From positions 62,001 to 126,000 of the forward strand of contig NZ_SJEE01000002.1 of the NCBI RefSeq assembly GCF_006937785.1: DNA of 64,000 nucleotides. Reading direction: 5' to 3'. The stretch is from Pseudanabaena sp. UWO311. Lineage in GTDB: Bacteria; Cyanobacteriota; Cyanobacteriia; Pseudanabaenales; Pseudanabaenaceae. The notes under the pieces are model-generated. The model was not told where the DNA came from. It ran no database searches and saw nothing but the letters and a program-made list of their open reading frames with translations. Below, one piece after another: positions 1 to 64,000 of the stretch. Made by a program: the position numbers and the translations under genes. How positions within the stretch are numbered: the first letter of the stretch is position 1; each line of letters opens with the position of its first letter.

Positions 1-943
1 TAAGTTGTAGATATGTGCCATAGGTGGTTTGAGCGATCGCAACCAGTACATTCTTCTGTTCAGCAACTAGCGATCGCAAAGTGGGAATGTATTGCTCGTA
101 ATCGAGAATTTGCACCTGTACAGCCAAAGCCTGACGCACTGGTTCATCAATGCGCGATGTATTTGTAAAGAGATATGCATCAGTTGTAGTGACGATCGCA
201 TAGCTAATAAATACAGGATTGCACTCAACATCGCGACCGCGCAAATTGTAAAGCCATGCAATCTGATCGAGCTTAGTCACAGGTAAAATTGCGGCTTTCT
301 TTTTGTCCATTACTTCACGGACGCGCTCTAATTTTTTGGCTAAACTCTCTCCAGTAACTGAGTCAGGAAGTGTAATTACGGGTTGATCACCAAAAGGTGG
401 AATAGGTTCGCTTTCTATCCAAGGACTTTGCGATCGCACAGCATCTACTAAGTTTTCGACAATCGGAACTATCTCTACTCCAGCATTGCCCAAGCTTTCT
501 GAGAAACGCCGATATTGAGCGACAGTAATCGTAAAGGGGTCAAGACCTAATCTTAAGGTTTGCAATTGTTTTGTTGCTCTTTGACCAAGTTCCTCAAGCA
601 CTTCTTCTACGGTTTGATGTGCTTCTAGACCAACTTTGCAGACCTTTTGGAGATTCGCATCTACTTGCATATCCGCTTGCTCGTAATAGCGTGAGTCCAC
701 AAATACCCAAGCCTTATCAGTGCTGATTAAAAAATCACCTGCAGAGCCAGTAAAGCCACTAATCCATTGACGACGTTGTTTGGCTTCGGGCAAATATTCG
801 TTGAGATGCTCATCAGCTGAAGGGACAAAATAGGCATCTAACTTATGTTTGGCGAGTTGCGATCGCAGAGCGGCAAATTTCTGAGCAGTTCCTTGTAATT
901 CAATAAATGGGGTTTCTGCGGGTAAAGTCTGCAATAAAACCAT
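1..943 (-). CDS. pepP: Xaa-Pro aminopeptidase (M24B), N-terminal part, cut by window edge
   Basis: The minus strand is open from an ATG at 943 down to base 1 without a stop, giving about 314 residues. The translation starts MVLLQTLPAETPF and contains DAYFVPSADEHLNEY, RRQWISGFTGSAG and WVFVDSRYYEQAD. These are typical of the creatinase-like N-terminal domain of peptidase family M24B (aminopeptidase P), which removes an N-terminal residue that precedes proline. The metal-binding C-terminal pita-bread domain would lie outside the window, so catalysis cannot be checked. It is the last gene of a minus-strand run, 91 bp downstream of the YRG-repeat membrane protein, with a strong hairpin between them. 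The family call is firm. Assignment to one particular paralogue is less so. Confidence 0.88.
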   Translation of the reverse strand, partial: MVLLQTLPAETPFIELQGTAQKFAALRSQLAKHKLDAYFVPSADEHLNEYLPEAKQRRQWISGFTGSAGDFLISTDKAWVFVDSRYYEQADMQVDANLQKVCKVGLEAHQTVEEVLEELGQRATKQLQTLRLGLDPFTITVAQYRRFSESLGNAGVEIVPIVENLVDAVRSQSPWIESEPIPPFGDQPVITLPDSVTGESLAKKLERVREVMDKKKAAILPVTKLDQIAWLYNLRGRDVECNPVFISYAIVTTTDAYLFTNTSRIDEPVRQALAVQVQILDYEQYIPTLRSLVAEQKNVLVAIAQTTYGTYLQL

Positions 944-1000
944 GAAGTTTTGGAGAATATAATTTGGGCTATGAAAATTCTAACCTAAGTACATCATCAC

Positions 1001-1035
1001 AAAATAAAGGCGGCGCGAAGCGCCGCCTTTATTTT
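1001..1035. terminator. Variable-arm hairpin; terminator of the 175-aa gene
   Basis: Perfect 16-bp arms (1001-1016 and 1020-1035) close on the 3-nt loop GAA. The GC-rich stem GGCGGCGC is bounded by A/T tracts on both sides. The structure touches the stop codon (1035-1037) of the minus-strand gene above it, so it fits an intrinsic terminator for that gene. It has the C-NNN-G tip of the hairpin family found throughout the window. Confidence 0.8.
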
Positions 1036-1562
1036 TAATCTACATAAGAGCCACGGTATTTGATCCGTTCTTTGGGCTTGGCTGACTTTTGAGATTCTCT
1101 GGCGGCTGAGAGAGAATCTCGGAAATCTTGTGAGGATTCGTCTGCAATACTTGCAACATTTGCTCCTCGATATTTAATCACAGGCAGAGCATCGTCAACA
1201 TTTTTTTGATCGTTTTGAATCGCCAAGTCTTCTGGTTTATAGCGACTCCCTCGATACTGCATGACTTCAATTTCTTCTTTAACAGTCCCATTGAATTCAT
1301 CTTGATTAAGGGACGAAGCACTAGGCTGATAAGGTTTATCAGGATTTCGTGATTTGGGTGGTGTGTAAAGCTTACCCAAAACTTTGAAACAAAAATAGGG
1401 CAGCCCCATAGCAATCACGAGAATCACCAACAGCGAATCTATCTGCGTCAAAGCATCAGAAATAATGTCTATGTGATTTGAGGAAGCCCACATCGAAATC
1501 ATTGAAAAAACTGTGACTGCCGAGGCAACTTGTAAAGTGCGATAAATAAAAGACTTTTTCAT
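1035..1562 (-). CDS. Two-TM membrane protein with three YRG motifs (DUF4278-like)
   Basis: This 175-aa protein has no enzyme signature that I recognise. Two hydrophobic segments, about residues 8-26 and 43-60, are followed by a polar tail with three similar short motifs: QYRGSRY (102-108), KYRGANV (130-136) and KYRGSYV (168-174). The YRG motif resembles the core of the cyanobacterial DUF4278 family, which normally carries one such motif near its start. Here three copies are spaced 28 and 38 residues apart on a membrane-anchored tail. The gene is single, ends on a hairpin terminator, and lies divergent to the DedA gene. Function is unknown. The DUF4278 relation is an inference from a very short motif. 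Confidence 0.6.
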   Translation of the reverse strand: MKKSFIYRTLQVASAVTVFSMISMWASSNHIDIISDALTQIDSLLVILVIAMGLPYFCFKVLGKLYTPPKSRNPDKPYQPSASSLNQDEFNGTVKEEIEVMQYRGSRYKPEDLAIQNDQKNVDDALPVIKYRGANVASIADESSQDFRDSLSAARESQKSAKPKERIKYRGSYVD

Positions 1563-1772
1563 GGACGATTAGCCACAATTACCTTGAATGAACTTTACGT
1601 AATTGCATCGTAATCACTTGCGCTTAACAGATACGCTTACAAATACAATTAGCGACGTATATTACTAACATAACCTTCATTGACGATCTTAATCGCTATA
1701 TTCGCTACGATTTTTGGTAGGGTTTAAGGGGCAGATTAGTAAATAAGCAACTTTATAACTGGGCGAATACAA

Positions 1773-2387
1773 ATGCAGGAATGGATTACTAATACCATGA
1801 ACTCCCTAGGCTATCTGGGGATCGGGCTACTGATGTTTTTAGAAAATCTGTTTCCACCAATTCCTTCAGAGTTGATTATGCCTTTGGCGGGATATACAGC
1901 AACTTTTCCGAATACACAAATTCAGGTTATTCCTGCGATCGCGGCGGGAGTAATTGGTACGATCTTGGGTGCGATCCCTTGGTACTATGCAGGACTATTG
2001 CTCGGACAACAGAGATTGCAATTGTTAGCAAGTCGCTATGGTAAATGGATTGGCATTTCTAGCGAAGATATTGAGAAATCGACAAATTGGTTTCAAAAGC
2101 ATGGTTCAAAAGCTGTCTTATTCGGTCGGCTAGTTCCTGGCATTCGCACTTTGATTTCTATTCCCGCAGGTATTAGCAAAATGCCTATAGTCCCATTCTT
2201 TATCTATTCCACGATTGGAACGATTGTCTGGGTGACTTTATTAACCTATGCGGGGTATTTTTTGGGTAAGAACTACAAGTTAGTCGAAGACTATATTGAT
2301 GTCATAACCAAGGTCGTAGTTTTCGGCGTTTTGCTAGTGATCGCTTCATTTATTGGCTATCGCCTATGGAAGCGATCTCGTAAATAA
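1773..2387 (+). CDS. DedA family (VTT/SNARE-associated domain) membrane protein
   Basis: The 204-residue protein has the DedA layout. It begins with an amphipathic start and re-entrant region carrying FLENLFPPIPSELIMPLAG, followed by GTILGAIPWYYAG, the conserved FGRLVPGIRTLISIPAG block (about residues 115-132) and C-terminal membrane helices. DedA/VTT proteins are integral membrane proteins linked to membrane homeostasis, and some are lipid scramblases or transporters. The Glu near the N-terminus and the Arg residues of the FGR...R block, which family members need, are present. It stands alone, divergent from the YRG protein, and is followed by a long hairpin and the DUF4335 gene. Substrate is unknown. 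Confidence 0.9.
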   Translation: MQEWITNTMNSLGYLGIGLLMFLENLFPPIPSELIMPLAGYTATFPNTQIQVIPAIAAGVIGTILGAIPWYYAGLLLGQQRLQLLASRYGKWIGISSEDIEKSTNWFQKHGSKAVLFGRLVPGIRTLISIPAGISKMPIVPFFIYSTIGTIVWVTLLTYAGYFLGKNYKLVEDYIDVITKVVVFGVLLVIASFIGYRLWKRSRK

Positions 2388-2440
2388 AAATCAATCTTGG
2401 TTAGTCGGGTAAAGCGTACCCAAGCAATTTACAATCAAAC

Positions 2441-2497
2441 AAACCCAAAAAAATTTAAAAGTGTTGCTTTGCAACACTTTTAAATTTTTTTGGGTTT
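2441..2497. repeat. Variable-arm hairpin, 27-bp perfect arms
   Basis: Arms 2441-2467 and 2471-2497 are perfectly complementary around the loop TTT. Outer ends read AAACCC and GGGTTT, and the tip is GTTGC-TTT-GCAAC. It lies between the tandem plus-strand genes for DedA and the DUF4335 protein, 53 bp past the DedA stop, so it could end DedA transcription. The very long AT-rich lower stem is more than a simple terminator needs. Confidence 0.85.
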
Positions 2498-2611
2498 AGA
2501 TTTGGGCTCAAAGTTCTGTAAAGAAATTGAGATCACCTATATAATCAAAGTATCTAGATCAGTTCAGTACATCGGTCAAGGCAAGAGCCAAGCTAGCCGA
2601 ATACAAGCCCT

Positions 2612-3922
2612 ATGAGTTACTCACATTCGGAATCAAATACTTTGAGCCGCCGCTACGAATTGCCGACCTGTCTACTGGAGATCTGGACAGAGCGATCCCC
2701 TTTATCGGATTGGCAATCACAAACTGTTGCTCAAAATTTAAGCTTTCGTCTGCAATTAGCTCAAGGTAAAAAAATTATCAAAGGTAATCAGCAGCAAATC
2801 GTCAACTTAATTGAAGTTGTTACCGCCTATTGCGATCGCTGGTTGACACAAGATGACTTTGGCTCTCTCGATCATGCGATCGCTGTTCCCCAACTGCCAA
2901 AGTTGCAACTCTCGACCTTGCAATTATTTGACCTGTACGAAAGTCTAGAACTCTGTACCAATGAGTTTGTGATCTTGCCAAACATAGTACTAGAAGTGCG
3001 CCGTCTCAATCCCAACTGGCTCAAAATTGTGGCAGGTGCGATCGCGATTGTTGGCATTAGTATTGGCACAATCCGTTTAATCTCGCCACCCTTTGGTGAG
3101 CAACCCAGCTATCAAATTGCTTCTACGCCCTCAGCTTCCGATCCTGAGAAAGCATCAATACCTCCCGTTAGTTTTGACAACAATGTAGAGGGGCGTGCAA
3201 AAGTGGATGCTTCACCAAAATCGACAAATCCGATCTCGCTTAGTCCTAAGCCTTCTCTTTCTGAAGAAAAAAGCAATGTAGCAAAGGCTCCTGCTGCTTC
3301 TAGGTTATCTCAATCCCCTCAAACTATAAATAGCGATCGCAAAGCTCTAGATCAACCAAATAAAGTCGCGATCTCGCCAGAATCTGGTATTGCTGATTCT
3401 ATTAATTCCAGTTCCCAACGTGCGACGGATAATGTTCCTTCTATTACAGGTGCGATAAAACCATCGAGTCCGGCCACAAGACCAAGGCAATTAGAGACTC
3501 CAAAGATTGGTAGCTCCGCTCAACCAACAACAATAGCTGGTGAATCTGCTCCTTCTTCTACAGCCCCATCTGAACCGTTATCTATTCCTTCGGCAGAGTC
3601 TCATGTGAATAGTAACAATGCCGTAACTAATATCAAAGTTAATATCAAAGTCTTACAGATTCAATCGGAATTGCCAAGTGATATAACTTCAGATTTGGTT
3701 CGTTACATCCAAACTCAGCGAATCAACACATCTACAACAGGAACACTCACTCTTGAGTTAGCAATTTCAGGCGATCGTATTAGTAATATATCTACTGATA
3801 ATCAAGGTTCTACATTGAAAGATACCAATACGATCTCCGAAGTAGAAAAGAGCATTTCTGAATGGCGATCGCCTAATTCTACCAATGGCAAAATCCGTCT
3901 TGTATTGCAATTATCCCCATAA
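2612..3922 (+). CDS. DUF4335 family cyanobacterial membrane protein
   Basis: The 436-aa product starts with the pattern usual for DUF4335 proteins: LSRRYELPTCLLEIW, followed by SPLSDWQSQ and a folded region up to about residue 130. One transmembrane helix (about 135-155, LKIVAGAIAIVGISIGTI) leads into a long Ser/Pro/Ala/Thr-rich linker (about 165-335). A small C-terminal domain of about 95 residues follows. The family is restricted to cyanobacteria and has no established function. In many genomes it sits next to a DUF3038 gene, which I do not see here. It converges on the FHA gene, and the two share a hairpin terminator. Confidence 0.72.
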   Translation: MSYSHSESNTLSRRYELPTCLLEIWTERSPLSDWQSQTVAQNLSFRLQLAQGKKIIKGNQQQIVNLIEVVTAYCDRWLTQDDFGSLDHAIAVPQLPKLQLSTLQLFDLYESLELCTNEFVILPNIVLEVRRLNPNWLKIVAGAIAIVGISIGTIRLISPPFGEQPSYQIASTPSASDPEKASIPPVSFDNNVEGRAKVDASPKSTNPISLSPKPSLSEEKSNVAKAPAASRLSQSPQTINSDRKALDQPNKVAISPESGIADSINSSSQRATDNVPSITGAIKPSSPATRPRQLETPKIGSSAQPTTIAGESAPSSTAPSEPLSIPSAESHVNSNNAVTNIKVNIKVLQIQSELPSDITSDLVRYIQTQRINTSTTGTLTLELAISGDRISNISTDNQGSTLKDTNTISEVEKSISEWRSPNSTNGKIRLVLQLSP

Positions 3923-3953
3923 AAAAGAGGACGCTCTGCGTCCCCTTTTTTAT
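3919..3953. terminator. Bidirectional hairpin terminator between convergent genes
   Basis: Arms 3919-3934 and 3938-3953 have 16 bp with one A-C mismatch and the loop TCT. The stem GAGGACGC is flanked by A and T runs on both sides. It overlaps the stop region of the DUF4335 gene and reaches into the last codons of the convergent FHA gene, so it can stop transcription both ways. Confidence 0.8.
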
Positions 3954-4744
3954 GAATTTAGTTGAAATACAAAACTAACTTTGTCACCTTTACCGAGAGA
4001 AATGCGATCGCCGACTCTGAGCTTATGACGATTGCCCGCAGGCAAGGGCATATTATTGACATAAGTACCATTAGAGCTACCTGTATCCTCAAGATAATAA
4101 GAGCCAGCCTCAGCACGAATATCCGCATGGATACGCGAAACAATATCTGAATCGGGGAAACCCGATACATCAATATCGGGAGGAATTACCGTATTTGATT
4201 TACCAATATGCACAACTGGTAAATGCGCAGGAATTTCGATATTGAGATTAGTCTGCACATGGAGCAAAGACGCAGCAAATTGCTGCAACTGAGTCTTTAC
4301 ACTACCCATTGGCACACTTTGCTCATTCATAGGTGTGGTTACAGATGGATTTTGCTCCTCCGCTGCGAGCAAGTTTTCGATATCGGTAAACTTGGGAATA
4401 GTTGGTCCCTCGGCGAAAGAATTAGCGACTAAATTTGAAGCCGAATCATCTTCGGTCATGGCATCAGGTAAAGAATTTGACATAGCGCTGGAAATAGATT
4501 GTATAGGAAAAACTTCTGTTGATGGCGCGATCGCACTTTCAACATTAATATCTGGCAGCGGGTTGGGAGCAGTTGCCGCACTCAGATTAAACCCACAATG
4601 CCCGCAAAACTTAGCATCTGACAATACAGTTGCACCACAACTAGGACATTGAATATTTTTGACAATCGGTAAAGGCGTAAAACATGCTTCGCAGTTTACG
4701 GCTCCGTCAGGGTTGGCATGGGCGCAACTAGGACAAATAATCAT
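3950..4744 (-). CDS. Double zinc-ribbon protein with C-terminal FHA domain
   Basis: The 264-residue protein opens with two four-cysteine zinc ribbons, C4/C7/C18/C21 and C33/C36/C47/C50. An acidic, low-complexity linker follows, then a forkhead-associated domain over about residues 175-262. The FHA hallmarks are visible: SRIHADI, then DTGSSNGTYVN, then the LRVGDRISLG strand. FHA domains bind phosphothreonine peptides, so this is likely a reader of Ser/Thr kinase signals. It is the last gene of a minus-strand group behind the VWA protein, the receiver protein and the cyclase. A 155-bp gap containing a hairpin separates it from the VWA gene, so it may have its own promoter. Confidence 0.88.
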   Translation of the reverse strand: MIICPSCAHANPDGAVNCEACFTPLPIVKNIQCPSCGATVLSDAKFCGHCGFNLSAATAPNPLPDINVESAIAPSTEVFPIQSISSAMSNSLPDAMTEDDSASNLVANSFAEGPTIPKFTDIENLLAAEEQNPSVTTPMNEQSVPMGSVKTQLQQFAASLLHVQTNLNIEIPAHLPVVHIGKSNTVIPPDIDVSGFPDSDIVSRIHADIRAEAGSYYLEDTGSSNGTYVNNMPLPAGNRHKLRVGDRISLGKGDKVSFVFQLNS

Positions 4745-4790
4745 AAGGGCAACTTAGATGGATAGTTTTTATGTGCGATGAACCTAATAC

Positions 4791-4847
4791 AAACCCAAAT
4801 TTGTAATGTTGCACCACGCAGGGGTGCAACATTACAAATTTGGGTTT
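4791..4847. repeat. Variable-arm hairpin with a 7-nt loop
   Basis: Perfect 25-bp arms (4791-4815, 4823-4847) have outer ends AAACCCAAA and TTTGGGTTT around the loop ACGCAGG. This is the only member of the family here whose loop is not 3 nt. It lies in the gap between the VWA gene and the FHA gene (both minus strand), where it could weaken read-through. Confidence 0.8.
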
Positions 4848-4899
4848 GCCATTAATTTTGTCCATCTACTTAATTATCTAAAATTTAATTATCTAAAAT

Positions 4900-6174
4900 T
4901 TAAGGATTTGCAGGAGTTTGCAGTACAGTCTTGGATGCGATACGTGTTTTTTTGCGATCAGCTTCGCTTAGAGTAGTGCCTTCTTGTAGACGGGTTGCAT
5001 TATTTTGCAAGATCGTTGAGGCATTGTGATCGCCCATTTGCAAAGCTGTTTTAGCAGCAGATTGTAGCATTGTCGCCGCCCCAGTGCGATCACCCTGTTG
5101 TAGCTTTTGTTCGGCAAGTTGGGTTTGGCGATATTTGGCTAAAGCTAGTAAATAATTCTGCACTTGTGGATCGGCGTTTGGCGCAAAGTCTTGAACTAAC
5201 TCTGCCGTGACTGCTACTAACGATGACAATGAATTAGTTTTTGCTAGAGCAGGGATGTCAAAACGGACTTGAGCTGTCAAAATTGGAATTTCCAAATTAT
5301 GGGGAGATTCGACTATATAACTAGCAGGGCTGATATAAAGATTAAATAGCACTACCCTCTCTACATCCGTCATTAGATCTCCAAGTCTGACAATAATCGC
5401 GTTCCCCTCGGTTTGGTAGGTTAGCTCAATTGTGTCAGGAGAAACTTGGGCGATCGGCTTTAATTCTGCTAGCCTCACATGGGGTGAAAGCTGTAAAATT
5501 AAATGAGCATTGGTTAACCCGATCGCTTGGACCCGTTTTAATAATTTCTGAAATTCTCCTCCTGCCGCTTCAGGTGTAGGAATATATGCCATCGCACCAC
5601 CCCCAGCGTCGGCAATGCGTTCCAATACATCCTGATTCCAGCTATCCCCAAAACCAAGGCTATGCAAGGTCATGTTGTATTCAGTGGCTAGGCGAGAAAA
5701 TTGGAAACAACGTTCATTATCTCCATGCTCATTTTCGCCATCAGTCAGCACAAAAATCTGACTTATTGTGCCATCTTTGCCCTTGCTACTTTCCTGTAAG
5801 CCCAACTTGATGCCATCATCAATACAAGTCCCTCCCGATGCCTTAAGTGATTGAATTTTGGCTTTAATTGATTCAATCCGATCAACGGGTTGATTTTCGA
5901 CCACCACATGAGCCTTGTGATCAAATCCAATTACGCTTATGCGATCTTGCGGATACATGCAATCAACTAGATCCCGAGCAGCGCGTTTGACCGTATCAAG
6001 TGGTTGTCCTCCCATAGAGCCACTGTGATCTAAAACAAGACATAAGTTAAGCGGTGCATTATTGCCATCGAAAGCAGCATTAGCGGAAATAGCGATCGCC
6101 AACTGGCGTTGGCTACTGCCTTGGCTACTATCGAGATTGCGATCGCTTAACTTACAGGTCAAATTTACGCTCAT
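4900..6174 (-). CDS. VWA domain protein with complete MIDAS motif
   Basis: The 424-aa protein carries a von Willebrand factor A domain from about residue 42 to 215. The metal site is complete: D49-x-S51-x-S53 in LVLDHSGSMGG, the Thr of ASGGTCIDDG, and the Asp of VLTDGENEHGD. The following beta-rich part and the helical C-terminal third (330-400) resemble the VWA proteins often linked to FHA and kinase genes in cyanobacteria. There is no signal peptide, so it is probably cytoplasmic and works by Mg-dependent protein binding. Its start lies 2 bp after the stop of the receiver gene, so the two are almost certainly co-transcribed and translationally coupled. The precise partner is unknown. Confidence 0.87.
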   Translation of the reverse strand: MSVNLTCKLSDRNLDSSQGSSQRQLAIAISANAAFDGNNAPLNLCLVLDHSGSMGGQPLDTVKRAARDLVDCMYPQDRISVIGFDHKAHVVVENQPVDRIESIKAKIQSLKASGGTCIDDGIKLGLQESSKGKDGTISQIFVLTDGENEHGDNERCFQFSRLATEYNMTLHSLGFGDSWNQDVLERIADAGGGAMAYIPTPEAAGGEFQKLLKRVQAIGLTNAHLILQLSPHVRLAELKPIAQVSPDTIELTYQTEGNAIIVRLGDLMTDVERVVLFNLYISPASYIVESPHNLEIPILTAQVRFDIPALAKTNSLSSLVAVTAELVQDFAPNADPQVQNYLLALAKYRQTQLAEQKLQQGDRTGAATMLQSAAKTALQMGDHNASTILQNNATRLQEGTTLSEADRKKTRIASKTVLQTPANP

Positions 6175-6176
6175 TT

Positions 6177-6560
6177 TTAAGTCTCTATTCCGAGGATTTC
6201 ACAGGATTTTTCTAAAATTTCATCAGGGTCAAAGGGCTTAGTCATGTAGATATCCGCCCCCACATCTTTGCCCCGACTGCGATCAAATTCTTGCCCCTTA
6301 GCTGTCAGCATAATGATATATACATCGTTTAAGTCAGGATCAGCTTTGACTTTCTGACAGACATCATACCCATTCATCTTTGGCATCATTACGTCTAAGA
6401 ATACTAAATTTGGCTTTTCACGCTGAATTGCCTCTAGTGCTTCCAAACCATTAGTTGCTGTTAATAGCTCTACATCGTGATCCTCCAATTCTTCTAAAGT
6501 TTGCTCTAAAAGCAAACGAATGTGTGGCTCATCGTCAACAATTAGTAATTTTTTGCTCAT
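6177..6560 (-). CDS. Stand-alone CheY-like response regulator receiver
   Basis: The 127 residues form a single receiver domain with no output domain. Its residues are intact: acidic pair D9/D10, phosphoacceptor D56 in FLDVMMPKMNGYD, T86 and K108 in TKPFDPDE. Such proteins take a phosphoryl group from a histidine kinase and act by binding a partner. No histidine kinase is present in this window. It sits between the cyclase gene (96 bp upstream) and the VWA gene (2 bp downstream), so those two products are the obvious candidates for its partners. That is inference from position only. Confidence 0.92.
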   Translation of the reverse strand: MSKKLLIVDDEPHIRLLLEQTLEELEDHDVELLTATNGLEALEAIQREKPNLVFLDVMMPKMNGYDVCQKVKADPDLNDVYIIMLTAKGQEFDRSRGKDVGADIYMTKPFDPDEILEKSCEILGIET

Positions 6561-6656
6561 CTTTCAAGCCTACGATGTATCTCAAAACTAATGTATCACT
6601 TACAGAGCTAAGCGCTCAAAAATAATCGAGAAAAGTGGCGCTTCACGGCACTTCTG

Positions 6657-8135
6657 CTAATCTTCATAGATTACTTCAAAAACTTCGACTAGATTCTTTT
6701 TTCCTTTGACAGGCAAAGTTCCAAACTCTCTAAACTCAAAATTTGACTGCGTTGCTTCGTAGACACTGCGCGTCACCAAAATCTGCCCACCCTTTGCCAA
6801 TCCCTGCAATCGAGAAGCAATGTTCATCTCATCACCGATCGCAGTGTAGTCCATATGTTGAGGCGAGCCGATATTACCGACGATCACATCCCCAGAACTA
6901 ATGCCAATTCCTGTAATGAAGTTCTCTCGAATCCAGTCAATTGGTAAATTTTTGATCCGCTTTTGCATATTGATCGCCGCTTTAATCGCCCAATATTCGC
7001 GATCGACGATCGCTGATGGAGCCCCAAACATCGCCACAATCATATCGCCCACAAACTTATTCACCGTTCCCTGATGATTAAAAATCACATCCACCATTTG
7101 CGTAAAATATTCATTGAGATAAGCTACAAGTTTCTCTGGCTCAAGTTCTTCGCACTTAGTCGTGAAATTACGGATGTCAGAAAACAACATGGCAATTCTT
7201 CGCTTACTGGTAGTTAGAGATACTTCCTCTTTCTCATTAATTACCGCTTCAGCTACCTGTGGCGAGAGATATCGTTCTAGATTATTTTTGATCCTCTGTT
7301 CCCGCAACTTACTCTCGTGAAGAAGTGCATTCTCGATCGCGCCAGAAGCTTGCGTAACAATTGCGGTAAATAGCTTCAGATCTTGAGAGGTATAGCTAAC
7401 AGGCTCAGAATTACTAATATTAACTACACCAATAGTTCGATCTTTAGTAAGAATTGGTGCACAAATGATCGCATAGCAGTCATTGTCATTGACAACATAG
7501 CGCGGATCTCTGGTCGCATCATTGACTAGCTCAGGTCTACCTGTAGCATATACATGACCAGCAATTCCGACATTGGCTGACACCTGAAAACTTACGTTCT
7601 CAGCAGTGCCTTTAGATGACACAATTTCTAGACAATTAGTGTGATGATTATGTAGCATCACTGATGCACTAGTTGAGGTGATTAACCGACTAGCTTCTTC
7701 AATTACTAGAGCGCCTATTTCCTTCACGTCCAAACAGTTGGACATTTTGCTAGCGATCGTATACAGGAGATTAATCTCTCTGTATTTATCCAAAGCATCC
7801 GCCGCCAGAGTTTTCTGCTCAAATTCACGATTGGCTAAATAGCTCAAAAAATCAGCAACTTGCTCAACTTGGTCTTTACCCATTACCCATCCTAATATTT
7901 CATCGCTGAGCATTACAGGGACTTTATTTAAGTCCTCGTTTATGGCTAGGTTCTCACTGCTTTCTGAGGTGTTAGCATTAGGAATAGTTGCTGTATCCAT
8001 TCCTAAGTCTGCAACCAAAACCTTCCCTTCTTGATCTTGAATTACAATCGGAGAACTAAGTTGGGTAACTAATCCTCTCAACAAGGATAATATTTCTCTT
8101 TTGAGCAGTATCTTTTTGAGACTAATAGATTGCAT
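6657..8135 (-). CDS. GAF domain class III adenylate cyclase
   Basis: The 492-aa protein has an N-terminal region of about 120 residues, a GAF domain (about 130-275) and a class III nucleotidyl cyclase domain (about 312-490). Metal-binding D320 (LFSDIRNF) and D364 (KFVGDMIVAMFG) are present. K360 and the Thr in DYTAIGDEMN fit the Lys/Thr purine-selecting pair of cyanobacterial adenylate cyclases of the CyaB type, so cAMP is the likely product. No membrane helices are seen. The GAF domain may bind a nucleotide or other ligand. It heads the minus-strand group of cyclase, receiver, VWA and FHA proteins. The cAMP assignment rests on two residues. Confidence 0.88.
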   Translation of the reverse strand: MQSISLKKILLKREILSLLRGLVTQLSSPIVIQDQEGKVLVADLGMDTATIPNANTSESSENLAINEDLNKVPVMLSDEILGWVMGKDQVEQVADFLSYLANREFEQKTLAADALDKYREINLLYTIASKMSNCLDVKEIGALVIEEASRLITSTSASVMLHNHHTNCLEIVSSKGTAENVSFQVSANVGIAGHVYATGRPELVNDATRDPRYVVNDNDCYAIICAPILTKDRTIGVVNISNSEPVSYTSQDLKLFTAIVTQASGAIENALLHESKLREQRIKNNLERYLSPQVAEAVINEKEEVSLTTSKRRIAMLFSDIRNFTTKCEELEPEKLVAYLNEYFTQMVDVIFNHQGTVNKFVGDMIVAMFGAPSAIVDREYWAIKAAINMQKRIKNLPIDWIRENFITGIGISSGDVIVGNIGSPQHMDYTAIGDEMNIASRLQGLAKGGQILVTRSVYEATQSNFEFREFGTLPVKGKKNLVEVFEVIYED

Positions 8136-8245
8136 AAGTTAAAAATTATATTAAGCATATTTAGAGTGGGCGCTGCTTAAGACCACCCATTCTAAATATG
8201 ATAACGACTAATAGAGTAGAAACAAACGCCATAATGCTGAGCAAA

Positions 8246-8300
8246 AAACCTAAAGAGGAGGTGGCGGCACTTCGTGCCGCCACCTCCTCTTTAGGTTTTG
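8246..8300. repeat. Variable-arm hairpin between divergent genes
   Basis: Perfect 26-bp arms (8246-8271, 8275-8300) surround the loop TTC, followed by the tail TTTTGAT shared by several other copies. It lies in the 297-bp gap between the start of the cyclase gene and the start of the second VWA gene. It therefore cannot be the terminator of either neighbour. It may affect the 5' leader of one of them, or simply be an inserted repeat. Confidence 0.85.
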
Positions 8301-8432
8301 ATTTGATAATTGCCGATCGCGTAAGTTAAATAGCTGAATTTCTATCAGGAAGTTTTTTATTGAGCTTACCTTTGCTAGACTGAATTTAATTCTTGAGACA
8401 TAACATAAAATAAGGAATCGGGTAAGTTTAAT

Positions 8433-9323
8433 ATGCCTTACTCAGCAGAAATTAGTCGCCGACAACCTAGTTGTTTCCTCTTTCTCATCGATCAATCTGG
8501 ATCGATGGCGGATGCATTTTCTAACAATAGTGCTAGCAAAGGGACAGCGAAAGGAGCAAATGAAAGCTTACATAAAACTAGTGAACCGATTCAGAAAGCG
8601 CAAGCTGTTGCTGATGCAGTAAATCGTTTGCTGGACTCTCTCGGACAAAGATGCGTCAAAGGTAACGAAATTTATGATTACTTTGATGTTGGCGTAATTG
8701 GTTACAACAGTGAAGTTACATCAGCTCTGAATGGGCTTGCTGGTGATAATGCGATCGCACCGATCGGCAAAATTTATGAAAATCCGTCAGAGTTAGAAAA
8801 ACGTGCCCAAAAACTACCTGATGGCATGGGTGGTTTAGTTGAAGTCTACAATGACTTTCCCATTTGGTTTAAGCCGATCGCTAGTGGCGGGACAGCCATG
8901 TGTAGTGTATTTGCACTAGCTCGAATTTTGCTGGAGGACTGGATTGAGAAACATCCCAATAGCTATCCACCCACGATTATCAACATCACAGATGGCGAGT
9001 CTACCGATGGTGACCCGACAGAAGAAGCGATTAATCTCAAAAAATTGAGTACTTCTGACGGTTCGGTTCTGCTCTATAACATTCATCTATCTGCTGAGTA
9101 TACGCAGCCAGTATCTTTTCCCAATACGGCGGAAGTATTGAGTGACCCCTATGCCCGTTTAATGTTTGATCTATCTAGCCCTCTGCCTTATGCTGCGCAG
9201 AAAGCTGCTGAAAAAGAAGGCTATAAGATTACACCTGATGCTAGAGCCTTCATGTTTAATGCTGATCCTGTAAAGCTAATTCAGTTTCTTGATATTGGTA
9301 CACGTACCGAGAATTTGCGATAA
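8433..9323 (+). CDS. VWA domain protein (TerY-like)
   Basis: The 296-aa protein is a single VWA domain with large loops. MIDAS residues are D20, S22 and S24 in LIDQSGSM, the Thr in SGGTAMCS and the Asp in NITDGESTDGD. The layout, with DYFDVGVIGY and a late Asp-rich strand, recalls the TerY-type VWA proteins found with kinases and phosphatases. No signal peptide is visible. It is divergent from the cyclase-receiver-VWA-FHA group, with a 297-bp shared upstream region, and may be a second metal-dependent adaptor of the same system. It ends in a hairpin terminator shared with rlpA. Confidence 0.85.
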   Translation: MPYSAEISRRQPSCFLFLIDQSGSMADAFSNNSASKGTAKGANESLHKTSEPIQKAQAVADAVNRLLDSLGQRCVKGNEIYDYFDVGVIGYNSEVTSALNGLAGDNAIAPIGKIYENPSELEKRAQKLPDGMGGLVEVYNDFPIWFKPIASGGTAMCSVFALARILLEDWIEKHPNSYPPTIINITDGESTDGDPTEEAINLKKLSTSDGSVLLYNIHLSAEYTQPVSFPNTAEVLSDPYARLMFDLSSPLPYAAQKAAEKEGYKITPDARAFMFNADPVKLIQFLDIGTRTENLR

Positions 9324-9352
9324 AAAAGGCGGCGCATCGCGCCGCCTTTTTT
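9322..9352. terminator. Bidirectional hairpin terminator
   Basis: Perfect 14-bp arms (9322-9335, 9339-9352) surround the loop ATC. The stem GGCGGCGC has A6 before it and T6 after it. It separates the convergent VWA and rlpA genes and overlaps the last base or bases of both. Confidence 0.85.
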
Positions 9353-10176
9353 TAATTGTTCACTACCAATACTGTCGCAGTGATTGGGACAACACCTACT
9401 TCATCGCTATTGAGGGCGATCGCAGCTGCGTGGGACAAATCGAGATTGCGATTGCCTACATAGGGCCCGCGATCATTGATTCTTACAACCACTGACTTCC
9501 CATTTTGCTGGTTAGTAACTTTAAGATAGGTGTCAAAGGGCAAGCTAGGATGAGCCGCTGTGAAATCTTGCTGTTCAAACTGCTCACCTGAAGCCGTCTG
9601 TCTACCTTGAAAATACGGACCATACCAAGAAGCAATACCATCAATCTGCTCTCCAGTCGGAGCTAGTCGATACATTTGTTTTTGAGCTTCGACTAAAGTT
9701 AGCGGCTCTACTCCTGCGCTAACTCGTAAGTTATTAATCCATTGAGTTAACTTTAAAGAAGGATTAACATCCTCTGATTTGGGGATTTTAAATAAGATCA
9801 CATTTTTGTATTTACCAATATATTCACCATTTAATGCCACTGCTTCTAGGAGATTTGGATCGAAGTCTGTAGCATTCATCGTAATCGAAAGTTGGGCTGC
9901 TGCGATTAAGGCTTTTGGCAAATCTTTAACCAAAAATGTTGGTTGATTATTCACCGTGATTGTCCATTCGTTGGTAGATTTTGATCGAAATTCGATCACA
10001 TATTTAGCTTTTTTGGATTCTAATAAATAATTACTTTCAAAAGATTGATCTTGATTAATTATGGGAGAATTATAATTGATTGGTTGATTAAAAGTATTAG
10101 TTACAATTTTCGGTGAAGACGCACCAGATATAAGCGAGACCAAAGGAATCGCCCAAAGAGCAGATGATGTAGACAT
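9352..10176 (-). CDS. rlpA: RlpA family septal/peptidoglycan-associated protein
   Basis: The 274-residue protein starts with a hydrophobic secretion signal (about residues 5-20) but shows no lipobox cysteine. An uncharacterised N-terminal part (25-170) is followed by a double-psi beta-barrel of the RlpA type (about 180-270). The latter is recognised by GIASWYGPYFQGRQTASGE, FDTYLKVTN and INDRGPYV, with the catalytic-type Asp at 235. RlpA proteins bind denuded glycan at division sites, and some are lytic transglycosylases. The product should act in the periplasm. No SPOR domain is present. The upstream leader has a small inverted repeat (10225-10233 with 10244-10252). Confidence 0.88.
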   Translation of the reverse strand: MSTSSALWAIPLVSLISGASSPKIVTNTFNQPINYNSPIINQDQSFESNYLLESKKAKYVIEFRSKSTNEWTITVNNQPTFLVKDLPKALIAAAQLSITMNATDFDPNLLEAVALNGEYIGKYKNVILFKIPKSEDVNPSLKLTQWINNLRVSAGVEPLTLVEAQKQMYRLAPTGEQIDGIASWYGPYFQGRQTASGEQFEQQDFTAAHPSLPFDTYLKVTNQQNGKSVVVRINDRGPYVGNRNLDLSHAAAIALNSDEVGVVPITATVLVVNN

Positions 10177-10619
10177 AGTTTTTAGAGGTTAAGCAACAAA
10201 GATGTTTTGTAGGCAATAGCTGAAAAATAAGCATTGTAAAAGTTGCTTATTTAGTAGGGATAAAAAAATAAATTAGTAGTTAACATAGTTAAAGTTGAAA
10301 TTCAAGATACTTAATATGTGAAATTTAAAATTAATTTAAAAGTAGTAGCCGTTTTTAAACTACGATATTAGTGGGGATCATAAATCATCCTTGAGAAAGA
10401 GATAGAACTATTAGCATCTAATTTGACAAAAAAATTCAGAAAAAACTTTGATCACTATCGGTATAAGTGGGATAGTTACCCGATTATTGATAAGATTTGC
10501 GATCGCTAATTTAAATATATACACATTAATTTTGTGAGCTAAATCCCTTTTTTACCTGAGGATATGTGAGTAATTTCAAGGAAATAGTTGCTTTTTTAAT
10601 TTATTACTTTTGTTTAGTC
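10177..10619. other. AT-rich gap upstream of rlpA, no gene seen
   Basis: These 443 bases are strongly AT-rich and have no plausible reading frame. The only structure seen is a 9-bp inverted repeat (AAATAAGCA, 10225-10233, with its complement at 10244-10252) about 50 bases before the rlpA start. I looked for conserved riboswitch blocks such as those of the ydaO type and did not see them. Promoters for rlpA must lie here, but no convincing -35/-10 pair stands out. Confidence 0.4.
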
Positions 10620-10666
10620 AAAAAAATATGAGAGGCGCTGCATAGCAACGCCTCTCATATTTTTTT
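10620..10666. repeat. Variable-arm hairpin (one C-A mismatch)
   Basis: Arms 10620-10641 and 10645-10666 pair over 22 positions with a single C-A mismatch and the loop ATA. The conserved tail GTTTTGAT follows. It lies in the 736-bp gap between the J-domain gene and rlpA, both on the minus strand. Confidence 0.8.
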
Positions 10667-10843
10667 GTTTTGATAACTCGGGCGACAGCTCTAAGTCAAG
10701 CTATTTTGCTGATGTTTGCTCAATTTTTTATCGCTAGTGTATTCAAATGTCTCGGATAATTCCTCTATAGCGTGGATTGCTAACTAAAACTTGGCGATGC
10801 CCGCTATTTTTATTTTTTACGCAATAATACAAATTCAAAGCCC

Positions 10844-10882
10844 AAAAGAGAGTTGCAGCGCAGAGCGCCGCAACTCTCTTTT
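10844..10882. terminator. Variable-arm hairpin after the J-domain gene
   Basis: Arms 10844-10861 and 10865-10882 are 18 bp with one A-C mismatch and the loop AGA. It lies 31-69 bases past the stop of the minus-strand J-domain gene and, on that strand, ends in a T run, so it may terminate that gene. The arm GAGAGTTGC is shared with a decayed copy near 61665. Confidence 0.7.
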
Positions 10883-10912
10883 TTTGAAAAGTCTCACTTT
10901 GCGAGGCTTTTC

Positions 10913-11800
10913 TTATGAGTGAACTGAGCCATTAGGCATCGTTGCTCCTTTGAAATTTACATTCGTTAGTTTGACCATAACCTTCTCACCAAAACCAACT
11001 TTTGCGCCGCTTAAATCTGCGCCGCTTAAATCTGCGCCACTCAAGTCTGCACCAATTAAATTAGCTCCGCGTAAATCTGCATTTTGCAAATTAGCTTGAA
11101 ATAAATTAGCCCGAAACAAATTAGCACCTTGCAGATTTGCTCCTTGAAAATTGACACGGTGCAAGAAAGCATCGGTCAAGTCAGCATTACTGAGATTGGC
11201 ATAGCTAAGATTACGTCCCTCTAAATACTTTTCGCGCAGATTCGCACCCCTAAAATCGGCTCCAGTTAAATCAGGCTTTTGTGATTTTGGTGAAGCTTGA
11301 GCAGGTTCTTGCGGTTTACTATGCGACTCGGGTTGAGGATTGGCTTGATTGCTGGTTTGATGACGGGACTGCGAAGATTGGTAAGACTGATAGGATTGGT
11401 AGGTCTGAGATTGATATTGTGATTGATGAGGACGATAACGTTCAGAAGATTGTTCTGAAGATTTTTGTTGTGCTTGATATGTGCTTTGATGAGCGCTCTG
11501 GTACTTGCTTTGATATTTGGTTTGGTGTTGGTGATATTGCCGATTAGTTTGGTTTGTAGTTTGATACGAAGATTTGGCTTGTGAATTGGATACTTTCTGT
11601 TCTACAGCCTTGCGTAAACTATCCCTTGCGTGGTTAATTTCTTTCAGCTTTTCTTGAGCTTGCAATTGCTGTTGCACATTCTCTCTGGGAATGCGATCAG
11701 GATGCCATAGCAAAGCTAGCGCTTTATAAGCTTTATTGACATCTTCTAAAGTTGCGTTAGATGTCAAACCTAGAAGTTTGTAGCAGTGATCGATTTGCAT
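10913..11800 (-). CDS. J-domain protein fused to pentapeptide repeats
   Basis: The 295-aa protein has three parts. Residues 1-67 form a DnaJ J-domain with the HPD motif at 33-35 (LLWHPDR), which stimulates Hsp70 ATPase. Residues 75-170 are a Gln/Ser/Tyr/His-rich low-complexity linker with SYQ/YQS repeats. Residues about 178-285 are pentapeptide repeats (A-N/D-L-x-x, for example ADLSGADLSGADL), expected to fold as a right-handed beta helix. There is no Gly/Phe or zinc-finger region, so it is not a canonical DnaJ but a specialised co-chaperone. A very similar gene plan is known from other cyanobacteria. Client and partner are unknown. Confidence 0.88.
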   Translation of the reverse strand: MQIDHCYKLLGLTSNATLEDVNKAYKALALLWHPDRIPRENVQQQLQAQEKLKEINHARDSLRKAVEQKVSNSQAKSSYQTTNQTNRQYHQHQTKYQSKYQSAHQSTYQAQQKSSEQSSERYRPHQSQYQSQTYQSYQSYQSSQSRHQTSNQANPQPESHSKPQEPAQASPKSQKPDLTGADFRGANLREKYLEGRNLSYANLSNADLTDAFLHRVNFQGANLQGANLFRANLFQANLQNADLRGANLIGADLSGADLSGADLSGAKVGFGEKVMVKLTNVNFKGATMPNGSVHS

Positions 11801-11907
11801 ATTTTTCGATTCCTCAGCACCAGAGTTTTTTAGTTTAAGCTGACAATCGATCCCAAGTGTATCAAAACAACCAAGTCAAGACCCATTGCGTAAATTTAAT
11901 TAATTTT

Positions 11908-13017
11908 TTAAGTTGTTGAGGTGGGCGGTGCAGCCTCAGCAACTATTCCTAAGTAATCACAGATCGCTTGATTAATCGTTGCCTCACCATGCATATCTAA
12001 CTGATCTGCATTTGCCATGTCGGGAGCTTGAGGGGGCACATTTAAAAATGACCAGTCACCTGCATAAAACTCTTGAGGCGAAATAATCAAATGCTCAGCG
12101 TAGTTTTTCACCCCAGAAATTAGAGTTTCTGCTTCTAAAAAACCTTCACGAGTGAGGCAAACTAAAGGAATACCAACTCGCAAAGCTTCAGCTAATGTGC
12201 CGTACCCAGGTTTAGTGACGAGCCGATCGCACACTACCATCAGATCAACAGGACGGAGTCGATCGCAATTAGCTTTAGTCAGATTTGGCAAATCAGGAGC
12301 ATCTCGATCAAAGGTGACAAATTGCCAGTCAGGGAAATTGGCAAGGTTTTGATAAGGAATAGATTGCAGGCTCAGCCCACCAAAAGTAAGCAGTGCTGTC
12401 GGGCGATCGCTATCTAAATTAAATTTATTAAGTAAATATTCCGCTGAATACTTAGGCTTTGCGCCAGTTAGCCCCACATCTTCTATGTTAGAAAAGCAGC
12501 TCATCGGTTCGGCAAAAGGTAAGCGAAACAGGCGATCGCAATGACTGTAAGTTTCTGACAGGCGATCCGCCATTTCGATAAACTTGCCACCCCAATCACG
12601 ATAAATAAAATCCCAGCCAAAATTTCCTGCCATCCAACAAGGGATTTTGGCGGCTTTGGCAATCTCTGCAACCATTGGCGGAATATCCCCGAATATCAAA
12701 TCCACTTGATTTTCTTGGAGAAACTTGACTTCAGCTTCAATCAAATCTGCTTGCTGTTCGCGAATTTGTTGCCATGCATCAAAAGTAGCCTCGCGATCAA
12801 CTTGCAAGCTATCAATTTGAATTACGCCCACATCAAACACACGCGGATGATAAATAAAATCGCCTTCTATATACTCCTCCAATAACCAACGTGGAGCCGT
12901 CGTCGCAATAATTAATTTAATATCAGGCGATCGCTGTTGCAGTTCGGCAAGGACGGCCGCAGTGCGGGTGGCATGACCAAAACCATGGTTGGTAATTGCA
13001 GTATATAAAGTGGGCAT
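11908..13017 (-). CDS. GT-B fold glycosyltransferase-like protein
   Basis: The 369-residue protein starts with TAITNHGFGHATRTAAVL, the glycine/histidine loop typical of MurG-like GT-B enzymes and of the N-terminal domain of L-arabinokinase-type proteins. The second Rossmann half contains TALLTFGGLS, and MVVCDRLVTKPGYGTLAEAL is typical of the nucleotide-sugar binding helix. Substrate cannot be read from the sequence. It lies 18 bp downstream of the EamA transporter gene on the same strand, so the two are probably co-transcribed. No membrane segment is seen. Confidence 0.75.
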   Translation of the reverse strand: MPTLYTAITNHGFGHATRTAAVLAELQQRSPDIKLIIATTAPRWLLEEYIEGDFIYHPRVFDVGVIQIDSLQVDREATFDAWQQIREQQADLIEAEVKFLQENQVDLIFGDIPPMVAEIAKAAKIPCWMAGNFGWDFIYRDWGGKFIEMADRLSETYSHCDRLFRLPFAEPMSCFSNIEDVGLTGAKPKYSAEYLLNKFNLDSDRPTALLTFGGLSLQSIPYQNLANFPDWQFVTFDRDAPDLPNLTKANCDRLRPVDLMVVCDRLVTKPGYGTLAEALRVGIPLVCLTREGFLEAETLISGVKNYAEHLIISPQEFYAGDWSFLNVPPQAPDMANADQLDMHGEATINQAICDYLGIVAEAAPPTSTT

Positions 13018-13035
13018 AGAGCTTTTTCTGATTTT

Positions 13036-14103
13036 TCAATCGCGCATACGCGATTCATTGACAGGCTGCTGCAAAACTGGTAGAGCTGAACTAACTACAG
13101 CTTGCTCAGTTGCAGGCAAAATGTTAGTCCTAGAAAAATCTCCAGTTTCTTCTTCATTACCATCTTGCCCTGCCCCGCGCATACTGACAAGATAAATGCT
13201 GCTCAAAGTCAAAATCACGCCAATCCATTGCACCAGAGTCAAATGCTCACCCAAAAAAAGACTACTAAACATGAGCGCAAAGACTGGTGTTGAGAAGGTC
13301 AAGGCGCTCAAGGTGGTCAAGCTACCTGAAGATGCAAAAAAGAAAAATAATCCATAGGCGATCGCGCTGCCCATAATCGCCATATATGCCATGCCGAACC
13401 AACCCCAAGCACTCAAGTCTTGCCATTGATTTTGTTCAATTTGAGTGGATAGAAATAATAAAGGCAAACCACCAATAATCATATGCCAACCCGTCGCCAT
13501 CACGGGATCTGCATAGCGAACCACAGGACGAATCAAAATTGTCCCGATCGCCATTGATAATGATGCACCGAGCATAAACCATTCACCGAGCGTAAATACT
13601 CCTGCTTCTAAAACCGTTGCAAAATCCCCTGCGAGCAAAGCTGTCATCAATTCTGCTGGTAACCCAATTAAACCAATTCCCACTATGCCGACAAATAGCC
13701 CAAGCGTTGCACCAATCCCAATTCTCTCTTTATATAAAACCGCAGCCATCACTGCCACAGCGAGAGGTTGAGAATCGATCAGTAAGGAGCCAAGCCCTGC
13801 ATTAGTTCGTACTAAACCTTGTGCCAAAAAGCCCTGAAACATCGCGCCATCAACTAATGCAAACAAACTAATCCATAACCAAGCTTGCCAACCTTTGGGC
13901 TGCTGTCTCCCAAAATAAGCCGCACCTAAAACCAGCAATATTCCTGCGGGAATCAATCGCACTGCTGCCATGAACATTGGGCTAGTCTGAGGCAGCAATG
14001 CTTTCATCACCACCATCGCTGTACCCCAAAGGAAAAATGGTGCAATTATTAGAGGGGACTGACGAGTTAGCCCAGAGGTACTAGCTGGTGTAGATGTCTG
14101 CAT
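13036..14103 (-). CDS. EamA family (drug/metabolite) transporter
   Basis: The product has about ten hydrophobic helices in two homologous halves, as in EamA/DMT exporters. Examples are LIIAPFFLWGTAMVVMKAL in the first helix and the second-half start FMLGASLSMAIGTILIRPVV. I chose the ATG at 14103 (MQTSTPAST) over an upstream TTG at 14130 because the latter has no ribosome site. It is an inner-membrane exporter of unknown substrate. The C-terminal 40 residues are polar and cytoplasmic. The glycosyltransferase-like gene follows 18 bp downstream. Confidence 0.85.
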   Translation of the reverse strand: MQTSTPASTSGLTRQSPLIIAPFFLWGTAMVVMKALLPQTSPMFMAAVRLIPAGILLVLGAAYFGRQQPKGWQAWLWISLFALVDGAMFQGFLAQGLVRTNAGLGSLLIDSQPLAVAVMAAVLYKERIGIGATLGLFVGIVGIGLIGLPAELMTALLAGDFATVLEAGVFTLGEWFMLGASLSMAIGTILIRPVVRYADPVMATGWHMIIGGLPLLFLSTQIEQNQWQDLSAWGWFGMAYMAIMGSAIAYGLFFFFASSGSLTTLSALTFSTPVFALMFSSLFLGEHLTLVQWIGVILTLSSIYLVSMRGAGQDGNEEETGDFSRTNILPATEQAVVSSALPVLQQPVNESRMRD

Positions 14104-14193
14104 ATTGTAGTTGTTAGATAGGAATTGCAAATTTTGCTTGCGAACATGCTTATAGCTGTCGCTAGTCTTAAAAGGGCTTTACTCTCAAACCTG

Positions 14194-14248
14194 AACCAAG
14201 AAATTTTTGAAAGTGGTGCGAAGCACCACTTTCAAAAATTTCTTGGTT
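14194..14248. repeat. Variable-arm hairpin, 26-bp perfect arms
   Basis: Arms 14194-14219 and 14223-14248 match perfectly around the loop GAA. TATAGC at 14151 and a degenerate GCTGTC at about 14264 may be the ends of a larger unit. It lies between the divergent EamA and HU genes, so it is not a terminator of either. Confidence 0.82.
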
Positions 14249-14270
14249 TACTTGAACAGAAATTGCTGTC

Positions 14271-14309
14271 AAAAGCATGAGGTGGCGCGAAGCGTTGCCT
14301 CATGCTTTT
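14271..14309. repeat. Variable-arm hairpin with three G-T pairs
   Basis: Arms 14271-14288 and 14292-14309 pair over 18 positions. Three adjacent pairs are G-T wobbles, and the loop is GAA. The tail TTGGGTTTTGAT follows. This is the second of three hairpins in the EamA-HU gap. Confidence 0.75.
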
Positions 14310-14392
14310 TGGGTTTTGATAAGAAACATTAACAATATTATCTCGATCAAAAACCAGTATTTTGAATCATTGCCAACAAATCGCCTAAGAAT

Positions 14393-14427
14393 CCATCAAA
14401 AGGAATGCATCGCGCTCTTTTTGATGG
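14393..14427. repeat. Diverged variable-arm hairpin
   Basis: Arms 14393-14408 and 14412-14427 (outer sequence CCATCAAAA) pair over 16 positions with two G-T wobbles and one A-C mismatch. The loop is ATC. This looks like an older, partly decayed copy upstream of the HU gene. Confidence 0.6.
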
Positions 14428-14782
14428 TCATACTAGTGGGGCATGTTCTTGGGATTCAGGAATTTATCACAAAAACTTGAACTTTTGTGAAGTGCTTGCC
14501 CTGTAAGCGTTACACTAATTTGATTTGAAAGTAAAATCCTGAAATGCTTGCAGCAAGAGCTTTTCAGCGTTTCAACAAAGAATTGTGGCAATAAGTATTT
14601 AAAAAAAACTGCTCAAATCCCTATAAATTAATCGTTGTGTATATACACAAGTGGCAAGTTGCTATTAGAATGATCAAACAGAAGTCATAGTCAGTGCGGC
14701 TTCCACAAAAAGCGATCGCACAAATATTTCTTTGACATTAAACTCGTACTCACAAATCATCTCTATATATAAGGGGAAACCT
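14428..14782. promoter_or_regulatory. Upstream region of the HU gene
   Basis: About 355 bases between the last hairpin and the HU start hold no reading frame. The region contains HU transcription signals by position, but I cannot pin down a single promoter. A clear ribosome site AAGGGG lies at 14771-14776, 6 bases before the ATG. Confidence 0.4.
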
Positions 14783-15082
14783 ATGAACAAAGGTGAACTA
14801 GTTGATGCTATTGCTAAAAAAGCTGCCGAAAAGGGCTTGTCAGTCAATAAAAAGACTGCCGACGAAGTCCTCTCTGCAACGCTTGAAGTAATCATCGATA
14901 CTGTAGCTGGCGGAGACAAAGTAACTTTGGTTGGATTTGGCTCCTTTGAAGCTCGCGATCGCAAAGCCCGCGAAGGTCGCAACCCTAAGACTGGCGAAAA
15001 GATGGAAATCCCTGCAACTAAGGTTCCTGCCTTCTCTGCTGGTAAGTCCTTCAAAGAACAAGTCAGCCCTCCTTCTGACTAA
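14783..15082 (+). CDS. hup: HU family DNA-binding protein
   Basis: The chosen ATG at 14783 has an AAGGGG ribosome site and gives 99 residues starting MNKGELVDAIA, the standard HU start. An upstream in-frame start would add 17 unrelated residues. The beta-arm GFGSFEARDRKAREGRNPKTG and the end PAFSAGKSFKEQV are typical. HU dimers bend and compact DNA with little sequence preference. It is a single gene with its own hairpin terminator right behind it. Confidence 0.96.
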   Translation: MNKGELVDAIAKKAAEKGLSVNKKTADEVLSATLEVIIDTVAGGDKVTLVGFGSFEARDRKAREGRNPKTGEKMEIPATKVPAFSAGKSFKEQVSPPSD

Positions 15083-15088
15083 TTCTTG

Positions 15089-15123
15089 AAAAAAGAGGAT
15101 GCGCTTAGCGCATCCTCTTTTTT
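15089..15123. terminator. Hairpin terminator of the HU gene
   Basis: Perfect 16-bp arms (15089-15104, 15108-15123) surround the loop TTA. The stem GAGGATGCGC has A6 before it and T6 after it. It begins 7 bases past the HU stop codon. Confidence 0.88.
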
Positions 15124-15189
15124 TATTCAAACTAAGAGGGTAAATACCGCACCGCTCTGCGGTGTGAGTAAATTTTAGTAAAAAAGAAT

Positions 15190-16114
15190 TTGATATCCCG
15201 TCCGCTTGCGGCGGGGTTATTCATTGAGCAAACCTTACTGCCGAATATCCCGCAAAAAATTGCGGTTTTTATTGAAGAAGTTGATAATCTGCTCAGTCTC
15301 AAATTTGATACTGATGGATTCTTTACTCTAATTAGATCATTGTATGAACGTGCTGCAGAGGAGCCTGAATATCTGCGTTTGACCTTTTCGGGTTAGCGAG
15401 CCTGTGGCGGTTTTGGCTGCAATTTTGGATTGGACGGGTGGGCAACCTTTTCTGAAGCAAAAACTCTTGACGCTTATTGCGGCGGCGGATGATTTGGGGC
15501 GATCGCCTGTTGAGCTTGTATAGCAAAAAAAGAGTTAGCTAGTACAAACCAAAATCCCAGAAGTGAGTTGCGGCGCTCCGCGCCGCAACTCACTTCTGGT
15601 TTTATGTCCTAAGCAAACCTTGCTTTGCTATAAGTGCGAGCGTGACTGAGGGGGTGATTGAGAATTGGGAAGCGCTGGATATTCCCGCGCATTTGAAGAC
15701 GATTAGAGATAGGATTTTGCTGAGTGATGAGAGGGGAAGAGGGCGGCTTTTGGGTTTGTATCAGCAGGTTTTGGATGGTGATGGTATTCCTGCGGATGAG
15801 AGTTATGACCAGATGCAGTTGTGGTTAACGGGTTTGGTGGTGAAGCTGGACAGACGGTTGATTGTTTACAATCAGATTTATGGGGCAGTGTTTAATCAGG
15901 CTTGGGTAAGTCGGGCGTTGGAAGATTTGCGTCCAAGTTTTTATGGTTCGGCTTTTCAGTCATGGCAGGGAGTGATGAGCAGAAGGAGTTATTTTTGTTG
16001 CGGGGTCAGGCTTTGGTGGATGCGGAAGCTTGGGCGAAGGGGAAGCGGTTGATTGATGAGGATGATCAGCTTTTTGCGCGATCGCCTATTCTTCTCAAAA
16101 CCAGCGATCTCTAG
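15190..16114 (+). pseudogene. Wrecked AAA-like ATPase (PF14516 type), with a hairpin element inside
   Basis: Three frames together resemble the C-terminal two thirds of cyanobacterial AAA-like ATPases. 15220-15396 reads IAVFIEEVDNLLSLKFD and LIRSLYERAAEEPEYLRLTF (Walker B-like part). After a stop, 15399-15530 reads ILDWTGGQPFLKQKLLTLI. After a 104-bp hairpin unit, 15634-15960 reads WEALDIPAHLKTIRDRIL, LLGLYQQVLDG and IYGAVFNQAWVSRALEDL. A frameshift then continues it as LLRGQALVDAEAWAKGK to 16114. The P-loop region is missing. Stops, a frameshift and the inserted element show it is dead. Exact edges are uncertain. Confidence 0.75.
15557..15599. repeat. Variable-arm hairpin inside the AAA pseudogene
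   Basis: Perfect 20-bp arms (15557-15576, 15580-15599) surround the loop TCC, with stem end GTTGCGGCGC. It is the centre of a unit bounded by TATAGC (15529-15534) and GCTATA (15627-15632) that splits the coding homology of the ATPase relic. Confidence 0.85.
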
Positions 16115-16153
16115 AGATTCTACTTTGTGGTTAACAAATTTGCGATCGCACAA

Positions 16154-16250
16154 CAGTAGTAGCATGTGTTAGCGCAGCATAATGCATTAATAAAAAACAT
16201 CAAAAACGTGCGTTACATTTTATTAACGCACGCTACAAAATCGGCGATCG
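16154..16250. repeat. Direct repeat, left copy, before the Uma2 gene
   Basis: A stretch of roughly 97 bases starting CAGTAGTAGCATGTGTTAG and ending in ATCGGCGATCG recurs, with a few changes, at 16927-17023 on the other side of the Uma2 gene. Each copy contains inverted segments around GTGCGTTAC and GTAACGCAC-like sequence. Confidence 0.8.
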
Positions 16251-16307
16251 CGCAGTTTCATTATTATTTGCTAAAATCTACATAACTAAGCTGTGAGCAG
16301 AAGTATC

Positions 16308-16907
16308 ATGCAAGCAACTATAACTGAAACAGAACAAGAACAAGAATCTCAAATTCATCTTTGGTCGTGCGCGGACTATCACCAAATGATTGAGGCGGGA
16401 GTTTTGGATGAGGATGATCGCGTAGAACTGTTGGAAGGAAAAATTGTTTGTATGAGTCCACAACGACCATTTCATGCAGCAAGTGTGCAACTTAGTAGTA
16501 GATTGCTATTTAAATTGCTAGGTGCTCGCGCCGAAATTCGCATACAGTTACCCGTGACATTAGGGAATGATTCTGAGCCAGAACCAGATATTGCTGTTGT
16601 TAGGTTTGAGAATCATGAATATTCCTTTAGACATCCTGAAGTATCTGATATTTATCTGTTGATAGAAGTTGCTGATTGGACTATCTCAAAAGATCGCAAG
16701 CAAAAAGCGCGTATTTATGGCAAACATCAAGTTTTAGAATATTGGATTCTCGATTTACAAAAGCGACAAGTTTACATTTTCCGTCAACCAGAGGATGGAA
16801 GCTATCGTGAAGAATTGATTTTGAATAGCGATGCTACTGCTACTATGCAAGCTTTTCCTGATGTGGCGATCGCTTTAGATGCTCTGTTTGCGATCGCGCA
16901 AAACTAA
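16308..16907 (+). CDS. Uma2 family (DUF820) restriction-like endonuclease
   Basis: I chose the ATG at 16308 (MQATITETEQEQ); a GTG at 16293 in the same frame would add five residues. The protein of about 199 aa shows the Uma2 order: DRVELLEGKIVCMSP, then the PD-(D/E)XK-like core PEPDIAVV, then IYLLIEVADWTISKDRKQKARIYG with the catalytic Glu and Lys region, then EYWILDLQKRQVYIFR. Uma2 proteins are very abundant in cyanobacteria, and their biological role is not settled. The gene is alone on its strand between two direct repeats, which suggests it moved as a cassette or that the repeats recombined around it. Confidence 0.9.
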   Translation: MQATITETEQEQESQIHLWSCADYHQMIEAGVLDEDDRVELLEGKIVCMSPQRPFHAASVQLSSRLLFKLLGARAEIRIQLPVTLGNDSEPEPDIAVVRFENHEYSFRHPEVSDIYLLIEVADWTISKDRKQKARIYGKHQVLEYWILDLQKRQVYIFRQPEDGSYREELILNSDATATMQAFPDVAIALDALFAIAQN

Positions 16908-16926
16908 TTTTGCTTATGCGATCGCC

Positions 16927-17023
16927 CAGTAGTAGCCTGTGTTAGTGCAGCGTCACGCATTAATAAATAAACATCAAAAATGTGCGCTACATTTCATTAA
17001 CGCACACTACAAGATCGGCGATC
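16927..17023. repeat. Direct repeat, right copy, after the Uma2 gene
   Basis: This is the second copy of the repeat of about 97 bases found at 16154-16250, in the same orientation and with small substitutions and indels. It begins CAGTAGTAGCCTGTGTTAG. It starts about 20 bases after the Uma2 stop codon. Confidence 0.8.
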
Positions 17024-17054
17024 AGACTACAAGAATATTTGCGATCTCACTTCA

Positions 17055-17570
17055 TTAGGAGTTAGTCTGTTTCACCCTTCGGCGTAAATCGGACACGAAG
17101 TCTTCAATCACCAAAGGAGGAAAGCACCTCTTCGGGATTTGGTGTGAATTGCTTTCACTGACGTAAATATAAATATATCCCCAAAGAGAGAAGATACGGA
17201 AAATAGAAGACCATCTGTGTAACGTCTCATTGAAGTCCGTTCGCTCTACCAGTCCCTCTTCTGTAATCTCCAAGACGTGTCGTCCTAATACGCCGTTATG
17301 TTTAGGTATGAAGGCATTGGCTAATCCAAAAATGGCTTGAAAAACGATAAAGACACCAACAAATCCAACAAGATAGACCAGCAAGTCGAATAATAAGTAA
17401 GGTAAGGAATGAGTGGCAAACTTGGGAGCAAGAGTCAGCAATCGATTGAAGAAAAGTACTATCAATAGAAACACTAGTAGAATTCGTTTTCGGAAAACTA
17501 CTGTCATAAAGCCCGCGAACAGATCCCATCGGGTAAGTTCGTAAGTAATCATCTTCTGGCTGCTAATCAT
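17055..17570 (-). CDS. YcxB-like membrane protein
   Basis: The 171-aa protein has two hydrophobic helices (about residues 27-45 and 58-85) and a C-terminal soluble part. The latter contains LEITEEGLVERTDFNETLHRW, then IYIYVSESNSHQIPKRCF, the order seen in YcxB-like proteins (helix pair plus PH-like domain). Function is unknown in the family. It is a single minus-strand gene between the Uma2 cassette and xisI. I see no toxin or immunity signature that would give it a role. Confidence 0.6.
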   Translation of the reverse strand: MISSQKMITYELTRWDLFAGFMTVVFRKRILLVFLLIVLFFNRLLTLAPKFATHSLPYLLFDLLVYLVGFVGVFIVFQAIFGLANAFIPKHNGVLGRHVLEITEEGLVERTDFNETLHRWSSIFRIFSLWGYIYIYVSESNSHQIPKRCFPPLVIEDFVSDLRRRVKQTNS

Positions 17571-17658
17571 GTTGAGAATATTTGATGGTTTGTTTATAGC
17601 TGACTATGTATTATCGTGTAGATTGTACAATACTTAGTTACAAACGATTGTGTCCCCA

Positions 17659-17997
17659 TTAAGCTATAGCAAACCCAGTGTACTCGCGTATCTTAGGATA
17701 ACGAAAGCCGAGTACTATATCCTCTTTGGGAATACCTGCTTCCACTAAATCTGTAGCAATACCTTCCTCAGTGTCATCACATTGAACCCAGACTTTATCA
17801 ACAATCAAACAAAGGTGAATTGGTGTTGCATGGAGATACTTATTACCACTCCAGCCAACATCTAAAACTAGATACTGCCCTCGCTCATCATCAAACACAA
17901 CCTGAGAGGAATAACCATCAGGTAAAGTAGCACGATAGTCAGCATGACTTTGAAGAACATTCTTAATGATGCTTTGATATTTTAATCGGGTATCCAT
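17659..17997 (-). CDS. xisI: XisI family protein
   Basis: The 112 residues match the XisI family throughout: YQSIIKNVLQSHADY at the start, VVFDDERGQYLVLDVGW in the middle and EDIVLGFRYPKIREYTGFA at the end. XisI was named as an excision controlling factor of the fdxN element in heterocystous cyanobacteria, but the family is widespread where no such element exists. Its gene overlaps the upstream xisH by 16 bp, the usual coupled arrangement. A toxin-antitoxin-like or accessory role has been suggested for such pairs. Nothing in this window shows an excision element. Confidence 0.92.
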   Translation of the reverse strand: MDTRLKYQSIIKNVLQSHADYRATLPDGYSSQVVFDDERGQYLVLDVGWSGNKYLHATPIHLCLIVDKVWVQCDDTEEGIATDLVEAGIPKEDIVLGFRYPKIREYTGFAIA

Positions 17998-18401
17998 TTT
18001 ACAATTACCTCACTTTCATCATCAAAGACAATTAATCGAACAATTTGATTTTTTAGCAAAATCTGTCCCAACTCTATAGTAAAAACACTGTTAAAAGTTG
18101 GCTGAGATACAGCAAGATAAAGAACTCGTTCAACCTCCATCTGATTAAGAATTTGACGATACAAGACATACTGACCCAACGCTTGCTGTAAGTCTTTCAC
18201 GTCAGACTGCCCTACAAAGCTTTTTACTTCAACGACAATCTTCTGTAATTCTTTTTCAGCACTGATTAAGCGTTCTGCTCCCAAATCTGCCGATAAACGC
18301 TTCTTGCCAATTTGAAGTGGAAATGGATCGTGAGTGATTGTCCACCCATCCTTTTCCAAAGCAAGTCTTACAGTGTTATGGTAAATATCTCTTGCAGACA
18401 C
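17982..18401 (-). CDS. xisH: XisH family PD-(D/E)XK nuclease-like protein
   Basis: The 139-aa protein shows the XisH pattern. RDIYHNTVRLALEKDGWTIT is followed by LSADLGAERLISAE and IVVEVKSFVGQSDVKDL. The Asp of SADLG and the Glu and Lys of VEVKSF form a PD-(D/E)XK-like site. The start is GTG at 18401, with no strong ribosome site. It is paired with xisI by a 16-bp overlap. No fdxN-type recombinase gene is present, so this pair is probably an accessory module and not part of a programmed rearrangement. Confidence 0.92.
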   Translation of the reverse strand: MSARDIYHNTVRLALEKDGWTITHDPFPLQIGKKRLSADLGAERLISAEKELQKIVVEVKSFVGQSDVKDLQQALGQYVLYRQILNQMEVERVLYLAVSQPTFNSVFTIELGQILLKNQIVRLIVFDDESEVIVKWIPD

Positions 18402-18573
18402 AAAAAATCAAGCAGTTAGTTTTGATTTCTAGTATAGCAAATATCGCTATTTTCACTATTGATAGCTGAAAAAAAACTTAAAAGACAGTATGGCAGTTGC
18501 CCTAATATATTTCTTGCATTTTGACAAATTGCCCATACTCTAAAACCTCATGAGCTTGTTATATATTTAAACA

Positions 18574-20007
18574 ATGGCAAAAGCAAAAAGTCGATATGTA
18601 TGTAATAACTGCGGTGAAGACTTCCCGCAGATGTATGGGAAATGTCCTGCTTGCTCTAGTTGGGGAACCTTGCAAGAGGAACTAATTCCTGTTGTTTCCA
18701 CTAATACCAATGCGATCGCTACATTCTCGCATCTCGGTACAGCAAAATCTACGGGCAAAGCAAAACCTAGAGAATCCTTAACCCTCTCGCAAATTACCGA
18801 CAATGACCAAGCGCGATCGCCTTCTGGCTACGAAGAACTCGATCGCGTATTAGGCGGTGGTATTGTTGCAGGTTCTCTTGTACTGATTGGTGGTGAACCA
18901 GGGATTGGCAAAAGTACGCTGTTATTAGGCATGGCGCAAAAATTGATGAGCCGCTATCCCACGCTCTATGTCTGTGCCGAGGAGTCAGCGCAACAGGTAA
19001 AACTGCGATCGCAACGGTTAGGCATCTTAGAAGAAAATTCTGATGATCTCTATTTACTAGCCGAAACTGATTTAGAAACAGTTCTCAGAGAACTGCAATC
19101 ATTGCGCCCTAAAGTTGCCGTGATTGATAGTATTCAAGCTCTCTACTTCTCTAATTTGAATGCTGCCCCTGGTTCTGTCTCGCAAGTGCGGGAATGTACG
19201 GCGGCGTTGATGCGTGTGGCTAAGCGGGAGAACATTTCGCTATTTATCGTTGGTCATGTGACTAAGGAAGGATCGATCGCAGGGCCCAAAGTTTTAGAAC
19301 ATATGGTGGATACGGTTCTTTATTTTGAAGGCGATCGCTTTGCTACCCATAGATTATTGCGATCGGTCAAAAATCGCTTTGGCGCAACGCAGGAAATCGG
19401 CGTATTTGAAATGATCGATCGCGGCTTGCGTGAGGTTTCTAATCCTTCAGAATTGTTTCTTGGTAATCGTGATGAATCTGTCCCCGGAACTGCCACAATT
19501 GTCGCCTGTGAAGGAACGCGCCCGATTGTGGTGGAATTACAAGCCCTCGTTAGTCCCACTAGCTATTCTTCGCCACGTCGCACAACAACAGGAATTGAGA
19601 CAAATCGATTTCTACAAATTCTTGCCGTACTCGAAAAGCGAATTGGTATTCCCTTATCAAAACTTGATGCCTATGTCGCGGCGGCTGGAGGCTTGAATGT
19701 GGCTGAACCTGCGGTGGATTTGGGCGTAGCGATCGCAGTGGCGGCAAGTTTTCGCGATCGCACGGTCGATCCGCGCACAGTGATGATCGGTGAGGTGGGA
19801 CTTGGTGGACAGGTGCGTCCAGTATCGCAGCTAGATTTACGACTAAAGGAAGCGGCGAAGTTAGGATTTAAACGCGCCATTATTCCTAGTATGCAGGTGA
19901 TGCAGGACTATGGAATGGAGATTATTCCTGTGAGTAAAGTTCTCGATGCGATCGTGGCGGCTTTGCCACGTACTAAGTTTGAAGTTGCTAAGCCCAATGA
20001 AGAGTAA
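18574..20007 (+). CDS. radA: DNA repair protein RadA (Sms)
   Basis: The full-length 477-aa RadA has an N-terminal C4 zinc finger (C10, C13, C24, C27) and a RecA-like ATPase with the Walker A motif GGEPGIGKST. The RadA-specific KNRFG motif lies in LLRSVKNRFGATQE, and a C-terminal Lon protease-like domain ends in GEVGLGGQVRPV. RadA is a hexameric branch-migration helicase that helps RecA in homologous recombination. Its last codons (..PNEE) lie inside a 59-bp palindrome that also covers the end of the convergent cupredoxin gene. Confidence 0.96.
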   Translation: MAKAKSRYVCNNCGEDFPQMYGKCPACSSWGTLQEELIPVVSTNTNAIATFSHLGTAKSTGKAKPRESLTLSQITDNDQARSPSGYEELDRVLGGGIVAGSLVLIGGEPGIGKSTLLLGMAQKLMSRYPTLYVCAEESAQQVKLRSQRLGILEENSDDLYLLAETDLETVLRELQSLRPKVAVIDSIQALYFSNLNAAPGSVSQVRECTAALMRVAKRENISLFIVGHVTKEGSIAGPKVLEHMVDTVLYFEGDRFATHRLLRSVKNRFGATQEIGVFEMIDRGLREVSNPSELFLGNRDESVPGTATIVACEGTRPIVVELQALVSPTSYSSPRRTTTGIETNRFLQILAVLEKRIGIPLSKLDAYVAAAGGLNVAEPAVDLGVAIAVAASFRDRTVDPRTVMIGEVGLGGQVRPVSQLDLRLKEAAKLGFKRAIIPSMQVMQDYGMEIIPVSKVLDAIVAALPRTKFEVAKPNEE

Positions 20008-20057
20008 TACCAATGGTCAAACTGGCAAAGCCAGTTTGACCATTGGTATTACTCTTC
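19999..20057. terminator. Palindrome covering both stop codons of convergent genes
   Basis: Perfect 28-bp arms (19999-20026, 20030-20057) surround the loop AAA. The arms include the last two codons and stop of radA and, on the other strand, those of the cupredoxin gene, so both proteins end in Glu-Glu. It can work as a bidirectional terminator, but it has no T run. Confidence 0.8.
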
Positions 20058-20567
20058 CACATTGATTGCCCCATGAAACATATTCATTCCGCATGAGAAT
20101 TGATAGTTTCCAACAGTTTGAGGCGTAAACTCAACAGGGGTGGTTACATTTAGACCCAAATCTTGAGCGATGTGAAAGTCAGGGAATAAAACCTTTTCCA
20201 GACAGCTACTAGGATCGCGACGCATGAACTTTAAGCGCACAGGTAGTCCACGTTTCACTGTCACTATTGCAGGAATGTAACCACCATCTACAGTGATGCT
20301 AACTTCCTGTACACCATCACTCGTCTCTGCTTGTTGAGATTTGGGCTTACTGAAGAGAAACCACCATAGTTGAGCGCTAATTAGAGCTAGCCCACCTACA
20401 GTTAGAGCGATTTTAAGTGCAAGAGGTTGTTCGATGCTTTGAAATTGTGGCGATCGCGGAGCATGTTCGTCCGTCATTTCCGTCATTTCTGCCGCCGATA
20501 CACTGGAGGCGATCGCACCGACAAGACTGAAGCTAACGATGAGATTGATAAATTTTATTTTTAGCAT
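20049..20567 (-). CDS. Membrane-anchored cupredoxin-like protein
   Basis: The 172-aa protein has a signal-like N-terminus ending near VSAAEM and a second membrane helix (about 50-70, LKIALTVGGLALISAQLWWF). A cupredoxin domain (about 85-172) contains the putative copper ligands: Cys in DPSSCLEKVLFP, His in PDFHIAQDL, and Cys and Met in FSCGMNMFHG. It lies 11 bp behind copA and is almost certainly co-transcribed with it. Such proteins often accompany copper P-type ATPases and probably bind or hand over copper outside the inner membrane. The direction of copper flow is not shown by sequence. Confidence 0.85.
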   Translation of the reverse strand: MLKIKFINLIVSFSLVGAIASSVSAAEMTEMTDEHAPRSPQFQSIEQPLALKIALTVGGLALISAQLWWFLFSKPKSQQAETSDGVQEVSITVDGGYIPAIVTVKRGLPVRLKFMRRDPSSCLEKVLFPDFHIAQDLGLNVTTPVEFTPQTVGNYQFSCGMNMFHGAINVEE

Positions 20568-20578
20568 AGTTGTATTCT

Positions 20579-22819
20579 CTAATTTGTAGAACTAGGTCTG
20601 AAACCTCTGAGGCGCAAAGCATTAGTGACCACAGAGACGGAACTAAACGCCATCGCTCCACCCGCAATAATTGGACTCAGGAGCCAGCCAAAGAATGGGA
20701 AGAGAATTCCTGCGGCGATGGGAATGCCTAAAACGTTATAGATAAAAGCAAAGAAAAGATTTTGTTGAATATTCCTAATCGTGGCGCGACTGAGTTGAAT
20801 TGCGGTGACAATCCCTTGCAAATCACCTGATATAAGCGTGATATCACTAGCTGCGATCGCGACATCAGTACCAGTACCGATCGCAATACCGACATTTGCC
20901 TGTGCTAACGCAGGAGCATCATTGATGCCATCACCCACCATCGCTACAATTTTTCCTTCGGCTTGTAACTCCCTAATTTTTGCCACCTTTTGGTCGGGGC
21001 GCACTTGAGCAAAGACTCGCTTGATCCCAACTTCGCGTGCGATCGCCTCAGCCGTGGGGAGATTGTCGCCTGTTAACATTACAACTTCGATTTTCATCCG
21101 TTGCAAAGCATTAACCGCCGCATGGGAAGAAGTCTTAACTTTATCAGCAATGCCAATTGAACCTCGTGCGATACGATCAACCGCGATTAGTACTACCGTT
21201 TTCCCACCGTTTTCCCAAGCATCTTGATATTGATGGAGCGAACTCGTGTCAATGTTTAGCTCATGCATCCATTGTCTTGTCCCGACTTGGATCAGCACAT
21301 TATCAATTTTGCCTTGGACTCCGCTACCTGAGATCGCCTCGAACTCAATCACATTAGGTAGATCCAACCCTTGCTTTTTCGCATATTCCACAACAGCCTC
21401 CGCTAAAGGATGTTCCGAATTACGCTCGATCGCTGCCACCAGTTGTAACAATTCTCGATCATCGAAATTGAGGGTAAAGAAATCTGTGACAGTGGGGTTA
21501 CCTTCCGTAACCGTTCCTGTCTTATCCAAGACAATCGTTTGAATCCTATGGGCTAGTTCCAAACTACCCGCATCTTTAATCAAGATGCCATTTTCTGCAC
21601 CTTTACCAGTACCAACCATAATCGAAGTGGGAGCTGCTAATCCCAAAGCACAGGGACAGGCAATAATCAGCACTCCAACAGCGGAAATAGTCGCCAAAGT
21701 CAAATTGCCCATGACGTTGAACCAGATCAGAAATGTGGCGATCGCAATGGAAATGACCGCAGGCACAAACCAACCTGTTACTTGATCCGCTAATCTCTGA
21801 ATCGGTGCTTTTGAGCCTTGCGCCTGCTGCACAAGTTGGACAATTTGCGCCAGCACTGTATCTTTGCCCACATGACTAGCTTTAACCTGTAAGCTCCCAG
21901 TTCTATTCATAGTCGCCCCAATCACGCGATCGCCAATTTTCTTCTCGATGGGAATACTTTCGCCTGTCACCATTGATTCGTCTACGGTCGAGTTACCTGC
22001 GATCGCCTCGCCATCAACAGGGATTTTTTCTCCAGGCCTGACAAGTACGACATCTCCAATCTGTACATCTTCAATGGAAATGTCATATTCTTGTCCATCA
22101 CGGAGAACTTGCGCCGTTTTTGGTTGCAATCCCATTAATTTACGAATTGCATCGGATGTTTCTCCCTTAGCTCTATTTTCAAATAACTTGCCCAACAGGA
22201 TCAGTGTAATTACCACCACTGAAACTTCGTAATACACTTCAGGTTGTAAACCCTGAGAAATAAAGAAGTTAGGATTTAAGGTGACCGTAATGGAATAGGA
22301 GAAAGCCGCTATTGTTCCTAAGGCAATCAATGTATCCATCGTTGCTGTGTGATTTTTAAAAGCTTTCCACGCACCGATATAAAATGAACTACCACACCAA
22401 ATCTGTACTGGTAAAGCCAAACAAAGCTGGAGCCAAGAATTATGTAACCAATCAGGGATAAAGGGAATATTTAATCCCGTCATCATCGGCAGTGAACCGA
22501 TGACTAAAATCATGCCAATTACGCCCCCTAATCGAACTTTATTCGTTAAGTTCTGGGATTCAGTTAACCTTGCTTTCTGATCTACATCCTGCGCATCTGC
22601 TGATAGATCTGGTAAAAATGTTTCATAACCAAGGTTCGCGATCGCCTTTTGAATTGCATCTGGACTAGTTTTTTGAGGGTTGTAATCGATCACTATTTGC
22701 TCGATCGCAAAGTTGACATTACTGCTAGCCACACCAGTAAGCGATCGGGTCATTGTTTCGATGCTGTTGGCGCAAGAGGCACAGTGCATTCCTCGAAGCT
22801 TCATTGTCATCTTTTCCAT
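20579..22819 (-). CDS. copA: Copper-translocating P1B-type ATPase
   Basis: The 746 residues have one N-terminal HMA domain with GMHCASC (C13, C16) and eight predicted membrane helices. The intramembrane CPC motif lies in [15 protein letters not shown], the phosphorylation site in [13 protein letters not shown] and the hinge in [12 protein letters not shown]. The HP dipeptide of the nucleotide domain is in [13 protein letters not shown] places it among P1B-1 Cu+/Ag+ exporters. It is the middle gene of a merR-copA-cupredoxin operon. A conserved palindrome fills the 58-bp gap to merR and could adjust expression after merR. It is likely induced by metal through the MerR protein. Confidence 0.95.
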
Positions 22820-22848
22820 GTGTTTCTCTTTCTCTATCGATTTACCGT

Positions 22849-22886
22849 TACAGGTAGGGGCAATTCATGAATTGCCCCTACCTGTA
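22849..22886. repeat. Conserved palindrome (TAGGGGCAATTC type), copy 1
   Basis: A 38-bp perfect palindrome has a core that reads TAGGGGCAATTC followed directly by its complement. It fills most of the merR-copA gap and supplies the TAG stop codon of merR (22878-22880). Two further copies with the same core lie at 32269-32300 and 57711-57748. Confidence 0.9.
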
Positions 22887-23330
22887 AATTGCTATAGATT
22901 CTGATTTCTGCAAAATTGGACAAATCTCTCCTGTGGTTGTCTTTGCTGGAGGAGTCCAATCTTCGAGCAATTCGTTAATCTCACCACGCAAAGTCATCAA
23001 TTCGGAAATTCGCCGATCAATCTCTAGAATTTGATGTTCTAGTTGTTGTTTGATTTCGGTACAAGGAACTAAACCGCGATCGTAAACCCCCAAGATTTCT
23101 GCAATCTCTTGTAAGCTTAAACCCAGTTTCTGTAACCTTTTAACAAAAGAAATTCGCGCGATCGTATTTGGAGAGAATAAACGAAATCCTCCTTCAGTAC
23201 GTTCTGAAGACTTCAGTAAGCCAAGTTCTTCATAATAGCGAATTGTTTTAATTGGTACTTGACTTTGAACAGCAACTTGCCCAATTTGTAGTAATGCTTG
23301 ATCTTGATCCTGAGATAATTTAGCCGCCAT
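22878..23330 (-). CDS. MerR family heavy-metal-responsive regulator
   Basis: The 150-aa protein has a MerR helix-turn-helix: LLQIGQVAVQSQVPIKTIRYYEELGLL is the start region, followed by GGFRLFSPNTIARI and LGLSLQEIAEIL. A long dimerisation helix and a C-terminal tail with cysteines (VPC about residue 109, and EICPIL) that could bind metal follow. It heads the copA operon, and a MerR-type promoter with a 19-bp spacer lies just upstream, so it likely regulates itself and copA. Copper is the natural guess from the neighbours. The CueR metal loop is not an exact match, so the metal is uncertain. An AGGAGG ribosome site lies about 15 bases before the start. Confidence 0.9.
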   Translation of the reverse strand: MAAKLSQDQDQALLQIGQVAVQSQVPIKTIRYYEELGLLKSSERTEGGFRLFSPNTIARISFVKRLQKLGLSLQEIAEILGVYDRGLVPCTEIKQQLEHQILEIDRRISELMTLRGEINELLEDWTPPAKTTTGEICPILQKSESIAIYR

Positions 23331-23388
23331 ATCTAGCTCTTAGCCTCCTAAAAACTCAAGTGATTTAGATATAAATCAACTCAAATTA

Positions 23389-23420
23389 CTTATACACTCT
23401 CTAGCCAACTGGAGAGTCAA
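23389..23420 (-). promoter_or_regulatory. MerR-type promoter and operator of the merR-copA operon
   Basis: On the minus strand TTGACT (23420-23415) and GTATAA (23395-23390) are separated by 19 bp, or 20 bp if TATAAG is used. This is the long spacer typical of MerR-activated promoters. The spacer holds an imperfect dyad, ACTCTC(C/T)AG in each half around CCAA or TTGG. It lies about 60 bp before the merR start codon. Confidence 0.82.
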
Positions 23421-23619
23421 GCCCTACAATCTATATTTTCTCAAGCAGTTATGAAATGAGTATGAAATATTTACAATGATTGATAAAGCTGGAGCCACAT
23501 TAGTTAATACATACGTGGCATTGCGCTCAATTTTGCTTTGCTGCAACTAAATGGTGAGCAAATATTGATCGAGCAACCATAATGAATTTGGAGGAAATTT
23601 TGTAAAAGCAAGACAAGAT

Positions 23620-23780
23620 CTCTCAGAGCCGCATAATACATCCCGAAAATGCTGAGTCGGAGTCGCTTCAATCGCAGACTGTATGGGGTTGAAGCGATGC
23701 TATTGATGTTGTTTGAGTGCCTGTAACAAGCATGGAAACGAATGAAGAGCCTAATTCTAATAGCTTTTAGGCTCTTTTTC
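23620..23780 (+). ncRNA. Possible structured small RNA with terminator
   Basis: The 23421-23912 gap has no gene, but the part from about 23620 holds ordered inverted repeats on the plus strand. A 9-bp stem TCGCTTCAA/TTGAAGCGA pairs 23663-23671 with 23689-23697. A weaker stem pairs TTGTT with AACAA near 23710-23728. A 10-bp hairpin AAGAGCCTAA (23745-23754, 23767-23776) followed by T5 ends the block. This looks like a small RNA ending in an intrinsic terminator. I cannot assign it to a known family. 6S RNA was considered, but I cannot confirm it from memory of the consensus. Confidence 0.35.
23745..23780 (+). terminator. Intrinsic terminator in the gap before the membrane protein gene
   Basis: The 10-bp stem AAGAGCCTAA/TTAGGCTCTT has a 12-nt loop and is followed by TTTTTC on the plus strand. 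No plus-strand gene ends here, which is the main reason to suspect a small RNA upstream. Unlike the window's hairpin family, its loop is long and it lacks the C-NNN-G tip. Confidence 0.65.
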
Positions 23781-23912
23781 TTATTCTGTTACCTTTTGTC
23801 ATGCATAATGCAGGCTAGATTATTTACTCTTGGGCTTTGGTTTTACTCGCATCAACATCCATCTCCTTAAAGCGATCGCATTCAACGATGTCTTTTTATC
23901 CCAGAATAGTAC

Positions 23913-24254
23913 TCATTTATCAGCATGTACGCCTAGTAGCAGAACCTTGATATCGCCATTTGCCTTATACGTCGCAAATAGCAAATAAGGACATCCAAAC
24001 ATAAAACCTAAGTTCATGAATAGAAAACCTAATAGAAATCCCTTGGCGGTAAATCCCTCTCTCCATGCGACCCACAGAAAGAATAGGCATAGAGCAATCA
24101 AAAGATCTGTATTGAACTGCGTTCGCCAGTCAAGCTTTAACATGTCACTCAAAAAGACGGCTGGATAGTTAATTCCCATTGTGGCAATAACATAAATCGA
24201 TACAGCATAAATTATCAGCGTAGCAATAATTAAAAAAGCGCGAAGTAATGTCAT
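23913..24254 (-). CDS. Small membrane protein with about three helices
   Basis: The likely start is the ATG at 24254 (MTLLRAFLIIATL), giving 113 residues. An upstream in-frame start would only add 15 residues in the divergent promoter region. Hydrophobic helices lie at about 3-25, 45-65 and 70-95. The end, GCPYLLFATYKANGDIKVLLLG, resembles a family of small bacterial membrane proteins of unknown function that share a C-terminal K-A-x-G-D block. I do not recognise a function. The gene is divergent from the XRE/MmyB regulator, which may control it. Confidence 0.6.
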   Translation of the reverse strand: MTLLRAFLIIATLIIYAVSIYVIATMGINYPAVFLSDMLKLDWRTQFNTDLLIALCLFFLWVAWREGFTAKGFLLGFLFMNLGFMFGCPYLLFATYKANGDIKVLLLGVHADK

Positions 24255-24369
24255 GTTGTTACTCTTGTTGGTTAAATCAGCAAATATGATTGTTATCATC
24301 TTGTCAAAGAGAGATAATCAAAGCAATTACCTCACAGGTAATCAAAAACGTTGTATTTGGAGTTTGATA

Positions 24370-25206
24370 ATGCAACAACAGGTGATCAACCATCAACCAT
24401 CAACCTTTGGAACCATCCTGAAGCAATGGCGCGATCGGCGCAGTCTCAGTCAGCTTGACCTTGCCCTTTCTAGTCAAGTCTCCCAACGTCACATTAGCTT
24501 TCTGGAATCAGGACGAGCAAAGCCAAGTCAGGAGATGGTATTGCAATTAGCAACAGTTTTAGAAATTCCTCTCAGGCATCAAAATCTAATGCTTAGTTCA
24601 GCTGGCTTTGCACCTATTCATTCGGAAACTGATTTGTCGGCTCCAGAAATGGCATCAGTTTCCAAAGCAATCGATTTTATGCTGCACCAACAAGAACCAT
24701 ATCCAGCGATCGTCATCGATCGCTATTGGAATTTACTCCTAACCAACCAAGGATCTGCACGACTGTTGAGCACTTTCATCGATCCAGATAAGCTCCAAAG
24801 CCGATTCTGTATTGATGGGAAAATCAATTTGATGCGAGTTGTTTTTGATCCACAAGGGTTACGACCCTTTATTGCTAATTGGGAAGAAGTTGCTAGGCAT
24901 TTGCTTCAGCGAACGTATCGTGAGGCTAATTCATTGATTGAGAGCGAACAGTCAGCTTTATTGTTTAATGAACTCCTAAGTTATCCTGATGCTTCCGAAC
25001 TATGGAATACCTCAAGTCACTCTGAGCAAAATACTTTATTGCTGACTATGCACTTAAAGAAAAGTAATCTAAATTGGCAGTTTTTCTCAACGATCGCAAC
25101 TCTTGGCACTCCTTACGACATCACTCTTCAGGAAATTAGAATTGAATGTTTCTTCCCAGCCGATGTGGAGACTGAAAACGACTGGAAAAAGGAAAATCCA
25201 ATTTAG
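24370..25206 (+). CDS. XRE family regulator with MmyB-like ligand domain
   Basis: I chose the ATG at 24370 (MQQQVINHQ). The frame is open 117 bases further upstream, but that stretch overlaps the divergent gene's start and is not conserved-looking. The 278-aa product has an N-terminal HTH_3 domain (FGTILKQWRDRRSLSQLDLA, then SQRHISFLESGRAKPS). It also has the MmyB-like PAS-related C-terminal domain (PAIVIDRYWNLLLTNQGSARLL and the end FFPADVETEN). Such proteins usually repress or activate a divergent neighbour, here the small membrane protein. The ligand is unknown; fatty acid binding has been proposed for the domain. Confidence 0.87.
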   Translation: MQQQVINHQPSTFGTILKQWRDRRSLSQLDLALSSQVSQRHISFLESGRAKPSQEMVLQLATVLEIPLRHQNLMLSSAGFAPIHSETDLSAPEMASVSKAIDFMLHQQEPYPAIVIDRYWNLLLTNQGSARLLSTFIDPDKLQSRFCIDGKINLMRVVFDPQGLRPFIANWEEVARHLLQRTYREANSLIESEQSALLFNELLSYPDASELWNTSSHSEQNTLLLTMHLKKSNLNWQFFSTIATLGTPYDITLQEIRIECFFPADVETENDWKKENPI

Positions 25207-25281
25207 GATTATACTGTAAGCGATCGCTATTACCGTGAGTTATTACTTCTAGGCGATCGCCTCAACAATCAATCTTCTAAA

Positions 25282-25341
25282 GGCGATCGCTTCAGCACAA
25301 GCCTTTAACTCTGGTTACTTGGAATAGCGGTCGGCTTCAGG
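25282..25341 (-). pseudogene. Relic of a narB 3' end
   Basis: On the minus strand this stretch reads PEADRYSK, a stop codon, then PELKACAEAIA. Intact NarB ends [26 protein letters not shown] identity to 26074-26133 is roughly 84 percent by hand alignment, and a CAA codon has become TAA. It is therefore a second, decayed copy of the narB tail, separated from the real one by the toxin-antitoxin pair. Confidence 0.75.
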
Positions 25342-25371
25342 CTATTTGTATTGGTCTGAATAATGTTCACT

Positions 25372-25698
25372 CTATTTCTTTTTTCTTTGCTTCGCCTTTT
25401 CATAAGCGGGATCATGCTCTCCAAAACTGAGAATGACAATACGCCTCGGCGATGGTTTCTCATAAATCCTATATACCAAGCGATAAGCTGTGTCAAAGTC
25501 AATTTCTAGAGCGCGATATCCTTGAAGTTCACCAAGAAGAACATGAGAGGAATAAGTTCCACAAAAATTTAAGGGATCTAATTGCAACAATGGTTTGATG
25601 ACATTCGCAAAGTCTTCTAAAAGTTCCATCGGTAAAAGTGGAAAATCTTCCTTTATCACGAGGTTATCAATCTGCAACTGATATTTGCTTTTTGCCAC
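25372..25698 (-). CDS. RelE/ParE-like toxin of a type II pair
   Basis: The 108-aa basic protein has the RelE-superfamily layout: a helical start, then GELQGYRALEIDFDTAYRLVYRIY, then PRRIVILSFGEHD and a Lys-rich end. RelE-type toxins cut mRNA on the ribosome, and ParE-type toxins hit gyrase. The family call rests on the central YRLVYRI strand and the C-terminal strand, not on catalytic residues I could verify. Its start overlaps the end of the upstream antitoxin-like gene by 32 bp, the arrangement expected of a toxin-antitoxin operon. The pair lies between narB and a relic of the narB 3' end. Confidence 0.65.
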   Translation of the reverse strand: MAKSKYQLQIDNLVIKEDFPLLPMELLEDFANVIKPLLQLDPLNFCGTYSSHVLLGELQGYRALEIDFDTAYRLVYRIYEKPSPRRIVILSFGEHDPAYEKAKQRKKK

Positions 25699-26011
25699 GT
25701 GTTTCTAGATGTTTGTTAATTGCTTCGATGTCAATTTGTTCTTCTGCTTCACCAAGTGTTATATAGTGATCTGGATTTTCGAGCCTATCTAACCTTTGAA
25801 TTGCCTTTGCTTCAGCAGAAACGAAAATCAAAGATTCTCTCTGTAATTTCTCAGCGATCGCTTCACGAATCCAGTCAATACCTTTTGCTTTAACAATTTC
25901 AATTTGACTGACGGGAACTCTTAAGCCGATAACCTGTTCCGCTAATGGTTCATCGTTTAGGTTAGTTTTTTGACCTTGCTGTTTCGGTTTAGCTTCATTA
26001 ATTGGTGTCAT
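25667..26011 (-). CDS. Antitoxin-like partner of the RelE-like gene
   Basis: The 114-residue acidic protein shows GLRVPVSQIEIVKAKGIDWI and a C-terminal helical part with AIQRLDRLENPDHYITLGEAEEQ. It precedes and overlaps the toxin gene on the same strand, as antitoxins normally do. I do not recognise a ribbon-helix-helix or AbrB signature with confidence, so the antitoxin call is mainly from position, size and charge. It begins 49 bp past the narB stop, and could be partly served by read-through from the nitrate operon. Confidence 0.55.
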   Translation of the reverse strand: MTPINEAKPKQQGQKTNLNDEPLAEQVIGLRVPVSQIEIVKAKGIDWIREAIAEKLQRESLIFVSAEAKAIQRLDRLENPDHYITLGEAEEQIDIEAINKHLETRGKKQISVAD

Positions 26012-26060
26012 ACAAGCATTTTTTGTATTTCTAGCTGCATCCTAACATTTTTAACTTAAT

Positions 26061-28223
26061 TTAGTGAAGTCTCTTAATCGCTACAGCACAAGCTTTTAAC
26101 TCTGGTTGCTTTGAGTCGGGATCGGCTTCGGGATGGGTGAGCGCATTCGCCTCCGCATTGTCTGCCCAGAGCGCTCCCCAATGCATGGGGACAAATAACA
26201 CACCTCTAGCGATCGCCTCTGTCACCAGAGCAGGAAAGTTGGAAGAACCACGACGCGATCGCACTTCCACTAGATCACCATTATTAATACCGAGTTTGTT
26301 CGCATCCTTGGGATGGATTTCGATAAAGGGATTCGGATGCATCTGGCGGATTTTGTCGATGCGCCCTGTGCGAGTTTGCGTGTGCCAATGTCCATAAAGT
26401 CGGCCAGTAGTCAAGATGAATGGATATTGCTCATCAGGAACTTCAAATACACCATTGGAATGATAAGCTCCAAATCTAGCTTTGCGATCGGGCGTATGGA
26501 ATTGGAGATCGGTGTAGAGACGCTTATTGTGAACTTGGTCTTGTTCAGGATTCTGATCGGAAGCTTGCCATTGCATTACGCCTAGTTTCGCCAGTTTCGC
26601 GTGACTGATTCCTGTCATGTCACAGGGACGATCGCGGGTTGTCTGCACGAATTCAGAATGCACATCTGCCGAAGATTGGAAGTTGAACTTATCTGCAAAA
26701 CCGAGGCGGCGACCAACTTCAGCAAAAATCGACCAATCATCACGAGCTTCTCCAAGAGGGGGCTGAAAGGCTTGGCAGAGAGTGACACAACGTTCAGAAT
26801 TGGTCATTGTGCCAGTCTTCTCACTCCATTGTGTAGCTGGGAGCAGAATATGCGCAAAAGCAGAGGTTTCGACTGGGTAATATGCGTCTTGATAGACCGT
26901 GAAAGGCGATCGATTTAAAGCCGCTTTAGTCCGCACCAGATCAGGAAAACTAACGACAGGATTTGTAGCCGCAATCCAGAGAAAGTCTACTTCATCGACT
27001 TCTAAGCCGCGAATTATATCCCATGCAGTGCGTCCAACTTGATTAGATATTTGACCAGTAGGTAACCCCCAAAATGTTTCTAGTTCAGCACGATGCTGAG
27101 GGTTAGCAACAAATCTATATCCTGGTAACAAATGCGCTAAGCCGCCAGCCTCTCTTCCTCCCATCGCATTGGGTTGACCAGTCAATGAGAAGGGGCCAGA
27201 TCCAGCTTTGCCAATTTGAGCAGTGAGCAAATGTAGATTAATGATGCATTGGACTTTTGCTGTGCCTTGAGTAGATTGATTGACACCCATTGACCAAATG
27301 GATAGAACTCGTGAAGATTCTGCCCAATATTTAGCTGCTAGTTCTAGATCGTTAATATCAATACCACAACGTCGCGATACAAATTCGGGCGTATAGAGTT
27401 GCGTGATTTCGGCAAATGCAGCAAAACCTGTGGTGTGCTGCTCAATAAATTCGCGATCGCATTTTTCCCATTTCAATAGCAAATGGGCGATGCCATTTAA
27501 TAAATCGATATCTGTACCTGGTTGAATTGCTAAATGCAAATCTGCCACTGCTGCGGTTTGGGTACGGCGCGGATCAACGACGATGAGCTTAACGTGGGGA
27601 TTCTTTTTGTGATGTTTCCGAAAACGATTAAAAATAATCGGATGACATTCAGCAGTGTTTGTCCCGATCGCAAATAGACAATCGGTAATATCTAAATCTT
27701 CATAGCAACAGGGTGGCCCGTCGGAGCCGAAGCTTTTGGCATAGCCTGAAACTGCCGATGACATACAAAGACGCGAGTTAGCATCAAAGTTATTAGTTCC
27801 TAAACAACCTTTAAATAACTTTTGAGCAGTGTAATAATCCTCGGTTTGGAATTGCCCTGAACCATACATACAGAGAGCATCTGCACCTTTGGTGGAGAGC
27901 ACATGCTGCATCCGATTGACGATCGCATCTAGAGCTTCATCCCAACTAACTTGGCGAAATTCATCATCAAGGCGATCGCGCATCATTGGATGCAGGAGCC
28001 GATCTTTTTGAATCGATTCAGCAATAGTCGCGCCCTTGACACAGACCATGCCTTGACTCGAAGGATGTGCGCGATCGCCTCGCACCTTAAAGCGATCGGG
28101 AAATTTGACTGTGGGTTGATTTGTTGTTTCCACGACTTCTAAGCCGCAACCAACACCACAGTATGGACATAGGGTTTTGACGATTTGCGGTATAGATTGA
28201 GTAGAAGGGCTAGATGCAGGCAT
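26061..28223 (-). CDS. narB: Ferredoxin-nitrate reductase NarB
   Basis: The 720-aa molybdopterin oxidoreductase reduces nitrate to nitrite with electrons from ferredoxin in the cytoplasm. The N-terminal [4Fe-4S] ligands are C19, C22 and C26 in [12 protein letters not shown] plus the Cys of GMVCVKG. The Mo-bis-MGD domains carry [13 protein letters not shown], the [11 protein letters not shown] block and the C-terminal molybdopterin dinucleotide domain ([19 protein letters not shown]). It is the last gene of the nirA-nrtABDC-narB operon, 14 bp behind nrtC. A decayed copy of its last 20 codons lies beyond the toxin-antitoxin pair downstream. Confidence 0.95.
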
Positions 28224-28237
28224 AGACGGTTATTTAG

Positions 28238-30259
28238 CTATTGGCGAACAGCTACTTTTTTGCTAGCGAAACCTTTGACAGCGTCAAAATAGCTGGTTTC
28301 CGTGAATTTAGAGTAGGGCATAGATTGTAAAGCTGCGATCGGATCATTAGGATCAAACACAGAACCATCGGCTAAAACAATTGGCGATTTATCTTCGTCG
28401 ATAATCGGAATTTCTAGCTCCTTTGCAGCTTGCTGATAAACATCAGTAGCAAGCAAGTTGTAAATTACCTCTGCGTGATTCTCTGGGAAACTAATCAATC
28501 CCCAACGAGCCATTTGGGTCAGCACCCATAGATGCTCCTTGCGGGACGGCATATTGCCCACACCAAATTGGCAGAAGTCTTTCTCATATTTCGCTTCCAT
28601 GTTGCTGACGCGATAGGGACCAGCAAAGCCTGGGCGAATATAAACGGGATCGATATTGAGGTAATTGGGGCTTGCCAATGTCAGAATTACTTCATCACGA
28701 TTTTCTAATGGTTCGCAGAACTGTGCTGCTTCCAATAGAGCCTTGACAAGTTCCAAATGTGTATTGGGATATTGCTCAGCCCAATCTTTACGTACACCAA
28801 GAACCTTCTCTGGGTGTCCCCGCCAAATATCTAAATCGGTAGCTACCACAAAACCAACGTTACTATTGACAGCTCTCACATTCCAAGGTTCGCCAACACA
28901 GTAACCAATAATATTGTTTGCCATCAGGTTAGCAACCATCTGTGGTGGCGGAATCACAATCACATCTACGTCTTGATCGGGCTGAATCCCACCACTAGCT
29001 AGCCAATGTCGTAGCAGTAAATTATGCATGGAAGCATGGTGTACCATGCCGATCGCAGGATTATACGCATCATCAGCAAATTTATCGATATATACTTTGA
29101 GGGAAGCAAGATCATGCACACCTTCCTCATGAAGCTTATTACTGAGGGTAATCGCATTACCATTACGGCTCAAAGTTAAGGAAGTGACCACAGGTACAGG
29201 AATCTTATTCCCCATACCGAGGCTAATGGCAAGGGGCATACCTGTAACCATTTGAGCCGCATCCAGACGACCTTCACGGATTCCTTCAGCGAGATCGTTC
29301 CAGCTATTTTCCTTGGAGAGCGTAACATCTAGACCATATTTAGCAAATAACCCTTTCTCTTGGGCGATCGCAAAGGGAGCGCAATCAGTAAGAGGAATGT
29401 ATCCAATCGTAAGATTGGTTTTTTCGATATTTCCCATACTGATCGCTGCTGTATTCTTATTTTTAGCGCGTTCAATTTTGATTTGTTTCTGGCGATCGAG
29501 GAAGTTGACAACTTCGCCTCGGAGTCGATAATAGTTCGGGTGATTGACTGACTCCAGCCTTTTGCGTGGATGGGGCAAATCAACGGTGAGAACCTGTCCA
29601 ATTTTTGCTTCTGGCCCGTTGGTCATCATGATGATGCGATCGCTTAGTAACAGAGCTTCATCAACATCATGGGTAATCATCACTGCTGAGATTTTGCTCT
29701 CATCACAAATCTGCATTAGCTTCTCTTGCAAGCGACCTCTGGTTAGGGCATCTAACGCTCCAAAAGGTTCATCTAGCAATAAAATCTTTGGTTTAATCGA
29801 CAAAGCGCGAGCAATCCCTACCCTTTGCTTCATTCCGCCTGAAATTTCTCTTGGGTACTTATCTGCCGCATGACTTAACCCTACTAAATCAATATTTTCT
29901 TGAATAATCCGACGACGCTCTTCTTTAGGTAAATCTCTTAAGACCCGATTTACCGCCAAACCAATATTTTGACGCACCGTTAACCAAGGCAATAGCGAAT
30001 GGTTCTGGAACACCAACATGCGATCGGGCCCAGGCTCACTGATTTCTCTTCCTTCTAAAACAATACCGCCAGCACTAGCCTTATCTAAGCCTGACAGAAT
30101 ATTCAGAACCGTTGACTTACCACAGCCTGAATGTCCAATAATCGAGACGAATTCGCCTTCTTTCATCTCAAAATAGACATCTTTGACAGCAACATATGGC
30201 TGCCCATTTTGGGTCTTAAAAACACGACTGACGTGATCGATTTCTAGGAATGCAGACAT
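28238..30259 (-). CDS. nrtC: Nitrate ABC transporter ATPase with NrtA-like domain, NrtC
   Basis: The 673-aa protein has two halves. Residues 1-260 are an ABC ATPase with Walker A GHSGCGKST, signature ISGGMKQRVGIARAL and Walker B KILLLDEPFGALDA. Residues about 280-660 resemble the substrate-binding protein NrtA (TIGYIPLTDCAPFAIAQEKG, then IIGYCVGEPWNVRAV). The NrtC C-terminal domain is a regulatory domain that inhibits transport when ammonium is present. Unusually it comes after nrtD; in the classic operon nrtC precedes nrtD. A 132-bp gap with inverted repeats separates it from nrtD, and narB follows after 14 bp. Confidence 0.95.
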   Translation of the reverse strand: MSAFLEIDHVSRVFKTQNGQPYVAVKDVYFEMKEGEFVSIIGHSGCGKSTVLNILSGLDKASAGGIVLEGREISEPGPDRMLVFQNHSLLPWLTVRQNIGLAVNRVLRDLPKEERRRIIQENIDLVGLSHAADKYPREISGGMKQRVGIARALSIKPKILLLDEPFGALDALTRGRLQEKLMQICDESKISAVMITHDVDEALLLSDRIIMMTNGPEAKIGQVLTVDLPHPRKRLESVNHPNYYRLRGEVVNFLDRQKQIKIERAKNKNTAAISMGNIEKTNLTIGYIPLTDCAPFAIAQEKGLFAKYGLDVTLSKENSWNDLAEGIREGRLDAAQMVTGMPLAISLGMGNKIPVPVVTSLTLSRNGNAITLSNKLHEEGVHDLASLKVYIDKFADDAYNPAIGMVHHASMHNLLLRHWLASGGIQPDQDVDVIVIPPPQMVANLMANNIIGYCVGEPWNVRAVNSNVGFVVATDLDIWRGHPEKVLGVRKDWAEQYPNTHLELVKALLEAAQFCEPLENRDEVILTLASPNYLNIDPVYIRPGFAGPYRVSNMEAKYEKDFCQFGVGNMPSRKEHLWVLTQMARWGLISFPENHAEVIYNLLATDVYQQAAKELEIPIIDEDKSPIVLADGSVFDPNDPIAALQSMPYSKFTETSYFDAVKGFASKKVAVRQ

Positions 30260-30274
30260 AATGGTTTGTTGGTA

Positions 30275-30391
30275 AATTACGAATTACAAATTACGAATTA
30301 CGAATTGGGGATTGAGCGTTACGATTTAGCAATTAAGGAATCATGAACTATTAACTTGATAATTCGTAATTCGTAATTGATAATTCGTAAT
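30275..30391. repeat. Inverted cluster of AATTCGTA-type repeats between nrtD and nrtC
   Basis: Tandem copies of an octamer-like unit (ATTACGAA, about four, 30275-30306) face a cluster of its complement (TTCGTAAT, about three, 30361-30391). The two clusters can pair as a long AT-rich hairpin in the nrtD-nrtC gap. The right cluster touches the nrtD stop codon. Similar octamer tandem repeats are known from cyanobacterial intergenic DNA. Confidence 0.75.
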
Positions 30392-31228
30392 TTAGTCAGC
30401 CTCATCAGCAAGGGCAAAACGACTATAGAGAAATTCAAGAATGTAGTTGCGAAGAGTGTAATAGCGAGGATCGTCAGAAATTGCTTTGCGATCGCGCGGA
30501 CGTGAGAAGGGTACATCAACTACTTCAGCGATATGGGCGGCAGGCCCGTTGCTCATGAGAACAATGCGATCGGCTAAGAATAAGGCTTCATCAATGTCGT
30601 GGGTGATCATCAGCGCCGTAACTCGATTGGCTCGCCAAATAGATAGTAGTTCTTCTTGCAACTCTTCGCGGGTCATCACATCCAACGCACCGAAGGGTTC
30701 ATCAAGGATCAGGACTTCAGGTCGAATTGACAATGCACGGGCGATCGATACCCTTTGACGCATTCCTCCAGAGAGTTCTTTTGGTCTTTTATTCATTGCT
30801 TCAGTCAAGCCCACTAAAGCGAGACTATCTTTGGCAATCTTAGTCTTTTCTTCTTTAGACTTGTCAGTATAAACTTGCTTTACGGCAAGATACACATTCT
30901 CAAAGGCAGTCATCCAAGGCAATAGCGAATAGTTTTGGAATACCACCATGCGATCGGGACCTGGACGCAGGATTGGTTTTGACTTTAAGCAAATCTCTCC
31001 AGCGGTTGGTCTATTAAAACCTGCCACCATATTTAGCAATGTCGATTTACCGCAACCAGAGTGACCGATCACACAAATAAATTCACCTTCATATACCGTT
31101 AAGTTCACGTTTTCGAGAACGGTATAGGGCCCTCTAGCAGTTTGGTAAACTTTGGAAACTCCATCAATTACTAAAAAAGGGTCTTGATTTTTTTTCTGGT
31201 TGTTATCAGTAAGATCTAATGTCTGCAT
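30392..31228 (-). CDS. nrtD: Nitrate ABC transporter ATPase, NrtD
   Basis: The 278-aa single-domain ABC ATPase carries Walker A GHSGCGKST, signature LSGGMRQRVSIARAL and Walker B VLILDEPFGALD. It is close in sequence to the N-terminal half of NrtC, with which it should pair below the NrtB permease. Its length and the absence of a binding-protein-like tail make it NrtD and not NrtC. It lies directly after nrtB, with a 22-bp palindrome in the 72-bp gap, so this operon has the order nrtA-nrtB-nrtD-nrtC. Confidence 0.93.
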   Translation of the reverse strand: MQTLDLTDNNQKKNQDPFLVIDGVSKVYQTARGPYTVLENVNLTVYEGEFICVIGHSGCGKSTLLNMVAGFNRPTAGEICLKSKPILRPGPDRMVVFQNYSLLPWMTAFENVYLAVKQVYTDKSKEEKTKIAKDSLALVGLTEAMNKRPKELSGGMRQRVSIARALSIRPEVLILDEPFGALDVMTREELQEELLSIWRANRVTALMITHDIDEALFLADRIVLMSNGPAAHIAEVVDVPFSRPRDRKAISDDPRYYTLRNYILEFLYSRFALADEAD

Positions 31229-31262
31229 ATTGCTATAGCGAGGTTTGATTGAATGTTATACA

Positions 31263-31285
31263 GACAAGGGGCTTAAGCCCCTTGT
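31263..31285. repeat. Palindrome CAAGGGGCTTAA type between nrtB and nrtD
   Basis: A perfect palindrome of 22 bp (CAAGGGGCTTAA followed by its complement) lies in the 72-bp nrtB-nrtD gap. This short sequence is a common dispersed palindrome in cyanobacterial genomes. As RNA it would form a small hairpin between the two coding regions. Confidence 0.75.
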
Positions 31286-31300
31286 TCAACAAGATGAATT

Positions 31301-32230
31301 TTACGAATCCGACTGGACGGCAAATTTACTAATGTAGTAAACCAGTTTGTCAAGCAATAGACCAACTAAGCCGATATATAACAGTGCAAGAATTAGTTCG
31401 CTCTGTTTGCCACTATTGTAACTATCCCAAATAAAGAAGCCGATGCCACCACCTGCGGTCAACATTTCCGCCGCAACGATCGCCAGCCAAGATAAACCAA
31501 CAGCGATGCGTAAACCAGTGAAGATATAGGGTGCTGCTGAGGGCATCAAGATTGTGATGAAGTAATCAAATTTGCCGAGACGCAACACTCTTGACACGTT
31601 GCGATAGTCTTGAGGAACCTGCTGAACACCCACTGCCGTATTCATTAGGATTGGCCAAATCGAAGTTACAAAAATCACGAATAGTCCAGCTGCTTCGTTA
31701 ACGTTTAGCCCAATTGTTTGCAGGGATTCATTCATGCCACTAAACGCTGCTAAAGCGATCGGCAACCATGCAAGAGGAGGAATAGTTCGCAAAACTTGAA
31801 AGATTGGATCAAAAGCTCGATAAAGAAAAGTATTTGTACCGATCGCAATTCCTAGTGCAATCCCCACGATCGCGGAAGCCGTATAACCGATCGCCACGCG
31901 CCGAACGCTGATCATGGTTTTAACACCCAATCCCTGTTCGATCGTTACTTTTTCTTTGAGTTCTTTGCGGGCTGGGCTATCAATTTTTTCCTTAGCGCTG
32001 ACATCGTAATATTCGCGGTCAAAGAATGGATGCCAAATGTATGGTTGAGTTTCTTCCCAAACTTTGGCAGGTGGTGGTAATGGTGGTTTCTTTCCAGAAC
32101 ATAGTACTTGCCAAGCCGATAAAAGTAAGACCAGCGCTAATAATGGCGGAATTAAATATTTTGCTTGCTGTTGTATCCATTCACCTATGTTGTTAAGCGT
32201 GAATTTAGAAGTTATGCTGCCTGCTGCCAT
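31301..32230 (-). CDS. nrtB: Nitrate ABC transporter permease, NrtB
   Basis: The 309-aa inner-membrane permease of the NitT/TauT type has six or so helices. The cytoplasmic coupling loop appears as WLAIVAAEMLTAGGGIGFFI, the EAA-like motif of this family, and earlier as QVLRTIPPLAWLPIALAAF. The N-terminal extension contains a charged region (about 75-100) typical of NrtB. It forms the channel for nitrate/nitrite bound by NrtA and is powered by NrtC and NrtD. The gap of 117 bp to nrtA contains a 32-bp conserved palindrome. Confidence 0.94.
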   Translation of the reverse strand: MAAGSITSKFTLNNIGEWIQQQAKYLIPPLLALVLLLSAWQVLCSGKKPPLPPPAKVWEETQPYIWHPFFDREYYDVSAKEKIDSPARKELKEKVTIEQGLGVKTMISVRRVAIGYTASAIVGIALGIAIGTNTFLYRAFDPIFQVLRTIPPLAWLPIALAAFSGMNESLQTIGLNVNEAAGLFVIFVTSIWPILMNTAVGVQQVPQDYRNVSRVLRLGKFDYFITILMPSAAPYIFTGLRIAVGLSWLAIVAAEMLTAGGGIGFFIWDSYNSGKQSELILALLYIGLVGLLLDKLVYYISKFAVQSDS

Positions 32231-32268
32231 TTTTTTGTCTCCTAAATTGGAAGTGATTAATTTGACGT

Positions 32269-32300
32269 AAGTAGGGGCAATTCATGAATTGCCCCTACTT
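32269..32300. repeat. Conserved palindrome (TAGGGGCAATTC type), copy 2
   Basis: A 32-bp perfect palindrome has the same core as 22849-22886 and lies in the nrtA-nrtB gap. In RNA it makes a strong 16-bp stem that could protect the upstream nrtA message or reduce transcription into nrtB, giving more binding protein than permease. That effect is inference. Confidence 0.9.
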
Positions 32301-32347
32301 AGGTTACAAAGAATGCGCTTTACGCCTCCTTTTGTCGATAGTCGATA

Positions 32348-33691
32348 TTATGCTTTTTTGATCTTGAGTCCCTTCAGGTACTCGCTTGGATTTTCAGGAT
32401 CGAACTTGACTCCATCAAAGAAAGTCTCGATACCGCGAGAAGTACTCTTAGGAATATCAGCTTCTTTGCCAATCATCTTCGCAGCTTCTTTCCAGATATC
32501 TTCACGGTTAACTTTATCTACCAACTTCTTGGAATCAGTGTCAGCATCAAAGTAACCCCAACGCATATCTTCAGTCACAAACCAAAGATCGTGGCTCTTG
32601 TATGGATAGGAAGCATTATCTTTCCAGAACTTCATCGCTAGATCGGGATTGTCAAGGGTTCTGCCATCGCCGTAGTCAACCTTACCTTGGAGTCTACCCA
32701 AAATTTCAGCAGCAGGAACTTTTAGCCACTTGTCAGCACCAATGATTTTGCACATCTCTTCTTTGTTCTCAGCCTTCTCACACCAGACTTGAGCTTCGAG
32801 AACGGCTGCAAGTATCGCTTTAGCCGCTTTAGGATTCTTATCAACCCAATCACCACGCATTGTGAATGCTTTTTCAGGATGATCTTTCCAGAATTCGCCA
32901 GTAATAAATGCTGTGTAGCCAATGTTTTGAGCAACTAGACGGGCATTCCAAGGTTCGCCGACACAGAAGGCTTGCATGTTGCCAGCTTTCATATTGGCAA
33001 CCATTTGTGGTGGTGGCACAACGATCGTGCTGACATCGTTGTTAGGATCGATGCCATTTGCAGCTAGCCAATAACGCATCCAAAGATCGTGATTGCCACC
33101 TGGGAAGGTTACAGCGCATTTGACTTCTTTCCCTCCAGACTTGATTTTGGCAAAGCTGTCCTTGAGAGTGTCACTCTTGAGAGTGATTTTTAGCTCTTTA
33201 AACTCATTCGCGATCGACATCGCTTGACCGTTGGTGTTCAGCCTAGCCAAGATGTACATTGGCACTTTGTTGCCATTGGTAATTTTGCCTTCAGCAATCA
33301 AGTAAGGCATTGGAGAAAGAATGTGAGCGCCATCAATACCACCCGCCTCAGAGCCAAGGACGATATTGTCACGGGTAGTTCCCCAAGAAGCTTGCTTGAG
33401 CACTTCGACATCCTTCATGCCGTATTTCTCGAATAGCCCTTTCTCTTTAGCGATGATCAGCGGCGCAGAGTCAGTCAGCGCAATAAAGCCAAGTTTTGCT
33501 TTGGTAGTTTCTGGAGCGTCGGCAGCACTAACTTTAGGCGTGGAAGTCGCAGTTGCAGAAGGACTTGCTTTTGTAGTAGCGTCCGTTGTTTTAGGAGCTT
33601 CACCGCCTCCTGTACAAGCATTTAAAGCGATCGCGCTAACAGTAGAAAGTCCTGCGGTGGTCAAAAACTTACGACGAGAGAATGTACTCAT
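32348..33691 (-). CDS. nrtA: Nitrate-binding lipoprotein NrtA
   Basis: The 447-aa solute-binding protein captures nitrate and nitrite in the periplasm. The start has a twin-arginine-like RRKFL (6-10), a hydrophobic stretch and a lipobox LNAC with C26, followed by a Ser/Thr/Lys-rich linker. The mature part shows the family blocks LGFIALTDSAPLIIAKEKG and FCVGEPWNARLVAQNIGY, also found in the NrtC tail. It follows nirA by 54 bp. As in related operons, more NrtA than permease is expected, and a palindrome follows the gene. Confidence 0.95.
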   Translation of the reverse strand: MSTFSRRKFLTTAGLSTVSAIALNACTGGGEAPKTTDATTKASPSATATSTPKVSAADAPETTKAKLGFIALTDSAPLIIAKEKGLFEKYGMKDVEVLKQASWGTTRDNIVLGSEAGGIDGAHILSPMPYLIAEGKITNGNKVPMYILARLNTNGQAMSIANEFKELKITLKSDTLKDSFAKIKSGGKEVKCAVTFPGGNHDLWMRYWLAANGIDPNNDVSTIVVPPPQMVANMKAGNMQAFCVGEPWNARLVAQNIGYTAFITGEFWKDHPEKAFTMRGDWVDKNPKAAKAILAAVLEAQVWCEKAENKEEMCKIIGADKWLKVPAAEILGRLQGKVDYGDGRTLDNPDLAMKFWKDNASYPYKSHDLWFVTEDMRWGYFDADTDSKKLVDKVNREDIWKEAAKMIGKEADIPKSTSRGIETFFDGVKFDPENPSEYLKGLKIKKA

Positions 33692-33745
33692 TGATTTCCT
33701 GAATATAAACTGAATTTGAGTGAATTAGATTGAACTTGTAATTGG

Positions 33746-35317
33746 TTAGCCGACAGAAATAAGTTCTGCCGATGGTGTTGCGATCGCTGCGTTTGCAGCA
33801 TTCTCTTTGGGAATAGCCCCAAAGCGATCGACTAGGAGCTTGCCGACCACTTCGTGCAAGTCCTCGCATGGCACTTTTTCCATTACACAGGTTCCAAGAT
33901 GAGCATCTTTACCCACCGTGCCACCCATGTAAATGTCCACACCATCGACAACCTTGCCATCTTTACGAGCTTTGCATCCCGTAAAGCCAATATCGGCAAC
34001 TTGAGGCTGAGCGCAGGAATTAGGGCAACCACTCCAATGAATCCGCACAACTTTAGGAAGAATATAGTCTTCGGCAAGTTGTTTGGTGAGTGCAAGGGAG
34101 CGATTTTTAGTTTCCACAATCGCTACAGGACAGAACTGGTTGCCAGTACAGGAAACCAGACCGCGCATGAGGTTGTCAGGATCGACAGGGAACTTCTGAA
34201 GTAGGGGATCTTGCAGAAGCAATGGCACTTGCTCATCGCTCACATTAGTAATGAGCAGATTCTGCTCAACTGTGAGTCGCATATCGCTATTGCCATAAGT
34301 GTCTGCAACCCTTGCAAATTCATACATGTCGGCGGCATACATGCGTCCGACAGGAATTTGCAACCCGACATAGTTCATTCCTGCTTGCTTTTGTTTGTGA
34401 ACCCCAATGTGATCGCGCTTTTCCCATTCGATCTCATCTTTGAGTGCGGCTGGAGCAAGTGGTTTACCCATTTGCTTTTCCACTTCAGCACGGAATTTTT
34501 CAATTCCCCACTCATCAATTAAAAACATTAAACGCGCTTTGTCTCGCTTTTCTCGGAGTCCATTGTCTCGGAATACTATTAGTAATGCTTCACAAAGCGC
34601 AACCACATCTTCAGGCGGAACCCAAATATCTAAGGGAATTGCAGCCTCAATACGCTTAGCCGAGAAAAATCCACCAACTAATACATTAAATCCAAATACT
34701 TCTTTATTCTCTTCGTTAAAAGCTGGTACAAACGCTAAATCATTGATTTCGGCATGGGTCGAGTTATCCCGACAACCTGCGATCGCGATGTTAAATTTGC
34801 GAGGTAAATTTGTAAAATCTGAGTTGCCTTCACCATTATTCGTAAGCAGGTTTTGTACTTGAATAGCTAGCTCACGAGTATCGTAAAGCTCATTAGCATC
34901 AATACCAGCTACAGGTGAACCTGTAATATTACGGATGTTATCCATGGCGGACTGTACACTTGTCAGTCCAACCGATCTAAACTTCTCGAACATTTCAGGG
35001 ACATCCTCAATGAGAATGCCGCGCATTTGAATATTTTGTCGGGTGGTGATATCCGCAACACCATGTTCACCACACTTCTCAACTACAGAAGCTAATACTC
35101 GCATCTGATCGCTACTCAGCAAGCCATTGGGGATGCGCATCCGTACCATAAAGCGACCAGGAGTACTTTTGCGAAAAAATACGCCCAACCATTTCAAGCG
35201 ATGTTGCAAATCGTCGTTATCGATCGCTTCCCAGCCAATTTCGGCGAATCGGGCGATTTCGGCTTTTACAGCAAGACCATCTTTTGCTGCCTTCAGGTCT
35301 TCAATTTTATTTGCCAT
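33746..35317 (-). CDS. nirA: Ferredoxin-nitrite reductase NirA
   Basis: The 523-aa siroheme/[4Fe-4S] enzyme reduces nitrite to ammonium with six electrons from ferredoxin. The cluster cysteines are visible as two pairs, CTGNQFC and SGCPNSC, and the siroheme half-domain repeats carry TTRQNIQMRGI and LTVEQNLLITNV. It is the first gene of the nirA-nrtABDC-narB operon. A consensus NtcA promoter lies about 115-155 bp upstream of its start, indicating activation under nitrogen limitation. Confidence 0.96.
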   Translation of the reverse strand: MANKIEDLKAAKDGLAVKAEIARFAEIGWEAIDNDDLQHRLKWLGVFFRKSTPGRFMVRMRIPNGLLSSDQMRVLASVVEKCGEHGVADITTRQNIQMRGILIEDVPEMFEKFRSVGLTSVQSAMDNIRNITGSPVAGIDANELYDTRELAIQVQNLLTNNGEGNSDFTNLPRKFNIAIAGCRDNSTHAEINDLAFVPAFNEENKEVFGFNVLVGGFFSAKRIEAAIPLDIWVPPEDVVALCEALLIVFRDNGLREKRDKARLMFLIDEWGIEKFRAEVEKQMGKPLAPAALKDEIEWEKRDHIGVHKQKQAGMNYVGLQIPVGRMYAADMYEFARVADTYGNSDMRLTVEQNLLITNVSDEQVPLLLQDPLLQKFPVDPDNLMRGLVSCTGNQFCPVAIVETKNRSLALTKQLAEDYILPKVVRIHWSGCPNSCAQPQVADIGFTGCKARKDGKVVDGVDIYMGGTVGKDAHLGTCVMEKVPCEDLHEVVGKLLVDRFGAIPKENAANAAIATPSAELISVG

Positions 35318-35431
35318 GCTTACTTAATCCTTGGCTGATGCTTGAGATGTCTAGATGTTTAGTAATCACCAAATCTAACGAAATTGTAAATTTCCAGTTC
35401 TCAAGCGCTATTTCGACTTTGTATAGGATTT

Positions 35432-35473
35432 ACACTACTTAACGTTTCGATCCCGATTCGTATAAGAAACTAC
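35432..35473 (-). promoter_or_regulatory. NtcA-activated promoter of the nitrate operon
   Basis: A perfect NtcA box GTA-N8-TAC occupies 35460-35473. On the minus strand it is followed after exactly 22 bp by TAGTGT (35437-35432), matching the TAN3T -10 element. This is the canonical spacing of class II NtcA-activated promoters. Transcription should start near 35425, leaving a leader of about 108 nt before nirA. Confidence 0.9.
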
Positions 35474-35616
35474 ATATTTTTAAACTTTATTTAATAATTG
35501 CAAAACTCTAATGCATTTATTGCATGAAAACTTGCATCCCCATTTATCTAAATACCAATTTACAAAAGTGTGGCAACACTTCTGTGAATTAAACCCCAAA
35601 TCCAGTAAGGGTTTTA

Positions 35617-35649
35617 AAAGCACAAAATGGCTACGCCATTTTGTGCTTT
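35617..35649. repeat. Variable-arm hairpin upstream of the nitrate promoter
   Basis: Perfect 15-bp arms (35617-35631, 35635-35649) surround the loop TAC. It lies 144 bp upstream of the NtcA box in the 424-bp gap between the DUF1156 remnant and nirA (both minus strand), so it may insulate nirA from upstream transcription. Confidence 0.8.
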
Positions 35650-35741
35650 GGTATAAAAGGTAGTCAAGTGGTTTATGCTCTTTTTTTACTTGATTGAACC
35701 CTATTTTTGAATTGTTCCCCAAGGCAAAGATAGTCGGTCAA

Positions 35742-36349
35742 CTACATCATACAAGCCACAGGATTCAGATCCGAAGCATAGACATCACAACCCAACCGCG
35801 CCGCCTCAAACGGGATCTGTCCCGATCCGCAAAAAGTATCCGCCAACCTCGGACGATGCCCAAACCGCATCATTCCCAACTGTTCCACCAACTCAGGAAA
35901 AGAACCCGCCCTAGTTCCCAAATGCGCGTTTACCTCATCCCAAATATGCCCAAATAAATCATCAGCACATTCCTCTGGTCGCGAAGCCGCCTGTACCAAT
36001 TCCTTATAGGGCGTATGATTAACTCGTTCTATCAATTCCCGACTGGTCTTATCCTTCTTCTGCTTCAAGCGATATTGCAACGACTCCCCATCCATCGCCA
36101 TCAACATCTCAAAAATCTCTAAATCCCGCTTACTGTCAGCCGTCGCAGGCAACAAACAACCCAAAATACAAGCCTTATTCAAGATCAAAGGCTTCCGCCC
36201 CTTCCAATAACTTCCCAAAGCCGTCAAAGTCTTACCCATATTCGCCATCTGTTCCTTATACCCGCCGATAGCTTCTGCACAGGTAACAACCTCTCAATCA
36301 GCGCAGGCGCATCCTTTAGCGAAAACGGGACAATTTCAGGCATGGGCAT
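35742..36349 (-). pseudogene. Truncated, frameshifted DUF1156 DNA methylase
   Basis: The reading starts at 36349 (MPMPEIVPFSLKDAPALIER, to VQKLSAG), shifts frame near 36290 and continues YKEQMANMGKTLTALGSYW to the stop at 35742. The middle LILNKACILGCLLPAT and the SAM-binding motif I, ADTFCGSGQIPFEAARLG, are recognisable as the DUF1156 adenine-specific methylase family linked with anti-phage islands. It stops right after motif I at SDLNPVACMM, so the catalytic motif region and the C-terminal two thirds are missing. With a frameshift and truncation it cannot be an active methylase. Confidence 0.78.
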
Positions 36350-36399
36350 CACAAATTACAAATCTAACCAATAGCACACTAGAATAATGTCATATTTAT

Positions 36400-36609
36400 T
36401 CATGCGCTTAGCAACTCAGCATAAACATTATCATCATTGTTATCCCACACGGCGTTTAATGACTCATTACCTGCTTGCTGCCAAAATTCTGCATCCTCAT
36501 CAAGCATCAACGTAACTAGAACCCTTGCCCCTTCAGGTAGTTGCTTTAACTCCAAAAGCTCGATCTTGCCTTGTCGAACCGTAGCCCAAACCGTTGTTAG
36601 CATATCCAT
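36400..36609 (-). CDS. Small antitoxin-like protein, no toxin beside it
   Basis: The 69-aa protein begins MDMLTTVWATVRQGKIELLE and continues LPEGARVLVTLML, then a C-terminal WQQAGNESLNAVWDNNDDNVYAELL. This pattern is common in cyanobacteria as the antitoxin encoded just before an endoribonuclease-type toxin. Here the downstream side (minus strand) runs into the methylase remnant within 51 bp, and no toxin gene follows, so it is an orphan. The upstream Uma2 gene is 72 bp away. The role as antitoxin is from family resemblance only. Confidence 0.6.
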   Translation of the reverse strand: MDMLTTVWATVRQGKIELLELKQLPEGARVLVTLMLDEDAEFWQQAGNESLNAVWDNNDDNVYAELLSA

Positions 36610-36681
36610 TCAGTTCGTTTGTAGAATAATATCTAAATGATACCGCCCTATCCAAATCAAAATATCTTCACTAGAGCGTAA

Positions 36682-37290
36682 TCAAAATAATTCTTGCCAC
36701 TCAAACACCACATCATCAAAGGCAAGTATGGAGAGGCGATCGCCTTGAGTATAAAGACAAGTTTGCTTATAGCCTAACTCTGATGGTTGCGAAAAACCCA
36801 TAATCGTTTTTGTATTGACATCAAATAACCACATCTGCGGAATCCCTGCGACACCATAGAGCTTTGTCTTGACATCGCGATCGTATTCAAGGGAGCTATC
36901 AGCAACCTCAATGATTAACAAAATATCCGCAGGTGTTGGTAAAGCATATTCATAAAAATCATCTCGATATTTCAAAACCGCGATATCTGGCTGTGGTTGT
37001 GATTTGTTGGCTAGATCGATAGGATTTTGCACCCAGACAGTTACTCTAGCCCCCAACTTGAGTACCAGATTATTGGTTAACCGACCTACACATACTGCGT
37101 GTTTTATCCCAATTGGTGACATCGCGATAATTTCTCCATTAATTAACTCATAGCGATCGCTATCGGCAAACACACCGCGCTCATACATCAGTTGAAATTG
37201 CTCAACCGTAAATTGCATTACATGGGGCTTATCTGGATTTGGTAATTCCTGATTAGGCGATAAGCTGGGTACTAGTAGTTGTGCCGTCAT
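36682..37290 (-). CDS. Uma2 family (DUF820) endonuclease-like protein
   Basis: The 202-residue protein has the Uma2 blocks FTVEQFQLMYERG, DRYELINGEIIAMSPIG, QPDIAVLKYR, ILLIIEVADSSLEYDRDVKTKLYG and IPQMWLFDVNTKTI. The core Asp, Glu and Lys positions of the PD-(D/E)XK-like site are kept. It differs clearly from the other Uma2 protein at 16.3 kb, so the two are not a recent duplication. It starts 7 bp after the stop of the Rpn gene and may be read from the same transcript. It lies inside the anti-phage island remains. Confidence 0.9.
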   Translation of the reverse strand: MTAQLLVPSLSPNQELPNPDKPHVMQFTVEQFQLMYERGVFADSDRYELINGEIIAMSPIGIKHAVCVGRLTNNLVLKLGARVTVWVQNPIDLANKSQPQPDIAVLKYRDDFYEYALPTPADILLIIEVADSSLEYDRDVKTKLYGVAGIPQMWLFDVNTKTIMGFSQPSELGYKQTCLYTQGDRLSILAFDDVVFEWQELF

Positions 37291-37297
37291 AATCTTG

Positions 37298-38167
37298 TTA
37301 ACCGATATCTTTAGGCGCTGATTTTTTAGTTTGTGTTTTGGGGCTTAGCCAAACCGTCACATCATCGAGACTCTGAAAATCTAACAACGCCTCACCAAAA
37401 GCCTCTAAGCGCTTCAGAGATAAAGCTTTAATTTTTTTGACCAAGCGATCGGGCAACTCCCCAAACTTACGCCGCAACTGTCGCAAAGCCAAATCTAGCT
37501 CACCCTGCTGCAAACCTTGTTTAATACCCTTTGCAAGTAAAGCTTGATAAGTTACTGACTCGCGCATGATTTCTTCTCTCAGCAATTGACTCAAAATCTC
37601 CTTGCTATATCGTAACCCACCCAACATATAAGCGTAAGTAGCAATATTTGCCCTTTCTTTGCTCAACTCGATTTGCTCGATTTTCTGAGCGATAGTTCTT
37701 AACATCTCCTCTGGTTGAGGCGATCGCGCCAAGACTGCAAAAGGTAATAAAGTCGCGTCATTGAGCATCAGAGTTGGATCTTCTTCCCAAAGCCTCACTG
37801 CACGGTAAGAGTGTAAAGTGCTATTTGTCTCAAAACGATCTAACCTCAACAAAGGTGAATTCGTCTCTTGTAAGAAAATCACGATTTGCTGGATAGGGCA
37901 ACGATGCAAGCGATAGAGTCGCACATAATAGTCCAACATTCGCAAAGGCATATCGCGATCGCCCACCGTCTGAAACTCGATATGTAAAATCTGCGAACCC
38001 ACTTGCAAAAAACTCACAAAATCAGCACGGATCGGCTCCACCGATAACTCCGTTTTGAGAACTTGCACGGATTCAGTATTTTCACTAAAAGTTTCACCCA
38101 ATAACCATCATAAAAATGGCTGAGGATTAGATTCAATAAGGGTTTTGCAGAGATTATCGTAAGACAT
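37298..38167 (-). pseudogene. Rpn/DUF4351 nuclease-transposase family gene with in-frame TGA
   Basis: The family start MSYDNLCKTLIESNPQPFL begins at an ATG at 38167. A TGA at 38110-38108 interrupts it at codon 20, and the same frame continues WLLGETFSEN to the stop at 37298. The downstream 267 residues are intact. VLKTELSVEPIRADFVSFL and ILHIEFQTVGD form the nuclease-like core, LPLRMLDYYVRLYR-like text follows, and the DUF4351 tail ends in LLDFQSLDDVTVWL. Translation could restart from a TTG at 38101, so a shortened protein is possible, but it would lack the usual first helix. A truncated relative lies at 43792-44100. Confidence 0.75.
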
Positions 38168-38169
38168 TC

Positions 38170-38778
38170 TTATAGTTTAGCGGTTTCACCATGAGATTCT
38201 CCCTTGTCCATAAATAAAGGCAAACTCAATAAATCTGTCTCGACAGGACGACGACGTTTGCGATCGCCACTAGTTACCTTTTCACCATCAGACAAAGCAT
38301 AAAATAAAGCGCGTCGCCAACCCCGTTGCGTATCTTCCGATAAGCCCGACTCCGCCACCGTCATCGTAAATAACCACCATCTTTCTTCGGGACGCAAAGC
38401 CGCCCATTTACTGCAAATCACAGGAATCTGGTCTTCATTGGCTGTTTCGGCTGCCCAAGCAAGCACACATAACTCCTTACCCAAGAGCCGATCGACTAGA
38501 TTTGTGCCTGTATGCCAACGTCCCGTTAATAACTTGGCTGCCTTAAGGCGATCGTTAAACTCGCAACGGGCTGTATCCGCAATCGCCGACCAAGCAGCAC
38601 GTTGTAAAATCACGCGATCTTCACAACTAGGATTACCACCCTCTAAACCACGATAACTATAGTCCTCGGTAATTGTGACTGTGCCTAGACGAGTCGCAGG
38701 AATCTCAACTTGAAACAGATGCACCCCAAAAGATGTAGATGCAAACAATTGACGGGCTGCTTTCTCGACACTACCCAT
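38170..38778 (-). CDS. DUF3780 protein of an anti-phage island
   Basis: The 202-aa protein fits the DUF3780 family: FGVHLFQVEIPATRLGTVTI near the start, CEFNDRLKAAKLLTGRW and LLGKELCVLAWAAE in the middle, and LRPEERWWLFTMTVAE near the end. DUF3780 proteins are encoded next to DUF499 ATPases and DUF1156 methylases in anti-phage islands. Here it is the only member that still has a whole reading frame. Its start overlaps by 8 bp the end of a 33-codon stub that may be the remains of the DUF499 gene. The Rpn gene follows 2 bp downstream. Function of the protein is unknown. Confidence 0.68.
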   Translation of the reverse strand: MGSVEKAARQLFASTSFGVHLFQVEIPATRLGTVTITEDYSYRGLEGGNPSCEDRVILQRAAWSAIADTARCEFNDRLKAAKLLTGRWHTGTNLVDRLLGKELCVLAWAAETANEDQIPVICSKWAALRPEERWWLFTMTVAESGLSEDTQRGWRRALFYALSDGEKVTSGDRKRRRPVETDLLSLPLFMDKGESHGETAKL

Positions 38779-38872
38779 CCTGAATTAATTCATCAAGCTG
38801 CTCGATTTGATCGCTAAGTATAATTGATAGCGCATTGGATTGAAGCTGACAAGCATCACGGACTGTTTTCAT
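38771..38872 (-). pseudogene. 33-codon stub, possible remains of a DUF499 gene
   Basis: The frame MKTVRDACQLQSNALSIIL continues to EQLDELIQDG and then a TAG that overlaps the start of the DUF3780 gene by 8 bp. The sequence resembles the N-terminus of the large DUF499 ATPases, which precede DUF3780 in intact islands. The other thousand or so residues are missing. It could still be translated as a short leader coupled to DUF3780. The DUF499 assignment rests on about 30 residues recalled from family members. Confidence 0.42.
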
Positions 38873-39035
38873 ACTTTGTTGCTATATCTGAATTTTCGAT
38901 TTAGGCAGTTCAGATAATATACCTAAATTATCAAGATATTGATAGAAAGTGCAACTCGCCTCCTATCATCAACCATATAATCGAGATAATTGAGGACTAC
39001 CTACTAATCATCTAAACTGATAGCCTTACTCATAT

Positions 39036-39767
39036 ATGCTCGATCGCCTCCAAAAAATTCTGTCTAGACATGGGATTGCTTCTCGAAGAGGTTCTGAGCA
39101 GATAATTTTGGCAGGGCGAGTTTGTGTAAATGGCAAACCAATTACGGAGCTAGGGGCAAAAGCCGATCCTGAAAGCGATCGCATTGAAGTTGATGGCAAG
39201 TTACTCCAAACCAATGCACCAAAATTTGTCTATCTATTACTTAATAAGCCCATAGGCATAATGAGCACCTGTGATGATCCTCAAGGCAGAAAGACCGTTT
39301 TAGACATTCTGCCATCACAGTATCGACATGTTTATCCAGTCGGACGGCTGGACTATAACAGTAGTGGAGCGTTGATCTTGACTAATAATGGAGATTTTGC
39401 GAATTACCTAATGCATCCCCGTCACCATGTTCCCAAGACCTATGAGGTTTGGGTTAAAGATATACCAAGCGATCGCATCATTAAACAGTGGCAAGATGGG
39501 GTTATCCTTGACGGCAAACTTACGCTTCCTGCATCTGTAAATATTCGGCAAATTGAACGCTGTAAATACCAAACTCCACGTACCCAATTGCAGATAGTTT
39601 TGTCTGAAGGGCGCAACCGCCAAATTCGTCGGGTTGCCGAGCAGTTAGGTCATCCTGTCTTATCATTACATCGCGTGGCGATCGCGACTATTTCACTTGA
39701 AACTCTTAAGGTCGGGGCATATCGACTACTAATCGATCAAGAAATCGAAACATTAAGTCCAATCTAA
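39036..39767 (+). CDS. rluB: Pseudouridine synthase, RsuA/RluB family
   Basis: The 243-aa protein has an N-terminal S4 RNA-binding domain (RLQKILSRHGIASRR) and the RsuA/RluB catalytic domain. The catalytic Asp is D106 in PVGRLDYNSSGALILT, and EGRNRQIRRVAEQLGHPV is the conserved C-terminal block. The enzyme converts a uridine of 23S (RluB/RluE type) or 16S rRNA (RsuA type) to pseudouridine. The S4 domain and length favour RluB. It is a single gene. The ATG at 39036 directly begins the S4 domain. Confidence 0.85.
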   Translation: MLDRLQKILSRHGIASRRGSEQIILAGRVCVNGKPITELGAKADPESDRIEVDGKLLQTNAPKFVYLLLNKPIGIMSTCDDPQGRKTVLDILPSQYRHVYPVGRLDYNSSGALILTNNGDFANYLMHPRHHVPKTYEVWVKDIPSDRIIKQWQDGVILDGKLTLPASVNIRQIERCKYQTPRTQLQIVLSEGRNRQIRRVAEQLGHPVLSLHRVAIATISLETLKVGAYRLLIDQEIETLSPI

Positions 39768-40003
39768 AAAGAATTTACATTGCACCTCAGCTCAAGACAC
39801 AGTAAGTAATATAGCTGTTGATATGTAGTGTGTAGTGCAGTAATTTACTGAGAAAACTTTGCAGAATGTTATATTACTTTAGGTTAGGTAATATAATTAC
39901 ATCAGGTTACTTATAATCGCCAATGACGCTCTAAATAGAACTTGTGGTTGTCCAAGTTCGACTGAAAGCCAACTTGAAGTCAGTCAGTCCAATCTCTTCC
40001 TAC

Positions 40004-41098
40004 ATGTCTGTGAGTATTGTGAATATTACAACCTCGAAGCAAGCAGAGAAATTAGCAGAAATCGGAGCGCAATTTAAGCGAATTCGAGAAGATAAAGAAT
40101 TGTCAATTCCGCATCTAACTGCAACTACATTAATTTCTGAGCGCTATTTGCGTGCGATCGAAGATGGTCAAATGGATTCATTGCCTGAGCCTGTATACGT
40201 GCGTGGATTTATCCGAAAGTATGGCGATGCTTTGGGGGTTGGAGATCTTTCGGAAGATTTTCCTCTAAATCCTGTTTTGCCTGAGCAAAAGTGGGCTGGC
40301 AGTGCTGCGGCTGAACTGCGACCTTTACATTTATATGCACTGTATGTTGTCGTGATTGCGGGGGCAGTTAGTCTGTTAGCAACATTTCTGAATTCACCTG
40401 ATGCTAATAAAATTAACGATAGTCAAACTAATTTTGGGGATGCAGCTCAGATAAGTTCTGCAAAATCTAACAAAGTGATCGATCCTACCGAAATCATGCT
40501 GCCAAAAATTGGTGGTCTAGCAGTTTTGAGGCAGACAGGTGCATCAGTCCCTGTCGCTGTGGTAAATCCTGTGGCTCCTTCACCGATAGAAATAAAGAAT
40601 CAAGCTCTTTCGGCAGATATTCTCAATAAACCAAAGTCTCAGGCTAATCTGGGGCAAGCAAACTCTAATTTAAACAATATGCTCTTGGGTTTGGTAAACA
40701 GTAGTCTTCCTTCAACCAATACATCTCTCAATAGTTCAACGCTTGCCAACAGTAATTTTGAATTTGTTGGCAACAAGCCCGTTAACGTTGGCATAGTCAT
40801 GCAAGGTGAATCTTGGATGCGAATTACTGTTGATGGGCAGACTGAGTTTGAGGGTGTACTCAATGAGGGGAAAAAGTTAGCTTGGTCAGGCGATCGCCAA
40901 ATTTCCGTTAGAGCAGGTAATGCTTCGTCGGTGGCTCTTAGCTATAATAATCAACCAATTAAAGTGCTGGGTAAGGAAGGCGAAGTGGCGGAAAGGCAAT
41001 TTGGCAACAACCAAGCCAATAATAGTAATGTTAGAGGCAACGATTCACAGCTACGGGGACTTGTAGAGGTGATGTCTAACAGTAATTCTGGCAACTAG
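40004..41098 (+). CDS. RodZ-like helix-turn-helix membrane protein
   Basis: I chose the ATG at 40004 (MSVSIVNITTSKQAEKL); a GTG at 39944 in frame would add 20 residues. The N-terminal HTH (IGAQFKRIREDKELSIPHL, then ERYLRAIEDGQMDSLPEPVYVRGFIRKYG) is typical of RodZ. One transmembrane helix (LYALYVVVIAGAVSLLATFL) is followed by a long periplasmic linker and a C-terminal DUF4115 domain (VMQGESWMRITVDGQTEFEG, then LSYNNQPIKVLG). RodZ links MreB filaments to the wall-growth machinery and maintains cell shape. The linker is Asn/Ser/Ala-rich. No mre gene is nearby. Confidence 0.85.
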   Translation: MSVSIVNITTSKQAEKLAEIGAQFKRIREDKELSIPHLTATTLISERYLRAIEDGQMDSLPEPVYVRGFIRKYGDALGVGDLSEDFPLNPVLPEQKWAGSAAAELRPLHLYALYVVVIAGAVSLLATFLNSPDANKINDSQTNFGDAAQISSAKSNKVIDPTEIMLPKIGGLAVLRQTGASVPVAVVNPVAPSPIEIKNQALSADILNKPKSQANLGQANSNLNNMLLGLVNSSLPSTNTSLNSSTLANSNFEFVGNKPVNVGIVMQGESWMRITVDGQTEFEGVLNEGKKLAWSGDRQISVRAGNASSVALSYNNQPIKVLGKEGEVAERQFGNNQANNSNVRGNDSQLRGLVEVMSNSNSGN

Positions 41099-41105
41099 AA
41101 CTCCC

Positions 41106-41142
41106 AAAAATAAAGCGCCCACTACGTGGGCGCTTTATTTTT
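41106..41142. terminator. Bidirectional hairpin terminator
   Basis: Perfect 17-bp arms (41106-41122, 41126-41142) surround the loop TAC. The stem AAAGCGCCCAC has A/T tracts on both sides. It lies between the convergent RodZ-like and bifunctional nuclease genes and is well suited to end both. Confidence 0.88.
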
Positions 41143-41145
41143 GTC

Positions 41146-41643
41146 TTAGTTACTTTCAAGCCCGCTTTTCTTGACTAATTCCTCTGGAGTTAGTTTTGCT
41201 AAAAATTCTCGAAATGCTCTTCTTTCCGCTTCATCAGCATCCTGATCCACAGGAATTGAAGCTTCAAGAATTACTTCTTCCATTACCCAGATCGGACATT
41301 TTGCCCGAACCGCGATCGCGATCGCATCACTAGGACGCGCATCTATGTCCTTTTTTATATCACCCTGCGAAACCGTAATTACGGCATAAAAAGTACTATT
41401 TTTGAGCGCATGAACGACAATCCTCTCAACAGTTATCCCCCATGCATCCAAAAAATTAAGCATGAGATCATGGGTCATTGGTCGCTCTAGAGGTCTTCCA
41501 TCTAAAGCCCCAATGATTGCTTTAGCTTCAGTTTCACCGATCCAGATCGGCAAAGCTCTGCGTTCTAAAGTGTCTCGTAGTAGGACGATAGGATTACGGC
41601 TTACAGCATCAATAGCAATCCCAGCCACATTCATTTCGATCAT
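41146..41643 (-). CDS. Bifunctional nuclease family protein (DUF151)
   Basis: The 165-residue protein has the BFN domain: RALPIWIGETEAKAIIGALDG, then RPMTHDLMLNFLDAWGI, then DARPSDAIAIAVRAKCPIWV. Members of the family have been reported to have RNase and DNase activity and to influence transcription in chloroplasts and cyanobacteria. The C-terminal acidic UVR-like helix region is short here. It is a single gene facing away from gpsA. The 390-bp gap to gpsA holds a long hairpin. Confidence 0.9.
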   Translation of the reverse strand: MIEMNVAGIAIDAVSRNPIVLLRDTLERRALPIWIGETEAKAIIGALDGRPLERPMTHDLMLNFLDAWGITVERIVVHALKNSTFYAVITVSQGDIKKDIDARPSDAIAIAVRAKCPIWVMEEVILEASIPVDQDADEAERRAFREFLAKLTPEELVKKSGLESN

Positions 41644-41903
41644 TGTTGCTAGCCTTCCTCAAGAAATGAGCGAAAGTACCCCTCATCAATCAAAGCTCTT
41701 GATGTGATATTGATAATTAAAGACGATCAATATCTAACTAGCAAGGGTTTTAGTTCGAGAGAGGCTTTTGCACGCTATTATACCACCGTCTTGATCTGGA
41801 GTCTGGCTTCTAGTCCTGTTTTTGCTAGTGCTTGGCTTCTACTAGAGATAAATATAATTGCTTTTTCCTCTACGCGTATCTCTACAGCAATTTTCGACCA
41901 AGT
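41644..41903. other. Gap before gpsA, no gene seen
   Basis: About 260 bases with open frames but no recognisable protein and no ribosome site worth naming. TACAGC at 41883 and GCTATC at 42009 may mark the ends of a larger repeat unit around the hairpin at 41904-41964. Confidence 0.4.
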
Positions 41904-41964
41904 GAACATAATAAATTTTTTGAAAGTCTTGCAAAGCAAGACTTTCAAAAAATTTATTATGTTC
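41904..41964. repeat. Variable-arm hairpin, 29-bp perfect arms (longest)
   Basis: Arms 41904-41932 and 41936-41964 are perfectly complementary around the loop AAA, with tip CTTGC-AAA-GCAAG. GGGTTTGAGCACAAAGCG follows, close to a block next to the hairpin at 49145. It lies between the divergent nuclease and gpsA genes, where no gene ends. Confidence 0.85.
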
Positions 41965-42033
41965 GGGTTTGAGCACAAAGCGTTGTAGATTTGTGCATTA
42001 TGGCAATTGCTATCAAAACAACTACCCTAAAAC

Positions 42034-42960
42034 ATGAAATCAGACCTAAAAAATGTGACTATCGTTGGATCTGGTGCGTGGGGATCGGCGCTAGCAAATC
42101 TAGTCCAAACCAATCAGCATCATGTGCAAATCTGGTCACGCCAAAGTCAAGTATCCCTAGCAGAAATGGTCAGTAATAGTGATGCCATCATTTCCGCAGT
42201 CTCTATCAAAGGGGTACGAGCGATCGCGGAACAATTACAAACAGCTAAGTTACTGCCAGATGCAGTTTTAGTTAGTGCTACTAAGGGCTTAGAGCCAATT
42301 ACTAGACAAACCCCATCACAAATTTGGCGATCGCTACTCCCCAATCAACCTCTAGTGGTTTTATCTGGACCAAATCTCTCTAAAGAAATTATGGCAGGTC
42401 AACCTGCGGCGACCGTGGTAGCGAGTAACGATGAAAGCGCTGCCCAGTTTATTCAACATATTTTTGCATCCAGAAATTTCAGGGTCTATACAAATTTCGA
42501 TCCTATCGGGGTGGAATTGGGTGGCACGCTCAAAAATGTAATTGCGATCGCCGTTGGTGCTTGTGATGGATTAAATCTTGGTACAAATGCCAAATCTGCC
42601 TTAATTACGCGATCTCTGATTGAAATTATTCGTGTTGGGGTTTACTTTGGGGCACAACCTGAAACTTTCTGGGGCTTATCGGGTTTAGGAGATCTATTGG
42701 CAACTTGCAATAGCAATCTCAGTCGTAATTATCAAGTTGGCTATGCGATCGCGCAGGGTAAAAGTCTTGAAGAGGCGATCGCTAATGTGCAGGGTACGGC
42801 TGAAGGTGTAAATACGGCTAATGTATTAATGGAAATTAGCGATCTGGAAAAAATTAGTGTCCCAGTCTCTCGTTATGTTTATCGTTTGCTAAAAGGAGAA
42901 ATCAATTTGCAACAAGCAGTTGAGGGACTAATGGAACGAGATCTTAAACCAGAAAATTAA
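42034..42960 (+). CDS. gpsA: Glycerol-3-phosphate dehydrogenase [NAD(P)+]
   Basis: The 308-aa GpsA has the dinucleotide-binding motif IVGSGAWGSALANL at the start. LSGPNLSKEIMAGQPAA, then GVELGGTLKNVIAIAVGACDGL, then LSGLGDLLATCNSNLSRN form the catalytic domain. It reduces dihydroxyacetone phosphate to sn-glycerol 3-phosphate for phospholipid synthesis. Length is slightly below the usual 330 residues but no block is missing. A sulfurtransferase gene follows 14 bp downstream and is likely co-transcribed. Confidence 0.95.
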   Translation: MKSDLKNVTIVGSGAWGSALANLVQTNQHHVQIWSRQSQVSLAEMVSNSDAIISAVSIKGVRAIAEQLQTAKLLPDAVLVSATKGLEPITRQTPSQIWRSLLPNQPLVVLSGPNLSKEIMAGQPAATVVASNDESAAQFIQHIFASRNFRVYTNFDPIGVELGGTLKNVIAIAVGACDGLNLGTNAKSALITRSLIEIIRVGVYFGAQPETFWGLSGLGDLLATCNSNLSRNYQVGYAIAQGKSLEEAIANVQGTAEGVNTANVLMEISDLEKISVPVSRYVYRLLKGEINLQQAVEGLMERDLKPEN

Positions 42961-42974
42961 ATACAATCAAAACT

Positions 42975-43790
42975 ATGAATAATCTGCATGTTGTTTCTGC
43001 TAATTGGCTCCATGAACATCTCCACGCTCCACAAGTGGTTGTAGTGGATTGTCGATTTTCATTAATGGATATAGAACTAGGTCGTAAACAATATCAAGAG
43101 AACCATATAGAAGGTGCTTATTATCTTGATCTCAATCTTGATTTGTCCAGTCCTGTTCAAAAGCATTGTGGCAGACATCCTCTGCCCGATTTAGATAAAC
43201 TTGCCGAAAAGCTTTCTCAAATAGGCGTAAATTCAGGCAAAACTATGGTGGTTGCCTACGATGACTCACGTTTGGGGTTTGCTGCAAGACTCTGGTGGTT
43301 ACTGCACTATATGGGACATGAGCGAGTAGCAGTTCTCGATGGTGGTTTTGCGGGATGGCAAGCCCAGAATTATGGAACTAGTTCTGCTGTTCCATCAGTT
43401 AGAGATGGGAAGTTTGACCCTAACATGCAAACTAACTTGGTTGTTGATATTGAAACTGTGAAATCACGTAAAGATTTGCCAGAAGTCGTTCTAATTGATT
43501 CGCGAGAAGGCGATCGCTATCGGGGTGAGCGCGAACCCATCGACCCGATCGCTGGTCATATCGAAGGTGCGGTTAATTATCCTTGGATGGAAGTTACTAA
43601 TGAGCAAGGTTTTGTAATTGACAATCAAGGCGATCGTTGGCAGGAAGTAAAAAATGCTCAAGAGGCGATCGTCTATTGCGGCTCAGGTGTAACGGCTTGT
43701 GTAAATTTGCTATCGCTGAAATTAGCAGGAATTGAGACTGGCAAACTCTATGCGGGAAGTTGGAGCGATTGGTGTTCGTATTTAGTCTAA
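42975..43790 (+). CDS. Two-domain rhodanese-type sulfurtransferase
   Basis: The 271-aa protein has two rhodanese domains. The N-terminal one is inactive (VVVDCRFSLMDIELGR, HIEGAYYLDLNLDLS). The C-terminal one has the catalytic Cys in IVYCGSGVTACVNLL. The CGSGVTA loop points to 3-mercaptopyruvate sulfurtransferase more than to thiosulfate sulfurtransferase. It moves sulfur to cyanide or thiol acceptors. It follows gpsA by 14 bp. The remains of an Rpn-type gene begin right at its stop codon. Confidence 0.9.
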   Translation: MNNLHVVSANWLHEHLHAPQVVVVDCRFSLMDIELGRKQYQENHIEGAYYLDLNLDLSSPVQKHCGRHPLPDLDKLAEKLSQIGVNSGKTMVVAYDDSRLGFAARLWWLLHYMGHERVAVLDGGFAGWQAQNYGTSSAVPSVRDGKFDPNMQTNLVVDIETVKSRKDLPEVVLIDSREGDRYRGEREPIDPIAGHIEGAVNYPWMEVTNEQGFVIDNQGDRWQEVKNAQEAIVYCGSGVTACVNLLSLKLAGIETGKLYAGSWSDWCSYLV

Positions 43791-43791
43791 A

Positions 43792-44100
43792 GAAAATATC
43801 ATTAAGCAAATTTTGAGGAGAGATATCATGCGCGAGTCTGTGACATATCAAGCAATTCTTCGTGAAGGTCGGCAAGAAGGTCGGCAAGAAGGTCGTCTAG
43901 AAGGTCGGTAAGAGGGTCGCAAGGAAGGTTTAGTTGCGATTGTTTTAAGGTTGTTGACCCACAAGTTTGGGACTTTGCCACCAAAGCTACATACAAGAAT
44001 TACGCGATTACATATCCCTCGCTTAGAGAGTCTTGCTGAAGCGATTTTGGATTTTCAGAGTCTTGCAGATTTGGAGCTTTGGTTTAGCAAGAAGAAATAG
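43792..44100 (+). pseudogene. C-terminal remnant of an Rpn/DUF4351 gene
   Basis: From about 43792 the plus strand reads ENIIKQILRRDIMRESVTYQ, then five imperfect repeats of EGRQ, a TAA at 43909, and in the same frame RLLTHKFGTLPPKLHTRI to LDFQSLADLELWFSKKK with a stop at 44098. The first and last parts match the tail of the Rpn gene at 37298-38167 (MRESVTYQA, LDFQSLDDV). The N-terminal nuclease part is absent and the tail has a nonsense codon. The repeats are a 12-bp DNA tandem (GGTCGGCAAGAA). Confidence 0.75.
43866..43926. repeat. 12-bp tandem repeat, five copies, coding EGRQ
   Basis: Units of GGTCGGCAAGAA with small changes run about five times within the Rpn tail remnant. The stop codon arises in the fourth unit by a CAA to TAA change. 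Such Glu-Gly-Arg repeats are common in the linker of this protein family. Confidence 0.8.
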
Positions 44101-44241
44101 TGTCATATTTCATCTAGAAGACCGCGATATAAAGTTAATGCTGAGGGATACAAGTATCTTAAACCAATTACCCCGATCGCACTATAATCAGCAATCGGTT
44201 AACCTAAGACTAGCGATCGGTAAAACTTTAAAACGAGCATC

Positions 44242-47106
44242 ATGACTTCAAGCGAACAAACTCACTCCACATTTTTACTCGTTGACGGGCACTCCCTCGC
44301 GTTCCGAGCCTTTTATGCCTTTGGCAAACATCCCGAAGGCGGCTTGCGCACCTCGACAGGAATCCCCACAAGTATTTGCTTTGGCTTCTTGAAAGCATTG
44401 ATCGAAATGCTCGATCGCGAAAAACCTGCGGCTGTTGCGATCGCCTTTGATCTTGCCGTACCCACATTTCGCCATGAGATTGACGATACTTATAAGGCAA
44501 ATCGTTCTGAAACACCTGAAAGTTTTATTCCTGATATGCAGAACTTACAAAGAGTTTTAGCAGCGATGAATCTGCCTGCAATTACCCAAGCTGGTTTTGA
44601 GGCAGATGACGTATTGGGAACGCTCTCACAGGTGGCGAGTGCCGAGGGTTACACCGTCAAGATTTTAAGTGGCGATCGCGATTTGTTTCAATTAATCGAT
44701 ATTGATAAACGCATCTCGGTGCTGAATATCGGACAAAAAGATAAGATTGTGGAATATCATGCTGATCAGGTAAAAGAGCGTTTAGGGGTTTTACCTACAC
44801 AAGTCGTGGACTATAAAGCGCTTTGTGGTGATGCTTCTGATAATATCCCTGGGGTGCGGGGTATTGGTGAGAAAACGGCGATTAAGTTAATAGAGGAATA
44901 TGGTAGCTTAGAGAACGTTTTAGCGGCTATACCGAAGATGAAGGGGGCAATTAAAACGAAGCTAGAGCAAGGAATTGAAGCTGCTAAACATTCGCAATTT
45001 ATGGCGATGATCAAAACGGATGTACCGTTGCCGATGGCGATCTCAGATTGTAAGTTAACAGGTTTTGATACTGCTGAGGTAATTCCTTTATTAGAAGAGC
45101 TTGAGCTGAAGGCATTTGTGAATAGAGTCGATCAGATTCATGCCAAGTTGTCGGGCAACTTTGAGAAGAAGCCTTCAATCTCAGCCCCTGTCTCAAAGAG
45201 CAAAGAGACAAATACTGATTCCTCTCAAAATCAGGATAATAACGAAGATGAGGAGTTATGGTTTGACTTTGCTAAGCAGGAAAAAGATCAGGCGATCGCA
45301 GCTTCAGCGTCGTTAAAGTTAGATGTACAGATTATTGATGCGATCGCGAAGTTAGAGCAATTAGTGGAAACTCTTCGCAGCACTAAACAGCCTGTGGCTT
45401 GGGATACGGAAACCTCGGCACTAAATCCCTTTGAAGCTGAATTAGTAGGAATTGGTTGTTGCTGGGGAGACTCGATTAGTGAGGTTGCTTATATCCCGCT
45501 AAGTCATAGTGATGGATGCAATCTTAAATGGGAAGAAGTTAGAGAGATTCTTCGACCTATTCTTGAAGATGTTAGTCATCCTAAATATTTACAGAATGCC
45601 AAGTTTGATCGCTTGATGTTTAAGGCAGCGGGGATTGAGCTAGCAGGCGTGATATTTGACACAATGATTGCTAGTTATGTGATCGATCCAGAAGCAAGTC
45701 ATAAGCTCGATGATATGGCGATGGACTTTCTCCAGATTCGCACGGTTAGTTATAAAACGCTAGTCGGTAAGCGCAAATCGATCGCAGAGGTTGATATTCC
45801 ATTGGTTGCTCAATATTGCGGGATGGATACCTATCTTACCTATCACCTTGTGCCTATTTTGCAAGCACAACTAACCGCAATACCTGAGCTTTGGGATTTA
45901 TTTCAAAATGTGGAAATGGCTTTAGAGCCGATTCTTGCCGAGATGGAATGGCGTGGGATTAGGATCGACAGAGAATTTTTGAGTGCTTTTTCCTTGGAAT
46001 TAGAGAAAGATTTAGATGCTTTAGCGATCGCAGCTTATGCCCAAGCTGGCAAAGAATTTAATCTCAATTCACCTAAGCAGTTGAGCGAAATTTTACTGGA
46101 ATTATTAGGTGAGAAATTTATCAAGAAATCGCGCAAGAGCGCTACAGGCTATTCCACTGATGTTGCTGTGCTTAATAAATTAGAAGGCGATCATCCACTC
46201 ATTGACACGATCTTAGAAAATCGCACTCTTGCCAAACTCAAATCTACTTATGTTGACGCTTTGCCTTCTTTGATTCAACCCAAAACTGGGCGAGTACATA
46301 CCGATTTTAATCAAACTGTAGCTTCAACTGGACGATTGAGTAGTTCTAATCCTAACTTACAAAATATTCCGATTCGGACTGCTTTTAGCAAGCGGATCAG
46401 AGCTGGCTTTTTACCAAAAGAAGATTGGATATTAATGGCGGCGGATTATTCGCAAATTGAACTGCGGATTCTTGCTCACTTGAGTCAAGAGCCTGAATTG
46501 ATGAGAGCTTTTAATGCTGGTGAAGATGTACATACAGTTACGGCGCAACTTCTATTAGAGAAAGAAGAAGTAACTAGTGATGAGCGTCGTCTAGCAAAAA
46601 TCATCAATTATGGCGTGATTTATGGCATGGGAGCACAGAAATTTAGCCGCGATATCGGTGTGCCTGTAAAAGTTGCCAAGCAGTTTATTGATAAATTCAA
46701 TCAGCGCTACGAAAAGATTTCTAGTTATATGCAAAGTGTCGAAGTAGAGGCAGAACGTGATGGCTTTGTAAAAACTATATTAGGAAGGCGGCGCTATTTT
46801 CGCGGGCTCAGTCAGATTGGTGGCTATCAGAAGGCGGCGCTATTGCGATCGGCAGTTAATGCGCCTATCCAAGGAACCAGTGCCGATATTATCAAGGTTG
46901 CCATGTTACGGGTGAATGAGCTGTTGTCTGAGTATCAGGCGAATCTACTTTTACAAGTCCATGATGAACTTGTATTTGAAGTCCCACCTGATGAAGTTGC
47001 CGAACTGCAACCCAAAATCAAGGCAGCGATGGAATCAGCTTTGGAGCTTTCGGTAAAGCTAGAAGTAGATATTCATACTGGTAAGAACTGGATGGAAGCA
47101 AAGTAA
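44242..47106 (+). CDS. polA: DNA polymerase I
   Basis: The full-length 954-aa protein has an N-terminal 5' nuclease (FLLVDGHSLAFRAFYAFG, GFEADDVLGTLS, SGDRDLFQLID). Its 3'-5' exonuclease keeps the DEDDy residues (AWDTETSALN, NAKFDRLMF, YCGMDTYL), so proofreading should be active. The family A polymerase has motif A DYSQIELRILAHLS, motif B RRLAKIINYGVIYG and motif C VHDELVFEVP. It fills gaps in repair and removes RNA primers. It is a single gene. A TATAAT at 44183-44188 could be its -10 element. Confidence 0.96.
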   Translation: MTSSEQTHSTFLLVDGHSLAFRAFYAFGKHPEGGLRTSTGIPTSICFGFLKALIEMLDREKPAAVAIAFDLAVPTFRHEIDDTYKANRSETPESFIPDMQNLQRVLAAMNLPAITQAGFEADDVLGTLSQVASAEGYTVKILSGDRDLFQLIDIDKRISVLNIGQKDKIVEYHADQVKERLGVLPTQVVDYKALCGDASDNIPGVRGIGEKTAIKLIEEYGSLENVLAAIPKMKGAIKTKLEQGIEAAKHSQFMAMIKTDVPLPMAISDCKLTGFDTAEVIPLLEELELKAFVNRVDQIHAKLSGNFEKKPSISAPVSKSKETNTDSSQNQDNNEDEELWFDFAKQEKDQAIAASASLKLDVQIIDAIAKLEQLVETLRSTKQPVAWDTETSALNPFEAELVGIGCCWGDSISEVAYIPLSHSDGCNLKWEEVREILRPILEDVSHPKYLQNAKFDRLMFKAAGIELAGVIFDTMIASYVIDPEASHKLDDMAMDFLQIRTVSYKTLVGKRKSIAEVDIPLVAQYCGMDTYLTYHLVPILQAQLTAIPELWDLFQNVEMALEPILAEMEWRGIRIDREFLSAFSLELEKDLDALAIAAYAQAGKEFNLNSPKQLSEILLELLGEKFIKKSRKSATGYSTDVAVLNKLEGDHPLIDTILENRTLAKLKSTYVDALPSLIQPKTGRVHTDFNQTVASTGRLSSSNPNLQNIPIRTAFSKRIRAGFLPKEDWILMAADYSQIELRILAHLSQEPELMRAFNAGEDVHTVTAQLLLEKEEVTSDERRLAKIINYGVIYGMGAQKFSRDIGVPVKVAKQFIDKFNQRYEKISSYMQSVEVEAERDGFVKTILGRRRYFRGLSQIGGYQKAALLRSAVNAPIQGTSADIIKVAMLRVNELLSEYQANLLLQVHDELVFEVPPDEVAELQPKIKAAMESALELSVKLEVDIHTGKNWMEAK

Positions 47107-47310
47107 ATCAATTATTCATTGGTGTATACTCTCCTTTAGGCTTAGTACAAATTTAAGACACTGCTTTCCAAGACACTAATTAGTGGCTATTTTTAGACTG
47201 GAAGGGATTAGACTCAATAATAGATCTAACAAGTTATAAACGATCGCGTGGAAGGCGATCGCTTGTAAAGCGTTTCAAAATATCATGAAGCTTTTAAGCC
47301 ACTAGAATCA

Positions 47311-48093
47311 ATGAAAATTAATGCCAATCTGTCTACAGAACTCCTCAACTACTATCGCCAAATTAGTACGGAAGTATTTACGGTAGTGGACTTAGAGACA
47401 ACGGGAGGAAAGGGTGATCGCGATCGCATTATCGAAATTTCTGTTCTTCAAGCTACGCTCAAAGACGGAATTCGGCAAATATCTACTGACTTAATCAATC
47501 CTCAAATCCAGATACCTGAACAAATCGTCAGATTTACAGGTATCTCGCAGCATATGGTTGCTGATGTTGATGGCAGCGATCAGATTCTGCCTAAATATTT
47601 GCCAATGCTCCAATCTGGCGTTCTTGTTGCTCACAATATTGGCTTTGACTATTCTTTTCTCAAAGCTGAATATCAAAGACTAGGTACTGAATTTATTGCT
47701 CCTCAACAACTTTGCACCGTCAAGCTATCAAGACTCTTATTGCCACACTTGCCATCGAGATCGCTGCCTAAGTTAGTCAAACATTATGACTTTAATGTTG
47801 GACAGTCGCATCGAGCTGAATCCGATGCGATCGCTTGTTGGTTACTTTTAGAAAAGCTATTGACTCAACTACTCAATGCCAAGGACGTTGAGATCTTAAA
47901 TCTCTTTGGTCAGCAATGGCTATCTGGAGAGGATATAGCCGTGATTTTGCAACTTCCGCTCAGTCAAGTTGAAGAGCTTTTGGCAGATCCGACAATCAAA
48001 TCACGATTTTCAAACCGTAGACAGATCAATCTATATCAACGTAAAGAGATAGAAGCTTTAGCGAATAAAATTACTCCCTTACAAGTTTGGTAA
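47311..48093 (+). CDS. DnaQ-like DEDDh 3'-5' exonuclease
   Basis: The 260-residue protein carries an exonuclease domain (about 18-185): DxE in VVDLETTGGKGDRDRIIEI, Asp in HNIGFDYSFLKAEY, and His/Asp in SHRAESDAIACWLL. This matches the DEDDh group of the proofreading subunit epsilon and relatives. The C-terminal 75 residues hold a helix-turn-helix-like region (EDIAVILQLPLSQVEELL). It could be a proofreading exonuclease or a repair nuclease. Its neighbour is polA, 204 bp upstream, but no operon is evident. Confidence 0.87.
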   Translation: MKINANLSTELLNYYRQISTEVFTVVDLETTGGKGDRDRIIEISVLQATLKDGIRQISTDLINPQIQIPEQIVRFTGISQHMVADVDGSDQILPKYLPMLQSGVLVAHNIGFDYSFLKAEYQRLGTEFIAPQQLCTVKLSRLLLPHLPSRSLPKLVKHYDFNVGQSHRAESDAIACWLLLEKLLTQLLNAKDVEILNLFGQQWLSGEDIAVILQLPLSQVEELLADPTIKSRFSNRRQINLYQRKEIEALANKITPLQVW

Positions 48094-48113
48094 GTACCTG
48101 CGCCATAACATAG

Positions 48114-49088
48114 TCATCGGGTGAGGATCTTATAGTTGCGTGCGGTCTGGCAATCGGACTGAATTTGAGCTTTGAGAGCATCAAGTGAATCAAACTTCCG
48201 TTCAGGTCGAATAAATCTGATTAAGTTTACACTTAGTTCTTGATCGTAGAGATCGCCTTGCCAGTCAAATAAATGTACTTCGACTGATCGCTGATCGCCA
48301 TCCACAGTTGGACGCATTCCAATATTCATCACCCCTAATACTTGCGCTGGGGCTTGTGTTGCTGCGTCAGGATTCTTTATCATTGCTTGGATTGCGTAAA
48401 CCCCATCACGGGGTAAACACTTTTGGGTAGGAAGCTCTAAATTTGCAGTTGGAAAACCAATTGTGCGCCCTAATTGCTTTCCCTGCACTACCCTGCCCAC
48501 AAGGTTGTAAGGACGACCAAGCAGTGAATTAGCTAAATCAATTTCACCTTGGGCTAAAGCTGTCCGAATATTGGAGCTACTTATGCGCACGGGTGGCTGC
48601 TCGAGATCGCCAAAACTCATCGTCTGCTCTGGAATGACCGTGAGGCGATCGCCCCAAATATTTTGCAGATCGCTAATATTGCCTTGTCGTTTCTGTCCGA
48701 AGTGAAAATCAAAGCCGACGCTGATTAATTCGACTTGGAGCGAGTCAATTAAAATCTTCTGGATAAATTCGGCGGCAGTTAGCTTGGCAAGTTCAGCGTC
48801 AAAGGGTAGCAAGACTAATTGCTCGACACCGAGAGATTTAAGCAAGGCTACTTTTTCATCAAAGGGAGCAAGTAGCGATCGCGTTCTTTGGCTAAAAAAT
48901 TCTTGGGGATGAGGGGAAAAGGAAACGACTGTACTGGTTAAATTGGGGTTGCGATTGCGCAAAGATATCGGCAAAATTGGCGCAATCACGCGACAGTGTC
49001 CCACATGTACGCCATCAAAGTTACCAAGGGCGATCGCAGTGGGACGAGAAATTTGGGTTGGGTCAAAAATTACTCTCACGCTTAACAT
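48114..49088 (-). CDS. ribF: Bifunctional riboflavin kinase/FAD synthetase
   Basis: The 324-aa RibF has an N-terminal FAD synthetase (nucleotidyltransferase) domain with AIALGNFDGVHVGHCRVI and PVRISSSNIRTALAQGE. The C-terminal riboflavin kinase domain has GRVVQGKQLGRTIGFPTANLE and RDGVYAIQ. It makes FMN and FAD from riboflavin. It converges with the exonuclease gene, only 20 bp apart, without an obvious terminator between them. Confidence 0.95.
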   Translation of the reverse strand: MLSVRVIFDPTQISRPTAIALGNFDGVHVGHCRVIAPILPISLRNRNPNLTSTVVSFSPHPQEFFSQRTRSLLAPFDEKVALLKSLGVEQLVLLPFDAELAKLTAAEFIQKILIDSLQVELISVGFDFHFGQKRQGNISDLQNIWGDRLTVIPEQTMSFGDLEQPPVRISSSNIRTALAQGEIDLANSLLGRPYNLVGRVVQGKQLGRTIGFPTANLELPTQKCLPRDGVYAIQAMIKNPDAATQAPAQVLGVMNIGMRPTVDGDQRSVEVHLFDWQGDLYDQELSVNLIRFIRPERKFDSLDALKAQIQSDCQTARNYKILTR

Positions 49089-49144
49089 TTTGACACAATA
49101 GAAACAAAAAAATATTAGTCATTCGAGGTAATTACAATTACACG

Positions 49145-49173
49145 TATGTGTCGGCGCTTTGCGCCGACACATA
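49145..49173. repeat. Variable-arm hairpin
   Basis: Perfect 13-bp arms (49145-49157, 49161-49173) have the tip GGCGC-TTT-GCGCC. A smaller hairpin (AGAGC/GCTCT) and AAACCCAAACC follow. It lies between the kinase gene and ribF on the minus strand, upstream of ribF. Confidence 0.8.
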
Positions 49174-49215
49174 GAGCGCTTTGCTCTCAAACCCAAACCA
49201 ATATAAATTTTGATA

Positions 49216-49239
49216 GCTTTTTCATGCCAATGAAAAAGC
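49216..49239. terminator. Hairpin downstream of the Ser/Thr kinase gene
   Basis: The 10-bp arms GCTTTTTCAT/ATGAAAAAGC surround the 4-nt loop GCCA, about 90 bases past the kinase stop on the minus strand. The arms are AT-rich, so a terminator role is only moderately likely. Its 4-nt loop sets it apart from the main hairpin family. Confidence 0.45.
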
Positions 49240-49327
49240 AAATACATCGATCACGCTTTAACTGTCCAGTGCTGCTTTTGGGAAGCTAAGATTTTCGCGA
49301 TCGCTTATAGGCTCAAGAATAGATTAA

Positions 49328-50806
49328 TTAGAGAAAGGAATAGAGTAATTGGAAGATGAGGCGAAAGGCTGCCATGAGAGCGATCGCACTAAAACCTGCA
49401 ACTCCACAATATTGAGCAATCTCGATCCAGTTGGGAAAGCTCTGAAATTGAGAGAGTTTCCCAAAGGTTTGCACGCCCCAAATTATGGCAAAGCTCAACA
49501 AATTTACGAATACAAATAGGTCTTTATTATCAAGAATGGAACTAATCCTGAGCAGAATCACACCAATCAATACGGCAGCAAAAGCAATTAAATTGTTAGG
49601 AGAGCCAATTAAGGCTAGCCCGACCGTTGTGCTTACTTGCCATAGCAACATCGCTTCGACACCAATCAAAAAAGCAGCAATGAATTGAATCTTAATTGGT
49701 GCTGCTAATAGCCAAGGCGTTTTGTTTGATCGCTGAGCTACAGGCTTAGGAACCGAAGGTGCAAAATTAGGAAGTGGTGCAGGTGGAGGGACTTGGATAC
49801 TGGTCTGATGTGCCGATTGAACTGGTGGGGTTTGTATTGGAGTGCTTTGTATTGGAGCGCTTACCGATGGTTGTACTGATATTTGAGAATTGAGGGCTTG
49901 GAGGACATCAGCCGACGAAGAAAAGCGATCGCTGGGAGCCGTCTCTAACATTTTATGTAAAACATTATTAAGATTAGGACTAAGCTTCACAAAGCGATCC
50001 CATTTCCAAGTGTTGTAATTTACATCAAATAATTCGTCGGGATCTTTGCCAGTTAGCAAAAAGAGACAAGTTACGGCAAAGGCATAGAGATCCGTAGCGG
50101 GAAATACTGTATCACCCCGCATTTGTTCAGGTGCGCCATAGCCTGGGGTAAAAATACCCGTGGATTTTTGACCTTGGGCGGCTCCAGCTACTTGTTTAAC
50201 CGCGCCGAAATCCAGCAAAAAGTAAGTTTGGTCAAGTTTGCGCACCATGATATTTGAAGGCTTGATATCACGATGGATCGAGCCTTTGTCATGAATAAAT
50301 GTCAAAACAGGCAACAGGCTTTGCATGATTTCTAAAACATCCGCCTCCGCGATCGCGCCATGCTGCTCCACAATTTGCTCTAGGGTAAAGCCATCAACAA
50401 ATTCCTGCACTAAATAAAAAAATTCATCCTGTCCCGACTGCACCTCAAAGTAGGCAAGCATGTCAGGAATTTGTGGATGAGTCCCCAAATCTTCTAAAAC
50501 TGTAGCCTCACGCTCAAACATTTGCTTGGCGATTACCATCTGAGAACTAGTTAACCCCACGGGCTGCAACAGCTTCACCACGCAGCGTTTCATCGCAGGT
50601 GTATAGCGATCGCGAGCTAGAAAAGTCGCACCAAAACCACCCTGCGCGATCGGGCGTTCAACTATATAGCGTCCTCCAAGCAGTAAAGGCATCCCGCAAG
50701 CCGTGCAGAATTTTTGAGTGATCGTTTTGAGCGTATTGCCACTATCAAGATCGGCAAAAGAATTTAAAGGCTTGGTACAATTCGGGCGCGTGCAGTAAAT
50801 ATCCAC
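49328..50806 (-). CDS. Four-cysteine Ser/Thr protein kinase with C-terminal membrane helices
   Basis: The 492-residue protein starts with C5, C10, C34 and C37, the four-cysteine motif of cyanobacterial SpkB-like kinases. It continues as a Hanks-type kinase: IAQGGFGATFLARDR as glycine loop, VVKL lysine, HRDIKPSN catalytic loop, LDFGAVKQV in place of DFG and PGYGAPEQM for APE. A Pro/Gln/Ser-rich linker (320-365) leads to four hydrophobic helices at the end (about 370-490), so it is membrane-anchored with a cytoplasmic kinase. It is the only Ser/Thr kinase in the window and a possible source of the phosphothreonine read by the FHA protein at 3.9 kb. That link is speculation. Confidence 0.9.
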   Translation of the reverse strand: MDIYCTRPNCTKPLNSFADLDSGNTLKTITQKFCTACGMPLLLGGRYIVERPIAQGGFGATFLARDRYTPAMKRCVVKLLQPVGLTSSQMVIAKQMFEREATVLEDLGTHPQIPDMLAYFEVQSGQDEFFYLVQEFVDGFTLEQIVEQHGAIAEADVLEIMQSLLPVLTFIHDKGSIHRDIKPSNIMVRKLDQTYFLLDFGAVKQVAGAAQGQKSTGIFTPGYGAPEQMRGDTVFPATDLYAFAVTCLFLLTGKDPDELFDVNYNTWKWDRFVKLSPNLNNVLHKMLETAPSDRFSSSADVLQALNSQISVQPSVSAPIQSTPIQTPPVQSAHQTSIQVPPPAPLPNFAPSVPKPVAQRSNKTPWLLAAPIKIQFIAAFLIGVEAMLLWQVSTTVGLALIGSPNNLIAFAAVLIGVILLRISSILDNKDLFVFVNLLSFAIIWGVQTFGKLSQFQSFPNWIEIAQYCGVAGFSAIALMAAFRLIFQLLYSFL

Positions 50807-50868
50807 GTTAGTACTGTATTTTTGGCATACTGTATTAGAGTCTACCTAAGTTTCTCCCTCCTGCGCCC

Positions 50869-53244
50869 ATGAGTTCCAATTTTTTGCTTCATCTCAACCC
50901 AGCCCAACAAAAAGCCGCAAGCCATTTGCATGGGCCAATGCTCGTGGTCGCAGGGGCAGGCTCAGGGAAAACAAGGACATTGACCTATCGTATTGCCAAC
51001 TTAATGCTCAATCACGGTGTTGCGCCTGAGCAAATCTTAGCTGTGACGTTTACAAATAAGGCTGGCAAGGAAATGAATGAACGAATTCAATCCTTGTTAA
51101 CTCAAGAGATCGCTCAAAGGGAATTAGGCAAAACTTTAAGCGAAATGCCTGACTGGGAACAGGACAAACTTCGCAAAAAAGTTTATAAGCAATATATCAA
51201 TAGCTATGCCCAAGATGGATTGTGGATGGGAACTTTCCATAGTATGTGCTGTCGAATTTTGCGCCTTGATATTGATAAATATAAAGATAGTAATGGTCGA
51301 AGCTGGGCAAAAAACTTCTCGATTTTTGATGATTCTGACGCGCAATCGTTAGTTAAAGATATTGTCATCAATCAGCTAAACCTTGATGAAAAGAAATTTG
51401 AGCCAAAATCCGTACGTTTTGCGATCGGCAATGCCAAAAATAAAGGCTGGACTCCCGAAGAATATGAGGCTCAAAGTGATGATTCGTCTTTCCGTAAGCG
51501 TGCGATCGCACAGGTTTATAGTCTTTACCAAAATCAGCTAGCCACCAATAATGCTCTCGACTTTGATGATTTAATCTTTTTGCCAGTGCGCCTATTCAAG
51601 CAAAATCCTGAAGTTCTTAACAAATGGCACAATCGCTTTAAGCATATTCTTGTGGATGAGTATCAAGACACAAACCGTACTCAATATGATTTGATTCAGT
51701 TACTCTCCACTAATGACAAAAAGCCGACTTGGGAAGGTCGTTCTATTTTTGTTGTTGGTGATGCCGACCAATCGATTTATAGTTTCCGCTCTGCTGACTT
51801 CACGATCTTGATGGAATTTCAAGATGCTTTTGGCGATCGCTTGCCCGATGCCCATACAGGCACAATGATCAAGCTAGAAGAGAATTATCGTTCCGTTGCT
51901 AATATCCTCGAAATTGCCAATCAACTGATCGACCATAACACGCAGCGTATCGATAAAGTCCTGAAAGCTACCAGACCCGACGGCGACTTGATTGAGTTAT
52001 TCCGTGCTGATGACGAAGTTGACGAAGCCCAGTTTGTGATCGAGCAGATTCGCCGCGTTAAGACCAAAACTCCTAGCGCTAATCTCGGACATTTTGCAAT
52101 TCTCTATCGGACTAATGCCCAGTCCCGTCCTTTTGAAGAAATGCTAGTGCGATGGAATATTCCGTATAAAGTCGTGGGCGGTTTACGCTTTTACGATCGC
52201 AAAGAAATTAAAGATGTTCTTTCCTATTTGCGACTGTTATCCAATCCATCTGATACTCTCGGCTTAATGCGAATTATCAATGTTCCTAAGCGCAGTATCG
52301 GCAAGGCAACTCTCGATAAGCTCCAACAAGCCGCCCAAGAACTCAGCGTCCCCATCTGGGAAATCATCAGCGATGAAACAACAGTCAAGACTCTGGCTGG
52401 GCGATCGGCTAGGGGTGTTCTCTCCTTTGTGGAATTGATGCAAAAATGGCAAGCGAAAGTAGCAGTTACGCCAGCAGCAGATATCATTCAGGGCATTCTC
52501 GCCGAATCGGGCTATGTCGATGAACTGAAAGCTCAAAGTAATGATGAAGCCAACGATCGCATTTCTAACTTACAAGAACTTTATAACGCAGCGTTACAAT
52601 TTGCGGAAGAGAATGAAGATGCTTCCCTTGATGCTTTCTTAGCTAATGCGGCTCTTGCTTCTAGTCTTGATGACAGTGGCGAGAATGCGGAAAAAGTCAC
52701 CTTGATGACGCTCCATGCTGCTAAAGGGTTAGAATTTCCCGTAGTCTTTTTAGTTGGTCTAGAGCAAGGCTTATTTCCAAGCTTCCGTTCCATTAACGAT
52801 CCTATGGCATTAGAAGAAGAACGTCGCCTCATGTATGTGGGTATCACTCGCGCCCAAGAGAAGCTCTTCCTCAGCCATGCTCAAGCCCGTCGTCTCTACG
52901 GCAACCGTGAATATGCTATTCCTTCGCAATTCCTTGCAGAGCTTCCCAAAGAATATCTCACGGGACATGGCATCGATAAGTTTATCAGCAAGGCGAGTCA
53001 GAGGGCTGAAGCCACTAGTGTTAAAGGTTCGCTCAGGTCTGCCCCTCCTGTCAAGGTAAATGCGGTTAAGCCCAAGCCTCGTATTGATTGGCAAGTGGGC
53101 GATCGCGTGATGCATGACAAGTTTGGCGAAGGACAAGTTTCTAACTTGCTTGGCACTGGTGACAAGATGTATTTAGCCGTCGCCTTCTCAGGTCAAGGCA
53201 AAAAAATCATCGATCCCAAACTTGCTCCAATACAGAAAATATAG
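50869..53244 (+). CDS. pcrA: UvrD/PcrA superfamily 1 DNA helicase
   Basis: The 791-aa helicase has all the SF1A motifs: LNPAQQKAA (Q motif), VVAGAGSGKTRTLTYRI (I), LAVTFTNKAGKEM (Ia), ILVDEYQDTNRTQ (II), VVGDADQSIYSFR (III), LEENYRSVANILEIAN (IV), LMTLHAAKGLEFPVVFLVG (V) and RLMYVGITRAQEKL (VI). The C-terminal Tudor-like end WQVGDRVMHDKFGEGQV is typical of PcrA/UvrD and binds RNA polymerase in related proteins. It unwinds DNA in repair and replication restart. Confidence 0.95.
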   Translation: MSSNFLLHLNPAQQKAASHLHGPMLVVAGAGSGKTRTLTYRIANLMLNHGVAPEQILAVTFTNKAGKEMNERIQSLLTQEIAQRELGKTLSEMPDWEQDKLRKKVYKQYINSYAQDGLWMGTFHSMCCRILRLDIDKYKDSNGRSWAKNFSIFDDSDAQSLVKDIVINQLNLDEKKFEPKSVRFAIGNAKNKGWTPEEYEAQSDDSSFRKRAIAQVYSLYQNQLATNNALDFDDLIFLPVRLFKQNPEVLNKWHNRFKHILVDEYQDTNRTQYDLIQLLSTNDKKPTWEGRSIFVVGDADQSIYSFRSADFTILMEFQDAFGDRLPDAHTGTMIKLEENYRSVANILEIANQLIDHNTQRIDKVLKATRPDGDLIELFRADDEVDEAQFVIEQIRRVKTKTPSANLGHFAILYRTNAQSRPFEEMLVRWNIPYKVVGGLRFYDRKEIKDVLSYLRLLSNPSDTLGLMRIINVPKRSIGKATLDKLQQAAQELSVPIWEIISDETTVKTLAGRSARGVLSFVELMQKWQAKVAVTPAADIIQGILAESGYVDELKAQSNDEANDRISNLQELYNAALQFAEENEDASLDAFLANAALASSLDDSGENAEKVTLMTLHAAKGLEFPVVFLVGLEQGLFPSFRSINDPMALEEERRLMYVGITRAQEKLFLSHAQARRLYGNREYAIPSQFLAELPKEYLTGHGIDKFISKASQRAEATSVKGSLRSAPPVKVNAVKPKPRIDWQVGDRVMHDKFGEGQVSNLLGTGDKMYLAVAFSGQGKKIIDPKLAPIQKI

Positions 53245-53350
53245 CTGTGGAGCTACATCTACTCAGTTTCTTTTTCAGTGTAAGTCGTCGATAAATTTGC
53301 GCGATCGCAAAGGTGAGATTGATACTCTTTGGCTTGAGGCACTGGACATC

Positions 53351-53466
53351 TATAGCTGTGGTCAAATGAACTAGAACATAAAACCCAAGAATTGATTGGC
53401 GGCGCTCCGCGCCGCCAATCAATTCTTGGGTTTTGATTAGTCCTAAGATAAGTGACATTAGCTATA
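53351..53466. mobile_element. MITE-like unit TATAGC...GCTATA around a variable-arm hairpin
   Basis: TATAGC at 53351 and GCTATA ending at 53466 bound 116 bp. The centre is a hairpin with perfect 26-bp arms (53380-53405, 53409-53434), loop TCC and outer ends AAAACCCAAG/CTTGGGTTTT. No open frame is inside. It lies between convergent pcrA and a hydrolase gene. Units with the same ends occur at 15529-15632 and 61521-61638. The TA at each end would fit a TA-duplicating transposase of the IS630/Tc1 type, but this is inference. Confidence 0.6.
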
Positions 53467-53545
53467 AAACGAGCTGTAAAACGGAATCGACGTATTTGCA
53501 TCTTTTTTGTCCGCATGAAATGGATGTTTCAGTATCCATCACTCA

Positions 53546-54463
53546 TTAACTGTCCAAAGCCAACTTCTGTAACCAGTGAATCACTAGAGCATTCACAATC
53601 TCAGGGCGATCATCGTGGGGGCAATGCCCTGTATTGGGAATGGCTATTAATTGAATATCTTTAGTCTTGCCAGCTTCTTCATAAACTTTCGCTCCATTAA
53701 TTGGAGTCCAAGGATCAGCATCACCCCAAAGAACTAATAGAGGCTTCTCTAACTTAGCCAATAAATCGGCAGTGCGGGGGCCAGCAGGAGCTGTCAAAAT
53801 TGAAGCAAATACTTTTTGTGCGCCTTCATCACAGGATGGCTGATAGAGCATGTCTACCAACTCATCATCGATCGCCTCATGATTGCGATAAACCTGCCGT
53901 AGAGAATTGCGGATATTGCGTTTTTTGCGAACTTGATTGAAGACAAACTTACCTGTTACTTCAGAGCTTACTAATTTCGCAAAAGCACCCATCACGACTC
54001 TTAAAGGCAAATTCAACTCTTCAGGACGATGATTTAATCCACCTGCGGCATTTAGCAATACTGCTCCGATCGCAATTTCAGGACTATTAGTTACTACCAT
54101 TAAAGCTAGCAAAGCACCGATGGAATTACCGATGAAGATAGCGGGTTGCTGCACAAATTCTTGATGAAAATCCTTGAGCAGTTCTTCCCAAAGCTCTAAT
54201 GAGTAACCTAAAGCAGGTTTCGCCGAACCGCCAAAGCCGAGCAAGTCGATTGCAAATACTTGATAGCCAGCCTCAGCAAATGCAGGAATATTCTTTTTCC
54301 AATGACCGATCGATGCGCCGAAACCATGAACTAGGACAAGAGGCTTACCAGTACCTGTGACTGCATACTTGATTTGATATCCACGCCATGTCCAAGTTTG
54401 TGAAGTACTTTGCAATAGATCTTGAGGACGATCGCGAGTTTCGGGGTTTTCTGTGGTTAGCAC
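53546..54463 (-). CDS. Alpha/beta hydrolase fold protein
   Basis: The 305-aa hydrolase has the oxyanion block VLVHGFGASIGHWKKN, nucleophile Ser in FIGNSIGALLA, Asp in LLVLWGDADPW and His in PNTGHCPHDD, so the triad is complete. The overall pattern is that of plant and cyanobacterial hydrolases related to pheophytinase and chlorophyll dephytylase, so a role in chlorophyll turnover is a reasonable guess. Haloalkane dehalogenase-like or esterase activity cannot be ruled out. It follows rsmD by 127 bp, with a hairpin between. Confidence 0.82.
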   Translation of the reverse strand: MLTTENPETRDRPQDLLQSTSQTWTWRGYQIKYAVTGTGKPLVLVHGFGASIGHWKKNIPAFAEAGYQVFAIDLLGFGGSAKPALGYSLELWEELLKDFHQEFVQQPAIFIGNSIGALLALMVVTNSPEIAIGAVLLNAAGGLNHRPEELNLPLRVVMGAFAKLVSSEVTGKFVFNQVRKKRNIRNSLRQVYRNHEAIDDELVDMLYQPSCDEGAQKVFASILTAPAGPRTADLLAKLEKPLLVLWGDADPWTPINGAKVYEEAGKTKDIQLIAIPNTGHCPHDDRPEIVNALVIHWLQKLALDS

Positions 54464-54490
54464 GGCGGTGACTCTTTTTGGGAAATATCA

Positions 54491-54539
54491 TAGAATTTAG
54501 ATGCGCCTCCCGCTATGCGGGAGGCGCATCTAGATTCTA
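54491..54539. repeat. Variable-arm hairpin between rsmD and the hydrolase gene
   Basis: Arms 54491-54513 and 54517-54539 pair over 23 positions with one T-G pair and the loop TAT. The stem core is GCGCCTCCCGC. It lies between tandem minus-strand genes and could end rsmD transcription. Confidence 0.8.
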
Positions 54540-54590
54540 AATTTATTTTATGATGATTTATTCAGAGCGTCATCATACCTAGAGTTGACC

Positions 54591-55127
54591 CTATTCTTTT
54601 TCGTAAAAGACTAGGGCTGTTTGTCCATATTGGCGGCGATCGCAACAGATGAGATCGCCCATCACATCAGGAAGTAGGCGTAAGCGATCGCACTCAGCAA
54701 TTACTAGCGCTCCATCAGCAAGCAATGGCGATAATGCTGTAAGCACTGGTAGGTATAGCTCGCTTTGGTAAGGCGGATCAAAATAAACTAAATTAAAATA
54801 TTTGGGTGGTAATTTTCGTAATGTCTTGACCGCATCGCCTTTAATAATTTCAAATTTTTGATCTTGCTTCGCAAATTTCTGCCAGTTTTCGCGCACAATC
54901 TGACAGGCGATCGCTGACGACTCGATGCCTACGATATTAGCTGCGCCCCTGACTAGCGCCTCTGCTCCCATAGCGCCTGACCCAGAACAGATATCTAGCC
55001 AATTTGCGCCTTTAATGCGAGTTTGCAAAATATTAAAAACTGCTGCCCTAACCTTACTTGCCGTTGGTCGAGTTGAAAGATCAGTTGAAGTTTTGAGCGT
55101 ACCAGCGCCGTTGATACGAATAGACAT
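54591..55127 (-). CDS. rsmD: 16S rRNA (guanine(966)-N(2))-methyltransferase
   Basis: The 178-residue RsmD has the N-terminal RINGAGTLKT and RPTASKVRAAVFNIL blocks, SAM motif I WLDICSGSGAMGAEAL and the catalytic DPPY in LVYFDPPYQSE. It methylates G966 of 16S rRNA in the assembled 30S subunit. It is a single gene upstream of the hydrolase on the same strand. An inverted repeat of TAGGGGCAAAGCATTCCCAT type lies upstream at 55171-55240. Confidence 0.93.
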   Translation of the reverse strand: MSIRINGAGTLKTSTDLSTRPTASKVRAAVFNILQTRIKGANWLDICSGSGAMGAEALVRGAANIVGIESSAIACQIVRENWQKFAKQDQKFEIIKGDAVKTLRKLPPKYFNLVYFDPPYQSELYLPVLTALSPLLADGALVIAECDRLRLLPDVMGDLICCDRRQYGQTALVFYEKE

Positions 55128-55170
55128 ATTGAAATCCAGTTGGTGTCTTTATTTATTCGTGATCCCTATG

Positions 55171-55240
55171 TAGGGGCAAAGCATTCCCATAGAAATCCAT
55201 GTTTTTTTAGATTGTTTTAAAATGGGAATGCTTTGCCCTA
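55171..55240. repeat. Inverted repeat, GGGCAAAGCATTCCCAT arms, 31-nt loop
   Basis: TAGGGGCAAAGCATTCCCAT (55171-55190) pairs with the near-complement at 55222-55240, where one G-C pair is missing. The AT-rich loop is 31 nt. It belongs with other TAGGGGC-starting dispersed repeats and lies upstream of rsmD. Confidence 0.8.
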
Positions 55241-55372
55241 GACTCGTAACGCAGGCACAATTTATCGATGAAAGCGAAAAGGGTTTAGCATTTGCAATTC
55301 AAGATTGGAGTGGAGAATATAAAAATATTGCCGCAAATGCTAAACCCCTACAAGCTTGTTGTTATAAACCAT

Positions 55373-55948
55373 TTAAATTAAATGATTAGAAAAAGATAAA
55401 CCTTCAATCTGATCAATAGGAACCATCCAAATCTTATTTTGGTATGGTCTCCATACCGCACTCATGACATAGTGATTACGAATTGAAATGATGTGAACGT
55501 GAGGAATGCCAGAAAATTTTGAGCAGGAGCGTAAAAAATCTAAAGTTCTGATTAGGCGGCTATGCAAAAATGTTGCCATTTCATCACTACAGTTTTGACG
55601 CAACATCGGAACAACTTGTGGCTCCGTATCCCCTCTTAACTCGTAAATAATGTGAGTTTTTCCTTTGAAATCAATTTTGCGCGATCGCACCTCCCAACTG
55701 CACAACACACCAAAGCCAATCACAGCCATACCCAGATCGATATGGAAGTCACGCATTTGGAATTTCGTGTTACTACTCATATCTGTATGGGTGTTATACC
55801 CAGTCCAAGCATGAAATCTCTCTAAATTGTCGTCGTTAATATCAACTGCCGAACGATAGGGAGAAGTTACAGCGCGGTTAATTTGTGTGTTTTCTGAAGG
55901 TTGCTCTGATGTCATACTTGTCCCATGAGTGACAGCATTTATTTGCAA
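55373..55948 (-). CDS. Conserved-looking protein of unknown function
   Basis: The 191-aa product is not one I recognise. The first 11 residues may be untranslated, because a second ATG at 55915 (MTSEQPSENTQ) is a plausible start. The folded part begins around FHAWTGYNTHTDM and includes FHIDLGMAVIGFGVLCSWEV, a possible membrane-associated or buried strand pair, then DFKGKTHIIYELRG and LDFLRSCSKFSGIPHVHI. No catalytic motif or clear transmembrane helix is visible. It stands alone, divergent from the K+ channel gene. Confidence 0.5.
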   Translation of the reverse strand: MQINAVTHGTSMTSEQPSENTQINRAVTSPYRSAVDINDDNLERFHAWTGYNTHTDMSSNTKFQMRDFHIDLGMAVIGFGVLCSWEVRSRKIDFKGKTHIIYELRGDTEPQVVPMLRQNCSDEMATFLHSRLIRTLDFLRSCSKFSGIPHVHIISIRNHYVMSAVWRPYQNKIWMVPIDQIEGLSFSNHLI

Positions 55949-56085
55949 AAACTAGACCGATGCAATAAACAACAATCTTACTAAAAATGCTTAAAAGCTG
56001 AAGCTATATATCTATAAGCAGCTTAACATTCTTTTATGGAAGTTCTTGGTTAAATTACTCATCGCTTATAACTGTACAGACATGT

Positions 56086-57189
56086 ATGCCTTCTAAAAGT
56101 TCGCTTAACTACCAACAATTGCAACCAATTTATTTACAGCGTGAGTTGCTGCAATATCAGCGTACTTTGTTTGCTAATGTCGGAATTTTATTCGGTCTGA
56201 CTGCATTTGGAACATTGGGCTATCGCTTCATCGAAGGATGGAGTTGGTTTGATGCTCTCTATATGACGATTATTACCCTTGCCACGATTGGCTATGGTGA
56301 GACTAATCCCCTTGATTTTGAGGGGCGTATTTTTACGCTTACCTTAATCGTGATGGGCGTTTTAAGCATTAGTTATATTGCTGCTCAGTTTACAGCCGCG
56401 ATCGCAAATGGTCATATCTACAATATTTTTCAAGCGAGGCGACAACGAAAGGTCATGGATTCATTAGACAAACATTACATAGTTTGTGGATTTGGTCGAA
56501 CGGGGCGACAGGTTACAGCAGAATTTGCGGCGGAGGGAAGTATTACATTTGTAGTGATTGATAGTGATCCCATTGCAATTGAGCAAGCTGAGCTAGAGGG
56601 TCATCCAGCTTTGCAAGGAGATGCGGCTCTTGATAACACCTTACTTCTTGCGGGAATTGAACGGGCTGTCTGTATTGTGGCAGCTTTGCCATCGGATGCT
56701 GAAAATCTCTATACGGTATTATCGGCAAAAACCTTAAATCCTGAGATTAGGGCGATCGCTAGAGCAAGTACAGAGGAGTCTATGCAAAAGTTACGGCGGG
56801 GTGGAGCAGATGAAGTAATTTCGCCATATATTACTGGTGGCAAGCGTATGGCTGCTGTGGCGTTGCGTCCGCAGGTGATGGATTTTGTGGATGGCATTAT
56901 TGCTGGAGCTAATCGATCATTTTATATTGAGGAATATCGCATTGATGATTCTAGCTATGTTGGAGTCACTTTAAAAAAGGCAAGTTTGCGATCGCAGACT
57001 GGGGCTTTAGTATTAGCAATTCGTCGGGCTGATGGCGATGTAATTGCGGGACCTGATGGTAATACGGAAATTTTGCAAGGTGATGTATTGATCTCCATGG
57101 GAACACCTGAGCAGTTAAGGGCACTGAATCAAATCCTGAGTCCGCTTTCCAAAAAAACAAATGTGTTACGGTTACCACGCATGAAATAG
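56086..57189 (+). CDS. Two-TM potassium channel with RCK (TrkA) domain
   Basis: The 367-residue protein has two membrane helices (about 27-47 and 85-107) around a pore loop with the K+ filter TIGYGE in LATIGYGETNPL. A cytoplasmic RCK domain follows, with NAD-binding YIVCGFGRTGRQVTAEF, then a TrkA-C domain at about 285-355. It forms a tetrameric, ligand-gated K+ channel of the MthK/Kch type. The DALR-domain gene starts 52 bp downstream behind a hairpin. Confidence 0.93.
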   Translation: MPSKSSLNYQQLQPIYLQRELLQYQRTLFANVGILFGLTAFGTLGYRFIEGWSWFDALYMTIITLATIGYGETNPLDFEGRIFTLTLIVMGVLSISYIAAQFTAAIANGHIYNIFQARRQRKVMDSLDKHYIVCGFGRTGRQVTAEFAAEGSITFVVIDSDPIAIEQAELEGHPALQGDAALDNTLLLAGIERAVCIVAALPSDAENLYTVLSAKTLNPEIRAIARASTEESMQKLRRGGADEVISPYITGGKRMAAVALRPQVMDFVDGIIAGANRSFYIEEYRIDDSSYVGVTLKKASLRSQTGALVLAIRRADGDVIAGPDGNTEILQGDVLISMGTPEQLRALNQILSPLSKKTNVLRLPRMK

Positions 57190-57195
57190 GTATAA

Positions 57196-57230
57196 GTTAG
57201 GTTTGCGCCCCGCAGGGGCGCAAACCTAAC
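57196..57230. repeat. Variable-arm hairpin just before the ArgRS-like gene
   Basis: Perfect 16-bp arms (57196-57211, 57215-57230) surround the loop GCA. The stem TTTGCGCCCC begins 6 bases past the channel gene stop and ends 11 bases before the next ATG, so it can end the first gene and also covers the space where the next gene's ribosome site should be. Confidence 0.85.
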
Positions 57231-57241
57231 ATTTGTTGATC

Positions 57242-58036
57242 ATGAAGTTTATTTCTCCATCTCGAACTATCCAAATTGCGATCGCCTCAGCAATTAATTC
57301 AGAATTTGAGCTTTTGCTAGATTCTAGAGAAATAGCGCTAGAGATTTGCTATCCAAAATATGATGCTCATTACACATCAGCGATCGCGTTGTCGCTCGCC
57401 AATCGCTTACAGCGAAATCCTGCACAGATTGCTGATGCGATCGCGCAAACTTGTTCACAAAATCCAGAAATATCCGCTCAATCGCAAATCGGAGCATTTG
57501 GGAAAGGATGGTTAAATATTGTTTTTAGAGAGCAATATATCGCTGAAATTATATTGTTTCTGGAAAATTTGCGAATGGAAGGAATTACAATTTGTAATGG
57601 ATTCTGGCAAAAAAGTGAAATCGCTCTAATTCCTGTAGGGAATTCAACTGAGCAATATGTTTATGCTCGATGCTGTGCGCTTATGCGATTGGCAAAACAA
57701 TCAAAATTCTTAAATGTAGGGGCAATTCATGAATTGCTCCTACATTTAGAAACTGATTTAGAAATCGATTTAGAACCTGTGGAAATTAGTTTGTTAATGC
57801 GAAATTTGGCGATCGCAGATTATTTAGCAGATGAGAATAGCTCGCCTTTAAATAGACAGAAGAGACAGAAATTATCACGATCGCTAGCTGAAACTTTTTT
57901 GCATTTTTACGATCACTGTCGAATTTTTGGAGTACCTCATGAAATTGCGATCAAGCGATTATTACTAATTAGCATTACGCAAAAAATGCTCCTCGCGATC
58001 GCGCCGCCCGAAATTAATTACGCAATGTACTTGTAA
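57242..58036 (+). CDS. ArgRS-like protein: N-terminal and DALR domains without catalytic core
   Basis: I chose the ATG at 57242; a TTG at 57233 is possible. The 264-aa product (numbering from the TTG) has YPKYDAHYTSAIALSLANRL (40-59), PAQIADAI and FGKGWLNIVF (89-98). This is the pattern of the N-terminal additional domain of arginyl-tRNA synthetase. From YVYARCCALMRLAK (142-155) to the end it resembles the DALR anticodon-binding domain. The HIGH and KMSKS catalytic domain between them is absent. A conserved palindrome is translated in frame as LNVGAIHELLLHLE (160-173). Function is unknown; tRNA binding is an inference. Confidence 0.7.
   Translation: MKFISPSRTIQIAIASAINSEFELLLDSREIALEICYPKYDAHYTSAIALSLANRLQRNPAQIADAIAQTCSQNPEISAQSQIGAFGKGWLNIVFREQYIAEIILFLENLRMEGITICNGFWQKSEIALIPVGNSTEQYVYARCCALMRLAKQSKFLNVGAIHELLLHLETDLEIDLEPVEISLLMRNLAIADYLADENSSPLNRQKRQKLSRSLAETFLHFYDHCRIFGVPHEIAIKRLLLISITQKMLLAIAPPEINYAMYL
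57711..57748. repeat. Conserved palindrome (TAGGGGCAATTC type), copy 3, inside a coding region
   Basis: The 38-bp palindrome has one G-T mismatch (at 57721 and 57738) and the same core as the copies at 22849 and 32269. It lies inside the ArgRS-like gene in a frame without stops and codes NVGAIHELLLHL. Confidence 0.9.
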
Positions 58037-58037
58037 A

Positions 58038-58078
58038 ACCCGTAAGGTTGCGCCCCTGCGGGGCACAACCTTACGGGT
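58038..58078. terminator. Bidirectional hairpin terminator
   Basis: Arms 58038-58056 and 58060-58078 pair over 19 positions with one C-A mismatch and the loop TGC. It fills the 45-bp gap between the convergent ArgRS-like and queA genes. It has no T run, so ending would depend on the strong stem. Confidence 0.75.
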
Positions 58079-58081
58079 CTC

Positions 58082-59140
58082 TTAGCGCAGCATCAACATG
58101 GCATCCCCAAAGGAATAGAAACGATATTCTTTGGCGATTGCTTCTTGATATACCGACATTAAAAATTCGCGCCCATTTTCACCCAAAAACGATGACATCA
58201 TCATTAGCAAAGTTGACTTGGGTAAATGAAAATTAGTCACCATTCCATCTAAAACTCGCCACTCATATCCAGGATAAATCATCAAATTCGTTTTACCCCT
58301 AAAAGCCTGAAAATTTGAATTTTCCAGCGATCGCGCCACCGTACTACCAACGCCGATCACACGTCCGCCGGTTGCCTTTGTTTCTTTGATTTTAGCGATC
58401 GTCTCCTCAGGCACTTCACACCACTCGTTATGCATCACATGCTGGGTGATGTCCTCCGTCTCTACAGGGCGAAATGTACCGATTCCCACATGTAGAGTCA
58501 CAAATGCTTTACCAACGCCCATATCAGTGAGCTTTGCAAATAGCTCCTCGGTAAAATGTAAACCTGCTGTAGGTGCTGCGATCGCTCCTGCAATCTCAGC
58601 GTAAATCGTCTGATAGCGATCAGGATCAGCATGGGAATCGGTGACGTAGGGTGGCAAGGGGACTGTGCCTAGTTGATCGATAATTTTGTCAAGGTCAGCA
58701 CCAGTAGGAATATGAAATTGCAATTCTCTTGCTCTGGTGGTTGTCTCAATCCCTTCGACCGTCGCTTTGACATTATCCGCAAAGATGATCGTGCTTCCAA
58801 TCGGCAATCGCTTACCAGGCTTAACCAATGCTAACCAGCGATCGTGTCCAACTGGCTCCATCAGCAAGATCTCGACAGGCACACCCGATTGCTTATGCCC
58901 ATACATCCTCGCGGGAATGACTTTGGTGTTATTAAAAACAAGCAAATCTCCCGACTGCAAAAAATCTGGCAAGTCGTAAAAGTGCTGATGACGTAAATTG
59001 CGATCGCTTTCAATTACCAACAGTCGCGATGTATCCCTAGGTGTAACTGGATCTTGAGCTATGCGATCGCTTGGCAATTCATAGTCATAGGCGCTTAAAG
59101 CATAATCAGGCTCAAGTTCAGTCGCAGGCGATGAAGTCAT
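58082..59140 (-). CDS. queA: S-adenosylmethionine:tRNA ribosyltransferase-isomerase
   Basis: The 352-aa QueA carries YDYELPSDRIAQDPV at the start, LLVFNNTKVIPARMYG, AAPTAGLHFTEELFAKL and FHLPKSTLLMMMSSFLG. It moves the ribosyl part of SAM to preQ1 in the anticodon wobble position of tRNA to make epoxyqueuosine. It is a single gene converging with the ArgRS-like gene. No other queuosine gene is in the window. Confidence 0.95.
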   Translation of the reverse strand: MTSSPATELEPDYALSAYDYELPSDRIAQDPVTPRDTSRLLVIESDRNLRHQHFYDLPDFLQSGDLLVFNNTKVIPARMYGHKQSGVPVEILLMEPVGHDRWLALVKPGKRLPIGSTIIFADNVKATVEGIETTTRARELQFHIPTGADLDKIIDQLGTVPLPPYVTDSHADPDRYQTIYAEIAGAIAAPTAGLHFTEELFAKLTDMGVGKAFVTLHVGIGTFRPVETEDITQHVMHNEWCEVPEETIAKIKETKATGGRVIGVGSTVARSLENSNFQAFRGKTNLMIYPGYEWRVLDGMVTNFHLPKSTLLMMMSSFLGENGREFLMSVYQEAIAKEYRFYSFGDAMLMLR

Positions 59141-59246
59141 AGAAAAGTTACACTTTGGGATATTGGCACTACTTAATAATTTGCAGCACTTCTCTAAGTG
59201 TTTGATAAAAAGTGACGAAGTTACAAAAAAATATAAGAAATTTTAT

Positions 59247-59348
59247 ATACCAATCGCGGAAACAGTGGTATACAGATGGCAGCAGCAACATATGTTTTGC
59301 ATATGTTGCGATCGCGTTTTCAGCCTTTCAATATTAAACGAGGAGTTT
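59247..59348 (+). promoter_or_regulatory. Leader with two inverted repeats before the 66-aa gene
   Basis: TATACCA-N13-TGGTATA (59247-59273) and CAACATATG-N5-CATATGTTG (59286-59308) lie just upstream of a GAGGAG ribosome site (59340-59345). These could be operator sites or stems of an RNA leader. The whole gap from queA (59140) to the start is about 200 bases. Confidence 0.45.
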
Positions 59349-59549
59349 ATGCAGTATTTAATGACAGATCTTCACCAACGTTTTATTGGTGCATTGAACT
59401 ACAACAAGCCTCTCTCAGTAGGCGATGTATTTCGTGCCGATAATACCAAGACTTATACAGTTGTTAGCATTAACGACACTCGCAACAAGAGTAAGGATGT
59501 CAAGTCAGTAACAGTCATTCCTGTTCGCGAAGCTGTGGCAGCTCATTAA
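59349..59549 (+). CDS. 66-aa protein of unknown function
   Basis: The ATG at 59349 has a strong GAGGAG ribosome site, so I prefer it over an upstream start that would add 62 unconvincing residues. The 66 residues read MQYLMTDLHQRFIGALNY, then PLSVGDVFRADNTKTYTVV, then KSVTVIPVREAVAAH. It is soluble, with a likely small beta-barrel pattern (alternating strands VFRA, YTVVSI, VKSVTVIPV). I do not recognise the family. The leader has two inverted repeats, and two hairpins follow the gene. Confidence 0.6.
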   Translation: MQYLMTDLHQRFIGALNYNKPLSVGDVFRADNTKTYTVVSINDTRNKSKDVKSVTVIPVREAVAAH

Positions 59550-59788
59550 CTTACTAAATTTAGTAGGTAGTTAATTTGGCTATTAACTTAATTGTCTGGT
59601 AATTTTTCACTTGTTGGTCTAAGTACATTGCTCACACTAGCTAAAAGTATTAGCTAAAAATACTATTTCAAAACATTGAAAGTAAGAAATAAGTCTAGGG
59701 AATTATCAAAATCAATCTGAGAGAATCATCGAAGCTATTGACAATACATTGATATAAACGAGTATTTCTTTGTTCTCTTCAGATATCA
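59550..59788. other. AT-rich gap, no gene seen
   Basis: This is about 240 bases of AT-rich DNA after the 66-aa gene and before two large hairpins. Within it I see no coding frame of note, no terminator with a T run and no known RNA motif. Confidence 0.35.
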
Positions 59789-59847
59789 TCATTGAATGAC
59801 AAAAGAAAAGCAGCGCTTGGCGCTGCTTTTCTTTTGTCATTCAATGA
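59789..59847. repeat. Variable-arm hairpin, 28-bp perfect arms
   Basis: Arms 59789-59816 and 59820-59847 are perfectly complementary around the loop TTG. The core is AAGCAGCGC and the outer sequence TCATTGAATGAC. It lies 240 bases past the 66-aa gene and only 24 bases before the next hairpin. Confidence 0.88.
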
Positions 59848-59871
59848 TAGGCATGGCTTTGCATCGCCTAC

Positions 59872-59926
59872 AAAACCCCAAAAACTTTACCGCCCGCTGC
59901 GCGGGTGGTAAAGTTTTTGGGGTTTT
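59872..59926. terminator. Variable-arm hairpin at the end of the LRR gene
   Basis: Arms 59872-59897 and 59901-59926 pair over 26 positions with one G-T pair and the loop TGC. The outer ends are AAAACCCCAA/TTGGGGTTTT. It overlaps the stop codon of the minus-strand LRR gene, so it probably ends that transcript. Confidence 0.8.
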
Positions 59927-60677
59927 AGATTAAAATCATGCCATGTTTTAAATTATTTAAAGAGGCTGCCTCAATAGAATTACCTCTGAGATCTAGGCGC
60001 ACAAGATTCTTAAGATTGGAGATTTCACGGGGTAGAGTCGTTAGCTGATTGTAGGACAAATCTAGTTCTGTGATATTTCTGAGATTACCAATCTCAGGGG
60101 GAAGACTAGTTAGTTGATTGTTGCCAAGATATAAATCTGTAAGTGCTGTGAGGTTGCCTATTTCTTCGGGCAAAGTAGTTAGATTGTTTTTTCGTAAATC
60201 TAGCTCGGTTAAATTGGCGAGGTTGACAATTTCTGACGGTAGTCTTTCCAGCTTATTTTCACTTAAATCAAGCCAAGTCAAAAACTTAAGCAATCCAATC
60301 TCAGCTGGCAACTCTCTTAAAGAGTTATCGTTAACCGCAAATCTTGCCAAATTTGATAATTTGCCAATATCTAAAGGCAAACTGGAAATGCAATTTTCAG
60401 CTAAATTTAGCACTGTAAGATTTTTTAGCTGCATGACTGCATCAGGAATTTTCGGCAGTTGATTAGATTCGAGATGCAGCCAAGTTAGTTTTTGTAGATT
60501 TGCGATCGCCTCTGGCAGAGAAGTCAATTCATTCTCGCTCAGATATAGCCAAACTAAATGCTTCAACTTGCCAATCTCTTCAGGAACTGCCACCATCTGT
60601 AGTTCACTAAGATAAAGAGACGTGGCTTCTGAAGCTCTGGCGCTCTCAATTTCTTTCAGAATTTCCTGTTCGTTCAT
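59925..60677 (-). CDS. Leucine-rich repeat protein
   Basis: The 250-residue protein is almost all LRRs, about nine units of 23 residues with the pattern LxxLPxEIGxLxxLxxLxLxxNxL. An example is LTSLPPEIGNLRNITELDLS. An N-terminal cap of about 25 residues precedes them. The units resemble the LRR part of cyanobacterial ROCO/small GTPase proteins, but no GTPase follows here. No signal peptide is seen, so it should be cytoplasmic and act in protein binding. Its start is about 24 bp from the divergent menH-like start. Confidence 0.9.
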   Translation of the reverse strand: MNEQEILKEIESARASEATSLYLSELQMVAVPEEIGKLKHLVWLYLSENELTSLPEAIANLQKLTWLHLESNQLPKIPDAVMQLKNLTVLNLAENCISSLPLDIGKLSNLARFAVNDNSLRELPAEIGLLKFLTWLDLSENKLERLPSEIVNLANLTELDLRKNNLTTLPEEIGNLTALTDLYLGNNQLTSLPPEIGNLRNITELDLSYNQLTTLPREISNLKNLVRLDLRGNSIEAASLNNLKHGMILI

Positions 60678-60700
60678 GGTCTCGATTGCATTATTTGGAT

Positions 60701-61525
60701 ATGGTACTCAAGGTGCAAATTGAAAATTATTGTTTTAGCTACTGCGCAGAGGGCGATGCCAACCATCCCACAATTTTGTTTTTGCATGGATTTATGGGAA
60801 ATCGCTTTGAGTTCAAACAAGCGATCGCGATTTTGTCTAAACAGTTTTACTGCGTGGCGATCGATTTGCTGGGGCATGGTCAGACCAGCGCTATAGATCA
60901 AAGGACTGATCAAGATGACTCCTACACAATACAGTCCAGTGCAAACTTTGTCATCAAATTTTTGGATTTACTTCGTATAGATTGTTGTTTCTTGGTTGGC
61001 TACTCTATGGGCGGTAGGTTGGCTTTATATTTAACAATTCATTTCCCGCAATATTTTCTTCGGGTTGTCCTCGAATCTGCATCCGCAGGATTGTCGTCTG
61101 TGGATGCTAGATTCGATCGCCTAGTCAAGGATCGACAGCTTGCCGCAAAGTTAGAAACTGGAGATTTTCGATTATTTCTGGACAATTGGTATCAGCAGCC
61201 TATTTTTGCTAACCTGCGATCGCATCCACATTTTTCTCAGATGCTAGAGCAAAGATTAAACAACTCTCCCGCGCAGTTAGCCAAATCCTTACGCAATCTC
61301 AGTACAGGGAAGCAACCATCATTATGGGAAAAATTATCTAGAAATGAGATTCCACTGTTGTTAATTTCAGGTGAGTTAGATTCTAAATTTGTGCAAATAA
61401 ATCGACAGATGCAGCAGCTATGTAGGAACTCTCAACTAGAAGTGATACCTAGCTGTGGTCACAATATACATTTCGAGAATCCAAATTTATTTATCGAGAA
61501 GATTAAAACTTTTTTTCTTCTATAG
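60701..61525 (+). CDS. menH: Alpha/beta hydrolase, MenH-like
   Basis: I chose the ATG at 60701 (MVLKVQIENYCF); a TTG at 60686 is upstream in frame. The 274-aa protein has the MenH pattern: ILFLHGFMGNRFEF, AIDLLGHGQTS, nucleophile Ser in LVGYSMGGRLALYL and the end with SGELDSKF and CGHNIHFENP supplying Asp and His. MenH makes 2-succinyl-6-hydroxy-2,4-cyclohexadiene-1-carboxylate in phylloquinone/menaquinone synthesis. No other men gene is nearby, so the assignment rests on motifs and length. Confidence 0.78.
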   Translation: MVLKVQIENYCFSYCAEGDANHPTILFLHGFMGNRFEFKQAIAILSKQFYCVAIDLLGHGQTSAIDQRTDQDDSYTIQSSANFVIKFLDLLRIDCCFLVGYSMGGRLALYLTIHFPQYFLRVVLESASAGLSSVDARFDRLVKDRQLAAKLETGDFRLFLDNWYQQPIFANLRSHPHFSQMLEQRLNNSPAQLAKSLRNLSTGKQPSLWEKLSRNEIPLLLISGELDSKFVQINRQMQQLCRNSQLEVIPSCGHNIHFENPNLFIEKIKTFFLL

Positions 61526-61638
61526 CAATGCATGTTTTACTGACAGCGCTTTGCGCTGTAGGACATAAAACCCAAATACATAAAGTCGGCGCTTCGCGCC
61601 GACTTTATGTATTTGGGTTTTGATTTGTTCAAGCTATA
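61521..61638. mobile_element. MITE-like unit TATAGC...GCTATA around a variable-arm hairpin
   Basis: TATAGC at 61521 (overlapping the menH-like stop) and GCTATA ending at 61638 bound 118 bp. Inside are a small hairpin ACAGCGC-TTT-GCGCTGT (61543-61559) and a large one with perfect 26-bp arms (61567-61592, 61596-61621), loop TTC and outer ends AAAACCCAAA/TTTGGGTTTT. The left part shares AGGACATAAAACC with the unit in the AAA pseudogene, read on the opposite strand. Confidence 0.6.
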
Positions 61639-61701
61639 GGACTGTCGCCAAGTGTATCAAAAACCAAAAGAGAGTTGCGACACCAAGCGATACAACTGTC
61701 T

Positions 61702-61740
61702 TAAAAATAAAAGCGTCGCTTTGCGACGCTTTTATTTTTA
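61702..61740. terminator. Hairpin terminator of the GH10-like gene
   Basis: Perfect 18-bp arms (61702-61719, 61723-61740) surround the loop TTT, with core AAGCGTCGC and outer TAAAAATAA. It includes the stop codon (61738-61740) of the minus-strand gene. A decayed copy with a GAGAGTTGC arm lies just upstream (about 61661-61700). Confidence 0.82.
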
Positions 61741-63027
61741 GCTAGAAGCAATATTTCTTAAATCTGGACGAGGCGCAGGCGTAAAAAGGAGTGTCTCAAA
61801 GGAAGCATCACGATTACCTAAGGTTTCGTAAAAGAAGAATGAGAACCCATCTAGGTTAAGTTCACGCACAATTTTTACTTGACCTTTGATCTGTCGCATA
61901 TCAACATTTTGAACTCTTAAACCCGTTAAAATACCCACCGCTACTGGTATTTTTAGTCGAATTTCCTGCAACTCTGGCTGTTCTAATTCCCGCTTAAAAT
62001 TGTCAATATCATCGCGATATACCTGCACAATTAATTCATCAATATATTTGAGATAAACCCAGTTATACCAATCTTGCAAGTACTTTTTATAGGAGAAATC
62101 CTTAGGATTAGGGGAAAGAGAAATTAAGCAGTTTGGTTTGATTGCTCTAACTGATTTAGAGATCTTTCTCATTAAATTAGTGATGTACTTGGCACGCCAT
62201 TGCATCCATGAAGGATCATTGATATCCTCTGGTGGTAATCGACCGAAGTGATCTTTTTTATACAAAGCGATCGTGTAATCATCGTAGCCAAGTTCTGCTG
62301 GCATCCCAAAATGATCGTCAAGCTGAATACCGTCAACATCATATTTATTAACAACTTCAACGATTAAATCTGTGAGAAATTTTTGGACTTGAGGATGGGC
62401 AGGGTTTAACCAAGCAAGACGATGCTGATCTCTTTCGCCATGTAGGAAAACATGAGAGCCATCTTTACGCTGGGTTATCCAGTCAGGATGTTGGCGCATT
62501 AGCTCTGAGCCTTCTTCAGTCATTAAGCCATATTCAAACCAAGGAATTACCGCAAAATCTTGTTCATGTCCAAATTTGATGGCTTCGGCAAGCATATCTC
62601 GCTCTTGAAGCTCAGGTACTGGATCAACAGGTACACCAAAACTAGCTTCGGCAACTTTACTAGGGTAGAGCGTGTATCCACCATTCCAAACCGTTGGATA
62701 TAGAGTGTTAAATTTTAAACGCTTTAATCTTTTAATCGCCCTTTCTAGATTCTGAGCCGAAAATAAAACATCGCTATCGACATTAGTAAGCCAGATGCCG
62801 CGTAGTTCATTACCATTCAATGGTCTGATCAGCGGGAGATTAGGTGGGGCTGATTGATCAACTTGATTAGGTGGTGGAGATTGATCAATTGTGTTGCTAG
62901 CTGTATTAGGAGTTTGAGCGATCGCCCAAAAAGGAAAATTGATCATCATTGAGAACGCGAATCCTAAGAATGTTAAAACTAGGAAACGGAGGCGTGATCG
63001 CCAGGAGACAGAATTAATTTTCCCCAT
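61738..63027 (-). CDS. GHL10-type (DUF187) glycoside hydrolase-like protein
   Basis: The 429-aa protein begins with a signal anchor (about residues 12-34, LRFLVLTFLGFAFSMMINF) and a Pro/Asn-rich linker. The family domain follows: ELRGIWLTNVDSDVLFS, then RLKRLKFNTLYPTVWNGGYT, then WFEYGLM and VDGIQLDDHFGMP. The latter two hold the conserved acidic residues of the GHL10 barrel. It should act outside the inner membrane on a polysaccharide, perhaps peptidoglycan or sheath glycan; the substrate is unknown. It is a single gene. Confidence 0.88.
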   Translation of the reverse strand: MGKINSVSWRSRLRFLVLTFLGFAFSMMINFPFWAIAQTPNTASNTIDQSPPPNQVDQSAPPNLPLIRPLNGNELRGIWLTNVDSDVLFSAQNLERAIKRLKRLKFNTLYPTVWNGGYTLYPSKVAEASFGVPVDPVPELQERDMLAEAIKFGHEQDFAVIPWFEYGLMTEEGSELMRQHPDWITQRKDGSHVFLHGERDQHRLAWLNPAHPQVQKFLTDLIVEVVNKYDVDGIQLDDHFGMPAELGYDDYTIALYKKDHFGRLPPEDINDPSWMQWRAKYITNLMRKISKSVRAIKPNCLISLSPNPKDFSYKKYLQDWYNWVYLKYIDELIVQVYRDDIDNFKRELEQPELQEIRLKIPVAVGILTGLRVQNVDMRQIKGQVKIVRELNLDGFSFFFYETLGNRDASFETLLFTPAPRPDLRNIASS

Positions 63028-63149
63028 AATTACTAATGAGCTAGGTAAGCTCTAACTCCTCACATTTAGGCTGCAAATTTTTGTAAATTTATTGTATAGC
63101 AATGTAAAAAAACACAAAAGATAGAGATACTTCCTGTCTCCATCCTTTT

Positions 63150-63635
63150 TTATAAACTTTTGGCCTGAGCTCCCAGCAAATCACGATTTATCTCCAAAAT
63201 TGGACATAATAAATCGGCAACATTTTTGGGTAGCAGAGCTTTGACCACATCTTGCATAATCAAATAAGTGATATTACAAACTTCCTGAGCCCCAAATGCT
63301 TGCATGATCGTCTGGAACCAATACAAGAACTGCTGTTTTAAAAGCTCTGTGTCATCTAATAAAACGGTCATTGCCGAATGACGTAAAACTCTTAAGGTGT
63401 CTTGTTTCCACTTGCCTTGCAAGTCCTCACCTTTAGGTAAAAGCAATTTGGGATGGGATATACGTAGTTTTTTTAAAACAGTTTCGACTATTTCTTTTTC
63501 TACTTCTTTGATGCGGATATAAGCTTCAACCCTTGAATCAAAGGAGTTGATATAGGTTTCCATAAACTGCAATTCTGCGTCGCTCGCATAGCGACCATCT
63601 GCGTTCATTCCTAGTTGTTGTAGCTTACTTAACAT
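63150..63635 (-). CDS. Phycobilisome-family protein without a bilin-binding cysteine
   Basis: The 161 residues have the globin-like phycobiliprotein pattern: ADGRYASDAELQFMETYI at the start, VLRHSAMTVLLDDTELLKQQF in the middle and IMQAFGAQEVCNITYLIMQ later. Length and order fit the allophycocyanin-like group of the PF00502 family. In pigment-carrying members a Cys precedes the conserved Arg/Asp region of the middle helices; here that position has no Cys, and the only cysteines are near 120 and 145. It may be a structural or regulatory relative. It is a single gene with a terminal-type gap on both sides. Confidence 0.72.
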   Translation of the reverse strand: MLSKLQQLGMNADGRYASDAELQFMETYINSFDSRVEAYIRIKEVEKEIVETVLKKLRISHPKLLLPKGEDLQGKWKQDTLRVLRHSAMTVLLDDTELLKQQFLYWFQTIMQAFGAQEVCNITYLIMQDVVKALLPKNVADLLCPILEINRDLLGAQAKSL

Positions 63636-63815
63636 TGCTGGCTTTACCCGACGTTTGCATATGTATGATTTTATATGGATTTGAGTCTAAAACCATCCGC
63701 CACTTCAAGCATTATCTCTAGCGATCGCCATTTTTTTGTTACGATTCAGATAAATCGATAAATAATCGAAACTTCTGACACACATCTATGCGATCGCTCG
63801 CCGCCGTATCCTGTC

Positions 63816-64000
63816 ATGTTATCTGACAATGATCACATTGAAGGGCTGTTTCCTGAAGCTGCCCAAAATTGGGATTTAAATCGGCTCTATGCAGATTTAC
63901 AAGCTTCTAGTGGCAAAGAAATTAAGCCATTTGAAAAGGCTTGCTTGCGTGGGTTGCTATGTCGTTATCGCCCAGGTCAGCTTGCATTTAAGCTGGCTTG
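63816..64000 (+). CDS. Start of an unknown cyanobacterial protein, cut by window edge
   Basis: From the ATG at 63816 the frame stays open to the window end, giving 61 residues: MLSDNDHIEGLFPEAAQNW, then LNRLYADLQASSGKEIKPF, then EKACLRGLLCRYRPGQLAF. The LRGLLCRYRPGQLAFKLA part resembles the short helix-turn-helix-like start of cyanobacterial multidomain proteins that carry AAA-like or repeat domains further on. The rest is outside the window, so no function can be given. Confidence 0.6.
   Translation, partial: MLSDNDHIEGLFPEAAQNWDLNRLYADLQASSGKEIKPFEKACLRGLLCRYRPGQLAFKLA

Follow-up and report, generated by a model that had tools for sequence, protein, structure and literature searches.

A candidate tRNA-binding protein of cyanobacteria that carries the two ends of arginyl-tRNA synthetase without its catalytic domain

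The open reading frame at 57242-58036 of the window, the whole stretch of 64,000 nucleotides from Pseudanabaena sp. UWO311 that was analyzed, raises the question of where a protein comes from that carries both tRNA-binding parts of arginyl-tRNA synthetase (ArgRS) and no catalytic domain, and what such a protein could do in a cell that also has a complete argS.

Anatomy of the reading frame

The frame lies on the plus strand, begins with the ATG at 57242 and encodes 264 amino acids, with its stop codon ending at 58036. An in-frame TTG is present 9 bases upstream of this ATG, and the start MKxxSPS... is common to all seven orthologues aligned. The features of the gene are given below; type I and type II ArgRS are names coined in this analysis and are described further on.

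57242..58036, plus strand: stand-alone ArgRS-derived protein, N-domain and DALR domain without the catalytic domain (open reading frame, Pfam, orthologues)
57269..57523, plus strand: Arg_tRNA_synt_N domain (PF03485), residues 10-94 (Pfam E 4.4e-9, above the curated cut-off)
57506..57517, plus strand: GWLN, site of the ArgRS G-[FYW]-[IL]-N motif (alignments)
57524..57652, plus strand: short linker of 43 residues at the place of the ArgRS HIGH/KMSKS catalytic domain (Pfam boundaries, alignment)
57653..57991, plus strand: DALR anticodon-binding domain (DALR_1, PF05746), residues 138-250 (Pfam E 4.2e-8; hhalign to type I ArgRS)
57716..57743, no strand assigned: one copy of a dispersed palindromic repeat, located where the gene encodes a variable DALR loop (repeat search, alignment)
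58031..58033, plus strand: codon of the C-terminal Leu, which takes the exact place of the ArgRS C-terminal Met (alignment)

The sequence-only reading had described an ArgRS N-domain joined to DALR with the HIGH/KMSKS Rossmann core missing. The profile check that it proposed bears this out, since both Arg_tRNA_synt_N (37.3 bits against a Pfam cut-off of 21.5) and DALR_1 (33.7 against 22.3) were detected above the curated cut-offs and the Pfam search found no catalytic-domain family in the 264-aa frame. Because this anatomy has no Rossmann core, aminoacylation is predicted to be lost, as had been proposed. The linker between the two domains was poorly conserved in the alignment of seven sequences. 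The NCBIfam argS model TIGR00456 matched the protein weakly (45 bits against a cut-off of 261.65), and the family profile matched ArgRS chains in the PDB, against which phmmer with the single sequence gave chance matches only. Structure prediction from the seven sequences yielded no confident model (mean pLDDT 46). One complete argS of 586 aa (565 bits) is encoded elsewhere in the same genome, on contig C53. A third DALR_1 match, at the cut-off, falls in a 730 aa frame on contig C47, which we take to be the beta subunit of GlyRS.

Two features concern putative contacts with tRNA. The G, L and N of GWLN are invariant in the seven aligned Pseudanabaena-type sequences, and the motif Asn, which presumably reads A20 of tRNA-Arg, is replaced in most other cyanobacterial stand-alones. 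At the opposite end of the protein, Leu is the C-terminal residue, exactly at the ArgRS terminus, in 61 of 64 stand-alones, and Met is the C-terminal residue in nearly all ArgRS listed. The C-terminus sits at the anticodon in ArgRS complexes, and the fixed end of the stand-alones hints that the anticodon site is in use, with its detail changed. In bacteria, the main arginine determinants are A20 in the D-loop together with C35 and position 36 of the anticodon (PMC9976931). The loss of the motif Asn in most families and the change of the terminal Met to Leu may mean that binding has been altered.

The palindrome GTAGGGGCAATTCATGAATTGCYCCTAC occurs at three sites of the window (57716-57743, 22854-22881 and 32271-32298), and 43 matches per strand were counted genome-wide when no more than 2 core mismatches were allowed. 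The first of these copies lies in frame within the stand-alone gene; at this site, the seven-sequence alignment reads similar insertions in L004 and L005 and none in L006-L009. G+C-rich palindromic sequences were also seen on both sides of the gene, at 57201-57226 in the gap to the K+ channel gene and at 58047-58072 in the gap to queA.

Conservation, selection and gene neighborhood

Six relatives from the genome collection are 47-84% identical to the 264-aa protein, and the seven sequences align over their full length, sharing one start and one end. With this alignment as query, a match was obtained in 25 of 25 listed Pseudanabaena genomes, the own genome included, and the orthologue frame was intact in every Pseudanabaena genome searched. 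An alignment of 50 rows matched 358 of 388 genomes at 1e-3, a count that takes in complete ArgRS as well as stand-alones; the listed matches with E up to about 1e-42 were nearly all open reading frames of 246-432 aa, from about 150 genomes. Altogether, the genomes with stand-alone relatives of 220-430 aa number well above a hundred and belong to many cyanobacterial families. The survey of cyanobacteria that had been suggested therefore shows the stand-alones to be widespread, most cyanobacteria having one, and every genome tested for argS that has a stand-alone also has a complete argS.

The dN/dS of the stand-alone gene is 0.24-0.48 among Pseudanabaena orthologues (Nei-Gojobori), while by the same method the upstream K+ channel gene gives 0.02-0.07 and the downstream queA 0.06-0.12. 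The protein is under selection yet fast-evolving, with a dN/dS several times that of its neighbors.

In the window, these neighbors are the K+ channel gene at 56086-57189 on the plus strand and queA at 58082-59140 on the minus strand, an arrangement common to several Pseudanabaena. Outside Pseudanabaena, a different gene adjoins the stand-alone. In 34 of 39 loci, four Pseudanabaena loci being excluded, a divergently oriented Crp-family gene is located no more than about 525 bp away, and the NCBIfam PtrA model matches this neighbor below its cut-off. In Nostoc PCC 7120, all3951 is annotated as 'Arginyl tRNA synthetase anticodon binding' (PMC2821919) and alr3952 is devH, which encodes a Crp-family regulator (PMC7699953). 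Since the two numbers are adjacent and the strand tags all and alr agree with the divergent arrangement, the Crp-family neighbor appears to be devH, as judged from Nostoc locus tags rather than from sequence, and by locus tag, annotation and divergent devH, all3951 is very likely the orthologue of the stand-alone. Diverged copies without a clear profile match were found by their position beside the DevH-like gene in L196, L203, L204, L206, L207, L209 and L211, and no stand-alone was seen beside it in, for example, L197, L198, L201, L202 and L208. The small genomes of family f2 (f1, f2 and so on are family labels within the genome collection) gave argS-level scores only and may hold a very diverged copy.

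The gene all3951 is also among the 49 genes reported as common to N2 fixers (PMC2821919). A link of the stand-alone to nitrogen fixation is unsupported here, as the gene is kept in Pseudanabaena in which no nifH over the cut-off was found, namely the own genome and several others.

Relation to two types of ArgRS

Each of the 126 genomes drawn gave a match in the argS family search, and in 123 of them the match exceeded the cut-off. With the argS model, the majority of cyanobacterial ArgRS reach about 480-650 bits and are here called type II, and those of families f5, f14, f29, f30 and f33 score about 340-390 bits and are called type I; most ArgRS of the sister classes have a DALR domain resembling that of type I. 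On the DALR of type I ArgRS, the stand-alone profile scored 47-114 bits overall, with 58-114 bits for the cyanobacterial enzymes and 48-87 bits for the type I-like ones of the sister classes; on that of type II it scored about 15-36 bits. Likewise, hhalign of the stand-alone DALR gave 1.5e-33 with type I, compared with 2.1e-9 for type II, and the tail CRI...LAQAR...APxx is common to stand-alones and type I ArgRS. By these comparisons, the stand-alone DALR is closest to type I ArgRS. The term ArgRS paralogue used in the sequence-only reading calls for refinement: the closest profile relatives are the older type I, now missing from most cyanobacteria, and not the type II enzyme of the host itself.

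The trees, which hold sequences from this phylum only, are less decisive. In a DALR tree from which five stand-alones with long branches and part of the type II rows had been taken out, the stand-alones form one clade with a support of 99/98 for this reduced set, and the type II group is split off by a 100/99 branch with a length of 1.13; a quick tree with the diverged sequences added was weaker. Forcing stand-alones and type II into one group costs 11.5 log units and is not rejected (AU p 0.219). A type I origin is thus favored by similarity and not proved by the tree, and given the long branch of type II, part of the higher likeness to type I could be due to slower evolution.

The distribution of the two forms bears on this origin. 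The 14 cyanobacterial genomes that have a type I ArgRS all lack the stand-alone, and their sole matches were ArgRS itself. In the type I genomes examined, argS lies beside neither a DevH-like nor a HAD gene, and in those of f5 and f29 the Crp gene is located elsewhere; a reduction of the synthetase in place is therefore not supported. In the scenario that we propose, a type I ArgRS was probably the enzyme that charged tRNA-Arg in ancestral cyanobacteria, and it is retained today in some lineages and in sister classes. Most cyanobacteria would then have acquired type II ArgRS, displacing type I, and the old type I gene would have lost its catalytic domain while keeping the D-loop-binding N-domain and the anticodon-binding DALR. 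We infer the displacement in both its direction and its timing.

In the sister classes, G433 (f51) has a type I ArgRS and no stand-alone. A type II-like ArgRS is accompanied by a separate fragment of 278 aa with both domains (L166:6671-7507) in G443 of the same family, which is listed with 7% contamination, and by a separate fragment of 241 aa (L187:5823-6548), in which the N-domain alone is over the Pfam cut-off, in G424 (f49). A FapA gene follows the ArgRS-N fragment in both. In G439, whose genome is 87% complete, a type II-like ArgRS is present and no fragment was found. These cases suggest a repeated pattern without proving it. It is possible, although we consider it doubtful, that the tRNA-binding ends repeatedly survive the displacement of an ArgRS as a protein under selection of its own, a first time in the cyanobacterial crown and perhaps a further time in G424 and G443; the old synthetase would then have had a second, non-charging duty beyond the incoming enzyme.

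Possible roles of the stand-alone protein

The sequence-only reading knew of no described function for such a protein, and our literature search found nothing relevant on NrtL or on stand-alone ArgRS proteins; a functional precedent does exist in human DALRD3. This protein has no synthetase motif; it binds the UCU and CCU forms of tRNA-Arg and guides METTL2 in m3C methylation (PMC7237682). The cyanobacterial stand-alone likewise has a DALR domain without a synthetase core. Unlike the stand-alone with its ArgRS N-domain, DALRD3 has no recognizable domain in its N-terminal part, and its homologues are reported only in vertebrates (PMC7237682), so DALRD3 serves as a working model and not as a claim of family membership. 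Compared with bacterial ArgRS (TIGR00456; type I of cyanobacteria and sister classes), the stand-alone has a homologous N-domain and DALR and ends at the same place, but it lacks the catalytic domain and has a terminal Leu for Met. The N-part also matches NrtL (NCBIfam NF045898), an ArgS-related anticodon-binding protein, at 1.2e-7, although its 31.6 bits lie far from the family cut-off of 340, which places the stand-alone outside NrtL by that criterion; no match over that cut-off was found in the own genome.

From this anatomy we infer tRNA binding, a preference for tRNA-Arg and the existence of a partner. The remnant would grip tRNA-Arg, or a tRNA-like RNA, at the elbow and the anticodon, and would act as an adaptor or chaperone, either protecting the tRNA or handing it to an enzyme that modifies or processes it. 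The whole explanation, a remnant of a displaced type I ArgRS acting as tRNA-Arg adaptor or chaperone, is put forward tentatively, its chances being close to even but somewhat short of it.

Several other readings of the same data have to be weighed. The gene could be a functionless, decaying argS pseudogene, for which its dN/dS above that of the neighbors, the short REP-like insertion and apparent losses in several lineages could be cited; but the frame is intact in all Pseudanabaena genomes and in many families, dN/dS stays below 0.5 and the C-terminus is fixed. The breadth of intact copies largely refutes decay, which we regard as very improbable, and the same observations speak against the decayed argS specific to this strain that the sequence-only reading had considered. 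The stand-alone is probably an old, conserved candidate tRNA-binding factor rather than a broken gene. A decoy or inhibitor that competes with ArgRS for tRNA-Arg under stress would fit the loss of catalysis and the retention of both tRNA-binding parts. Nothing specific supports it, however, and the binding residues have decayed in most lineages, which argues against tight competition; this role seems improbable, and that of adaptor or chaperone is favored over it.

It is somewhat less improbable that the remnant, binding no RNA itself, is a partner of the resident type II ArgRS or of some other translation factor, whose activity it tunes. A complete argS is always present too in the genomes tested, and the DALR core is conserved whereas surface and linker change rapidly, as a protein-binding subunit might require. 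Against this reading, conservation extends to the DALR core and to the precise C-terminus, the parts of ArgRS that face the anticodon. The domains could instead bind mRNA or a regulatory RNA, the gene being co-regulated with the divergent Crp-family gene. This reading, unlikely but the least so of the four, draws on the 34 of 39 loci with a divergent DevH-like gene, on the likely Nostoc pair all3951 and alr3952/devH and on the loss of the A20-motif Asn in most families. The Crp gene is, however, absent at 1e-30 from all Pseudanabaena genomes listed, which keep the stand-alone, and the link to DevH, a real alternative for other cyanobacteria, cannot be general because Pseudanabaena has no DevH-like neighbor. 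Some genomes, conversely, have the Crp gene without a detectable stand-alone, and synteny alone does not show a shared function.

If the adaptor or chaperone role is true, the stand-alone would be a widespread uncharacterized tRNA-binding candidate of cyanobacteria, tractable strains like Nostoc PCC 7120 among them, and a bacterial counterpart of DALRD3. The replacement of a synthetase with retention of its tRNA-binding parts would then point to a hidden non-charging duty of ArgRS.

Other ArgRS-like proteins were observed during the searches. A second kind, of about 340-353 aa, consists of the second half of the catalytic region and DALR (L168:6325-7353 in G252, L169:6661-7722 in G205, and G309:C275), and the genomes concerned also have a complete argS. 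At G025:C1:2637759-2638613, an argS match (positions 298-569) lies inside an open frame of 2070 aa, where an insertion, for example an intein, is possible. Inserts also seem to be present in argS frames of 670-760 aa with an interrupted match, at L134 (G008), G028:C582, G073:C66 and G309:C236.
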